A DNA stretch of 64,000 nucleotides from Sipunculus nudus (Eukaryota; Annelida; Sipuncula; Golfingiida; Sipunculidae), in NCBI GenBank assembly GCA_026874595.1, contig CM049317.1:19737882-19801881 (forward strand), given 5' to 3'. Positions within the stretch are counted from its first letter, which is position 1; each line of letters opens with the position of its first letter. Shown one piece after another: positions 1 to 64,000 of this stretch. A program made the translations under genes and the position numbers. Under the pieces are notes generated by a model, which had not been told where the DNA came from, made no database searches, and saw only the letters and a list, made by a program, of their open reading frames with translations.

Positions 1-550
1 TATAATTGTGTTTATTGCAACAGTATCTGACAGAAGGCATATTCTGTGAAGAAAAGGGTTTAAATAAAATAAGATACATGAATTTAAATAAAACAAAATA
101 AATGTGTTTTAATAATGTAAAATGTAATTTTTACAACAAACATGTATGCTGCATTGGAAATGCAGAACACTATTGTACAAACCTAAATCAATATAACCAG
201 GCCCTATTTCGACTTTAAATGCCTGTGTCAGGAAATGTTTAGTTTAGTTACTGCATTATAGTATTGCGTTGCCAGAAATTCAGTACAATGCATTGGTGTT
301 TAGAAAAAAAAGAACACCAGTGTTTGAAACAAAGATGGATTGTCAGTCATCCTGCTACGACTTGCTTCGCTATAATTATCGTTACATTTTTTCCCGGTAT
401 ATCCCACTAACAAAACCGATAAACTCTTACATGCGTTTAAGGTTGTTTAAGGTTAATGATAGACACGGTTTTTTAACTATTGCATTTTACAAATCATCCT
501 TTCCAGACTCGAAGGGGAACGAGCAGAAAGTCTTAAAATATCATTTCTGT

Positions 551-552
<2 letters not shown>
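1..552. other. AT-rich non-coding sequence
   Basis: No exon, repeat family or RNA gene is recognised. An open frame at 269-553 (94 codons) has no recognisable domain, runs into the TA array and is best regarded as chance. Confidence 0.4.

Positions 553-581
<29 letters not shown>
553..581. repeat. (TA)n microsatellite, left flank of hammerhead element
   Basis: This pure TA dinucleotide run directly abuts the hammerhead-bearing segment. The element at 48741-48839 is bounded in the same way. Confidence 0.95.
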
Positions 582-606
582 ACTCTGAAGAAAAACAACA
601 CTGTTA

Positions 607-654
607 ATTCACAACAGACTGTTTCACGGGATGCGGCCCGATCATCAGGTGAAT
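607..654 (-). ncRNA. Type I hammerhead ribozyme (copy 1)
   Basis: Read on the minus strand, the segment has every part of a hammerhead ribozyme, a self-cleaving RNA. Stem I is ATTCAC (649-654) pairing with GTGAAT (607-612), both written 5'-3' on the minus strand. Core box 1 is CTGATGA (42-48 of the 600s). Stem II is CGGG/CCCG (637-640 with 627-630) closed by a six-base loop. Core box 2 is GAA followed by stem III, ACA/TGU-type (620-622 with 614-616), with a three-base loop. The predicted cleavage-site base is U, at 613, so cleavage falls between 613 and 612. The open helix is stem I, hence type I. The minimal stem III is typical of hammerheads in Penelope-like elements and retrozymes. One oddity is a U.U mismatch at the base of stem II. 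The conserved flank runs to about 572, and copy 2 differs by one loop base over the shared ~85 nt. Confidence 0.85.
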
Positions 655-659
655 GTGGT

Positions 660-677
660 TATATATATATATATATT
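660..677. repeat. (TA)n microsatellite, right flank of hammerhead element
   Basis: This short pure TA run closes the hammerhead-bearing segment on its other side. Confidence 0.9.
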
Positions 678-3600
678 TGCACATTTATTTGATCTTTTTT
701 ATATAATATATGTTGGTTCGAGTAATTTAAATTTTTTATTTAAGTCCATGCCAATATTTTTATATTATTTATCATCAATATTAATATAACATTTTGTAAA
801 TTGCTTACGTACAATGTCAGAGAGGAACAAGATGTGGTATATATGTTATGTTAGAAAAAAAATAATTCTTTTGAAAGGCATTACTATTTGTTACAGATAT
901 TAAACATTTCGGAGAGAATCTGCGTATTTAACAAATTAATAAAATATTATTTTTAACTGCCACGTGTCTCTTCACAAGATCTTTTTATATGGCATATGTG
1001 AATCTTCCTTGAATGATATGTTACAGAGATATGACTGTTTATATAAATATGTGTAATGGAAAGCTATGTTGTTTATCGAAAGGATATACACCAGTAATTA
1101 AGATTTGTGAAATATAAAAATGATTAAATATCATAAAATATAAATTATACAAATAAGGCTATTAAAATTGACATTTTCGCTTAATAATATATTTTTTTAT
1201 TAAAAGATACTCATAATGATTTGATGTTGAGAGCTGGGGTCTGATGGTTTGAAGGCTTGATGATACTAGTATTCTTCGGAGCAGTGGTTCAAACAAAGCT
1301 TAGTTCCCAACCTGTAGAAACGTCGCGGGCTATTAGAATACGATAACAATCCTAAGCTCGTCTATGGTGTCGTAACAGTCATATATAATAAATTAGCAAT
1401 GAGAAAGCTATGCAGTATGTTAATGTCATTGAACAATCCCTAATTTTGCATATTTTGTGTATCAGAACAAAAGGTAATTAACATCATTACCACAGGCCAT
1501 ATGCGCCGCCCTTTTAATCTTTATATGATAATGATACCCCGAATGGCTCCTTCACAGAAGGCTTTCCATGTCCATGGCTGCTACAGCTCTTTATTACACA
1601 ATAGTGACGTCGAAAAGGTCGATGATTGATGATTTTGCGTTGATGACTTTATCAACTGGAAATCTCTGTTCTCATGCGTTGAGTATATCGCAGTCATTTT
1701 GAACAGTTTTGCTATATTTTTGATTAACTGTCTCATACGAATCACGCGAAAGGTAAGATATTATCATTCATTCTGTACTCGGAGGAATGGCTCCAGCTAC
1801 CTTTGGCATAAAACTTTTTATACTGTCTCCTTTGTATAAAATAATAACCAGGAAAACATGCCGACTAGGATACTGGTACAGACTACACGTGTTTTGTTTG
1901 GGAGATGTTTAAATATGCAGATTTTGTTATTGTAAGACGACTAACGGTTTACAGTCATATCGGCGACCTGATTGACTACACAGAACAGTTATGTTCATGA
2001 TTATTAAATAAATAAATATGCCATTAAGGTCACGTTATGTTCATTGTGATGTCAGATAAAAGCATATTAATGAATACAGGTACAATTATTCACACGGAGG
2101 TGGTCAGGAATTAGCGTCCTGGTTAAGCTGCAAAGCAAACGAGACTGGAAAATGTAAAATCATATGGGGTACTCATATATTACAGGCGCTATAATTTCAT
2201 CCATTTAATCAAATTCTGGAACAAAGCAGGCTAAATATGCTGTCTGAGTATTAATAGCAATCAGTGCGGGAAGTCTATCTATGTATAAAAATGGACTTTT
2301 GTTAAGATGAAATACACCTATAAAACGTACAGACAAATGAAAAATTAGAATCATGAGGAACTTTGTTCACATAGTACATTAACAAATAGCACATGGCCGC
2401 ACACTTCGCTCACATATGCATACATTTACTGAATGTTATGATGATAATATATGTTAATTACCTTTCAGTTCCTTCTTGTGGAGTATAACCATTTCTTATA
2501 ACAGCGGGGCTCAAACCCCGGTATACCTCCTTCATGTTACTCGTTCCACCAATTTATGTGGGTGATATATGATTCGGCTGAGAATATGTGTAAATCGACA
2601 GGAGGGTAAGTGGGTTCGGGATATTATTGAAGAAAACAAATATCGTGTTAAAGCTCAGTAAAGAACTATAAGGGACACCTGTTTTAAATAACTGAATTTC
2701 TTTGATGAATTAACGGCGCGCATTGACAAAGGAGAAAAGACAAAGCTGTACTACGCGACTGTCCAGGCCCTCCCACAGTTTCCGATTGATTTATATTTTT
2801 TTAATTTGCCCTGATCATGGCTATTACAAAGGGCAGGCTAAGCCTCGATGAGCATGAACCTTCATTTGGACGCTCAAAGTTTGGAGAAACAACGTCTGAT
2901 TGTAAAAGTTTGGTTATTTTACAGAGACAATCAAACGAGACTATTGTTGCACTTACTGAACAATGCGGACTACCTCAAAAACCATAATGTAGTCTTGCTG
3001 GTATACTCTTTGCAGTATTATTGTGTTATTGTATAATATATATTTAATTAAATCATCTCCTTTTTATAGTTTGGCTTATTGGTTTCTCATTTCCTGTCAA
3101 ATTTTATTCTAGAAATTTTCCGATACATGCTCTTAACACCAATATAATGTTTTAATTAGTCTCGATTTGCAGGTTTTAGGGTTTTTCCTTTGTTATGTAG
3201 TATTTATCATCGCGCAGCAGGCTTATATCATGATTGACCGGTAGCATAGAAAAATATTTTATGCAGAATTGCCTTTAAACTCTTCTACATTGTTCATGAC
3301 TTTTCCATTATTATCTTTCTGCAATGTCGGCTGGTTTTGAATATTATATCTGTTATATGCCCTGTTTGGGTTATCAATTCAGTTTTATTATTTACCAATA
3401 TTTATTGAGTCTTACATTTATAAGTTATATCGTTTAGCAGGTCTCATGCCGCTTTGGTTTAGTTACATGCCTTCTGGTAGCGACAGCAGAGGATAGTCAC
3501 ACGGGATGTGGGAACACTAACATATCCTTCCGTTACGCCAACAAGGAGCCGGATGAGCCAGGAAACCTTGCAGTAAAAGAAGACAGAGTCGTGAATATCA

Positions 3601-6600
3601 TGCAGGACCTAAAATGGTCTGACATCGAAGAAAGTAGATTTTCTGCTGATTTAAGCGAGAAACAGGCTGCATGGAAATAACTCGGCAGTTTGCTGCACCA
3701 GCTATCAAATTATTAATATTCAAATAACTTCGGAATCATATGACTGTTAACTCATTGACATAAGAATTCCATAAAAAAATAAATGGAATTCTAATGGAAA
3801 CACTCATAGATTAACATTAGTTTTTCATATGTTTGTTTTTGCAGAAATATAAAGGTAACCCTTAAAAATATCGACATTATGTATAATAATGGTTAAGTAA
3901 ATGATTATGATTATACACACTGCACATCTAGTAAAAAGCTAAATCGGGTTTATTATAAAACCACAACTGATGATCCGTAAGTTCTTAATATCTCCCATAC
4001 TACACATGTCTGTGAAAGAAAATTGGTTTATAAAGTGGCATGATGGTCCAGCAAAAACAAAAAAAAAATAGATCAATTAGGGTTTCTAGGAAATGTAAAT
4101 TACCTGTTACATATAGTAGGTTTACTTTCGACCATACATTGTTTCTTTTTATCTAAATGTTGTTGACATTGTCAAAAATCAAACGTTTTATTGTTCTAAA
4201 AGAAAAAAAAATATTTCTAGGTGATTCTTAGTAAAGATTTAGTTCATAATTCAGAAGTAGCATTTTACTGACGTGTAAACCGTATTGATGTTTGAAAAAA
4301 TCACATTAACGTCCCAAGAGAGCCAGCAGATTGTTCTTGACTCAGACAATAGTTAAGTCAGACAAAGTTGTATACCCGCATCAATAGAATATTTCTTTAA
4401 CATCACCGAGGTGAGTGGAAAACCAAAGATCAGGGGTCCGTAAGCTCTTTGTCTCATCATGATAATATACATTTGAGTAAATAGCCTGGTGATCATCGTC
4501 TTGGGGGGAGGGGGGGGGGGGAGGTATTGTCTTAGAGTGAGGTTGAAGAGGTAATTGTTCAGAGTTAGTTTTCTGGTATAACTGCCCGAAGGGTACTTAT
4601 CCGGCAACCGATATTTTGCCACATATTATTCATGCAATATTAAACCCTAAACTAAGCCTTTAAATGAATTGAACTGATGCTACTATCGCTTATCAACTGG
4701 TCGCTTTATTCTCTGAAAAAAAAAAATTGTTATACAATGAAACCCTTCTATAGTAAAGAGTCACGCGGCCGGATGATTTGTCCGTGATAGAGGGGTATAC
4801 GTCCCACACTTGTCCGGCCAGGCTGTCGAAGTCCTAGGCGAGGGATATGAACATCCATGAAATATGTTTAGTTTTTATTTATGAGGCTGTTACATAAAAT
4901 ATTAATTGGGTCATTTACGTCATTGTTGGAGATAATCCTAGTCCTTAAAAACGATTTCCAACATACAATTAAAATGTATACTCTGTCGTTTGAGATTGCC
5001 CGGCATTAATCTGCCATGATCATTGAGGTGTATGTTATGCCCATGGGTCACGTTATCGTTCAAACTTTAAGATCTTCATTTAAAGTTGCTTGTACGTAAA
5101 AATCTCAAAGGAATAAAGGGTATATTGATCTATGGATGACCATACCAGTCGCCAAACAGGTGCACAAAAAAGCCTTTGATTGTGTTTGGTTTAACAACTA
5201 ACCGACTCCCCGGTCCGATGGCAGGTCACAACCTTACGTGACCTTTCATATGTGGTACCCCTGAGAAATACCTTATCATCCTCGGTCTTCGGCCAATAAG
5301 GGAATAATTTGGCCCAAAATCGGGATGACCATTTCCCTCAAGCTCTACAGAATGGATATTTAGAAAGTAGGGTCACGCATTACAAGCACATGGGGTGAAA
5401 ATCAATCTCGTTGAGAAGGGGACCTGATTGTTTGTAATAACATTTCCAACTCATCCCCCTTGACCTTATTTACAAATTAAAAAAAAAAAGTCATATAAAT
5501 AACACAGCTAACCACACATAGTTCTGCAATGTTGTATGAACTGTCGTCCCTTAGTTTGGATAAACTCTTACAGCAAAACAACGAGAAACTGGAAAGTTTC
5601 TTGTAGTAATCTTTACGTATTGTTTCACAACAAATGTTGCCAGAAGGTTATTCAAAATTATAATTACGTTAAAAACCATATCTCAACGTTACATTATTTG
5701 TCTTCTTTCCATCCAGTTATTGTTTTCCCTTTGACAGCAAAATTAAAAGAATTAGGAAAGTTTACTTGAAGTAATCTTAACTTTTTTTCACGTTTAAAAT
5801 GTTATCCGAACATTTTTTTAACATTTGAAATGGGCATTTTTTTGTTCTCACAATAATCTGACATCGTACCCAAAATAACATTTTAACGTCACCGTAATGC
5901 CGCATAATGGTGATCATTTTTTGTTAATTTAGTCCTTTCTGGCAGACTGCAGTCGACATAGATCTTAGGAACTCTGTAACACTATGACACCACTTAGTTG
6001 TTTACATTTTGTTCAACAAACTGAACTGAGACTCTATTTTGGCAAAATTTGGAGAGATATCGTACACTATCAACCCCCCCCCCTCCCCCGGTTGATAAAG
6101 TGTGGTTGTGGGAGGCATGTCCACAATATCTCCAGCAAATTACGTCTGTGCATCAAAATTATCTGGACCGAGTGAGTAAACAGTGAATACAACAGTTAAC
6201 ACCGCAATATCCTAACAACCCTTGTTAGGTTCAGCTGACAAAATAAAAAGCCACAAGAATGGAGCGTGTGATGTGATGTTTAGGGAACGGGGCTTGTAAC
6301 AACAAGGTGTGGGCTTGTGTTCCCTTCACACCGTTGCCAGAACTAAAACCCCTTATCAAAATCCTTACCAAAGATGCGATCTCTCGAACCCGGAGTAGAT
6401 GGATCCTGTTCTTGAGCGGCAGTCATATGTTGAACGAATAACCTTGTACCGCCTGTTATGGCTGCTTGGGTTGCATTCTCCAGAGGGCCAAAAAAAGCTT
6501 TAAGCATATAAGGGAGTGACAGACCAGAAAAGCAAAGTGTAAAAGTCGGGCGAAACTTATATCGGTGGTGATATTAAACAATAAATGCCGACCACTATAT

Positions 6601-6829
6601 TTATTTTTACAAGCCTGGAAAGGGCCACACAATGTTGTATTGGCGCTCTTTTCCATGAATTGAAAGCAGGAAAACGTGGATTTACATGGCCAACCAGCCT
6701 TAGTGATATTGACCGTGACCGCATAATGGCACATGCGCAATAAACTTACTGGTGACCCGAAAATCCCTGACTTTTCTTGATGTCATCACAGTTCTAAAAC
6801 TGATGGACAAAACTAAACTACAGTCGAAG
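678..6829. other. AT-rich intergenic or intronic sequence, mostly unassigned
   Basis: No complete gene is visible. It contains a G-rich run near 4505-4520, a short coding-like stretch at 3438-3680 (listed separately), and a short RT-like peptide, KAFDCVW, at about 5168-5190 without supporting context. Nothing else could be assigned. Confidence 0.4.
3438..3680 (+). CDS. Possible terminal coding exon of unknown gene
   Basis: An 80-codon open stretch ends in TAA at 3678-3680. It is more GC-rich and less repetitive than its surroundings. It starts just after an in-frame TAG at 3435-3437 that itself forms a plausible pyrimidine-rich acceptor (cgtttag or cgtttagcag). The peptide is charged and coding-like, containing for example SDIEESRFSADLSEKQAAWK at its C-terminus. 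I recognise no domain, no start codon lies at a sensible place, and no upstream exon was found, so this could be chance or an old TE fragment. Confidence 0.22.
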   Translation, partial: QVSCRFGLVTCLLVATAEDSHTGCGNTNISFRYANKEPDEPGNLAVKEDRVVNIMQDLKWSDIEESRFSADLSEKQAAWK

Positions 6830-7565
6830 AAATGGGCTGTATGAAAAATGTAATTTCAGTATATCCTGAGCAAGTTATGTGAGTTTGCTATGTATTGGTC
6901 ACCCCCCCCCCCCCCCGCCCTGAAAACTTCTCCAGAATGTATTTGAAGGCCAAGGTATTCAAGGGTGCGGATCAATTTTTAATGGAAGTATTATTATTTT
7001 GCAGATATCTCAATTAAGGATTTCTTCTGTTTTTGAGGATACGACAATAAATACACAAAAAACAACCCAAAATACTAAGAATAGATTTATTTTGTTACAA
7101 TAATATCTAAAACAAAAAAGCAAATAATGCGTTTTCATGGTATGGTTGGATACTACAGATAATTTGTTCAAATGTTTCTGCTGTAGATCGAGGAACCTAA
7201 TTTTTTTAAAGAAGAAATAAAAGTTTGTATGGAATGGTCAGTGTGAAAATGCATTTCAGAATTTGAAACCAATTCAGCAAAGTTCACCATATTTCAAGAA
7301 AGTTTAATCCAAATCAGAAACTACTCCACTATGGGAAAAAATGTTTGGCTTTGATTTTGGCATTGCAACAGTTTGAAGTTCATATAACTTCATCAATCAA
7401 GCCCAATATTGTCTTCAGTGTTCACAATCCCCTCACGTTTATGAACAAGTTGAAGTGCAAATGTCAAAGATTGTTGAGATAGAGTTTGTTTTTACAGGAT
7501 TACAATCTTGAAATCAGACACAGTAAAGGGAAGACCTTGTACTTGCTGATTGCTATTCGAGATGT
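6830..7565 (+). pseudogene. Ty3/Gypsy retrotransposon pol remnant (RT end and RNase H)
   Basis: The remains lie in several frames, broken by stops and indels. Near 6850 is a KCNFSIS motif like the RT segment before the YLGH box. At 7124-7170 the peptide MRFHGMVGYYR resembles the conserved LGMVGYYRRF of Gypsy pol, followed by a stop. At 7222-7262 KFVWNGQCENAFQNLK matches the F-W-x2-C-x2-AF-x2-LK connection. At 7331-7560 an RNase H reading includes CLALILALQQFEVHI, HNPLTFMNKLK and LFLQDYNLEIRHSKGK. The catalytic Asp of the usual TDHNPL box is replaced (VHNPL), and the W of RW is a TAG stop. It runs straight into the polypurine tract and LTR, with no integrase between. It is a dead copy. Confidence 0.85.
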
Positions 7566-7600
7566 TTATGTAATGTTGTAAGTAAGATGATGTTTTCTTA

Positions 7601-7612
7601 TAGGAGGGGGAG
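7601..7612 (+). promoter_or_regulatory. Polypurine tract of the LTR retrotransposon
   Basis: A purine run, taggagggggag, sits immediately before the TGTTAC start of the LTR. This is where second-strand cDNA synthesis primes in LTR elements, and it marks this LTR as the 3' one. Confidence 0.75.
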
Positions 7613-8445
7613 TGTTACAGGTGTCCCTTTTATTGTGCGGTGTTGACATTCTGATTCGCGTTAGGCTCACGTCCTGTTCGTTGCTATGGCGTGTAGACAC
7701 ACAGCGCTCAGTGTAATCCGTACTAGTTAACATTGCGTGTAAAGACACAGCTAATCTGGGATTTTCTGGGCTGTTCGCGTTCTATGAGCGCGTGTGTCTG
7801 GCTGTATTCTTTGAATTGTTCGTAAAAAAAATGTTATAAATAGGGACAGTGTTTAGAGCGGAGGGAGGAGAGAACGAAATATTTCAGCGGGCAAGGAAGA
7901 GTATGAGTCAGTTGTTGGACCTTTCCGATGATTGCATCAGTTATAGATATTCCTTGAAATTTGTTACCAATTTCATCCAGTCTTCAGTTTGCCTTTGGGT
8001 TTATTAACAGAGCTTCACTTTTGGAAAACAACAGATAGATTTCAGGATTGAATTGGACTATTATTTTCTGGGAAATTTTAGTGAACTTTCATCTAGATGA
8101 TATGTTTTAAAGGAATTGTTGAGCCGTGACAGTAGTGGTAAACAGAAAAGCCTAGGGTCCGTACAGTCTGTTACTGTACACTTTATTTATTATACTGTGT
8201 AATTGTATTGATTTACTGTTATACTTTTTATACTCTGTAATTATATTGTATTTGTGTTTTGTAATGTAAGGGTTGTTTTAAGAATAAATTATAATTATTT
8301 GTTGACAAAAAACACTGACCTCTTAATTCAGTCCCCTAGACATTTCACGCTGCCCAGTGTTACAGAATCTGATTTTTATTTATCTCCGTAACAACATTTA
8401 TGCTCGTCACGACTACTTGATTTGTTATTTTTATGTTCCGTAACA
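7613..8445 (+). mobile_element. 3' LTR of a Ty3/Gypsy-like retrotransposon
   Basis: It begins TGTTACAGGTGTCC and ends TTCCGTAACA, so it has TG...CA ends inside a TGTTAC/GTAACA inverted repeat. It aligns with the solo LTR at 60059-60834 at both ends and at internal landmarks such as cagaatctgattttt near the 3' part. A TATA-like ttataaatag (about 7834) marks the probable promoter, and an aataaa near 8283 the probable poly(A) signal. It follows a polypurine tract and RNase H remnant. No 5' LTR is present upstream in the window, so the element is incomplete. Duplicated unit A starts right after its end. Confidence 0.85.
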
Positions 8446-10790
8446 AGTTTCCAGATATGCATGGAAGATATTAGCCAATCGTTTAACACATTCGCTCCAG
8501 AGATAAATATCTCCAATGCCAGGGCCTGAAACATTTTCAGAGAGGTCCGTTTGAGTCAGTGTAAATTTGCTAAAAACAAGGGTGTTACGTCCACCTGGTC
8601 AATTCGCCATTTAACCTAGGGAAGGTGTTATGCTAGGAGGGAAGACGTGACCGAGTTAATTAGCTAATTATAGCTACAAGCGCTTTCAAGACAAATATTC
8701 GCGTAAATACACCGAGACACACGTAAGGACACACGTTCATACATATAGAGAGAGGGGGAGAGAGAGAAAATCTTCTAAAGCCAGAACCATGAGAGTGCAG
8801 TGGCTACACTCAGATCGACCATTAATATCTTAGTGGATATAAGAGATGGAGTTTTATAAAATGTCAAAGTTAAAATTATTTATGATCTGATATCTGATGT
8901 CATTTCTCGAGACGGTAGCCCACGCGAGGGGTTGAATCTTTTATTGGTGTATAATTACTCAAAACGACAAAATACAAAGTGGCACAGTTGGTTATGCAGG
9001 TAGATCTTTCCTACGATGATCCGAGTCCGAATCTACATACCGCTTAATTTTTTCTTTATTTTACAGATTTGTACTGAACCAAAACTAAAAAAAAAACCCA
9101 TAGGTTTACGAACAAAGCGATTGTGTCAATCAATACAATTCTTAAATTGATATTTGTGTATTTTATATAACACATATACAATTTTCACCGTAGTCATAGT
9201 CTTCCGCACCAGAGCATGATCCCATAGACCTCGTCGTTGTCATTGACAAACGAAGTCGGTAAGGACACGACAATTGCGAGAGAGTTTTTCTTTTTATCGT
9301 GTAACATATTATGATCTGTTTTAAGGTTAAGGATATACTACTCTATTTGGAATTGTCTAAAAGGAATTAGCCGGGTCTGCCTGTAATGAATGTATATGAA
9401 ACGGTAAATACCTTAAAATATGCATATCGAATAATATGCAGCCGCGTTCTAATAAACCTATCTGTGTGTCAACTTTGTTTCACGCACCTTTTGTTCCTGA
9501 GTGTGAAACAGGCTGTCATTGTGGTCAATAAAACTTAACGATCTCACAAATTACTATTTTGTGCTTACACTCAAGAGGATGAAACCAACATTTTATGTTG
9601 ACGGATTTATATGAAGAAGGAGAGAGCGGTATAAGTTATAACTGGTTATTAAAGTTATACTTTCATGCTCTGCTTCTTAGTAAACTTCCCACCACACCAT
9701 TAATACGACAGGTAGATATGGTAAAAAAAAAAAAACAGAAAAACAAGTTCACGTCATTTTTTTTTTTTTATGTTTATGATTTGCCACCAAGACGACAGCT
9801 TTCAGAGTTCTTATATTAGCGAGTTTTAAGTTGAGTAGAATACTCATCCTGACGTCGTGCAATATTATTATCTGATTGACCAAGGAACGAAGATGAAAAA
9901 AAAAAATGTGTCACTTGCTACACACATGTACGTTGACGGGTCCTGACCTCCAGCCGGACCTGCAATCCAACTGGGCTTCAAATCAAAGGACCCCAGACAA
10001 GTTCATAATGGACCTGTTTGTTGATTAATATGGCTATTCATTGCTGAAAATTATGATCTCGTAATTTATTGGTTATGCTTAACCCATTTTAATGACGTTT
10101 TAAATTAATAGTAATTATGTGATCAAGACCCTGACATAAGTCAATTAGCCATGGTATTAAAACAACTCAGGAATACGAATAAAATGGACCAGTCGGAAGG
10201 GATGTAGAACATAATTCATCTTTAGTGTATTCCTTTTGATCGATTTTTCCATCACGAGGAATGTTAACATGTAAAACTGAGAAATGTTAGAATTTTTTTA
10301 ATTAATCCATGATTATTTCTAGATTACGAGTTATTAAGAATGTTGATGGACTTATAAAAATACATTATTTTTTCAATCAAATAATAATAAACAACAAAAT
10401 TGAACCAGTAAACATCAGTTAACTCATTTTTTCTTAAATGTTGTATATTGAACAGTATTAACAATTAAAAAGCAGGTGGAAAGCAAGAGTAAGAAATAAA
10501 CAGAATCGTAAAAATGGATTTAAAACTTTATAATATTTATGCCTGTTTATACTTTTGTTAGAATTGAACAACAGAAATTTGCTTGTTTTGTAAAATAAAT
10601 GTGTCTTTTGTTTATAAAAATATTTTCGAAATATCAGTGTGTGAGACCAAATTGGATATACATGACACATTAGACAGTAAAATAAAGGAAAAATGTCAAA
10701 TATATTTCTAGATAAAAATACTTTTCCAATAAAGTATAATAGTTTTGAAAATTAGAGTAAGTCATAATGATGAAATAACTGAACACATAC

Positions 10791-10935
10791 TTTCCAGTTT
10801 CAAGCACTTCTCCGTTTGCTCCATCCTCCTCATACCGGATATCCTGTATGGCAATATTAGCTATCTGCTTATATATTTGCCGTCCTTGACGTGTTTTTTA
10901 GGGCGCTTCGGATCAAGGCCAAGATGCTTTCTTGG

Positions 10936-11024
<89 letters not shown>

Positions 11025-11988
11025 TGCAATTATTATCTGGTTTGTTGTTATTGCATGTGTTACATCTTTATTTATCATACAAGATATGTTTTATTGATAA
11101 TGTGTTACATCATATTTAAAGATTGACTTATTAACGTTAGCACATATTGTTAAAAGAAGACGTTATATATACATATATATATATAAACCAAAGTGCATCT
11201 ATATGTGCATACCTACAAGCTATTTTTATTAGTATTTTTCAAAGTATTTTTCCTTGAACGTGTTTTTACCTTTTGAAAGATTATTTAAAGCTAGCCTCAT
11301 CAACAATAATCTATTATAATATTTGATAAATGGAGGAATGGGTTGGTCTAATAAAAGTTCGAGAAATAAATTATCGAGATCAGAAAAATAAAACATTTTG
11401 ATCGTGATGAGTGTAAAATTAACGTTGACCTTTGCCGGTGGTTGCTTTCTCCCCTGTGGGTAGGAGGTAAGCCCCGAGCGCGTACAGTTGATCGTACAGT
11501 TGTTCAGGGTTAGGATGGTCGGCATGCCGGTGAAAATAGTTAAGCTGTCTCATGACCTGTTGTTCATCACTTTCTGCAAAGTAAATAACGGCTTTATCTA
11601 TAAATATATGAACCATTTATACCAAAGCAGCATGTTACATTAAAATAATTGGGATCAAAGTGTCTGCAAAATAAGCAAAAGATACATAACAATGAACAAA
11701 TGGACACATATGAACCTTCATGGCATAGGTTAAGGCAACAAACGAATAAGAAACACTTTACCAACTGAACAATCCACGCTATCAGACGGACTGCTGCTCA
11801 AAGGTTAAATTATATCTTTGATATTTTTCTGAATCACTGTAGCCTTTACTGTTTATTTATTTGTTTAAAACATCATGTATTCAAGAAACTTATCAGACAA
11901 AACCATACATCTTTTGAACAATCAAACATTGTCCAAATACCACCGCCGGATGACAGACGGCAACAAGAACTGCTTGTAAGAGACTCAT
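10791..11988 (-). pseudogene. Secreted NTF2-like (SnoaL/DUF4440-type) gene, copy A, decayed
   Basis: Three of four exons remain, in reverse order on the minus strand. Exon 1 (about 11930-11988, ATG at 11986-11988) encodes a signal-peptide-like start, MSLLQAVLVAVCHPAVVFGQ, but the GTAAGC donor of copy C is replaced by a non-splice sequence. Exon 2 (11430-11573, 144 bp) is open, with acceptor tttgcag and a GTCAAC donor, and encodes the QLYDQLYALGAYLLP region. Exon 3 (10791-10930) is 140 bp instead of 151, an 11-bp net loss that shifts the frame and brings stops before the IRYEEDGANGE segment. Exon 4 is missing: sequence passes from the flank near 10450 straight into what lies upstream of exon 4 in copy C (about 46355). 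The copy cannot make the normal protein. Confidence 0.88.
10938..11025. repeat. (TA)n microsatellite in intron 2 of gene copy A
   Basis: About 88 bp of TA with one CA interruption, starting only 8 bp from the exon 3 acceptor boundary. Copies B and C have TA arrays in the same place. Confidence 0.95.
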
Positions 11989-12054
11989 TATTTAAACCTG
12001 TCGCTTCAGCTGCCTTAAATGGGTGAACTGGAACTGCGTCGGTATAGCAGACTT

Positions 12055-12180
12055 GTATATATGTGAGGGAACAAAGAGCACACTGATTCCTGCCAATATC
12101 TTCCCCTGGCGGATATAGCATACTTGTCAGCTGCGGGTGCTTGTGATTCGCTCGTCATACTCACCTGCGGTTATTCTTAT
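12055..12180 (-). promoter_or_regulatory. Promoter-proximal region of copy A (decayed)
   Basis: The block matches the region upstream of copies B (30136-30260) and C (48087-48215), including cagctgcgg and gattcgctcgtcatactcacct on the plus strand. The TATA box of the other copies is here an imprecise TATATACAAG. Confidence 0.5.
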
Positions 12181-14065
12181 GAAGAATGCATCCAAAAACA
12201 TCTCAATCATACAAATACACATAAACGAAAACTCATCAGAAAAGTAGCACATAATCTACACAAACGTAATGACATGCTTGATGGCTCAAACGTTTATCAC
12301 ATTGCTGTTCCTGTACACCTTAACGGAAAATTGCTTACAAAAATTACAGTTATATTTATCAAAGGATACTAAAAATAAAATGTGTATCCTGTTTTGAGAT
12401 ATATAAAAAATAAAATGTTATTAGCCAAACATGAATAACTATTTATTTCAGAATGTTAATTAAAACAATTGTTTAACATATGTATTTAAGAGGTAACTGT
12501 GTCTTATAAGAACCAGGTACTATTCAAACAATATCAGCATTTTTTTATTGTTTTAATTAGATTCATTTATATAAATAAATGAGGGACTGAAATGTGTGCT
12601 AGGGTTGGGCTCGAGGTAAATCCCTTTCTGAAGTAGTACCCTTTTTAACGTTATGGATATGATCTTAAAGCAATTAAAATATTCAAATGACAATGCTTCT
12701 GTAATGTATATATTTAGCTCTAATATTTTAGATAATTTTATAAAATATCTTCGTAACATGTTATTAGTGCAAAAATCAAAGCATCATAAGTGACATACAT
12801 TTTTTTAAATAATTAAAGCTTTTCAATGTTAACATTTAATATCAAATATAATCAATAATTGTATAGGATATGTTAAATATCTTCGTGTCATGTTCTTGGG
12901 ACTATGATCAAAGCACCCAATTGACATTGGCCCATATGGCCTGTTAATAGGAGAGATATGTTATCCTCGATAAAGCATCATATGGCATTTTAATTAGCAT
13001 ATGTAAAATCAATTCTCATTTTGATATTATCGCATTCTGATTGTTATATTCCGATGTCTTGTATTGACTCAACTCACGTGTGCAGTTCCCACGTCAACTA
13101 AATGATTGGCTAAATCTAATTATTTTCTGCCATGAAAACAAATCATATTGGAATACATAAACCGCCCAGACATTTAGTAGATTATTAAGCCAGCTGTAAC
13201 GACAAAATAAATTTAGGCAAAGGCTACATTTTTCTTTATCGCTACATACAAAGCGAACAATTCTGTGTTCTAGTTATTGATCCCGCCATACCACTAAAGT
13301 TCACATGGCTATCGTCTTCGCCCTTGACCTCATTCTTGTTTACTTGCAACATTTTGCAAATTAACTGATGTATGCAATTTTCTTCTCAGTATTAGTAGTG
13401 TATCTTTTGTTAATCTCTTACAGTGTTCATTGTTATTATAGCTGTAAAATAATAAGTACAATAATATGCAATGAAAACAACGCACATAAAGTATTATATG
13501 GGTGGAATTGACGGCTATTACCTTTCGCTCCCCCCTCCCCAAACACACATTCAAACCAATAAGCCAAACCTATATTATAACTGTAATAAATCTATACTCT
13601 GAATGTAAGGTTGTTTATATTGAATAAACTGGGACTCACAAGTGGTTCCGGACTGTATTTTATAACCATAACAAATTACGGTTTCGTTAAACATATGATC
13701 TTTTACCTGGAGTAAAAAGCTACCCTTCGAATTCTTGCTTTTACTTTGCCTGTTCATATGATATTTATATATGCAAACAAGGTCAATGGTGAAGTAAGTA
13801 GGGTCCTGAAATTTTTGTATGGACAAAATTTAAAGAAAAACACCACTCATCATTATTCTTTATGATGGTAAAGGTAAAATGATCAATTTAATTCCTGATA
13901 AAGGCCTATACCACACACTCATACAGTTGTGGCCAACAAATTATGAAAAAAACTCATAGAAACAGAAGCTTAACAGATCACATTCATATGCATGGTGTGA
14001 TCACATACATGCTACATACATATTAGACACACCAATGAGTAGAGAACGGCGATGCATTACAGATA

Positions 14066-16146
14066 GGGGATTCTTAATATTCCTCATGAATAATTAATCA
14101 GCTAGCGAAAGCGAGGCTTACTGGGAATAACAGGGAGCACGTGCTCACTCACCATGGCTATGTACAGCAACACAGACCTGTCAGTTGTTCCATTTATCCA
14201 CTTTAAATTTGTGGATGCTTACAAACAAATTTTGTTAAAAGCATCTGGAAAGAAGTATAAATCCAAAGGAATCTGCTGCTATGAGCACAATGTGAACCCG
14301 ACTTGTAAGGGAGATACTTTCCAGTGACTCTTAACATAATAAAGTTAAAGACCCTTGGGCTCACATCTACTTGGCTCTACGGTCTATGCTTGCTATGAAT
14401 CAAACCATAGGATGCCATTAATTGCCCGAGGTCAATTAAAATATCAAGATATACAAGTGTCGGGCACAGGTGCTGACTGATACACATTCCAGACGGCACA
14501 GAATGAGGTGGTCTGTGCATGGTTCCTCTGATTGTGTACATTAATACTAAGTTTCTTGTTTCATGTACAGTAGGCACCGAGAGACACACACACCAAAACA
14601 CTTTCGGCAGTACGCTGCTTACACTGCCATTATGAAGTCATTAACTTAATAAAGACTAATAAAGCATAAATGAAACATGTCTGCCTCTGTGATTGTTAAA
14701 AGTGTTCTGAAATGAAATTATGAAATGTTTTCTATTCACAAGCCTATTAAAAATATAGATGTAGGTATGCTGTATCTGGCACCAATAGAAAATACACTGT
14801 ATTTTTAGTGGCATAACCAACACATAGCTGTCAAGTGAAACACTATGTCACAGGTCATTTAAAACAATATATCGCTCCTCATTAGATAGTGATATGGTGA
14901 GTTCCTGGGCATGGTAAGGATTATATTAGTGCATGGGCAGAAACAGAATTTTATAAATGACACCTTTTTCCCGCAAGACTTTACATAATTTGAGAAAAAA
15001 ATATAAAAAATATGTAAGGTATGAATTATGGAATAATATATTCATTTTAATTAATGCTCACCACTTCACCAGCTCCACACCTTTAAACTCAGGTTAGTTC
15101 CTTCAAAAATTCTTTATAAATCGAATATGAAAAGTAATGTGTCATATACTAAAACTTCATATTTGTTATGAATAAAGAGTTAAAATATACTGACGGCGTG
15201 TCCTACAGCTGTGTGATATAAACTGCATTGACTAACAATGGAAACGGTGACATAAGAATTGCATGAGTTAAATATTCTTTAAACTGCAGTGGGTCTAGGC
15301 TGGTCATGTGGGGATATATCGATAATTGTTACGCAATCATGTAATTTAAGGGCCTTAAAGCTATCCACAGATGCCATCTTAGAGAGCCTCAAGTAAAAAT
15401 GAGATAAAATGATGACATTAAGTTTTGGTAATATAAAATGTAAGCCCCTTCAACCAATTGAGACATACCAATGTATCTATTATCTATAAACCAGTAAGGG
15501 GATCAATGCTTGGCTGGTAAAAACTATATGCAGATCTTTGCTAAATGTCACCATCAAGTGAAATATGTTGGTAGTCTTCTATCATTATTTATTTATGTTA
15601 TTTATTTATTTTAATAAAGTACAATTAATTGCATGTGTATGGACAGATTTTGTGAAACAGCACAGTATTTTAAAATATCTTGACACGTACATAATAAAGG
15701 TAAGGCAAAACCAAATGAGGGCATGGACCATGTAAAAATGATATTTATAAATTGATACAGATCATTAAAAATCATTGTTCTAAAATGGTTGTTCATTTAC
15801 TAAATTCTATGAACAAATATAACAAACAGCAGACCAAACCAGGAACATATGAACACACAATCACAAAGAGTCCCTCGTCCAGATGTATGAATTAATTAAT
15901 AATTTCCACTGTTTCTTTTTACCTGGATCACTTATGAAAACTAATGAAAAATCAAATCTGATGTCCAATTAGTAAATGAGTAGCATGATGGAACAGAAAA
16001 GGCTGTGACACGACCTGCCTTGCTGAGCTAAACTGTATCAGCACATGTGTTACTGCTGTGACAAGTGAGCACGTGTCTTTGTTATTCCCCATTGGCCTCG
16101 CTTTGGCCTCTGGTATATGTGGCATGCATAGAATTTAAGAGTCCCC
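14066..16146. mobile_element. 2.08-kb DNA transposon with inverted termini and TA target duplication
   Basis: The left end begins GGGGATTCTTAA. The right end, reverse-complemented, begins GGGGACTCTTAA. Homology continues inward in inverted orientation for about 90 bp, for example AAAGCGAGGC, GGGAATAACA and CACGTGCTCACT on both sides. TA lies on each flank (14064-14065 and 16147-16148). Unit B shows the uninterrupted site: near 34835 gatgcattac runs on into gtatgctatgtacggtc, matching the two flanks here. Unit C also lacks the insertion near 51850. The interior has one good small ORF near the left end (separate entry) and no recognised transposase domain. A TA target duplication fits Tc1/mariner or ISL2EU-like superfamilies; I cannot place it. 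Confidence 0.85.
14154..14327 (+). CDS. Small ORF or first exon inside the DNA transposon, function unknown
   Basis: A 57-codon ORF starts in a strong Kozak-like context (caccATGG) 88 bp inside the left end. It encodes a lysine- and aromatic-rich peptide with DLSVVPFIHFKFVDAYKQI near the start and a GICCYEHNVNP segment. A good splice donor, GTAAGG, occurs at 14305, so this may be exon 1 of a spliced transposase whose other exons I cannot identify. The layout recalls the N-terminal part of SWIM/YqaJ-type transposon proteins, but only weakly. It may also be a non-functional remnant. Confidence 0.4.
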   Translation: MAMYSNTDLSVVPFIHFKFVDAYKQILLKASGKKYKSKGICCYEHNVNPTCKGDTFQ

Positions 16147-16714
16147 TATGGTATGTATGGTCTTTACAAGTGGAGCCCGCATTTTAATGAAACATTTTAC
16201 CGACAGGTCCTGATCGTTATCCGTTTTAACACCAGTCGTGACATCATAATATTCCAATATATAATTGTATTTGTTAAAAATGGAAAAAAATATATATTTT
16301 CTTCAAATAAAAAGAGGAGGAATGGAATAGAAACGCCTTTCTGATGATGGAACATTCCGTTACTTACGGTACACTCTTTTAAATGGAGGCGAAAAGCATC
16401 AGCCTTTATTCCAAGATAAAACGCTGCATTTCCAGCTTGAAGTCCTCGCTATTTCGATCTTTCTGAATAGAGATGGTTGCAATATTTAACATTTATGTTA
16501 GGCACCATAATAGCAGTAGTGTAAATTAAAGTGACCATAACTCTATCGCTTATAAAATATGACATTTTACATATGATCACTCAACCTATTTCAGACAAAA
16601 AAATATTAAAGAAACTCTTTTTTAATCTTAAATCTTTCAAGACAGTTGTTAAAGACAGGAATGTCCCATTTTGCTCCAAAATTCCATGCTATTTTTCTTA
16701 AGTTTCCTGTATTT

Positions 16715-16718
<4 letters not shown>

Positions 16719-16753
<35 letters not shown>

Positions 16754-16754
16754 T
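16719..16754. repeat. (TA)n microsatellite
   Basis: A short TA array in unit A that is absent at the matching place in unit B (about 35980-36000). Confidence 0.9.
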
Positions 16755-17568
16755 AGAAGAAAATTAACTTTACCATTTTTAACCCTTTGTTCACATTTGT
16801 CATCATTTTGTTTGATATGGGGTCACAACCCATCAGTATTCACACTCAGATGATTGCAAAAGAAAAACATTTAAAATGTATTTAAATGTTTCCGACTCAT
16901 TGCGTGCTTTAATAACTGACTTCGTATACTATAAAAGCTATCCGAGAAAAGGTCAGTTATTTTGGGCGAGATGAAGCTACTGTTGAAGTCGATTTCACTA
17001 ATAAATCCCAGGGAATGATGCCACGGACATGATCTAAGCTCCCCTCATTTCGGCCAGGCGTTAGGTCAGAGGTGTGCATCCACTGACAATACAGAAGATA
17101 AATACAACTTTAAAAAAAAGCTGTGAATGTGATCGGTTATTACATGCACCAATGAAACCTAAACTGTCAAACTGGTCCCCCTACATAAAATTAATTGATT
17201 GAAATATTCTCAGAAATGTTGACTGCTCTCGACTTTCTTGCTCTGTGATAAAGGCGATCCCATTTTCAAATTCGGAAGACACCAGGCATCCTTGTCCGCA
17301 GGCCGGGTTTAACATGTTAATTGTAGAAAAAAAATAAAACTAAGTCTTGGTGTGTGTGTATAGCATTACTGTAAAAAACTACTGGATAGAATCACTGTAG
17401 ACCGTCATATACAGTGCTAGCATTTTACAGTTCCACCGTACGTATTATGATATCAAGTTAATTATACATAAACTATTGATGATCCCCTGCACGGGAACGC
17501 ACTGTCACTGTAATGTAATGAACTTCAATTAATTTCATTCATTATATATGTATTGAACTTTAATTATA

Positions 17569-17700
17569 GCGGACCAAACTGTCTCGCTAGTGAAGCTTGC
17601 TTTACTAGCAAAGCGGTTGAAACGCCGGACATGTGCGCCACCGGCATGGGTTCGAATCCAAGATCGGCCCAGTATTTTCCCCTGCGCAATTTGTCTTCGT
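17569..17700 (+). mobile_element. tRNA-derived SINE-like unit 1
   Basis: It starts gcggaccaaactgtctcgc and carries a perfect RNA polymerase III B box, GGTTCGAATCC, at 17649-17659. It ends in an agtattttcccctg motif shared by all three units. An A-box-like TAGCAAAGCGG lies about 47 bp before the B box. It does not fold as a tRNA (no matching acceptor stem), so a tRNA-derived SINE or SINE-like repeat is preferred. Confidence 0.6.
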
Positions 17701-17718
17701 AAGAAAATGGAGACTTGT

Positions 17719-17850
17719 AACGGGGTGACATAAAAGCGGACCGAACTGTCTTCTTAGTGAAGCTTGCTCTTCTAGCGAAGCGGTGGGAACGCCGAACATG
17801 TGCGCCACCTTCATGGGTTCGAATCCGGGATCGGCCCGATATTTTCCCCT
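17719..17850 (+). mobile_element. tRNA-derived SINE-like unit 2
   Basis: It begins acggggtgacataaaagcgg, with an A-box-like TAGCGAAGCGG at about 17773 and B box GGTTCGAATCC at 17816-17826, then the shared gatcggcc...tattttcccctg end. It stands in direct orientation with units 1 and 3. Confidence 0.62.
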
Positions 17851-17989
17851 GATAAATTTAATTCAAAACAAAATGGGGGTCGTATAAAGTGACTGTAAAC
17901 TTAGTAGCCTAGGGAATAAGCTCACCGAAGGTGTGACCTCTGGGATAGTCATGTTCTGATAGCAGAACGCTCTTAACAGGGGTCCGTGT

Positions 17990-18140
17990 TACGGGGTGAC
18001 ATAAAAGTGGACCGAACTGTCTCGCCAGTGAAGCTTGCTTTGCCAGCAATGGGGTTGGTACGCCGGACATGTGCGCCACCGATATAGGTTCGAATCCGAG
18101 ATCGGCCAAATATTTTCCTGGAAAACATTTGTTTTCGTAA
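17990..18140 (+). mobile_element. tRNA-derived SINE-like unit 3
   Basis: It begins acggggtgacataaaagtgg like unit 2, with B box GGTTCGAATCC at 18087-18097 and the shared 3' motif. The A box is more degraded than in unit 2. About 140 bp of unrelated sequence separates it from unit 2. Confidence 0.58.
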
Positions 18141-18159
18141 CACTTTGTTTGAATTATTA

Positions 18160-18748
18160 TTTAATTATTTATCTACATTGAACGGTTGTACATGATATCA
18201 ACGACAGATTTTGGTATTAATGCATTTTACCAAAAACAAAGATATATAGGTATGTTAATATGCATGCGTACCAGCGTTATCCTGTTTTACTTCTTATTAC
18301 AAATCCTTTATATTGGTTATTATCTCTGATGAAAAAGAACTTGAAAAAAAAATGTCGTGTGGCAAGGACATTATATACCTTATGGGTTTCAACCCCTTTT
18401 TAACATTCAGGGATCACTTGCATTCATGGTTGGTCGGAATAAGTGAAATCGTATATACAATATCAAGAAAAGTTTAAGAGATAAGTTGAAAAAGGAACCC
18501 ATTAACAAAGTAAAGGTCTATTTCATTTACATATAATAGTTTGAATCTTAAGTCATGTAAAAGAGATAATTTCCAATCTTGGGAAGTTTTCAATGATCAT
18601 CATTTTATTTAGATGTTGCAGAAAAAGCACTCCGACAAACTGTTAAGTTTATGACTGCATTAATTTGATGAGAACATGCACCAAGAGATATGTTTCATCT
18701 GAAAAAAAAACTGATTCTTTGCCACGGCTCTGCGAAACCATTTACACA

Positions 18749-18812
<64 letters not shown>

Positions 18813-19060
18813 GTCCAATATATCCCTATTAATGTAGTGAAAATGGAAATGCTATACCTGGATAAAACCTCATTAGCAGACGTGTGAGAATAGAGACCCT
18901 TTTTAATAATGCATGTCAAACAATAATCATAATGAACTTCTTAGCTGGTGTCAAATAAAATTCAAACTTCATCGTAATAACAAAAGTAAAGGAATTAAAC
19001 GTTTAGAAAAATGATAAATTACAAAGCACATATTGAGAATTTTGTAAATTGTTTAAAATA
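18160..19060. repeat. Duplicated block Y, copy 1
   Basis: It aligns with 63183-64000 in the same orientation. Shared landmarks are aaagatatataggtat, aaccccttttaacattcaggg and gataaaacctca. It contains a large TA array that copy 2 lacks. No coding function is evident. Confidence 0.85.
18750..18810. repeat. (TA)n microsatellite in block Y copy 1
   Basis: A pure 61-bp TA run. The paralogous site at about 63738-63750 has only a few irregular TA steps. Confidence 0.95.
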
Positions 19061-19991
19061 TAATCTGTAATAAGGTTAAGTAAAAAAACCTGTATGGATA
19101 CCTTCTCTAATACTGTATCTACATTTTAAGGTATTAACATATTTACCTTCAACAAGACACTATATGTTGTCGTGATATATAACCACATAATCACATTATT
19201 AATAATTGGTAGCTATAGCAAAAGGCTTTGAAAACCAAAGAAAATGAGTGCATGATACAATCCCTGTCTTTTTTTCCTGCATAAATTATATAGTAAGCTT
19301 TCATTTCAAAATGAGTAGAGGAATCTCCATCTATTTTACTCGGATTTCTTGACCCAAACAACCATATCTCTGAAATAAAGTAAATAGTACATTTAATTGT
19401 TAAATTAAGACAAATGTTCAATGAAATGCCATCTTCCCTAGGAGTACGCGGAGGTTTGTACAGTTTGGTACTGAAAAGTTCAGATTAGTATAAATGTGTC
19501 TTCGTATGAAGGTCCTTTTATATAAATACCACAATTTTAAATTGTATGTTAGTTGCATTTTGCAAACAGTGGAACTGTACATGCGTACTGTGCCGACAGC
19601 CTGATTCTGATTTTGTTTTGCAGACAAGAGGCCTGAGATGTTGGTAATCAATGTGAAAGTGAATAACACACATCTAGGCTTGAAAGTATTTTGCCCTGTG
19701 CTGAGACGCATTTGATCTTTCGAGTTATTCTCATTATTAAGTTTTTGCTAAAATTTGAACATGTTAAGTTATGTTTAGTAAAGGAGCCTAACAAGTGCTT
19801 CATACAAGTTGGTATATCAGCAATAGCACAAGATTTTAAAACCAATAGTGTGACACATGGCACAAATGTATCCATCAACATTTTACAAAACAAGTGGGAT
19901 GGGATTCATTTAGCACGATCTGTTTAATGTTTTGCTGATCAGTAAAGATGTGAAATATATGTTACATATGTGATTCATTAAACAATATATA

Positions 19992-19997
<6 letters not shown>

Positions 19998-20039
<42 letters not shown>
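19998..20039. repeat. (TA)n microsatellite
   Basis: A TA run of about 42 bp preceded by a shorter interrupted TA stretch from 19985. Confidence 0.95.
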
Positions 20040-20044
<5 letters not shown>

Positions 20045-23000
20045 CTTAAGCCATACTTTTTATTATTCCGGTATTTATCGTCTGCTACATCCTTATACTG
20101 GAAAACCTTTAATAATAAATATCCGAAGAATTGAATTCTTAGGTTTCGAACGTAAGCCTGTTTTATACTATCCATGAATTTTTTGAACATGGGTATGATG
20201 TTACCTGAAAAAAGGAACATAAGAATTTAATTTTGTTTTCTCTTGCTTTTCTTACATTCCATATCATTTATGTAGATATTAAATTGTTAACATCACGCAG
20301 TGTTTTAAAATTAAATTATAATATTATATTTTGATATTATTTTCTTTCATATGTTTATTCCAGTTCAGTTTTAAACTGCTACATTAATATCCTTTTCTTG
20401 TACTGAAGAATATATATTTTTTTTTAATTTTTTACTAAACACTTTAGTGTTAATAAATAACAGAATATAATGGGAAAACTGGTTTGAACACTTTAAAGAT
20501 GTAATGATCAGTTGTGTAAGATATTGGAACATGATCTTTTTTTTTTAATGTGGACTAAATACTGTATTCGGATAATGAATTAAACTGACATTAATCGGAA
20601 ACGTTTTTTCCTGTGGTAGCACCATAGAAGCGGTGTTCAGCACATAGGTAATACAGATAACTAATGAAATTTACCGTAGACGGCATACATAAAGCATTGT
20701 TGGTAAACCAAAGCAGATGTTAACCTTATCATGCATGTGCTCCTTGGGCAATTCTAAAGACTTTGACAAAATGCCTCGGTCGTAAAGAGCTCCGAGATTA
20801 TGATGACTTACTCCGAGTGAAATATTGTCATCAGCTCATTGATTCCTTGCTGTTTTCTATTCCCTAAAAATATAAACATATAGTTTATATGACTTGGAAA
20901 TTCATGGTATAAAGATCATCCATGCATTGATTATTATAAACGTACTTTCTGGATTTCCTTGTTTCCTGTATTCTTTAAGTCAAATACTGATCAAACTTTC
21001 ATAAATATAATGGTACCATAAGTATCAGTTATGTTACATGCATCATTCCTTTCAATGAATCTTTGCCTTTACTAATGAACATAAGAAAATATGTCGATTA
21101 TTACATTGAATTTATATGGTTTAGTTGCTTCTATAATGTACATTTTTATCAATATAGAACCTTCTTGTATTTCAAAATATTAGCATATTTTAGTTGAAAT
21201 AATTTGTCACCGTTTGCACATGATTCAAAATTGTCGGAGCTAAGTTATAAAAATTGCGGACAATATAAGAAACATTGATATAATAAACAATTTACCTGGA
21301 GGCGACTTCGCACCCTAGGTCATTCATTCGTGAATGCTTGCCTTTTACGCACTTTGGTGGGAAATTGCGCCCAAATTTTCAACAATATTGATTATTTAAG
21401 AACGCAATATTTTATTTAAAATATACACAACACTTGGAAAACGTGACTGCAAAGATAACTTTCATAAAATATTTTGTAGAGCGATGGATTTGCTCATGCT
21501 TTTGTTCGATAAAACCGGTGTAGGAGAACAATTCAGTTGACCAATCGCGTCAGGTTCGACATCTCAGCGGTTTGGTTATTTTGACTATACGTTTGATTCT
21601 AGCACTGTACGAATGAATGAGAAGAGTTAAATATGTATAAATATGGTTTTTAACTGAGGGTTTATATTAAACAATTAATGAAAAAATGCGATTTTGTTAC
21701 ACGTGTTGCTTTCACAGATGGAAAAGCTATACATGGGGCACTTGTGGTTGAAAGTTCAGGGGCTTGAGGGAAATATTAAAGGAAGTTTTGGTAAATATAT
21801 ATTGTTCAGGTAGATTTTTTAATATTTAAAGTTGGTAATGTAAAATATTGAACAAAATGACATTAAAAATAACAAAAATAAACTAGTGTCAATTTCCTTA
21901 TTTATAGGAAAAAAATATTGATGAGCAAGTCAATCACATTAAGCGTGAGAACATCACAGCATGGTTATTTATAAAATACATGTTAAATAAAATGTAATAT
22001 ACACTGGAAATTATTGAAGAAAACATTTATAAAAACGGTATTAAAAAGTGTTTAATATTCATGTTTGTGATAAATAATTATGATACATGCATAATTACAA
22101 AAAACTTACATGTGTTTATTATATTGTGATAAAATAAATAGAATTAAGTGCCTAATTTTCTTTTTAAATATTTCTTACACCATTTCAGTAAATATATTTA
22201 CAGTGAATGTTATAACATGTTAAGTGCTAAATATATATTAATTTTGAATAGTACCACCTAAATTTGCGCTTCGTTACTCCATTTATTTAAAGTTGCAGAA
22301 CTTTTTACAACAGACTTATCATTATTTTACTGTGGTCGCGTGTATGCAGGGACACAGCTGCATTGACTGTGAGACATGCTGACTCGAGGACTGAGAGCAA
22401 GCACTGAGTTACATATTGTTTAAACTGGCCAGCTTTGATGTGTAACTGTTACACATTTAACTGGCCATTTTTTTTAATAGCTCATAAATAGGATCACATC
22501 AGCTGAGTTTTATGTTACTGCAAGTCTCACGTTTCAACTATAGATAAAATAGCCTTGGCTCATCCACTTTCTCCAAGTCTTGTGATTTTATTATGAGGAG
22601 AAGGAAGAGGATACACTGTGACTTAGGAAGGTACCTGGAGAAACTTTAACATAAACCATAGACACAACGTTTGAATCTTACTATATTAAACTATGGTTAT
22701 GATGACAGGTCCACCAAGCATACGGTTGAAAGTTAACACACGTGTCGGGAATGTCCAGCCTAGTGTTCTATCTCCACGTGCTTACATAGCCTTGTTTTAA
22801 GTTCACCAATCATGTTTGCTCCTTGCAGGGGATGCTCTTGCTCTGTTTCTATGTATGATGATTTTTAGATTAGGTCAACACATTGGAGTTTTCTTCGACT
22901 TTTTTTTTTCTGGCGAGCACAGTCAAGTGTTAGGTTATAAACATGTTCATGATGTCTAGGTGCATGGGTGTCTATAATTTACCGATATTGAAGACATTGA

Positions 23001-23236
23001 CAAATTCATGTGTGGTAAATATGTGAGCATTACATGAAGTGCTACTAAAATTTGTAACTTGAATTATACAATTAAATGAAGCCATTTACACATACCAAGA
23101 ACACATGCAAAACCAAGGTTAACCCGTTGTTATAGAACCACTAATGTTACCAAGGGGCTAAAGTTTAGATGTTTACAGCTAAACATCAGTTACTTTTACA
23201 TATATTCTCTCATACAGATATGCAGTCTTGAAACAA

Positions 23237-23560
23237 TCAGCACATCTGAAAGGTAGCACTATAGGAAGGTCGTCTGTATGGTTGTGTTGCCGTTTGGTTA
23301 TCAATTCTCAGAGCACAAAATCTATTCGTCACTCTTAGAAACACTGAAAGGTGCTTGCATAGACCACTCTTAGAATTGCTGAAAGGTGCTTGGGGAATCT
23401 TCTTTACAATCCCAAATTCGGTAACAGTGGCCTTAAATTCCATTTTTTTTTTATTCTTAGAGGCCAAGGCGGCTGACTCATAAGTTGATTCTTTCATGCA
23501 AGCATAACGTGTGAAATTTGCATCATCACCTCGTACAACTGCTAACTTCAAAAGGTACAA
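23237..23560 (-). pseudogene. Coding-like minus-strand frame, possible SWIM-type zinc-finger remnant
   Basis: A 107-codon frame with a fairly ordinary amino acid composition. Its middle reads KKKMEFKATVTEFGIVKKI, followed by SNSKSGLCKHLSVFL. A strand pair followed by G-x-CKHL is like the end of a SWIM zinc finger (C-x-C-x(n)-C-x-H), but the first two cysteines are absent. Proteins with SWIM domains occur in some DNA transposons, so this may be a transposon remnant. An adjoining open frame at 23548-23781 has no recognised domain. Confidence 0.25.
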
Positions 23561-24187
23561 ACATGTAAATTACGCCATGTAAACATGCATTCTAAATGCA
23601 TCCCATCATTAGAGTGCAAAGGTATGCATGCAACAGAATGATTTAGGTCCCATCCTATGTGCTTATCTGCTTTCTTTATAGAAATATAGCTTCCTAGTTT
23701 CCATCGCCACATGGGAAAAAGCAAATGTAAGATCAAAATGGTGTCTTCTACTTCTATGGGTATCCTGCTATTTGTGAACATATCATGTTCCTAATTTCAA
23801 GCTAGCCAGGAAAGTTATGTTTAACGCAGGCACCTTCTCTGCCAACCATTGATACATTGTTAGTATCAAAAAGAGGAGACATAGAAGGAAGAAACTAGAA
23901 ATGCATTAAGGGAAAGCTACAATTTAAGCATCAACATATATGACTAAACATACATACATAACCCACCAACTGACATTTTATTACTATCACGATGCTAACC
24001 TTGCCGTATTCAAGAAATATAATTAACTTATCGAACTGCAAGTAAAATGACAAGTTTTGTACAATTCCATTACAAATAAGTGTGGAGAGCTATATTATGA
24101 ATAATATAAATACAGTACTTCCGCCAACCTAGTGGCCATTTTTTTAATTTGACTTAGATAGAGAAAATTCCATACAGATCTATATTT

Positions 24188-24189
<2 letters not shown>

Positions 24190-24245
<56 letters not shown>
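24190..24245. repeat. (TA)n microsatellite
   Basis: A pure TA run of about 56 bp. Confidence 0.95.
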
Positions 24246-24248
<3 letters not shown>

Positions 24249-24940
24249 ATTCTTCCCTTATTAGCTGGAATATTATGGAAGTGTGGAATTTGATAGACCA
24301 GTCTGCTGACCAATTACATATAAAATATAATAATTGCATGATTTCCCAAGACGTTCTTCACATTATGTCTTCAGGCAAATAGAGTCTATGTAGTTATTCG
24401 CCCGACCAAAAAAAAGCATCTTTTTTCCACTTTGTTCAGGATTTGCTTGCTGTTCATGTAGATGAAACACATTGTTCAAATATGTTAACTTACGAAATTT
24501 GCATGGCAGCCGTGAAATTCAAGATGGGTCTAACGTTTTAGGTCACTGTTGCCTTATTTGGTATTGTTAAGTGTATTTTCCAAGCAACTTTCTTAATAGC
24601 TACAAAGAAATCGCACATTCATACAGATGTCTTTAGCGAACACGAAATATGACTAAGTTGGTTTACATAGCTTCCAAATATGCATTGAAGATTCTAGCCA
24701 GTGGTTCAACACATTCGTAGCGGAGCTAACATATTCCTCCAGTGCCAGGGCCTGCAACAGTCCCAGGAAAGTCATTTGAGTCAGCTCTAGGTGTGAATTT
24801 TCTGATAACGAGGGTGTGAAGTACGCCTTGTCCAGGGGCCAAATAGGCCCTGTAATGTACGGAAGAAAACGTAACCAAGTTATTAAGCTTATTATAGCTA
24901 GAACGCCTTCAAAGGAAACATGCACACGCAAACATGCACT

Positions 24941-24942
<2 letters not shown>

Positions 24943-25028
<86 letters not shown>
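24943..25028. repeat. Compound (TA)n(GA)n microsatellite
   Basis: TA runs to about 24994, then GA continues to 25028. The matching place in unit A (about 8744-8767) has a short atagagagaggggg tract, so this array grew after duplication or shrank in A. Confidence 0.95.
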
Positions 25029-25032
<4 letters not shown>

Positions 25033-28000
25033 AAGAAAATTTGTATATACCAGGAACAAAAAATAACAGGGGCTACTGCGGACACTCTGATCGACCATTC
25101 ATATATTGGTAAAAAAAAAGATATTAAGATTTATAAAAACGTCACAGTTATAATCAAGTTTGATCAAATATCTGATGTCATTTCTCAAGTAGCACACGCC
25201 TAGTAGAAAGGCATCGAGGGTTATGCAGGTAGATGTTTCCTACGATTATGTGCCGCACGAGTTAGAATCTACATATTTATATAGTTTCCCTTTGTTTTAC
25301 AGACTTGTATTTTACTGCATAAAAATAGCCTGTCATAATGAACAAATCGATTTTTTTAAATGATATTATCATTTTATATAATACATAAGTAATTGTCATA
25401 TACTGTTTATATACCGACAGCATAATGCAATATATACCTCGGCATTGTCACGGACACACGAAGACGGTAAAAAACCGGACAATAACGACTGAGATTTTAA
25501 AAGTGTAAGCTAAGTCTAAGGTTTAGGATATGATACTCTATAAGAATTGTCTAGAAGTCCTTACTCGGGTCTGCCTATGGTAGATTTATCAGAAAAGTAA
25601 AATAACTTCAAATTAGCCAAACATATAATATACAGCCGCTTTCTAATTAACCTGCTGGTTTGTGTGTCAAGCGTGTGGCACGCGCTTTTTGTTGCTGTTT
25701 GTGCAATATGCTATCCTCGCGGGGCAATAAACCTGAACTACCTAACACCTCATTATCTCGAGCTCACACCTAAGGTGCGATCTGGCGCACCTCGGTCACA
25801 CCACCAGATTTGCCGAAAGTAAGTGGCCATAATACCCCTAATATAGACATGTGTTTTTTACAGTTCTCTCTTTTGTTTGATTCTAAGGGATACTCATACA
25901 CGAAATCAACCTCAAACTAAAGCGGGCTTGCTTCACGACAAAGGACGGGAGACGGTTTTTTTTGCAAGCTCTCCACATCTGTCCTGCTTTCGAACGATCC
26001 TGCGCACTGACGATTGCAAATTATGCCATTTAATTGTATGAGACCAATAAATAAATTAACTGCTATTCATTACTTATTTACGAAGAGTTTATTGATAAAT
26101 TAAAGAGATGTCTTACTGCATATTACTGATAAATACAAGACGTACAAACATGTCATACGCACTCGGGGAAACCAGAAAAGATTACGGGTATAGACACCAC
26201 AGGCAGTGAAAGTGTTAATTTAAATGTCTGTTGTACAGTGCGAATTAGAGTTAAGTGTAGTCAGTGAAGTAAACCTTTCCTCTGCATGGGATTTAAGGGT
26301 CACAGGTAAAATTGTATGATTTTCTGTCGCGCATCAGTTTTAAAATTGACGTTTTCAAAAGAATTTAACTTGCGGCAGACGCCACAGTGCCCGTACGATC
26401 TAAATAATGACCACTAGGATATTCTGTCAAATTAAAGAACGTTTCTGGCAAGATATTAGCTGTTTAACTTAAAATTATATCGGGATGGATTTATATGAAG
26501 AAGGAAACAACTGTATAAACCATAACTGATTAGTATAGATATACTAGTATGCTCTGCTTCTCGTAAACTTCTCACCATTATTGAGACAGGTAGCTGTAGT
26601 AACAAAACAAAATACATGTTCACATCATTTCACAACATTGTTAACTGTTTGACATGGGAACGAGGATGATGACCAATTCTGTCACTAGCTTCACACATGC
26701 TCGTTCACGGGTGCTGACCACCAAAGGGACTTGGAACTTAATAAGGCTTTAGATCACAGGCGATCAGTACACGTACATTATGTAACTGTTAAGCGATTAA
26801 TATGCCTAATTATTGCTCAAAATGGTAATATCCTAATTTATTTGTTTTGTTCAGCCTATTAAAATGAAGATTTTTCCTGTATGGGTGTAACGTGATCCAT
26901 GGCCCTAATATTAGTCAATCACCCTTGGTATAACATACAAGTCAGAGATACGAGTAACACGGGCCAATCAAAAGGGACATTGTATAGAAAACATTCTAAG
27001 TTTATTCGTCTTTATTAATCTTGCCATCAGAATGTTTACATTCAAACTGAGAAATGATAGAAATCGTTTAATTAATCCATGATTCTTTCCAGATTATTAA
27101 AATATGAGTAATTTAGAATTTTGTCGGACATACGAAAAAATCAATTTCTTAATCAATTATTCATGTAATAGCCTTATGAATAATCTTTTAATTGCAGTTG
27201 TTCATACGTGCATAAGTCTCCCGGTTAAAACTTGCGCATCTGACCGCAACAATACGCCAAGCGGACCCACTCTGGGGAAGACGTCCCACTATAAAGGACT
27301 GTTACGTTCTTCAGTACATTTATATATAAAAAAGAAGAAAATATATTAACTGAAGGTAGTACCTGAATTTGGCTTTAGTTTTCTCAGCGTTCCCCAGTAA
27401 GGTCATATTCCATACACCTACATCAGCTGTTTGTCTTTTTGCCTCTTGCATAAAAAGTTACTTCTCGGTAATATATCATTTTTAAAAATTCCAGTTTGCT
27501 TTACAGATCAAATAAAATGTCCTGTTTGCTTTAGAGTTCATATATCTAACATCTAACACAGAACACTACATGTATAGAAATAACAAATTTATGGTTTTTT
27601 CTCATCTGTATTAACCGAATTCTGATGCAATAAACAAAACAAAACATATTCCTTCAAAGATTGGTTATTTTTTTCATATTATATCCATATGTCGAGAAGA
27701 GCATTGATTATGATTCAGGTTTAGAGTTCGGGCTAGGAATAATCTATCCAAATAAATCTTTCATTTAGGTATTGCAGCATTTTCTTTTTTAGGACATGCC
27801 CTCGATAATTTACCATGTTAGGTATAACGGACATTTACGCTTTACATCAATGAAAACAAATTAAATGCTAAATAATGTATTTGTTCAAGGCTCCAGATGG
27901 GCATATAAGACATTTAACTCTTGTTCCACATGGCATAGAGAATTTTCCACTTGTCATCCACCTTCTTCCAGATAGCCAGACCTCTGCAATTCAATTAAAA

Positions 28001-28845
28001 AGCAAAATATTGTAAAATACCAACATCTGCTCAAGTATACTTATTTGTTTGAGGTATTCACGAGAATGTTAAAAATAAGGCAACTGTTTCATTTTTATCA
28101 ATACACCTGATAAGCAGATACTGATAAATGAGACAAAAGGGGAATTACCACTCAAGCAAGAAAATGCATGTTCATCTAGCATTCACCAGACAGGTCCATA
28201 TTTTTTCTTTAAAAAATATATCACATAAAACCCCTTTAGGGACAATTTTAAAAGACGTTAGTGGCGCATTTTTGGGAGTGCCTTTTAATAAAGATGTAAA
28301 CATAAACAAATACATAAAAGAACTCTTAACACTCTAAACAAAATTTCATTAAAAACTAAAAACGCAGATGAAACGTAAGATAATCGCAAAAAATGGCTTA
28401 AATCAGATTTCCTGCAATTTATATATTTATTTGTAAATAATTTTTGTATGATCTTTACAAAAAAAAATCATTTCGCTTGATCTGTATAAAAATGTTTTAT
28501 ACAATTTTATTCCAAATATAAGGGTGTTTGAGACCAAAATAAATATTTATATTACACATTATTAGTAAAATAAAGCGAATGTTTAATATATCTCTGGAAA
28601 CAAATATTTTTTAATTACCTATAGTCATTTTGAAAATGAGCATGAGTCATAATGATGGAATAAATGAAAACATACTTTCCCGTTTCCAGCACTTTTCCGT
28701 TTGCTCCATCCTCCTCATACCGGACATCCTGTATGGCAATATTTCCCATGATGTCTAGCTTCCTGCTACGGGACGTAGCATCCTTGACGTATTTCAGGGC
28801 GCTACGGATCAAGGCCAAGATGTTTGCTTGTAAAAAAAATATGAC

Positions 28846-28909
28846 ATATTATATATATATATATTATATATAAATATAAATATATATATATATGCAATAT
28901 ATATATATT
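28846..28909. repeat. Interrupted (TA)n microsatellite in intron 2 of copy B
   Basis: A TA-rich array with several single-base interruptions, 20 bp from the exon 3 acceptor, in the same place as the arrays of copies A and C. Confidence 0.9.
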
Positions 28910-29512
28910 GCAATTAGTACATGGTATATTGTTTTAGACATGTACTACATCTTTATTTATCATACAGGATACACTGTTATATTAATAATGTGTTACATCA
29001 TATTCTTATATTAAAAATTTACAATATTAAAAATGTACATATTAATTACATATTATCATTGAAACACATTGTTTTAAAAAAAAAGCTGGTTATGACTATA
29101 TAAAGAGATTGTTTATCTAGATTTGCATAGGACAAGCTTTTTTTTTTTGTTATTTGTGTGGGTTTCCTTGAAGGTGTATATACATTTGAAAGTTTAGTCA
29201 AAGCTAACCTCATCGAGAGTATTACATTATAGCATTTGATAAAATGATGAATGGGCTATTCTGATAAGGGATCAATAAAACAATTCGCTTTCAACATCAG
29301 ACAAATAAATCAGGTTAATCTTGATTAGATGTACAATTAACTCTGACCTTTGCCGGTGGTTGCTTTCTCTCCTGGGGGTAGGATGTAAGCCCCGGGCGCG
29401 TACAGTTGATCGTACAGTTGTTCAGGGTCTGGATGGTCTGCATGCCGGTGAAAATAGTTAAGCTGTCTTATGATCTGTTATTCATCGCTCTCTGAAAAGA
29501 CATTCCAGGTTA

Positions 29513-29515
29513 ATA

Positions 29516-29564
<49 letters not shown>
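29513..29564. repeat. (TA)n microsatellite in intron 1 of copy B
   Basis: It lies about 22 bp beyond the exon 2 acceptor. In copy A the matching place (11598-11606) has only ataaatata, and in copy C none. Confidence 0.95.
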
Positions 29565-29566
<2 letters not shown>

Positions 29567-30135
29567 GAACCATTTTTACCAAATAGGGCATATTACATTG
29601 AAATAATTTGAAAAAAAAAATAAAGAAACAATAAACAAATGAACAAATGAAACTTTTTGGTTGAAATAAGGGCAATAGACGCACAAGAATCACGTTATCA
29701 ACTAAACAACCTACGCTTTTTGACATACTGTTGCTCAAAAATCAAACTAATTCTTTGATATTCTGCTAAATCACGGTAGCATTTACTGTTTATTTATTTA
29801 TTCTAAACACCAAGTATTTAAGAAATTAGGAGCTAAAACAATACGTCTGTTAAACATCTAAATACAAGTTAGCTGCTCTATAGAGAACACACATAGCACA
29901 TGTAAGGCGTCAGGGGATGTTCAAGTGACTGATGGAAGGATCATCTATATATCTACTACATTCTCGCTATTTTTCTATCAATTTATCTATCGTTCTCTTA
30001 CCTTCCTGCCCAAATACCACCTCCGACAGACATACGGCAACAAGAGCTGCTTGTAGGAGACCCATGGTTCGAACCTGTCGCTTCAGCTCCCTTGATTGGA
30101 TAAACTGGAAATGCGTCGGTATGGCTGATATTCCC

Positions 30136-30144
30136 CTTTATATA
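30136..30144 (-). promoter_or_regulatory. TATA box of NTF2-like gene copy B
   Basis: On the minus strand it reads TATATAAAG, about 75 bp before the ATG, and aligns with TATAAAAAG of copy C. The flanking 120 bp upstream are conserved among the three copies. Confidence 0.6.
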
Positions 30145-31628
30145 GTTTAGGGAACAAAGAGCCCACATATTCCTGCGAATATCTCCCCTTGGCGGATATT
30201 GCATACGTGTCAGCTGCGGCTGCTAGTGATTACCTTGTCATACTCACCTGATGTTATTCTTGTGAAAAATGCATCCAAATAACATCTCAATTATACAATT
30301 ACACATTTACGAAAAGTCATCAGCAATCTGACACATGATCTATACATACGTAAAGACATGCTTTGATAACTCAAACATTGATCATATTGTTCTTCCTGTA
30401 CACCTTAATGGAAAACTGCTAACCAAAATACAGTTCTTTCTTAACAAAGGATACTTAAACTGTAATCTACATCCTGTGTTAAGAGATACAATAAAATGTT
30501 ATTAGAAAAACATGAAAAAACTATTTATACAAGCGTGGTAAGTACAAGAAATAGTATAATGTGTATTTAAAAGTTATCTGTGCAGTACCGGAGACAGGTA
30601 CTATTCAAACAATATCTAGCTAAAATGAATCTAAGCTGTAAGATTGATAAATATACACTATGGGACATGCACAACCTTCTGTTCTCATTACAAAATGTAT
30701 TCCAGGGAAATAAATCGTCTTCCCTAGAAGATGACAAATTACAATATATGCTCGTGTTTCCGAAATTATCTTAGATGAAGATGACTGCTGCCTCGACATT
30801 CTTTGCAATGACGAAATATGAATAACAATCCGGGTAATGCAGTAGTGTGTCAGAAGCATGAAAATTTGGTTGTGCTCTAGAAAGACGGACTTTATCTGAT
30901 AGATGATCGCTGCGTCCGTAACATATTTAAAACACTTTGGATTTTAAACTAATTCAACCAATATTTGGTTCACTTTCCGACACGGATGAAATGGTCGCCA
31001 TCTATTTGGATGCTTGGAATCTGAAATGTCGCAAACTAGGGTAACCACAGAATAAGCAGTGTTCCTTAAAGTCGAAATACTTTGCTTGAGAAAATAAGTT
31101 ATCAATATGTTTTCAGAACAATAGCTAAAAATACGGAAGAAATTACACCAAGTTTTCCTGTTTAAATACGATGAAATTACACCGACTTGACTATGATTAC
31201 ACATTTTTCTTCAATCAACGTTTATAAAAATTGCCCAGGGTGCAAGCTTGGCACCCAGCGGATTTAGAATCACAATCATCTGGAGAACAAAATCATATCA
31301 TATTTTTTTTCTACCACAGAGCAAGGTTAGGACTGATTTTTGGGTTTGGCAACGGTACTACAGATAATCAGGCCGAAAAAAAATAGAAATCGGTTGATTT
31401 TACACTCAAAAATGCATTCGTGTCTCTCCGCCCCTTTTGCGTTCATCGGCATATGGGAGAAACTCTAAATCTGGATCTAAATGTGGATATATACAATCCT
31501 TAAGATTTTTTTTATAATTTGTTTCTTTTAATCATGCACCATTGAAACTGTATGAAAAACAGATAAGACCAATTTAAAACAAAGGTATTCAGGTTCACAA
31601 AAAAAAATGGTGACAACATGTTACAAGG

Positions 31629-31631
<3 letters not shown>

Positions 31632-31686
<55 letters not shown>
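31632..31686. repeat. (TA)n microsatellite
   Basis: A pure TA run of about 55 bp in the part of unit B with no counterpart in unit A. Confidence 0.95.
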
Positions 31687-31688
<2 letters not shown>

Positions 31689-32728
31689 GATGTTCCTTTA
31701 TACTAATGGGAATAAAGTTTATTGTAGAAATGATGGGTGAATAAAAAATATCATTAAAATCATATCAGAAAAAAAATTCAATCATTTACTTGAAGAAATT
31801 AACAATTCGACAGGTCCAGTTAACACAACCAAATTAATGAAGACAATCCAACAAGCTAATGGCCATGAGAACATGACTAATATACATTTTCAGTGAATAG
31901 ATGGTAAAATAGGAGTCATGACTATAGCCATAGCTGAATGCCTTTCATTTCAAACAGTTTGCTTTTTTTGCACTTTTTCAATTTAACATTCAGTAGCTGT
32001 GTTTTACTTCATCCAAAATTAAATATTTGCTTTGAAACTGAGACAGACAAATTCAGATATCTCTCTTTGCCGCAGAGTAGGTACAAGTCCATGGTATAGT
32101 CCTGCACTTTATCAAATTTGCACTTGTTGACCCCCAACTTTGCTCTACCAATGGCCACTGCACCGAATCGTCACCAGTACATTTACCACCCAGTGTCAGT
32201 AGCTTTAAATGTACCAAAGAAAGCATATGGCACAACAATTTAATTCCCAGATTCCTTTCTTTCCTTTGAAATAATACAACCTACTATATTTCTTATACCT
32301 TTCTTGACATAGAAAACTTTATGCAAATGAAAAGTGCTTCAGCAATATTAACATAAAATATTTTACCAACTTGCACTTTTTGACCACTCAATGACCTTGA
32401 TCTATGTATCAACGTCATCATATTTGATGTCATTTAAAAGCAAAATTATAATACTTTTTTAATGGTATGTCTTTTATAGTTCTACTCTCAATATCTCTAT
32501 ATAAGTTATATTCAAAAAACCTCCCCTACCTTAAAATTTGTTACCCCGTTGGTGCAATACATTTGTTTGAGGGTGGGCATATAATGAGGGTGATACACAC
32601 AAAAAGTTATCACCGATGCAATGCTATCACATATTTTCAAACTCTCGGGGGTGTATACCTTGCCAAATATCACAATGGGAATTATTCCCTTCGAATGGTA
32701 CCGACCAACCCGTTTGGCTCATATACTT

Positions 32729-32733
<5 letters not shown>

Positions 32734-32779
<46 letters not shown>
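32734..32779. repeat. (TA)n microsatellite
   Basis: A TA run of about 46 bp with one CA step. Confidence 0.93.
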
Positions 32780-34501
32780 GGTTGATCCCTGTGCATGACG
32801 GTACATACGGCAATTTTCATTCAATTTTAGTGACTTTCTCAATCAAATATGTTGTAATCATGACGTCATTGCAACTTTTCGAAGACAATCAGGAATTGTA
32901 TGTTCTTTCGTATTAATATAGCTGGCATAAATGTACTTTCCATAGAAGGGATTCTCTGCTAAATTGTTTCCTTTCCAATACACTGCAGACCTTTTCACAA
33001 TAAACATATTTGAAAGAAAACCTTTCATTAGCCAAGTAAAATAATAACTTGGCATGAACCTCAAAGAAGCTCAAAGAACCCGATTTCTTGGATTAACATT
33101 TATAATTCCCACGTGGCTACCTTTCAGTTCTTAAGATTTCCATATAACAAATGCAAACTTCTTGTAGGCACTCTCTCTGTCTCCAGCAGGAAACTGGTAA
33201 AGATGAAATAAATACTGAGCCAGAAATCAAATGTTTTCTAAATACCAATACATGTATCATGAAACTGTAAATCTATGAAAGCAATGACTGGTTAAATCAA
33301 TGTCTAGAAATAAATGTATAATATAACATGAATAATATACATTTGTTCGACGCTAAGAGCGATAATGTACATTGATTTTGGAATAACATTCCTGTTAAAG
33401 AACTCTGTTTAGATTTATCTAGATGGGACTTTTCTGTGTCCTGTTAAAGTGGCCAAAGTCCTTTTTATTTACCATACCCTTTTCAACGTCTGAATATGAT
33501 CTTAAAGTAATATATGTATATATCCAAATGGCAATGCTTCTAAAATGTTTATAAGTGACACACATTTGTAAAATGATTAAGATATTTCCTTTGTTAAAAT
33601 TTCAAAAGTATAATCAATATTTGTACAGGATTTGATAAATATTTTCGTATCATGTTATTAGGGCAATAATCAATTTATACAATTGATTTTGGCCAGTATG
33701 GTGTGTTAAAACGGATATATGGGTTCTCCTCATTAAAGCTTGATATTAAATTTTAATTAGAAAATTTATAGCATTCTGATTGTTATATTCCCATGTATCA
33801 TATAGACTAAACACATATTCGCAGTTTACACGTCAACTGAATGAATGACCAAATTCATTTATTTGCAGCCAATAAAACAAATCAAATTGGAAGACATAAA
33901 CCGCCCGGATATTTAGAAGATTATTAAGCCAGCTGTTACGCCCAAAATAAATTACAAGCAAAGGCTAAGTTTTTTTTTTCGCATACATAGCGTGTTCTGT
34001 GTTATAGGTATTGATCCCGCAAAACTGTTCTGCGCCGTCTCCTACGACCAAATTTAACAGGGCTATCGTCCTCGACCATTGACCTCATTCTTGTTTACTG
34101 GTTAATTTTGCAAATCAACCTATATATGCAACTTCCTTTTCTGTATTAGTAGTGTTTCTTTTGTTAATCTGTTACAGGGTAAACTGTTATAATATTGGTA
34201 TAATAATACGTGTAATATTATGCAATAAAAACAACACAAATAAAGGATAATATCGGTGGGCCTCCTAACCCCCCCCCACAAACACACTTAAACTAATTAG
34301 CCAAACCTATATTCTAACTGTAATAAATATATCTATGCTGTGAATGTAAGGTTCGTTATATTGAAAAGACTGGGACTAATAAGTGAACCCGGACTGTTTT
34401 TTTAACCATAACAAATGAGGATTTCGTTACACATTTTGATGTTTTAACTGGAATAAAAAGTTACCCTTCAACATCTTACTTTTACTTTGCCTGTTTATGT
34501 G

Positions 34502-34546
34502 ATATATATATATACATATACATATACATATATACATATACATATA

Positions 34547-34634
<88 letters not shown>
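34502..34634. repeat. Compound TA/CA microsatellite
   Basis: TA steps interrupted by TACA units, then a (CA)n stretch (34556-34580), then pure TA. Unit A has only gatatttatatatg at the same place (13760-13774), while unit C has a pure TA array (51492-51575). Confidence 0.95.
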
Positions 34635-34637
<3 letters not shown>

Positions 34638-36653
34638 AAAGGTCAGAACTAAAGTAAGAAGGGTCATGAGATTTTCGTATAGACAAAATTTAAAAAAATA
34701 AAAAAAACGACTCATCCCTATTCTTTATGATGGAAAGGTAAAATGACCAGTTTGTATCCTGAGATGTCAGTCATATACATGGTGGGATCATATACATACA
34801 GATTAGATACACCAATCAGTAAAGTACGGCGATGCATTACGTATGCTATGTACGGTCTATAAAAGTGGAGCCCGCATTATAGTGAAGCATTTTACCGACT
34901 GGTCGTGATCCTTACCTGTGTAAACACCAGCCGTGACATCATAACATTCCAATATATTTACATTTCTGTGTAAAATGGAAAGTTTATATTTTTTTCAAAT
35001 AAAAAGAGGAAGAATGGAATGGAAACGCCTGTCTGATGATGGAACATTCCGTTATTTACGGTACACTCTTTAAAATGGAGGCGAAATGCGTCAGCCTTCA
35101 TTCTAAGATAAATGCTGCATTTCCAACTTTAGAGTCCTCGCCACTTTAATGTTTTTGAATATTGACGGTGACAATATAAAGCGTTTTTAAAGCGACATAA
35201 TAGGAGTAGTGAAAATTAAAATGACCATAACTCCATAGCTTATAAATAAAGACATATTACATATGGTCCCTTAATCTATTACAAGCATGAAAAGTATTAA
35301 AAATTTTTTTTTTCTAGATTGTGGTTGATGTTAAAATATCATGACCTTTATCCCTCCTTTACCTTTGTACTAACTTTATATTTAAATTATAAAAAGACTA
35401 TATGTACTTGATATATTCTTTGGAGTTTAACCTGCTTCTAAAGAAGTTTCTCACAAATTATTTCTTTAAAATTTATTTAAAAAATAAGCAATTTCACATG
35501 CTTCATGAGGAGAGGTTTGCCTTAGGATAAGATTTGATCAGTATCGGTCTGAAGTTGCGGCGTTTGATTCCATATCTCCTAATTGTCCTTATCATGTGTT
35601 TATGAATCAGAAACTAATACATTACATCTGGAAAAATGAATTCCAGAATACTTTCTACACAGGGATCTTTTTTAATTAACAATATCAGAATATGGCCGCT
35701 ACTTCACAATTCGTCATAATGATATAAATTTCTTTAAAATTCGTAGAAAATATGTTTATGAAAATGATTAAGTAAATAACAATGCCCAAGTTAATTAAGT
35801 GAGAACACTTTGGTGATATATGGTGCTGCTGTGTTTTCAAATAGATTTATCTTAAATCCTATTTATCCATCACTCTGGCACCAATGGTGCTTTTAGATCG
35901 AGGATTTCATTAAATTTAGCTAAAATCAATCGTTCAAGTCAGTTTTTACAAACATTAATGTCCAATTATTGCTCCAAAATTCCAAATTATTTTTTCTTAT
36001 AATTCTCTGTTGAAGTTGATATTACAAATAAATCCTAGGAAAACCTGCAACGGACATGATCTAAGATTCTCTCATTTCGGCAAGGCGTCAAATTAAAGGT
36101 GTACAACCGCTGTCAATACGAAAATTGAAAACACCTTTTACAAAAAAAAAACTGTGGATGTGATATGTTATTTCATTAAACAATGAAACCTGAACTGCCA
36201 ACCTGGCACTAATACATAAAATACGTAGTTGAAATATTCTCAGAAATGTTGACTGCTATCGACTTATTTGTTTTGTGATATAGCCAATCCCATTTTCAGG
36301 TTCAGGACACACCGGACATCCTGGTACGCAAGTCAACAGGGTTTAACATGTTAATTGCTAAATTTAGTTAGAAGTACAGCCAAATGTCCTGAAATGATAC
36401 TTTACCCACCTTGGTGTGTGTATAGCATCACTTTAGAATCTCTGTATACTGCCTTTTACAGTAATGACTTAACAGTGTATACCTGGCGAGTGAGCACAGC
36501 TTACTAAACAGTTCTATCGTAGATATTATAAAATCAGGCTAACAACATATATACTATTAATCCTTCCCTCCACAGGAGAGCAAATTTCACTGTGATCTAT
36601 GGAAATTAAATTACTGTAATTAGTTATAAATATACACACACACACTGACACAG

Positions 36654-36728
<75 letters not shown>
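36654..36728. repeat. (TA)n microsatellite at the end of unit B
   Basis: About 75 bp of TA with one CA step, preceded by a short (CA)n at 36634-36645. It marks where alignment with unit A ends. Confidence 0.95.
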
Positions 36729-36729
<1 letters not shown>

Positions 36730-37092
36730 CCTGTCAAATGACCGCCATTTCGTTTCATTCTTTTTTTTAATACAAAAAAATAATGTATTATGTTAGTTAA
36801 GTTATTTACATTATGGGAAGATGCTTCATTGCAACATAAACGTATGGTAGTAAAGTTTGGTGTGACATTATACATAAAACTCGCAAACAATAAAAATAAG
36901 ACATAATATTTATTCCTCATTCAAACAATTCTGTGGTTTGTTATGTAAAACATGCTTATTTGAAAGTGACAAACTAGAAAGACCATTAACCTCGCAGGCT
37001 GTTGAAAACAAGTGTAACAGTTCATATGAAATTTATAATCAGTGCAGTAATTATGGGTTTCCTACTGTTATATTTCAATGTATATAATTCAC
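36729..37092. other. Unassigned spacer before the minus-strand LINE
   Basis: No gene is seen. The last 30 bp (tatatttcaatgtatataa...) match 52256-52276, which shows the pre-insertion site of the LINE that follows. Confidence 0.5.
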
Positions 37093-38881
37093 TTTTTCAA
37101 GGAATTATCGTGTGTTTGTTTATTCTTTTTTAATCATTTTTTATTGATAATAATACCTACAATGCATCACACAATATTATATATAAACAATTAACGAGAC
37201 GATAGAAAAAAAGTTTACCAACATCAAAGGATATATACACGTTACATACAAAAAAGTCATTGAACATTCAACTATCAGAATTACTACATCTGTAGGTAGT
37301 ACATTAGAAAATTATCAGATATTATTTTTCATACGAATATTACAGTATTATCACAGAGAAGACTTCAATTTCTCCCACTTTTTATGGTTTATTTTTAGTT
37401 CATGTACTTTATATTCAATATGTTAAAAATTAAATATTATAGATGCATATTTTTGTAGAGATAGTTTATTCGGTGAAATCCGGCAATTAAAAGCCATATT
37501 TTTGTTTGAAAGAAGCAAGTGATTTATTATTACATACTATGTTGTCTTAATGATAACTCCTTGAAACATATTTTCTTTTATATATTCTGGCATTTTTATA
37601 TCGTTTTCAATAAGACAAGTACAAATGTCACTGTACACTAAACAACTTTGAGCATGTTCTTAAACAATATGAACTGATGTTTCACATTTTATAGAAGAAT
37701 ATGTACATCTTTCATTTGCAACGACATTCTATCTGTATAGATTTCGTTTATGGGTAAAATATCGTTGAAAACTTTATACTGAAACTCTCTAGTTTTTGTA
37801 TCAATTGTGATTTTGAAAGGTCTCTCATAAACTAACTGCCAATCTATATCCTTCCATAAGAGTTTTTGTATCTGTATTTGTGTAGTTGCGCAAATCCATT
37901 TTTCTTTATTCAGATTACTCTACATTGTTCTGAAGTTCAACTGATCTTAATACTATGTTTTTTTTAAAGTAAATTTGTTGACTTTTTTATTATAGGATAT
38001 TTAACAATTTAAACCATTCTCTTCATATAGAATGTAAGACAGCGGTCCAGTTCATGTACTCCTTCAGCTCTAGTCCTGAATCCTGCCATTTTATCAGTTT
38101 ATTATTATTTCCTACAATTTCTTTTAAAAGGTTATATCCCTGTGTAGATATAGTATTAAAACAGAAGGAAGCTCTTTCTCTAGTTTGTCTGAAATTGTTC
38201 CAGAGCGGCTGGGCAAACACCATAACTCGATTAGTCGGTATCGTGCAAATAGAGGTTGCCCAAGCATTACAACAAATATTCAGGGATTCGTGCTCTATTA
38301 AAATTACAATTTACACTTTTAATACCATTGATCTTTCTCAAATAAAAGTCAGGTATAATTTCCCACGGTATACCAAAAGAATTAATTAATTTGTTGACCC
38401 ATACAAGTTTTTGGCACCTCAAAACAAGTTCATTTTCAGGTAACTTTTAACCCCCATCTTTTTAATCCATAATCAGTGACGCTTGTTTTATTTATTTTTT
38501 TCTTCCAGAATCTGTTCTTTTCTTGAACCAAAAAAGGACAAGGATCTACGATTCCATCTCTCTAATTATATAATGAAGGAAATTAATTTTCCAAAATTGC
38601 ATTTCTGGTTCATAGTATTAGTGTAAGTAAAATAAATTCAAAGAATTTTAATTGCATTTCTAGTTAAATATTCCAGTTGAAGTGGCTTACTTTGTTATCA
38701 CTTTTTAATGGGCCTAGCACTGAAGCATCAGACTGCTCAAAGTTAATTTTGAGAGAAGACTATTTTGAAATGTTACAAAGTGCTTCCTCAAGGAAAAATA
38801 AAGAGTTTTTGTCTTTAACAAAAAAATGTGGAATCATCTGCGAATAAACACATTTTTATCTCTGGCTTGGAAACTCAAATT

Positions 38882-38884
<3 letters not shown>

Positions 38885-38929
<45 letters not shown>
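38885..38929. repeat. (TA)n microsatellite inside the LINE RT region
   Basis: A pure TA run just upstream (in element orientation) of the FADD motif, interrupting the reverse transcriptase frame. Confidence 0.95.
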
Positions 38930-38932
<3 letters not shown>

Positions 38933-39383
38933 TATTTTACTTAACCATTAGACTAAGTATTTCCATAACCATAATGAATACATACGAAGCGAGAGGATAA
39001 CCTTGCCATGTAACCCTTTGTAAAAGAAAGTACCGTACCTGTTATTCACTACATTACTCGCAATGTTTGTGTGCAGCACGCGGACCCTTTTTATAAACCA
39101 TTCAGAAAATCCAAATATTCTTAGAATAGAGAAAAAAAGACAGTTATGGTCAACCTAATCAAAAGCCGCTGTATAATCCGCGCCTACCAAAATGCCAGGA
39201 GTATTTTCGGTATCACAATAATGCATTTTATCCGCAAATAATTTTATTGGCACCCCAATACCTTTACCTGGTACGAATGGATATTGATCAGGTCCAATTA
39301 GGGTAGACAATAAAGGCTTTATATGATAAACTAATCTTTGCTAATATTTTGGTATCTAAGTTTAAAAGGCTTAAAGGCCTCCA

Positions 39384-39388
<5 letters not shown>

Positions 39389-39458
<70 letters not shown>
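39389..39458. repeat. (TA)n microsatellite inside the LINE RT region
   Basis: A pure TA run of about 70 bp, a second array within the same dead element. Confidence 0.95.
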
Positions 39459-39460
<2 letters not shown>

Positions 39461-40401
39461 ACAGCCTCGACCTTGCTTTGGAATAAGATATACAGTAGCC
39501 TGTTTTTGGCTATTAGTCAATTTGCCTTATATATGGTTCTCGTTTAAACAACTATTAAATTCTAAATCTATCAGTTAAATATATTGAGTGTAAAAGTGTT
39601 GTATTAAGTGTTAAGCAGTCATTTCCGGGCGTTTTATTTCCAGACAGATCGTTTAAAGTTTTGTACAATTGTTGACTAGTAAATTCACCTTCACAGTGTT
39701 ATCTCTGTATATCCGCTTACACCGGAATGTCAGTGGAATTGAGATAATTTTGGCAATGATCTTCGATTAAATTGGATATTCTAGAGTATGTTATTAAATA
39801 ATACAAGTGTAATTCTCTGTTTATTTTCTGTTGATCTGTAATTTCTTTGGTTGTTTTTATTGATAAGTGTTCTCAACAACGTTTGTGCCTTTCTGCTCTT
39901 TACAAGACCTGTAAAGTACTTACTGTTCCTTTCTCCTCCTTCATACCATTGCGCTCTTGACCTCAAAATTATGCCATCATTTATGTATTTATAATGATCA
40001 TCAAGTTGTTTTCGAAGATTTTTGTATGTGTCCATAAGCTCTTGTTCAGAATTAATATTCCCCTATATTTCCTAAATTTCTTTTCCAAGGCAAAGTATTT
40101 TTTTCTCTCTTAACTTCAGCTTTTTTTCCCTCTAGAAACGAATAGTAAACTCGGAACATTTAAATTTCAGGAATTCCGACAACGTTTCAATGGTCAACCG
40201 TTTCGTAACTTTTAGAAAATTCTTGCTACCACAAGGGAACATTGTCTGATAATTGTTGACAAAAATCATTATCCCGAGTTGAATTGTTGAACTTCCGTGG
40301 TGCAGGACCTTGACCTTGGCTATGTTCATTATTAAGACTAATAGTGAAAACCGAATGGTCTGTGGACACAGATGGAATTATATAAGTGGATGTCACACAT
40401 T

Positions 40402-41086
40402 GCTGCAGACTATTTGACACGAGATAGTGATCCAGTCTCTTTTATCGCAGAGGTGTTAACAAACTCCATGTAAATTGACGAACTGTCGGGTTTCGCATTG
40501 TCCAGATATCACACGAGTCAAGAGACTCAATAATATTATTTATCGACATTATTGTGTGAACTTTTAAAAGAGAAGTATCGGAATCCTCATCCCTTAATGA
40601 CAAGCTTCAATTAAAGTCTGCGCCCCAAATAATATTTGTATTATCATTAATATCAATATCCTGTAAATGGTTACGCAGTTTGCATAAAAAGGAAACTTGA
40701 TTATTTTTTTTCTTGGAAAATATGAATTAAAAAAGAGAAAAGCTACAGGCTATTTGACACAAGATAGTAATCAAGTCTCGTTTATCGCAGAGGGTTTAAC
40801 AACCTCCATGTAAATTGACGAACTGTCGGATTTCTCATTCTCCAGATATCACGCGAGTCAAGAGACTCAATAATATTTTAAGCGACATTATTGTGCGAAC
40901 TTTTAAAGGAGAAGTATCGGAATCATCATTCCTCAATGACAAGCCTCAATTAAAGTCTGCGCCCCAAATAATATTTGTATTATCATTAATATCAATATTC
41001 TGTAAATGGTAACGCAGTTTGCATAAAAAGGGAAATTGATTTGTTTTCAATATTTGAAAAAATATGAATTAATAAAGAGAAAATAA
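40402..41086. repeat. Tandem direct duplication (about 340 bp x 2) inside the LINE endonuclease
   Basis: Copy 1 at 40402-40741 and copy 2 at 40742-41086 abut exactly. Both start gct(g/a)ca(g)... tatttgacac and end near tatgaattaa...gagaaaa, with scattered base differences. The duplicated stretch is endonuclease-coding DNA of the LINE. Confidence 0.9.
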
Positions 41087-42484
41087 GTAGTCAATAACAA
41101 GCAGTATAAGATGATAAGACGTCCATTTCAACTTTGTATTCTTCTAATTTTGTAAACTCTAAATCGCTTCCGATTAATGTTACTGTACTACAGCTGTCCC
41201 TTGTACCAACAGAATTCGCGACTCCATTGATTTCACCACGCTTGTTGTATTTCAGGTTTGCAGTGTGTTTCCTGTAAGAGACAGACAGATGCACGGATCC
41301 TTTGTTTAATCAGCTTCCGCCGTTTTCTCAAATTTCGTAATCCTGTATGATTAGGAGAAATAACTGAAAAGTTTTATTCTTAAGAATAGAAATATATCAC
41401 AAAAACAGTACATTTCCTTCAACACCCAAACACAAGATACACATAGCAAATTAACGTCCCTGCACACAACATAAGGTTTGAATGTACCACAGGCGAAACG
41501 GTCGGATGGACAAATATATCCTGTATACGCTGAATACCATGCGCCTGGAGCTCTCATTCTGCAATTCAGTTAACTTAAAGGATCAACAAGGAAAATACCG
41601 CACGTGTGTAGCTGTTTTAATTCTATTCCATTAAGTTGAAAGCTGAAACAAGTCACTTAATCCTGTAGGTTTTCATAGGTAATCCTGAATACTTCTCTGT
41701 AGCGAATTACTCTAGGGACCGACCAAGAGATAATAGCAAACCACCCCTTCGCTCGCATTTCTAGCATAACTGGTACTGATTTCTTATGCATCTTTATATC
41801 ATCCGTTGCATAAATCAGTTTGCCGTTGAATTTTTGCTTGCTCAGTGAACTAGGTGCCGCGCGTAACACTTATAAAATTCACCCTTATTTTGTGCGACAA
41901 AGTAACAAGGAATGTTGTTAACATGTAATGACAATCTTTAATTCTCAACCACAAGAACCTGCTGGCACATAACAAGGAACTATGTACAGGTTTAGGCCTA
42001 AAGACATTAAGTCAAGTGCCAACATATGTTTCCATAAGACATAATTTCATCTAAACCGTTGTCAAAGTAATTTGATCTCCAGAGAATACACAGTTTTGAT
42101 CACTATAATTTCCAGCAGGTTCCAATTTCCTACTGCTATGGTTACACAAAAAGGCTTACTACTTTCTCATAATGAACACAATATAAAGAAGCTCGTTGTA
42201 CCATGCATAACGTTTTGACTTATTATGTGTTCTTTTATCTGGCATATTTGTAAATACTTCTAGAATATGAACATAGGAGAGCTTTACGATGTTGCGCGGC
42301 TGTGAGAATGGCCCGTAGAGGCCCGTGCAAAGTCGATGGTTTTCTCGGATCCTCTAGTTATTCGACACCTTTATCGACTACAGACCGCCAATTCCGAGCC
42401 CTGGAGGGTGTCTCGTATAAGTTATAATTACTAGTTGTACAATCCATGTAAAGTAAAAAAAGTTTATAATATCACAAAGTTAGA

Positions 42485-42803
42485 ATAAACTGTCGGTTCC
42501 AAAAGCTAAATTGGAGCAAGCTAGGCAATCATATTTTGCTCATTCAGGTCCCCGGCTGTGGAATGACTTACCAACATTGGTTGAGAATACTCTTTTTATG
42601 TTGTTAAAGCCATCCGTATTACGTTTTATTCTGCAAATCATATCATACTGATTTTACACCATAGGATCTAAATTAAATTAAAAATGTTATTCATACAATG
42701 TTTTAATGCACAGCAATATTTATAAATATTATGACGATATTTTGATGTGTAAATCGATTTTTATGTATCATATGTATTCATTATAAGAAGTGCAATAAAA
42801 ATG

Positions 42804-42842
<39 letters not shown>
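42485..42842 (+). mobile_element. 3' end of a CR1/L2-like LINE with (ATT)n tail
   Basis: The frame at about 42508-42610 reads ARQSYFAHSGPRLWNDLP. This is the conserved C-terminal peptide found before the 3' end of many CR1/L2/Jockey-type LINE pol proteins (F-x3-GPRLWN-x-LP). An untranslated region follows, then a tail ending in at least ten ATT units (42809-42842). The rest of pol is absent, so the copy is strongly 5' truncated. Block X copy 2 holds the same fragment, so it predates that duplication. Confidence 0.72.
42809..42842 (+). repeat. (ATT)n microsatellite at LINE 3' end
   Basis: A trinucleotide run forming the tail of the CR1/L2-like fragment. In block X copy 2 it is reduced to three units (53313-53325). 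Confidence 0.93.
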
Positions 42843-42843
<1 letters not shown>

Positions 42844-45800
42844 AACTGTCTAAGGTAAATCATGTGTTCCTTGTGTTTGTCCGTTAAAGTGGGGCAATCA
42901 ACTATCTGACCTTTATAACTAATTGTACTCACTTGGAGCATAAATACTTTGAGCATAAATATGGCCAGAAAAACATGGATATCACCGCACGTGAGCAGCT
43001 TGTCTTGTTTATACCAACGTGTTTATAATATATTGGGGCCGGCCAAAATAATTAAAACAACTTCAACAAGACCGTCTGATAGCAAGTCAGATAAACCAGA
43101 GCTTTGCAAATGGCGTTTTGCAACAAGGAACCTTTCAACCTCCGCATATATGCAACCTACCACCTTAGGTTATTTAATTCCCGTGTACCAACATTGCTGT
43201 GTTTACGAACATGCTGTTGATAAACCAGTTCATACATCCTTCTCGAGGGCGTTATTGGAAGTTTTCACAACCAAAATTACATACAAAACGAAAGCCAGAA
43301 ATCACATCAATTCTTTTTTTTCAGAATGACGGTGAATGGGCGCCTTATAAAACAAAGGACTGCAAGGGGGTAGAAAGCATTTACGCTATTGGACTAAACC
43401 TATAAACCTAAATTAACCTATGTCATATCACATTAACAGGAGTGGATGCAAGGGGGTGCAAATTTCTCTGATTTTGCTCTAACAGCAAATTATTTCTTTG
43501 ATTAAAATAATCCATACCCTTAAATTTATTACCGTTATATGATATGTGCTGTCAAAGACTCGTTAAAATATAGTTCAAAATGTTAAGGATAGTGGTATCT
43601 AGTAATAGCAACAACTCCATTATAACTACATTGTAAGCCATAAGGAAGCAGTGTCCACCGGCAACTCCTAAAACAACGTACAATACCTCTCACATATCGA
43701 TATATCATTTGCACATAAGCTAAACCCTCCTCCCCAAAACTCAATTTTACACCATCATACCATAAAGTCAAGGATTTAGTTAAACCAAACACTTACAAAT
43801 CAATTTATTTTGCAGAGCAGTTTTTCTCAGCCTTTGGGTGAAAGTAAAGGAGACAAAGGAAAATTAATGCAAGATTATACAATGATTTCAAAGATCTATT
43901 TTGCTTATGGGCTGCATTTATAGATGATGGTTAAATCAGCCAAGATACAGCCACGGCCCGTTAGGGCGGCCCGGAAACAGAGTTTTATGAAGCTTCGCAT
44001 GTTGGTCGATAGTTATAAACGTGATATAAGGTTCTGCGCCGTATCTTTAACAATGATTACAGTGATAATGTCCATGACACTTGACTTCATTCTTGTTTAC
44101 TTGATTTATTCCTCATAAAGTTAAATGAGGGAGATTTATATATGAAACTTCGTACTCTGTAGCATTACCTTTCCCTTTGGAGATATACCATTATGTAAAT
44201 ATTAAGTGTGTAAGTACAATGAAATTGACAACAATGTCAAGGGACACAACTTACAGAATATGTTATTATGTGCGTGGATGTGCGTATGTTAACCTAAATG
44301 ATCTTCCAAGGTTTTGTACTGACAAATTAAAATTGTTCGTGCCGTAGTTACTTTGGTCTAGGTAATTTTAGAAAGTCATAATTTTGAACAAATTATATGG
44401 TGCTGATACCTCCACCTGTTAATTATGCAACCAAAGGCCATGCCATTTACAGGTCGGTAGACATATCACATGCAGCAGGCATAAGAGGCACATGCCTCTT
44501 CACCTGAACACATTAGTCTATCAAAGTGTAGTAGAATAATGTTCAAAATTGTATAAGAATTATGTAAAGCTCATTCGTCGGGTGTGCCTTTGGCAAATAA
44601 ATGACATGTAGAGACGTCATAGGCAGTGAAAGTTTAATTTAGATGCCAGGTGTACAGTTCAAATTGGCGTTAAGTGCGGTCAGTTATATTTACATGTTCT
44701 TACCAGGTAGTACACGATCACAGGTGGAATTATATGATTTTCTGTCACCCATTCGCTTTAAAATTGACTTTTTTAAAGGAATGTAACATGTGGGAGAACG
44801 CCAAAGTGCCCATGCAATCTAAAAAATGGTCACTTTGATATCCTGCCAATTATAGAACGTCACTTGCTAATCATTAGCTGCTGGTCTAAATTAAAATTAT
44901 ATTGAGAGGAAATTATATGAAGATGGAGACTAAGGAATAAATTATAACTGGTAATAACAGTTATACTACTATGCTCTGCTTCTTTTAAACTTTTCACCTC
45001 ACCATTTTTAGACAGGAAGCTTTTCTAAGAAAGCAACAAACAATATTTCCTTGATGTTTCTAATTTGTCACCAAAACGTGACGGTATATGGAGTCCCTGT
45101 TATGACGGGCTTTAACTGAAGTGAAATACTCGTCCTGATTTTTGGCAATGCTATTACCTGATTTACCTAGGAACGAGAATGATAACCAAAGTTGTCACTT
45201 GCTACATTCATGTACGTTCAAAGATGCTTACCTCCAGCCGAACCGGGAACTCAATTAGGCTTTAGATCACGGGCGATCAGTACACATTCATTATGTACCG
45301 GTTCGGTGACTGATATGGATATTCATTGCTCAAAATAATAATCTCGTTATTTATAGGTTTAGTTCAGCCTATTATTTTTTTGTATGGGTGAAAAGGTAGT
45401 CCATGACCCTGACTTTAGTCAATCTCCCATGGTATAAAATACAGCACAGGGATATACCATTCATCTTAAGTTTATTCGTCTTTATTAATTTTGCCATCAC
45501 GAAGAATGTTAACATGCCAACCCGAGAAATGTTAGAAATCGTTTATTTAATCCACGATTCTTTCCAGATTAGGAAAATACTGAGTTATAAAGAATCTTGA
45601 AGGACATTTAAAAATATTTTTATATTAAACAACTTATAATACAATAAATAAACCAATACATATTTCCTTCAAACTTTCGTTATTGTTTATTATTATATCC
45701 AGATGTTAAGAAGAGCATGGATTTTGGTTCCGGTTTAGAGTAGGGGCTAGGAATTATCTATAAAATAAACCTTTCATTTAGGTTTAACAGCATGTTCTTT

Positions 45801-45893
45801 TTTTTTTTTTGGATATGCTCTTGGTCATTTACCATGTTTGTATAACGCACACTTACGCTTTAAATCAATGAAAACAAATAAAATGCTCAATAA

Positions 45894-45899
45894 TTTATT
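45894..45899 (-). terminator. Poly(A) signal of NTF2-like gene copy C
   Basis: AATAAA on the minus strand, 33 bp after the stop codon of copy C. Confidence 0.55.
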
Positions 45900-45931
45900 T
45901 TTGCAAGGCCCCAGATGGGCATTCAAGACAA

Positions 45932-46894
45932 TTAACTGTTGTTCCACATGGTATAGAGAATTTTCCACTTGCCATCTACCTTCTTCCAGACGGTTAGAGC
46001 TCTACAATTCATTAAAAAAAAAACAAATATTGTGAATTATCATCATGTGATTAAGTATCCATATTTGTAAAAGGGATTTATGAAAACTGTTAGAGGCAAC
46101 TGTTACATTTTTATGTATAAAACTGATAATAACATACTAATGAATGAAACAGTAGAGTAATTATCACTCATGCCAGAAAATGCATTTCCTCTAGAATTCT
46201 TCACACAGGTCCATCTGTTTTTTTTTTCTTTAAAAGATACCACATAGATCCGCTTAAGGCTCAAGTTTGAAAAGATGTTAGAGGCGTATTTGTGGGAGTG
46301 CGTTTTATTTAAAATGTAAAGGGCAAAAAATACTTTTAAAAATTCTTTACAGAACAGAATTAACAATTAAAAAGCAGATGAAACGTAAAAAAAAAAGTTA
46401 CCATTATCGTGAAACAAAATGTTTCAAATCAGTTTTCCTCCATTTATAATATGTTGGTCTGTTCACCTTTTTTACTTTTGTATGATTTTGACCTAATTAA
46501 TTTGCTTGTTCCGTATAAAACTAGTTTTTATACGATTCTGCTCCAAATATAAGGGTGTGTGAGACCAACGTAAATAAATATGACACTTTTGACTGTAAAC
46601 TGGAAGCAAATACTTTTTAATTAATTATAATCATTTAAAAAAATGAGCATGAGTCGTAATGATGGATTAACTGAAAACATACTTCCCAGTTTCCAGCACT
46701 TCTCCGTTTGCTCCATCCTCCTCATATCGGGCATCCATAATGGCAATATTTCCCATGATGTCTAGCTTCCTGCTAAGGGCCTTGGCGTCCTTGACGGTTT
46801 TCAGGCCGCTACGAAACAAGGCCAAGATATTTTCTGGACGAAAAATATAATATAATACATATATATATATATATTTATATATATATATACATAC

Positions 46895-46942
<48 letters not shown>

Positions 46943-48016
46943 CAATTATTACATGGTATATTGTTTTGACAGGTGTTACGTCCTTATTTATCATAAAGGA
47001 AATTTTGAGTTAATAATACTCATAACATAATATTCTAAGATTAACTATGTACATATTAACATTAACACACATTGTTAGAGTAAACACATAGCATGTGCTG
47101 GTTATATAAAGATATTTTTTTTTTATTTAGATATACATATGCACAAGCTGTTTGTCCTTTTTTTCAATTGTGTTTCATTGTATATACATTTTGAAAGATT
47201 ATTAAATTGACCTCATCGAGAGTAATATATTATAGCACTTGATAAATGAATGAATAGACTATTATAATAAAGAAACAAAAGTATCGTGCTCAAGATCAGA
47301 AAAATAATTCATTTTACTCTATGTTAGATGTAGAATTACTCTGACCTTTGCCGGTGGTTGCTTTCTCTCCTGGGGGAAGTAGGTAGGCCCCGGGCGCGTA
47401 CAGTTGGTCGTACAGTTGTTCAGGGTTAGGATGGTCTGTATGCCGGTGAAAATAGTTCATCTGTCTCAGGATCTGTTGTTCATCGCTTTCTGCACAGAAA
47501 ATAACATGTTTTATTTCACATGAAACTTTGTACCAAAGGAGGACATTTTACATTAAATAATCGAATCAAGGTGTTGCTAAATAGACAAACTTAAAGAAAC
47601 AAAAAACAAATGGACACATATGAACATTCCTGGTGAAACGCATTAAAAACACTTTACCAACCAAACAAACCACGGTTTGAGACAGACAGTTGCTCAAAAG
47701 TTAAATTAATCCTTTGCTATTTAACTAAATCACTGTAGCCTTTACTGTTTATGTATTTATTCAAATCCCTAAGAACCTATGGGCTAAAATATTACGTATG
47801 TTAAACATTAAAATATAAGTTAGCTGCTCTATAAAGAATACACACAACACATGTAAGGTGTAATGGGATGTTCAAGTGACTGATGGAGGGATCATCTATA
47901 TATCTACTAAGTTCTCGCTATCTTTCCATCAATTTATCTGTCGCTCGCTTACCCTCTTGCCCAAATACCACCGCCGACAGACATACGGCGACAACAGCTG
48001 CTTTTAGGAGACCCAT
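45932..48016 (-). CDS. Secreted NTF2-like (SnoaL/DUF4440-type) protein, copy C, intact
   Basis: Four exons on the minus strand: 47953-48016, 47346-47489, 46683-46833 and 45932-46001. Introns are GT-AG with phases 1, 1 and 2, and the joined frame is 142 codons plus TAA. Residues 1-19 or so form a signal peptide (MGLLKAAVVAVCLS then AVVFG), so the mature product should be secreted. Mid-protein QLYAPGAYLLPPGEKATTGK matches the DLY-x-DA-xLLPPG-x-G pattern of SnoaL/DUF4440 domains. The C-terminus, VWKKVDGKWKILYTMWNNS, matches the family ending (WK-x-DG-WKI-x-D-xWN). Length suits a single NTF2-fold domain behind a signal peptide. NTF2-like proteins bind small hydrophobic ligands or act as isomerases or cyclases; the actual substrate is unknown. 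A TATA box lies 71-79 bp before the ATG. Two further copies in the window are broken, so this is likely the working member. Confidence 0.88.
46848..46940. repeat. (TA)n microsatellite in intron 2 of copy C
   Basis: A TA array with several TACA interruptions, starting about 15 bp from the exon 3 acceptor, in the same place as the arrays of copies A and B. Confidence 0.93.
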
Positions 48017-48086
48017 AGTTCAAACCTGTCGCTTCTGCTACCTTGATTGGATAAAATGGAAATGCGGCGGTATGGCGGATTTTTCC

Positions 48087-48095
48087 CTTTTTATA
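48087..48095 (-). promoter_or_regulatory. TATA box of NTF2-like gene copy C
   Basis: On the minus strand it reads TATAAAAAG, beginning 79 bp before the start codon, and aligns with the TATA box of copy B. The conserved upstream block extends to about 48215. Confidence 0.65.
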
Positions 48096-48722
48096 GTTTT
48101 TGGAACAAAGAGCCCACAGATTCCAGCAAATATCTCCCCCCTGGCGGATATTGCCTCGTGTAAGCTGCGACTGTTTGTGATTCGCTCGTCATACTCACCT
48201 GAGGTTATTCTTGTAAACAATGCAATAAAAAAACCATCTGAACGGTACAAATACACATAAACGAAAAGTCATCCGAAATGTAACATACAATTCATACATA
48301 CCAAAACAGCACGCTTTGATGGCTCCAAGATTCATCATGTCGCTCTTCCTGTACACCTTAACGGAAATTGCTTACTCAAAACAGTTATTCCTTAACTAAG
48401 TATACTAAAATTTAAATGTACATCTTGTGCTTGGATATATATAACAGGAACAAATAATAAAATGTTATTAGCTAGAGACGAATAACTATTTATTTTTGCA
48501 TTGAACCTAAAACAAAGGGTGACATATGTATTAAAAAGTGATCTGTGTTGTAAAGGAGTCAGGTACCACTCAAACAATATCAGCAGTTTTTTTAATGTTT
48601 TAATTCTTATACATAAATTAAAAAAAGGCAAAAACGAGGGACGGAAGTGTGTGTTAGAGCGAGGTATAAGGTAAATCGTTTTGTATGAACATACGATCTT
48701 TGAATTTAAATTCATCATTATC

Positions 48723-48739
48723 ATATATATATATATATA
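48723..48739. repeat. (TA)n microsatellite, left flank of hammerhead element 2
   Basis: A short pure TA run immediately before the hammerhead-bearing segment. Confidence 0.9.
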
Positions 48740-48767
48740 ACCACGACGTTAGCTTCATTCTAACCAC

Positions 48768-48815
48768 ATTCACCTGATGATCGGGTCGCATCCCGTGAAA
48801 CAGTCTGTTGTGAAT
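48768..48815 (+). ncRNA. Type I hammerhead ribozyme (copy 2)
   Basis: The same self-cleaving RNA motif as at 607-654, here on the plus strand. Stem I is ATTCAC (48768-48773) with GTGAAT (48810-48815). Box 1 is CTGATGA (48774-48780). Stem II is CGGG (48782-48785) with CCCG (48792-48795) and a six-base loop. Box 2 is GAA (48797-48799). Stem III is ACA (48800-48802) with TGT (48806-48808) and loop GTC. The cleavage-site base is U at 48809, so cutting falls between 48809 and 48810. A further CAC (48765-48767) can pair with GTG (48821-48823), extending stem I past a 5-base internal loop that may make the usual loop-loop contact. U.U sits at the foot of stem II. The whole element spans about 48741-48839 between TA arrays. 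Confidence 0.87.
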
Positions 48816-48839
48816 TAACAGTGTTGTTTTTCTTCAGAG

Positions 48840-48840
48840 T

Positions 48841-48867
<27 letters not shown>
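48840..48867. repeat. (TA)n microsatellite, right flank of hammerhead element 2
   Basis: A pure TA run closing the element. It follows the sequence ttcttcagagtt, as does the TA run of copy 1. Confidence 0.93.
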
Positions 48868-48871
<4 letters not shown>

Positions 48872-50872
48872 CCACACACACACTTCTCTATCACTATATA
48901 GTTCGTATATGTAATTTGCATGGACAGGATTCTCTGCATTATTGTGTTCTTTTAAAAAACACTGCAGACCTTTTCACAATAAACAAAATTGGAAGAAAAC
49001 CATGCATTAGCAAATTAAATTAAACACTTGGCACGAAACAAGAAGTAACGTGCATTACCATTTAACCTCGTCGGGTGATTGTTATCTATTATTTCTATGA
49101 GTTTTTGTTGATGCTTAGAGTACAGAAATGTTCGATGCAGCCAAGGTTTAGAATAAAGTCATCCATAATTCATAAATTCACGTCCAAGAGCATGTTAAAA
49201 ATCTCTTTGTTCAAATACATCCAATTACATTTGAGACTCATTTTAATAAAAAAAAACTTTGATTACATGGATCATTGCTTAACACTATATAAATAATCTT
49301 TCAAATATTGTACATACACTATGTCCGCAGAAACATTTATGTAACATATATAATATGTTTACATGCAGAGTCCGAAATAATTTATAGAATAATTATTAAG
49401 CTCAACGTTATAAAAACTGAAACTATAGTACAATACTTAGCACAAGAAGACAGGATGTACTTGAGTAGTTGCTAACTTTATATCTTGAAAATGAAATCAA
49501 ACAAACGTGTCCATGAGGCGTAACCAAACTGAACGAAAATAAGTACATGGGTCAAAATTGACGCTTCCGGAAAAAAAGTACATTTTTTTAAACACATGGC
49601 TTGTATATGTGAGCTCTATATCTAGTCCGGTAAAGCAACCATGATAAGAGCTATTTAAAAGTGTGATTCAATTTTATGTTAAGATGGAATGTTAAGGTAT
49701 TGAGACTTTAAATTTTCATATTTTATCGTTATGAAATCACTAAGGGATTAGCTCAAAGAACGATTGCTTGCATTGACACTTACAATTCCTACACCTGGCT
49801 TTCAGTTCTTTAGATTTCCATATAATTAATAAAAACTGTCTGTAGGGAATCTCTCACTTGTAAACGTGAAATAAATACTGATCCAAAAATCAAATATATG
49901 CAATACTAATATCATAAACTATAAAATTGATGAAAGCAATAATTGGTTTAATCAATGTCTAGAAATAAATGTATAATCTGACATTAGTATTATACTTTTG
50001 TAATACGGTAAAAGCAACACTTAACATTGGTTTTGTGACTGCATTCCTGTTAAAGTGCTCTGTTCAGATTTATCAATATAAGACTTTTTAAATGGCCTTT
50101 ATCATTGTATTCCCCAGTACCCTTTTCAATATCTGAATATGATTTCAAAGAAATAAAAATATCAATATGGGATTTTTTTTATCTGAACTGTAGATACGTG
50201 ACACACATTTTAAATATATTTCAGATATTTCCAATGTCAAAATTTTATTTTAAAAGTATAATCATTAATTGCACATATCTTTGTATCATGTTATCAGGGT
50301 TACAATCACCGCATACAATTGATATTGGCCTGTCTGGCGTGTTAAAAGTGAGAGACAGGTATTCCTCATTAAAGAATCGTATGAAATTTTTATTAATATT
50401 TGTAAAATCGATTGTAATTTGTACATTTTATATCATTCTGATTGTTATATCCCAATATTTTCTATTGACTCAATACATATGTGCCGTTCACACTTCAACT
50501 GAATGAATGACCGAAATCAATTATTTGCAGCCATGAAAACAATTCAAACGGGAATACATAAAGCGCCCGGACAATTAGAAGATTAATTAGCATGCTGTTA
50601 CCCCTGAATAAATTGCAGGTAAAGACTACGTTTTCTTTATCTACATACAAAGCAAACATGTTTGTGTAACTGTTAATGATCCCGCTATATCTTTCTGTGC
50701 CGTCTCCTACAAACAAAGGTAACAGGGCTATCGTCCTTGACCATTGACCTTGATCTTGTTTACTTGAAACACTTTGCAAATCAACATATATATGTAATTT
50801 ACCTCTGTGTATGTTTTTCTTTGTAAATATTCTACCTTGTAAGTATTGATAAAGGCCCAGTGAAATGAAATG

Positions 50873-50969
50873 CAAGCCGTGTGATTTGCGAGGCTTGTGT
50901 CACATGGCAAGGGAGCCGTTTAGGCGAGCCTGCCATAATTGACACAAGCCAGGCAAATCAAATGGCTTG
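50873..50969 (+). repeat. Long near-palindromic hairpin (97 nt), MITE or small-RNA precursor
   Basis: Arms pair almost continuously: CAAGCC with GGCTTG, GATTTGC with GCAAATC, GGCTTGTGTCA with TGACACAAGCC, ATGGCA with TGCCAT, and AGG with CCT, leaving a loop of about 15 nt. It lies in a stretch of unit C missing from units A and B, so it is probably an inserted hairpin-forming repeat. The size and small bulges would also suit a microRNA-type precursor. Confidence 0.6.
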
Positions 50970-51067
50970 ATCTACATTTCCTTGAGCTATAACTGATTTG
51001 TCCCACATGGCACGCCTAGTTGGTCGAAGGTCATGTATGACATTTGTTTTGGCTACGCACCAGCTCT

Positions 51068-51290
51068 TTGCCATCTTTGGAGAGTCACCATGCGACTTCA
51101 CTTACATGGTCACTTTTCATTACCCTCTGACGCAAGCAGATTTGTACATAAAGTTAGAGCAAAAGAAAATACGCCGCATGTGGGACAAACCGTTATTTTA
51201 CTCGCCTATAATACGTATAATTATATACAATGAAAACAAGATAAAACAGTATTATATCGGTGGGCTCAATGGCCCCCCCCCCCCCCCACT
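51068..51290. repeat. Direct repeat R, copy 1
   Basis: About 220 bp from ccatctttgg to a long C run, matching 52034-52250 in the same orientation with scattered differences. Shared landmarks are acatggtcacttttcat, accgttattttactcgc and tattatatcggtgggctca. Confidence 0.88.
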
Positions 51291-51489
51291 CAAACCAACT
51301 AGCCATACATATGTATCTATACATGAAGGTTAGGTAATTTATGATGAATAAACTCGGACTCGTAAGTGGTTTCGGACTGTAGGCCTATTTTTTAACCATA
51401 CAAATGATGATTTTATTACACATGTTTATGTTTTTACCTAGAATAAAAAGTTACCCCCAAATTATTGTTTTTTTTTACCTGGCTCAAAC

Positions 51490-51491
<2 letters not shown>

Positions 51492-51575
<84 letters not shown>
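51492..51575. repeat. (TA)n microsatellite
   Basis: A pure TA run of 84 bp at the place where unit A has only a few TA steps (13760-13774). Confidence 0.95.
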
Positions 51576-51579
<4 letters not shown>

Positions 51580-52033
51580 CAACAAAGGTCAAAAGTGTAA
51601 TCAGTACGGTTAAAAAAATCACATTCTTATCGCATAGACATGATTAAAAACAAATCACGACTCAACATTATTCTTTATAATGAAAAATGTAAACTGATAA
51701 ATGTATTTCCTGTAACAGGCTTATACCACACACTCAGACAAATGATGAATAATACTCAAAATAACAGAAGCTTAATATATGCAAGTCTTATACATGGTGT
51801 GATCATGTACATGCAGAATAGACACACCAATCAATAGAGAACGGCGATGCGTTGCAGTGGAGCCCGTATTAAACTGAAACATTTGACAAATCGTTATATG
51901 TAAACACGATTTGACACATCCTATTATTCCAATATCTATTTATGTGATTCATATGAAAAGTTTATAGTTCCTGAAATAAAAAGATGAGGAATGGATTTGG
52001 AAACGCCAGTTAGAAGATGAAACATTCCGTTCT

Positions 52034-52250
52034 TTGCCATCTTTGGTGAGTCGCCATGCGACCTCACCTACATGGTCACTTTTCATGACCCTCTGACGAA
52101 AACAGATTTGTACGTATAGTTAGAGCAAAAATAAATACGCTGCATGTGGGGCAAACCGTTATTTTACTCGCTTATAATACGTATAACTATATACTATGAA
52201 AACAAGATAAAAAAAAGTATTATATCGGTGGGCTCAAGGGCTCCGCCCTA
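52034..52250. repeat. Direct repeat R, copy 2
   Basis: The partner of 51068-51290. It sits where unit C alignment ends and block X copy 2 begins, so recombination between the R copies could have shaped this junction. Confidence 0.88.
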
Positions 52251-52279
52251 CTGCTATATTTCAATGTATATAATTCAGC

Positions 52280-53739
52280 CTTATTTTGTACGACAAAGTA
52301 AATAGGAATATAATCAAGATGTAATGAGCACCTTTAATTTTCAACCAAATATTCCAGGTTCGGTTAGGTAAGAGAGAACCACTTGCACATAACAAGAAGC
52401 TATCTACAGGTTTGTGCCTAAAAAAAATAAGTAAAGTCCCAAAATATGGTTTCTGAAGATACCATTTCATCTAAACCTTTGTTAAAGTAATTTGATCTCC
52501 ACAGAACACATTTCTATTGATGATGTAATGCTTGCTTGCCTCCAAGGAAAGGATGGCCACAGTTTTGATCACTTTAATTTCCAGCATGTTCAAAATTCAT
52601 ACTGATATGGTTACAAACAAAAAAAACTTTTTGAAAATGAACTCACGCAGAGCCTGGAGTTTATATTACTACTTTCTCATAATGCAGACAATAAAAAGCA
52701 GCTCATTGTACCATGCATTACAGTTTAACTAATACTTTTTTCTTCCTACCTGGCATAATTGAAATTCCCTGTAGAATATAAAAATAGAAGAGCTTTAAGA
52801 TATGGCGTGGCTAAGAGATTGGGTTGTAGTGGCTCGTCCAAGGTCGATGGATTTCTCCAGATCCCCTAGCTTTTCTTCACCTTTACTGACTACCAAGCGC
52901 CATAAGTTCGAGCCATGGAGCATGTCTCGTATTATAACTAGTTGTACAATCAATGTAATAAATAAAGTTTTTAATATCATAAAGTTAGAACAAACTGTAG
53001 GTTCCCAAAGCTAATTAGGAGCAAGCTCGGCAATCATTTTTTTGACATTCAGGTCCCCGTGTGTCGAAATTCTTACCAACATTGGTTGAGGATACTATGT
53101 TTATGCTTTTAAATCCAGCCTTATTACATTTTATTCTGCAAATCATATTATATTGATTTCACCCCATTGGTTCTTACTTCAATAAATAATGTTATTTGCA
53201 CTATATTTTACTGATGCATAGCAAAATTTATAAATGTAATGATGATATTTTCATGTGAAAAACGATTTTGATTTGATATGTATTTATTATAAGAAGCGCA
53301 ATAAAAATAAACTATTATTATTAATATATATATACTGTCTTAGCTAAATCTTGTATTCATTGTGTTTGTCCGATAAAAGGGGCCAATCAAGTATCTGACC
53401 TTTATAACCTCATTATAATCACTTGGAGCTTAAATATTAGCCAGAAAACATGGTATAACCCCACACAGGTTGCTTGTGTTGTTTATATCAACGTGTTTAA
53501 TAATATATGCGGGCCCGCCAAGATAATCAAAATAACTTCAACAAGAGCGTCTTGTTGCAAGTCAGATAGCCAAAGCTTTTGCAGAAAGAGACCTTTCTGC
53601 CTCCGCATAAATGCAACCTACGAACTTAGGTTACATGTTTTTTTTCCGTGGTCCAACATTGCTGTGTTTACAAACATGCTGTTAATAAACAAATTCTTAC
53701 ATCTTTCACGAGGGCGTTATAAAAAGTTTGCGCAATAAC
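52280..53739. repeat. Duplicated block X, copy 2, left part
   Basis: It aligns with 41880-43274, including a degraded copy of the CR1/L2-like LINE tail (52990-53330, GPxxxNSYQHWL-like with lost motif residues). It is cut at 53739 by the plus-strand LINE. Confidence 0.85.
52990..53330 (+). mobile_element. CR1/L2-like LINE 3' end, second copy
   Basis: Paralogous to 42485-42842. The GPRLWNDLP peptide is altered here (ggtccccgtgtgtcgaa) and the ATT tail is short, so this copy is more decayed. Confidence 0.6.
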
Positions 53740-56700
53740 TTCCGGTGTCATGGCCGAGTAGTTCAGACGTATTTCACAAGGGCTCATCAATCAACATCAT
53801 TGTGTAATACTGAAAGCTTATATAGCGAGATAATTTGGTGTGATAATCATGCCCAAGCGACCAAATACTCGCACAACTGGCAGACATAGCGAAGGTAGCA
53901 AGGACTATTACCTAGCATCTAGAGAAGATAAAATCCCCCATGGACAATAGTGGACAATACAATGGGCAATATGAAAACATGGGTGCGAGGACTACATGAT
54001 CAACTGTCTGGTCGGATAACTAAATTTCATTCAGAACTCAAAACAACATTGCAAACACTGTCAAAAGAAAACACACAATTAAAAAAAGTTTAGATGAGAT
54101 AGAAGCAGGGTTGAACTATATGAGTCAAATCATGTTAAACAAATCCAAAATCCCCCCAAAAACCAACACCACAGAGTCACTAAGTAGAGAAGTGCAAATA
54201 GAGACAAAGACAAAATAATCACAGAGTTACAGAATGAATTGACAATGAATTAAACTAACTGGAACGATATCTATATGAGTGGAATTTGAGATTGATAGGA
54301 ATGAAGGAATCCCCTTCTGAGTCGCAAGAAAACTATAAAGATATAGTGGCCAAGTTCATTTCACAGAAAAAAAAGTACTAGGTGACTTGTTTGAACAACA
54401 AGTTATGGAATTGGAAAGACGGGGGCTCTACCTCGACATATTATTTTAGACTTTACAATGGAAACGTCAGAAATGATTTGTTGTTGGCTCGAAAGAAAAA
54501 TATCAAAAACTCTGATATTATGTTTGTAAAAGACTTGACGCAAAAAGATTACACACTGAAACAACAGCTAAAACCGCAAATTGAATCGGCATACAATAGT
54601 GGAAAGCGAGTCTGCTTCTGGATCGGACAATTGTACATTGAAGGCACGCCTATTCCTGGCCAGAACAACAAGTAGTGAGACTATGGACGCTTAAGCTGAA
54701 TAAAAATATTTCAAAGGATATTTTCCCACGGGCCCCGAGTCCCTAAGCAACTGGCAGGATTTTTCAGACCAAGTGAAAGATCAAGACACGTGCTTTGCCA
54801 TGATGTGGTATCTTGTTACATTTCTGCGGGAACTGCCTTGGAGACGAGGAAATTCAGAAAAAAAGAAGACAACTTTTTACTGGCTTCAAAATAAAAATAA
54901 ACATTGTGTTATAATGTTACAAGAAACTCAATATACCTCATGAAATACATAATGTTTTCAAAGATGACGAGGGGGGAGTAATTGTCCTTGATAATGTAAA
55001 ACTAAATTTAGCTAATGTATATTCCCCAAATATACCAAATATACAATTTTTCTATAATATATGTTGTGATTAATCCAACGAAGGATAAAACACATAAACC
55101 TGTGGGAATAAATCAGATCTCTTCACTTATAACTGAATGGATACATGAACTCGGTCGTATAGATATTTGGCGACATACGAATCCTAAAAAAATGGAATAC
55201 CCTCGGTAACGTCAAAGACCGCGATATACAGCCGGTAGGCTGGATTATTTTCTCATCTCCAGAGGTCTGTTGAAATATGTTAATCACTATTGTACTTTGC
55301 CTGGTTACAAAACTGATCATTCCACGGTAGCTCTTTCAGCAAAATAAACGAGCTCCAACGTTTTGGAAACTTAACGTTTCATTATTAGATGATAAAGTTC
55401 ACGTTAAGAAAAAAATCTATATCCCGAATGCAGGGGAAGAAAACAAAGATGCCAACCCTTCGCTTTTACTGAATACGATTAAAATAGTAATAAGAACAAA
55501 TTGCGTCAGTCACAGCATTAAAAAAATCAGCATTTAAAAAAAAATACCTATCTCCAAATTAGAAAAAGACTTGATAGATCTTAAAAAAGATCAATTAATC
55601 GAGAATATTATTTGATAACAAATCAAAGAAATTGAGTAGAAATTATATAAAATTCGTAGAAGTAAAGTCAAAAGGTGGAATTCTTAAAAGTAAGAACATA
55701 TGGTACGAAGACGGATAAAAAAAATTCAAAATACTTTATGAATCTCGAAAAAGAAATTAAAATAACAAAGAATACAGAAATTGAATACTGATGACAGATT
55801 GATTAATGATTAAGATGAAATATTTAATGCTGAAAACTTATATCTTCAAATATCATATACAAGCGAACCAACACATGGTGTTAATAAAATTGATTTGTTT
55901 TTGTAAAAATACCAGAGCAAAAAGGAAAATAATGAGCGGATTTCATGACCTTCAGAATTATCAGTGCAAGAACTAAAATTCGTTTAAAAACGGGAAATAA
56001 CCAGCCACAGAAGGTTTACCAGCTGCATTTTATAACTACTTTTTGGAAGATTTAAATAAGTACTTTAAAGATTGTGTAAGACACAGATTCAAAACCGGTA
56101 AATTGTCATTAAGCCAAAATCAAGAAATAATCATTCTGCTACCAAAAAAAAAGGAAAAGACCATAAATATTTGAAAAATAAAATTGGAGGCCATTAACTA
56201 TATTAAACTGTGATTATAAAATTATTTCAAAGAATAAAACAAGCACTTCCCAGTTTTATACATAAATATTAGACTGGTTTCATAAACGACATATATAGGT
56301 GAAAATATAAACGGAACATTAATAGATGCCATATAGCACAAGAAACTTATTTAATTGCGATCGATTATAAGAAGGTCTTTGATTTTTGGAATGGGATTAC
56401 TCATATAACTCTTTAGAAATAGCTAATAAAGATAACAACACTGTATAAATAATTGAAGTATTATACAAAGATATCCAAAGTTTTGTAATAATTAATTGGT
56501 ATAGTTCTACATTTTTTTAATATTACTAGAGGAGTATGACAAGGATGTCCCCTCTGTCCTTATCTATTTGTTTTAAGCGTTGAATTATAAGCTATAGCAA
56601 GAAGAAATTTTGATAAAATAAAAGGTATAGGATTCGACGACTGTAATTTCAAAATAAGTCATTACGCCGACGATTCGACTTTATATGTTAAAAGATACGC

Positions 56701-58693
56701 AAAGCATTGAGAAGTCATATTTTTTTTTAGGAATTTTGAGTTATTTCTGGTTTAAATATAAATAAAGAAAAAAAAAACTTCAGTTATGCCAATAATTAGG
56801 GGAGATACAAGAGGCAAAGATGAGGTGTTGAAACTTGGTCTGATATGCACTGATGGAACATTTAACTAACTTGGAGTGTTAATTAACCACTGTTTAGAAA
56901 ATATTTTCAATACAAATTATCTGCCCAGGGTAGACAAAATTAAAAAATATAATAACAATATGGCCTAAAAGAAACCTGACACCTTGGGGGAAAATAACAG
57001 TTATAAAAACAGTTTTATATTATCACAATTATTTATTTAATGTCCGTATTCCCGAGCCATCCCCAAAATGTAATAAAACAAGTTGAAAAAAACTATATAA
57101 ATTTATATTGAACAAAAGAAGAGAATTGATTAAAAGAAACCCGCTTATTGCTTCGATCAGTGAAGGGGGTCTCAATATCATACATTTGAACACACAGAAT
57201 GTATTGTTAAAATAGTCTGGTTTAAAAAGTTGATTAATTTGCATAAAGCTGACACTTTTAAACTATTAGTCTTTAAGTACCTGAAACTGGGAGAGAATTC
57301 ACTTTTTTTGTAATTTAACCGCAGAGGATAGCAAAAAAAAAAAAAATAAGGAGACCCTCGACCATGTGGAATGATGTGATGCTTTCTTGGTGCACTTATA
57401 ATTATCACACCCCGAGCTCATACACAGATATATTACCTCAGTTACTGTGGTTAAAATCGCACATTAAAGTAGATGGCCAATTCATATTCTACAAAAAAAT
57501 GTATAGAACAGGTATAAAGAATATCGCAAATTTAATGTGCATCTCTAATTCAGAAAGTATTTGGCGGGATCATGAAGGATTTTGCAATAAAGTTAATATA
57601 GTTCTTCTGACCTACAACAGCCTACTTAGATCCACCCCGTCACTTGGCAAGAAATAATAAGACAGAATAATCATAAGGATATTACATTGTCACATGAATA
57701 AAAATTTGATAGTTTAATTAAGATGAAGCAATTTACAAAAGATGTCTATTCAGAATTATTACCGGATGAAAAAGAAAATCCTGAAGCCTGTATTGTAAAA
57801 TTGTAGTCAAATCTCGCGCTTGAATCTGGGAATAAAATATATAGAGGCTTCAAAATCACTTTTTTCAACAATACCGACAACATTACAATATTTCCAGTTC
57901 CGAATTTTTCACCAAAGAGTAACACTTAATCCATTTCTTTGTAAACTTAAAGTGACAGAATCTAAATATTGCACTTTTTGCAAATCAGATGAAGAAACTA
58001 TTTTACATTTATTCTAAAATTGTAAATATTCTAAACTTTTATTGCGGGAAATATTACTAATATTAAAAGGAATTGCCTCCTTGAAGCAAAGTTTCACTTG
58101 GAAAGAAGATTAGGTTTTCCTTAGTTGTAACGAGAGAAAATGGATTAACTTCTTGGCTTTGCTTGTGCTTCAGAGATCCCTGTACATTAGTAAATGTTAT
58201 AAACAAACACCTTTAGTGCCTTGGTTCCACAAAGTTTACAATAGATTTTTTTTTTTTTGCATCTAAAGAAAAATATAGCTATTAAAATGATAACATCAAA
58301 CAATTTGACCTTAAATGGACCCCGTTAAAATGCTTGATCAAAAAGAAATACTTCTACTAAGTCTTTAGAGTCCCAGACAGTTTGTATAATAAGATCAATG
58401 TTACCACATAAAGTCCAGATTAAGTTCAGTAACAGTTTACAACATATATGTATTGTTTGTATGTGTTTATGTTGACATATATTTATAAATGTATGTATGT
58501 ACTTTAGAGTGCTGATTAGGATTTCACATAACAAAACTTGTGTTCCCAAGCACACACCAAAAAACATTTATTGAATTTGGTCTCTGAATATCAGCCAGTT
58601 CAGCACTGTAATTAGCAACGATAGTGTGTGATGTAACTTATTGTGCTTTTGTTTATACATTGTTTGTATGTGTGGTCAGAATAAAAAAAAATA
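53740..58693 (+). mobile_element. Near full-length LINE (L1/Tx1-like) retrotransposon, defective
   Basis: About 4.95 kb, inserted in block X copy 2. The empty site is 43265-43275, and the flanks cgcaataac (53731) and cacaaccaac (58694) look like a worn target duplication. ORF1 starts at ATG 53849, with a coiled-coil-like stretch near 53970-54140 and an RRM-like part at 54300-54675. The endonuclease has LQETQ at 54917-54931, RLDYFLIS near 55230 and TDHSTVAL near 55315. RT has WYEDG-K-NSKYF near 55705, ENINGTLIDAI near 56300, QGCPLCPYLFVLS near 56540 and YADD at 56663-56674. A zinc-knuckle-like end, YCTFCKSDEETILHLF-x-NC, is near 57967-58030. The 3' end is an A-rich run. Numerous stops and frameshifts make it inactive. 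Confidence 0.9.
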
Positions 58694-60058
58694 CACAACC
58701 AACATTACCCTTAGATAATAAATATACAAAGAGGAACCCAGAAATCACATAAATTCTTTTTTCAATTGTATGTGAATGGGCGCCTTAAAAATCAAATGAC
58801 TGCGAGGAGGTAAAAGGCATTTATACTTTAGGACTCGCTTATATCTTGAATTTATTATCGTTATATGATATGTGCAATCAAAGACTCATTAAAATGTTTT
58901 AAAAAGGTTAAGGACAGTGAAATTTTGATTTTCATGTCATGGCCATTCTTGGTTAGACGCAAAGCATTTACAGCAGGACCATAGGTGTCTGATGATGTTT
59001 GATATATGCAAGAGAGCCTTTTTAGAGCTATTTTCTTATCTAATATATCTAATTACTGGTACAATTTGAAATATACAACCATATTTACCCACACACACAC
59101 ATACACAGATATATATATGGAAATATATTGCGTGGAGACACAATTCAGGGCCTGTCAGACCAGAAGCTTTCTTGTGGCTCCATTGAGCATCGAAAAATTC
59201 TCAATATCTGATCTAGTGATAGCAACAACTCGATAATAACTACCTTGTAAGCTACAAGGAGGCAGTGCCCACAAGCAACTCCTAAAATACCGTACATTAC
59301 CTCTCACATATCGAAACAACCTATGCACAGAAACTAAACCCTTCTGCCCTTACCCAATTTTATACCATCATAGCATAAATTCAAGGATTAAGTTAGTGTA
59401 AACGAAACACTGTCAAATCACTTTACATTGACAGTGCAGTTTTCTCTGCCTTAAGTTGAAAGAAAGTGAGACAAAGGGGAATTAATGTAAGATGACACAT
59501 ATGATTCCAACAAGCTATCATACGTATGTTCTGCATTTATAAATGATGGCCTAAATCAGCCAAGATACAGCCACGGCCTATTGGGGCGGCCGGGAAACAG
59601 ACGTTTATGTAGTTTCAGCTAATCAAACGCCTTTCGTGTAGCCTGAAATGTTAAGTCGACCTCATGAATTAGAGCCAAACCTTCATCCTCTATAGTTATT
59701 TTCAACGGTTTAAATAACAAAAATTCAACCCTATTAGCGGTTCACTTAACCATTAAGTTGTACGGGTCGTATCGACTTAGGAATCTATGCAATGACCATA
59801 TGCAATACCATTTTTCAATACAAAAAAAATCTTTCTTGAACTGTCCCTGTCTGGAGATCCATACCTAGGTTAAATGGACTCTCTCGGCAATGTCTTGCTA
59901 GGTGAAGGTTAAATGCATCGCCAGGTGAGAGTAAGTCGATCTTCAGCCATATATATATCAGATAAGAGTAAAGCATTGAAAATGCTTCAAATGATAGTTT
60001 AAAGCCTTTTCCTTATTATTATGTACTTCTCCTTATTATCATTGCAGATTATGAATGT
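58694..60058. repeat. Duplicated block X, copy 2, middle part
   Basis: It continues the alignment with 43275-44000 after the LINE, for example gaatgggcgcctta (43332 and 58767) and the tcagccaagatacagcc run (43935 and 59557). From about 59630 to the LTR the sequence has no counterpart in copy 1. Confidence 0.75.
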
Positions 60059-60834
60059 TGTTATGGGTGCTCCTTTATTGTGTGACAGGGGCGTAACTCG
60101 TGTTGTTTAATCCGTACTGGTTGACTTCTCGTTGTCATGGGATTCTTGGGTTTTCACGCCTGGTCCTGGGTCACATTATGAGCCTGGTGTGTTGAGATAC
60201 ACAGCGATGTCTTTCTAGAGAATTCCTTAAACGCATGCTTTACTGTCTTGTGCAAGATCTTATAAACTGTTCGAGAAGTGGAAAATTCCAGGCTTAGGGT
60301 GTGAAAATATACAACGGGGCTGTTTTAAGAACCAGCAGGCAGACAGCAGAGCAGATTCCAGCGGACGTAGAAGCGTGTGTCAGATTCTACAACCTTATCC
60401 GACGAATGCGGCAATTATGGATTTTCAAGAACTTTCTCCTGGATTTGATGCATTTGGAAATCAGTTTACTTTCTGGATGCTGCAAGAACTTTCAACAGGA
60501 CTGTCATTCTCCGAGAGTTTACATTTAAAGGACTTATCGTGGTGACGGTATTGGTATCTAGGTACTGTACTATTATCTTTCTGTGTGATTGTATTGAATT
60601 GTTGCTATAACGCTGTTTTACTGTGTAATTGTATTGATTTAGTGTATTGTATTGTTGGGGTTGTTTTAAGAATAAATTAAAGTTATTTGTTAACAAAAAA
60701 AAAAGCACTGACTTCTTTCTTCATTCCCCTAGACATTTCCCGCTGCCTAGTTTTACAGAATCTGATTTTTTTCTCCATTACAAAATTTGTGTTCATTACG
60801 CATACTTGATCTATTTATATTAGGTTCCGTAACA
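60059..60834 (+). mobile_element. Solo LTR of the Ty3/Gypsy-like element
   Basis: It starts TGTTATGGGTGCTCC and ends GGTTCCGTAACA, aligning with the LTR at 7613-8445. It is flanked by ATGT (60055-60058 and 60835-60838; AATGT if the terminal A is shared), a 4-5 bp target duplication. No internal domain is present, so it arose by recombination between two LTRs. A TATA-like cttataaac (about 60260) and an aataaa at 60671 match the other LTR. Confidence 0.85.
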
Positions 60835-60949
60835 ATGTCTTTGATGCATCCAAGAAACTGCTGCACCTTATAACAGATAGAACAACTGAAGAATTAGCCA
60901 TTTCGGAAGTTCTTATTATGAATCGGATATTTCCAATATTAAACTAGAA

Positions 60950-61330
60950 ATTGCAAAAGTGTTAAGAGTTAATGTACGGGGCATATCATGCCATCAACCT
61001 ATACAATGTATATTGGCCGGCCTATCGTGATAATGCTGAGAGATATGTTCTCCTCATTAAAGCAATGTATAGAATTTAATTATTTTTTTTTCTAAAATCA
61101 ATTCTTATTTGAACATTTTATATGATTCTAATTATTATATTACCATGTGTTGTCAAGACCGAACACTGATTTGCAGTTCTCACAATAACTGCATGAATGA
61201 CTAAAGGTATCAATTTGCGGCTATGAAAGGGGAATAGACAAACCGCCCGGATATTTTGAAGATTATATAGCCAGCACTCACATCTAATTAATTTTCAGGT
61301 AAGGACTACGTGTTGCTTTATTTCTACATG
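60950..61330. repeat. Fourth copy of a conserved unit sub-module
   Basis: It aligns with 12900-13250, 33640-33960 and 50290-50640, including gagatatgtt(c/a)tcctc(a/g)(t/a)taaagc and aaaccgcccgga(t/c)a with gaagattat. It is inserted between parts of block X copy 2. No coding potential is visible. Confidence 0.75.
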
Positions 61331-62030
61331 TTTCGCATGTTGGTCGATAGTTTTAAACACGAGATAATGATTGCAGTGAAAATGTCCCTCACACTTGACT
61401 TCAGTTTTGTTTACATGTTTCATTTCTCTGAAAATGAAATGTTTTAGTTTAATATATGAACTTTCGTTCTCTGTATCATTACTTTTTCTTTTGGAAATAT
61501 ACCATTATGTAAATAATTATTGTGTATGTACAATGAACTTGACGACAATATCAAAGGAACAAGACACAATAACGCAATTCATCGTTGGGCGGATTAAATT
61601 AATATTTTGAGAATTAATAACAAGGGATTCAGCAGTGATTCTGGGCCGTTGTTTTAACCATAACTACTGACCATTCCCTCGTCCGTTCTTGTGACTAAAC
61701 TCCACAATGTCGTTATAACCTAGAAAAAAGTCTTGTTATTATCAGAGTGATTGTAGGTATGCTACCCTTATTTATCTTCCAAGGTTTTGTACTGACAAGT
61801 TATAATTGGGTGTGCGGTGTGTACCCTGGTCTAGTTAATTTTAGAAAGTCATACTTTTGAACAAATTATATACTGCTGATACCTCGAGCTGTTAATTATG
61901 CAACCGAAGGCCATGCCATTTACATATAACCAGGTTGGTAGACACATCACATGAAGCATTCATAGGGGCACATGCCTCTTCAAGCGAACCAATAAGTATA
62001 TTAGGGTGCAAGAGATTATTGGATGTTTAA
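61331..62030. repeat. Duplicated block X, copy 2, right part
   Basis: It aligns with 44000-44530, starting at cgcatgttggtcgatagtt in both and ending after cacatgcctcttca. Confidence 0.8.
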
Positions 62031-63182
62031 AATACCTTAGTAATTCTATTGGCCAAAACGGTATGATGATAGATTCCAATTATGTTGTGGGAGAATATGT
62101 GTCATTTTAGTTATACATAACTCTACAACAACAACAAAATCATCGGTCTTATTAAGGTCAAATAATAATGCTATGATTTCGTATACAAATAGCCAAAGTT
62201 TATAATTTTACACCAAAGAGATTTATTTTTAAAGCAACTAGCATTTCCAGCTTGATAGCAAAAAGAAAAACGTCTCAAGAAAGAATAATTAGCCGGAGCT
62301 ATGTTGGTCCAAAAAAAAGTCTCAAAACATGGCCATGTATTTACATGTTGTACTAGGTTTTCCATTTATTGTTTATTCGCGTCATAGGGCGGCAAACATT
62401 ACATATAAAGCTTATAATTTTATATGGTATTATTGATCGAAACTAAATACAACCGATCATCTTTGTGTACAAAGAAGAACATTTAAACACATGGAGGAAG
62501 CTGAACTTCTTGTTTTTAGGTGAGCGGAATTAAACTGATCAGAACAAATTTTTCATAGACTACCTTAATGATAAAAAGGGAATATCCGATTAAGTTAGCT
62601 TAAGTGAAATGTGTTGAGATTTTCAGTAATATTGAATAGACGGTTCATATATATCAGACCAACTGATGGGCTATTTCCTAGAATAGCCTACTTATATAAC
62701 AAAATGTCAAACTTGATCGATTAACACCTGTTTTTTAATATTTACTTATATCTGGTTCCTCGGCAGAGGGATATAACCAAGTCGCTATACATTTAAGATA
62801 TGATTCTTATAAATAAACCAAAGATAACTGGTATGGTGTTTTCGATAATAGTATCCCAAACCAAACCCGAACTACGAGTGTGTCAGATAGAGTGGAACTC
62901 GCACTCGGCTTTCACTGTTATAATTTAGGTTTCGGGAGTAATGCCTTTTTGCCGTAATTATATTTTTTTCACTAATGCAAATGCTGGTACCCATTTTGAT
63001 ATATGTATATTTAAAATTTAATAAACATTAAAATACTCTGAAACACCAAATTAAGACCAGGCATTACTACTGAACGAAAAAAATAACGTACTGATAGAAA
63101 CATAATTACACATGGCACCTGGGGATATTTAGGCGAAATGCCAGTGTTTGAATCATTATTTTATCTAAGCTCTTATTTATAG
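62031..63182. other. Unassigned AT-rich sequence
   Basis: No gene, RNA or repeat was recognised. Open frames here are short and lack domains. Confidence 0.4.
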
Positions 63183-64000
63183 AGCTTATCTTCATTGAAC
63201 GGATGTACATAATGTTAACGACGGATTTTAGAATTTAGACGTTTTACCAAAGACAAAGATATATAGGTATATTTATATGCATGCATATCAGCGTTATAAT
63301 GTTTCCTGTTAATTACAAACCCTTTATAAGGTATTTATCTCCGATGGAAAAGGGAAAAATAATCTATTTCAAGAACAGTATATTCTTTATGGGTTTTAAA
63401 CCCCTTTTAACATTCAGGGATTACTTATATTCATGTATGCTTGGAATAAGGGAAATCGCATATACAAGAACAAGAAGAGTTTAAGAGATAGATTGAAAAA
63501 GAAACCCACTCACAATATTAAGATCTAGTCCATTAATATATAATAGTTTTATTATTTAGTCATGTAAAAGAGATAACTTTCCACCCTTGGGAAGTTTTCA
63601 ATGATCATCATTTTATTTATGACTGTTTATGACTACATTAATTTGACGAAAACATGCACCGAGATTTATGTTTCCTCTGCATAAAAAAAGAATAAAACTG
63701 ATTCTTTCCCACGGCTATATGAAACATTCTACATGATATCTATATATCCGTCTAATATATCTCTATTATTCCAGCGAAACTGGGAATGCTATACCTGGAT
63801 AAAACCTCAACAGCACACCTGTGAGAATAGAGACACTTTTTTAATAATGCATGTTAACTCTGCGAATGCTGAAAAAAATATCACTATAACGTTCTTTGCT
63901 GATGTCAAATAATGTTCAGACTGCATGGTAGTAACAAATATGAAGAAATTACACGTTAAACAAATTGACAAATTGCAAAGCAAATATTGAGAAGTCTGTG
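63183..64000. repeat. Duplicated block Y, copy 2 (runs off the window)
   Basis: It aligns with 18160-19060 and continues beyond the window end. It lacks the TA array of copy 1. Confidence 0.85.

Follow-up and report, generated by a model that had tools for sequence, protein, structure and literature searches.

A 48-nt segment of the minus strand, lying between (AT)n arrays, resembles a hammerhead ribozyme. This raises the question whether the resemblance is genuine and what kind of element carried it to this position. The window, that is, the whole stretch of DNA that was analyzed, comprises 64,000 bases.

The hammerhead motif and its two copies

Read on the minus strand from 654 to 607, the segment (copy A) is ATTCAC-CTGATGA-T-CGGG-CCGCAT-CCCG-T-GAA-ACA-GTC-TGT-T-GTGAAT, and the presence of a complete type I hammerhead motif was confirmed. 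Its parts are as follows.

607..654, minus strand: type I hammerhead motif of copy A (sequence reading and descriptor search)
654-649/612-607, minus strand: stem I, 6 bp
648-642, minus strand: core CTGATGA
641 and 626, minus strand: U10.1 and U11.1, respectively
640-637/630-627, minus strand: stem II, 4 bp
625-623, minus strand: GAA
622-620/616-614, minus strand: stem III, 3 bp, with the loop GTC at 619-617
613, minus strand: U17, with the predicted cut at 613/612

The core was compared with the list given in the available portion of PMC3088659 and is complete (C3 U4 G5 A6 N7 G8 A9, G12 A13 A14, A15.1-U16.1 and H17). By complementarity, stems of 6, 4 and 3 bp are connected in type I order; stem III opens with an A-U pair, and a U precedes the predicted cut. 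The sequence-only reading, which had listed CTGATGA, GAA followed by A-U, the U at the cleavage site and three stems of these lengths with a 3-base loop in stem III, was thus accurate on both the invariant positions and the layout. Positions 10.1 and 11.1 at the foot of stem II are unpaired in the motif (U.U), as had been described. They had also been called unusual; a U10.1-U11.1 foot has a published precedent among natural hammerheads and is said, in the accessible text of PMC3088659, to be the mispair supporting most activity.

A second copy with the same fold layout had been reported and was located on the plus strand. The features shared by the two loci, and those particular to one, are listed below.

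48768..48815, plus strand: hammerhead motif of copy B, predicted cut 48809/48810, one base different from copy A, in loop II
582..661, minus strand: whole shared element of copy A, TAACCAC-hammerhead-TAACAGTGTTGTTTTTCTTCAGAGT, 80 bp
48761..48840, plus strand: whole shared element of copy B, 80 bp
582..606, minus strand: 3' part of copy A, 25 nt, proposed counterpart of a Penelope-like tail
48738..48760, plus strand: upstream piece found in copy B only, 23 bp, starting with a second TAACCAC

AT repeats aside, the sequence common to both loci amounts to 80 bp, and the two elements are identical at 79 of these positions, the sole difference falling in loop II, outside the core and stems. They lie in opposite orientation, 48 kb apart, in flanks unlike each other. 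A deletion between the two TAACCAC repeats of copy B may have yielded the form of copy A, or copy B may have gained the additional piece. Within the element, at 594-627 (minus strand) and 48795-48828 (plus strand), GTGAAACAGTCTGTT precedes a similar sequence, GTGAATTAACAGTGTTGTT, and the predicted cut falls exactly at their junction; this succession is possibly an internal duplication.

The descriptor required CTGANGA, GAAA, U16.1, H17 and stems of at least 4, 3 and 3 bp. It was matched twice in the 64-kb window, by copies A and B, while 300 dinucleotide shuffles under identical criteria gave 0.03 matches per window (0.003 at stems of 6, 4 and 3 bp), a comparison that includes a foot mismatch permitted only after the motif had been seen. 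A full core with three stems in order is thus rare by chance; being so alike, both copies count as a single evolutionary event. The bare core pattern is not rare: CTGATGA followed by GAAA, with stems disregarded, occurred four times against 1.07 expected, and at least four matches were obtained in three of 100 shuffles.

Searches with the Rfam covariance models gave no hammerhead match at the gathering score, none across the whole window at E up to 5, and none in pieces of 501 and 81 bases at E up to 10. The sequence-only reading had proposed this search, and the missing minus-strand match is one half of what it had named as speaking against a ribozyme. The weak Rfam matches that did appear lay nearly all on AT-rich repeats or repeat edges and were taken as artefacts. 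According to the part of PMC3088659 that is available, the final alignments of that study exclude hits without a paired 10.1-11.1 foot. A model built from copies A and B themselves (R1) scored the element of copy A at 116 bits and found no further credible match in the 64-kb window, where the next match reached 14.7 bits (E 0.46). An exact-pattern search of viral and prokaryote collections, which are poor places for an animal element and may omit records from the window's own genome, also gave no match. Since there are only two copies, covariation provides no evidence.

Position in (AT)n arrays and proposed origin

Both elements are bordered by arrays of AT repeats.

553..581: (AT)n array adjoining the 3' end of copy A
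660..675: (TA)n array adjoining the 5' end of copy A, its first two bases common with the element
48723..48739: (AT)n array adjoining the 5' end of copy B
48841..48867: (TA)n array adjoining the 3' end of copy B

Repeats of this kind were found on both sides of both copies, beginning 25 nt after the ribozyme motif in each. The other AT arrays of at least seven units number 22 and cover just 862 of the 64,000 bases (1.35% of the window), so it is improbable that both of two insertions fell in such arrays by chance, unless the arrays came with the element. Because both ends of the element lie in (AT)n, a target-site duplication is indistinguishable. The flanks of copy A (1-552 and 676-1600) had no match elsewhere in the window that could represent an empty site. 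Around copy B, paralogous matches end at 48657 and restart at 48896, beyond the arrays, and demonstrate no empty site.

Much of the region 8187-63999 consists of such paralogous stretches, spaced at about 16-21 kb and mostly 63-86% identical (for example, 27609-30616 and 45623-48581, with 75% identity), which perhaps form a tandem gene array. A repeat of 130-145 bp occurs several times within 17568-18140, at about 83% identity. Open frames at 54382-57654 (plus strand) and 39784-40062 (minus strand) resemble what we take to be LINE fragments; four frames tested at these loci gave no match at Pfam cut-offs. The CpG observed/expected ratio of the window is 0.75, a value more in keeping with an invertebrate than with a vertebrate.

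As the best explanation we lean, by a modest preference, towards copies A and B being short retroposed remnants of a Penelope-like family in TA repeats. The same short element, a small type I hammerhead followed by a 3' part of about 25 nt, would have inserted into (AT)n microsatellites at both loci. The insertions would most likely be 5'-truncated or solo fragments of a Penelope-like terminal repeat, copied by the reverse transcriptase of the family once its nuclease had opened AT-rich DNA. Multimeric transcripts of the parent element would be cleaved by the ribozyme immediately 3' of U17, probably in a dimeric form whose stem III is shared by both partners, and perhaps only when the protein of the element is bound. 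A solitary copy as found here is probably inactive.

The motif, its two copies, the (AT)n setting and the near-palindromic stem III were observed directly; the Penelope-like origin, the mechanism of insertion and the cleavage are what we infer. Membership of the family goes no further than that, since the frames tested contained no Penelope ORF and the loci showed neither a target-site duplication nor a tandem unit. Eight selected open frames, seven lying no more than about 2.5 kb from a copy and one of these seven at copy A, gave no Pfam match, and neither a pLTR pair nor a pLTR-ORF-pLTR structure was found around the copies. A truncated Penelope-like copy would lack the ORF.

Predicted folding and alternative readings

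Folded by itself, the 48-mer gave pairing probabilities of 0.89 for stem I, 0.96 for stem II and 0.009 for stem III. In the 80-mers stem I dropped to at most 0.0002 while stem II remained at 0.96, and with the AT arrays added to the folded sequence stem I reached 0.001-0.002. In the best fold of the 80-mers from both copies, UCUUCAG pairs with CUGAUGA (6 of 7 positions) and UAACAG with the stem III strand CUGUUG. This pairing between the 3' part and the core was better than the bare hammerhead by 11 kcal/mol in the 80-mer. When the hammerhead pairs were enforced in 79-mers and the rest left free, the energies were -9.1 and -9.5 kcal/mol, compared with -14.5 and -15.7 kcal/mol unconstrained (a gap of 5-6).

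The sequence-only reading had also noted that type I hammerheads with a tiny stem III often work as dimers. The stem III strand ACAGUCUGU is predicted to form no hairpin alone; in a dimer it can pair with itself as 4 bp, U.U and 4 bp (-8.3 kcal/mol), and because of this self-pairing the dimeric hammerhead gains much energy. For copy A it was calculated at -25.3 kcal/mol as two strands and at -20.5 kcal/mol as one strand with a 60-A linker, compared with -12.8 kcal/mol for two monomeric hammerheads. Palindromic stems III are on record in natural hammerheads, as stated in the accessible part of PMC3088659. However, alternative dimer folds were predicted to be more stable than the dimeric hammerhead, and the probability of the dimer stem III was at most 0.06. 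Thermodynamic folding as modelled here does not favour the hammerhead in either monomer or dimer, on energies that leave aside tertiary contacts, protein and co-transcriptional folding.

These predictions bear on a reading in which the hammerhead is fortuitous or long dead and its carrier is a short mobile or microsatellite-borne element, such as a DNA-transposon derivative or a unit spread by slippage between TA arrays. We consider it unlikely. The Rfam results and the departure of the predicted fold from the hammerhead are in agreement with it, as are fold energies unexceptional against shuffles (z of -0.9 and -1.3 for the 80-mers, and between -0.3 and -0.8 for five further pieces) and a set of two copies that offers no covariation. 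However, a full core with three ordered stems is rare by chance, and the only base that differs between the copies lies in loop II, away from the core and stems.

Slightly less likely still is that each locus is what is left, in monomeric form, of a metazoan non-LTR retrozyme. Such elements are non-coding, carry a type I hammerhead and depend on a helper reverse transcriptase that copies them from a small circular RNA. Retrozymes reportedly hold most classical animal type I hammerheads, with about 5000 copies in the mussel genome, according to the available text of PMC7229834. As far as that text describes them, they share with the present element the type I hammerhead, the short non-coding form and the host, here presumably also an animal genome, but their units, of about 170-400 bp, are repeated in tandem. 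At our loci there is one motif each, with only 80 bp in common, 48 kb apart and in opposite orientation. The retrozyme status that the sequence-only reading had raised is unsupported, no tandem unit being found at either locus. A 339-bp tandem pair at 40402-41083, with copies about 90% identical, was rejected as a retrozyme, as it contains no hammerhead.

The 3' part might also be a built-in off switch, masking CTGATGA and the stem III strand by base pairing until the ribozyme is freed by a protein or by a dimer partner. Both copies show the two pairings named above in their lowest-energy fold, and a protein-assisted hammerhead has been reported for an Anolis element (PMC11167929). We nevertheless regard such a switch as very unlikely, as the pairing may be due to chance. 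Among 500 dinucleotide-shuffled tails of copy A, 31 blocked stem I as strongly and 48 folded equally well; among 500 mononucleotide-shuffled tails the numbers were 6 and 48. The predicted pairing of the copy A tail with the core is thus not clearly beyond that of shuffled tails. An equally slim prospect is that a non-autonomous element of about 80 bp spreads into TA microsatellites while its tail holds the ribozyme inactive until it is bound by a partner RNA or by the mobilising protein. A literature search over titles and the starts of abstracts, with most subscription papers outside its scope, returned no 80-bp hammerhead element in TA repeats.

Comparison with known hammerhead elements

Cervera and de la Pena in 2014 and Luense, Weinberg and Breaker in 2017 reportedly described the minimal type I hammerheads that Penelope-like elements carry. 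In the accessible portions of two reviews, the pLTRs of these elements carry minimal type I hammerheads with stem III weak or absent, which are dispersed by the thousand across animal genomes and may be active in dimeric form (PMC7761336, PMC6155905). The likeness to these small ribozymes noted from the sequence holds for the layout and the tiny stem III. Both have the type I order, a canonical core, a tiny self-complementary stem III and possible action as a dimer. Stem III has 3 bp and a 3-base loop here, whereas in Penelope-like hammerheads it is mostly missing according to the same portions of the reviews. Other differences are the U.U foot of stem II and the lack of an ORF or pLTR-ORF-pLTR arrangement among the features found at our loci. 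Solo pLTRs are known from a rotifer, as given in the available text of PMC3846280.

The Poseidon element of Anolis carolinensis (PMC11167929) offers a further comparison for remnants of presumed Penelope-like origin. Its hammerhead is inactive in vitro without the protein of the element, its insertion favours AT-rich DNA, and an optional tail of 30-40 bp ends a fraction of the copies. The terminal-repeat hammerhead, the short tail present in many copies and the AT-rich preference would be points of similarity. The Poseidon ORF starts in the ribozyme, while the frame opened by the ATG inside CTGATGA closes here after 13 codons. Ribozyme mutants of Poseidon left insertion in vitro unchanged, and no RNA ends were observed at the cut site (PMC11167929); cleavage may therefore not matter for spread.

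The element adds a family to an already known kind, whose motifs occur by the thousand in animal genomes. In its accessible part, a 2020 review called it "still a mystery" whether small Penelope-like hammerheads are active and what role they have (PMC7761336). Dimeric or protein-assisted cleavage could conveniently be tested on a compact family in which stem II has a U.U foot and stem III is self-complementary.
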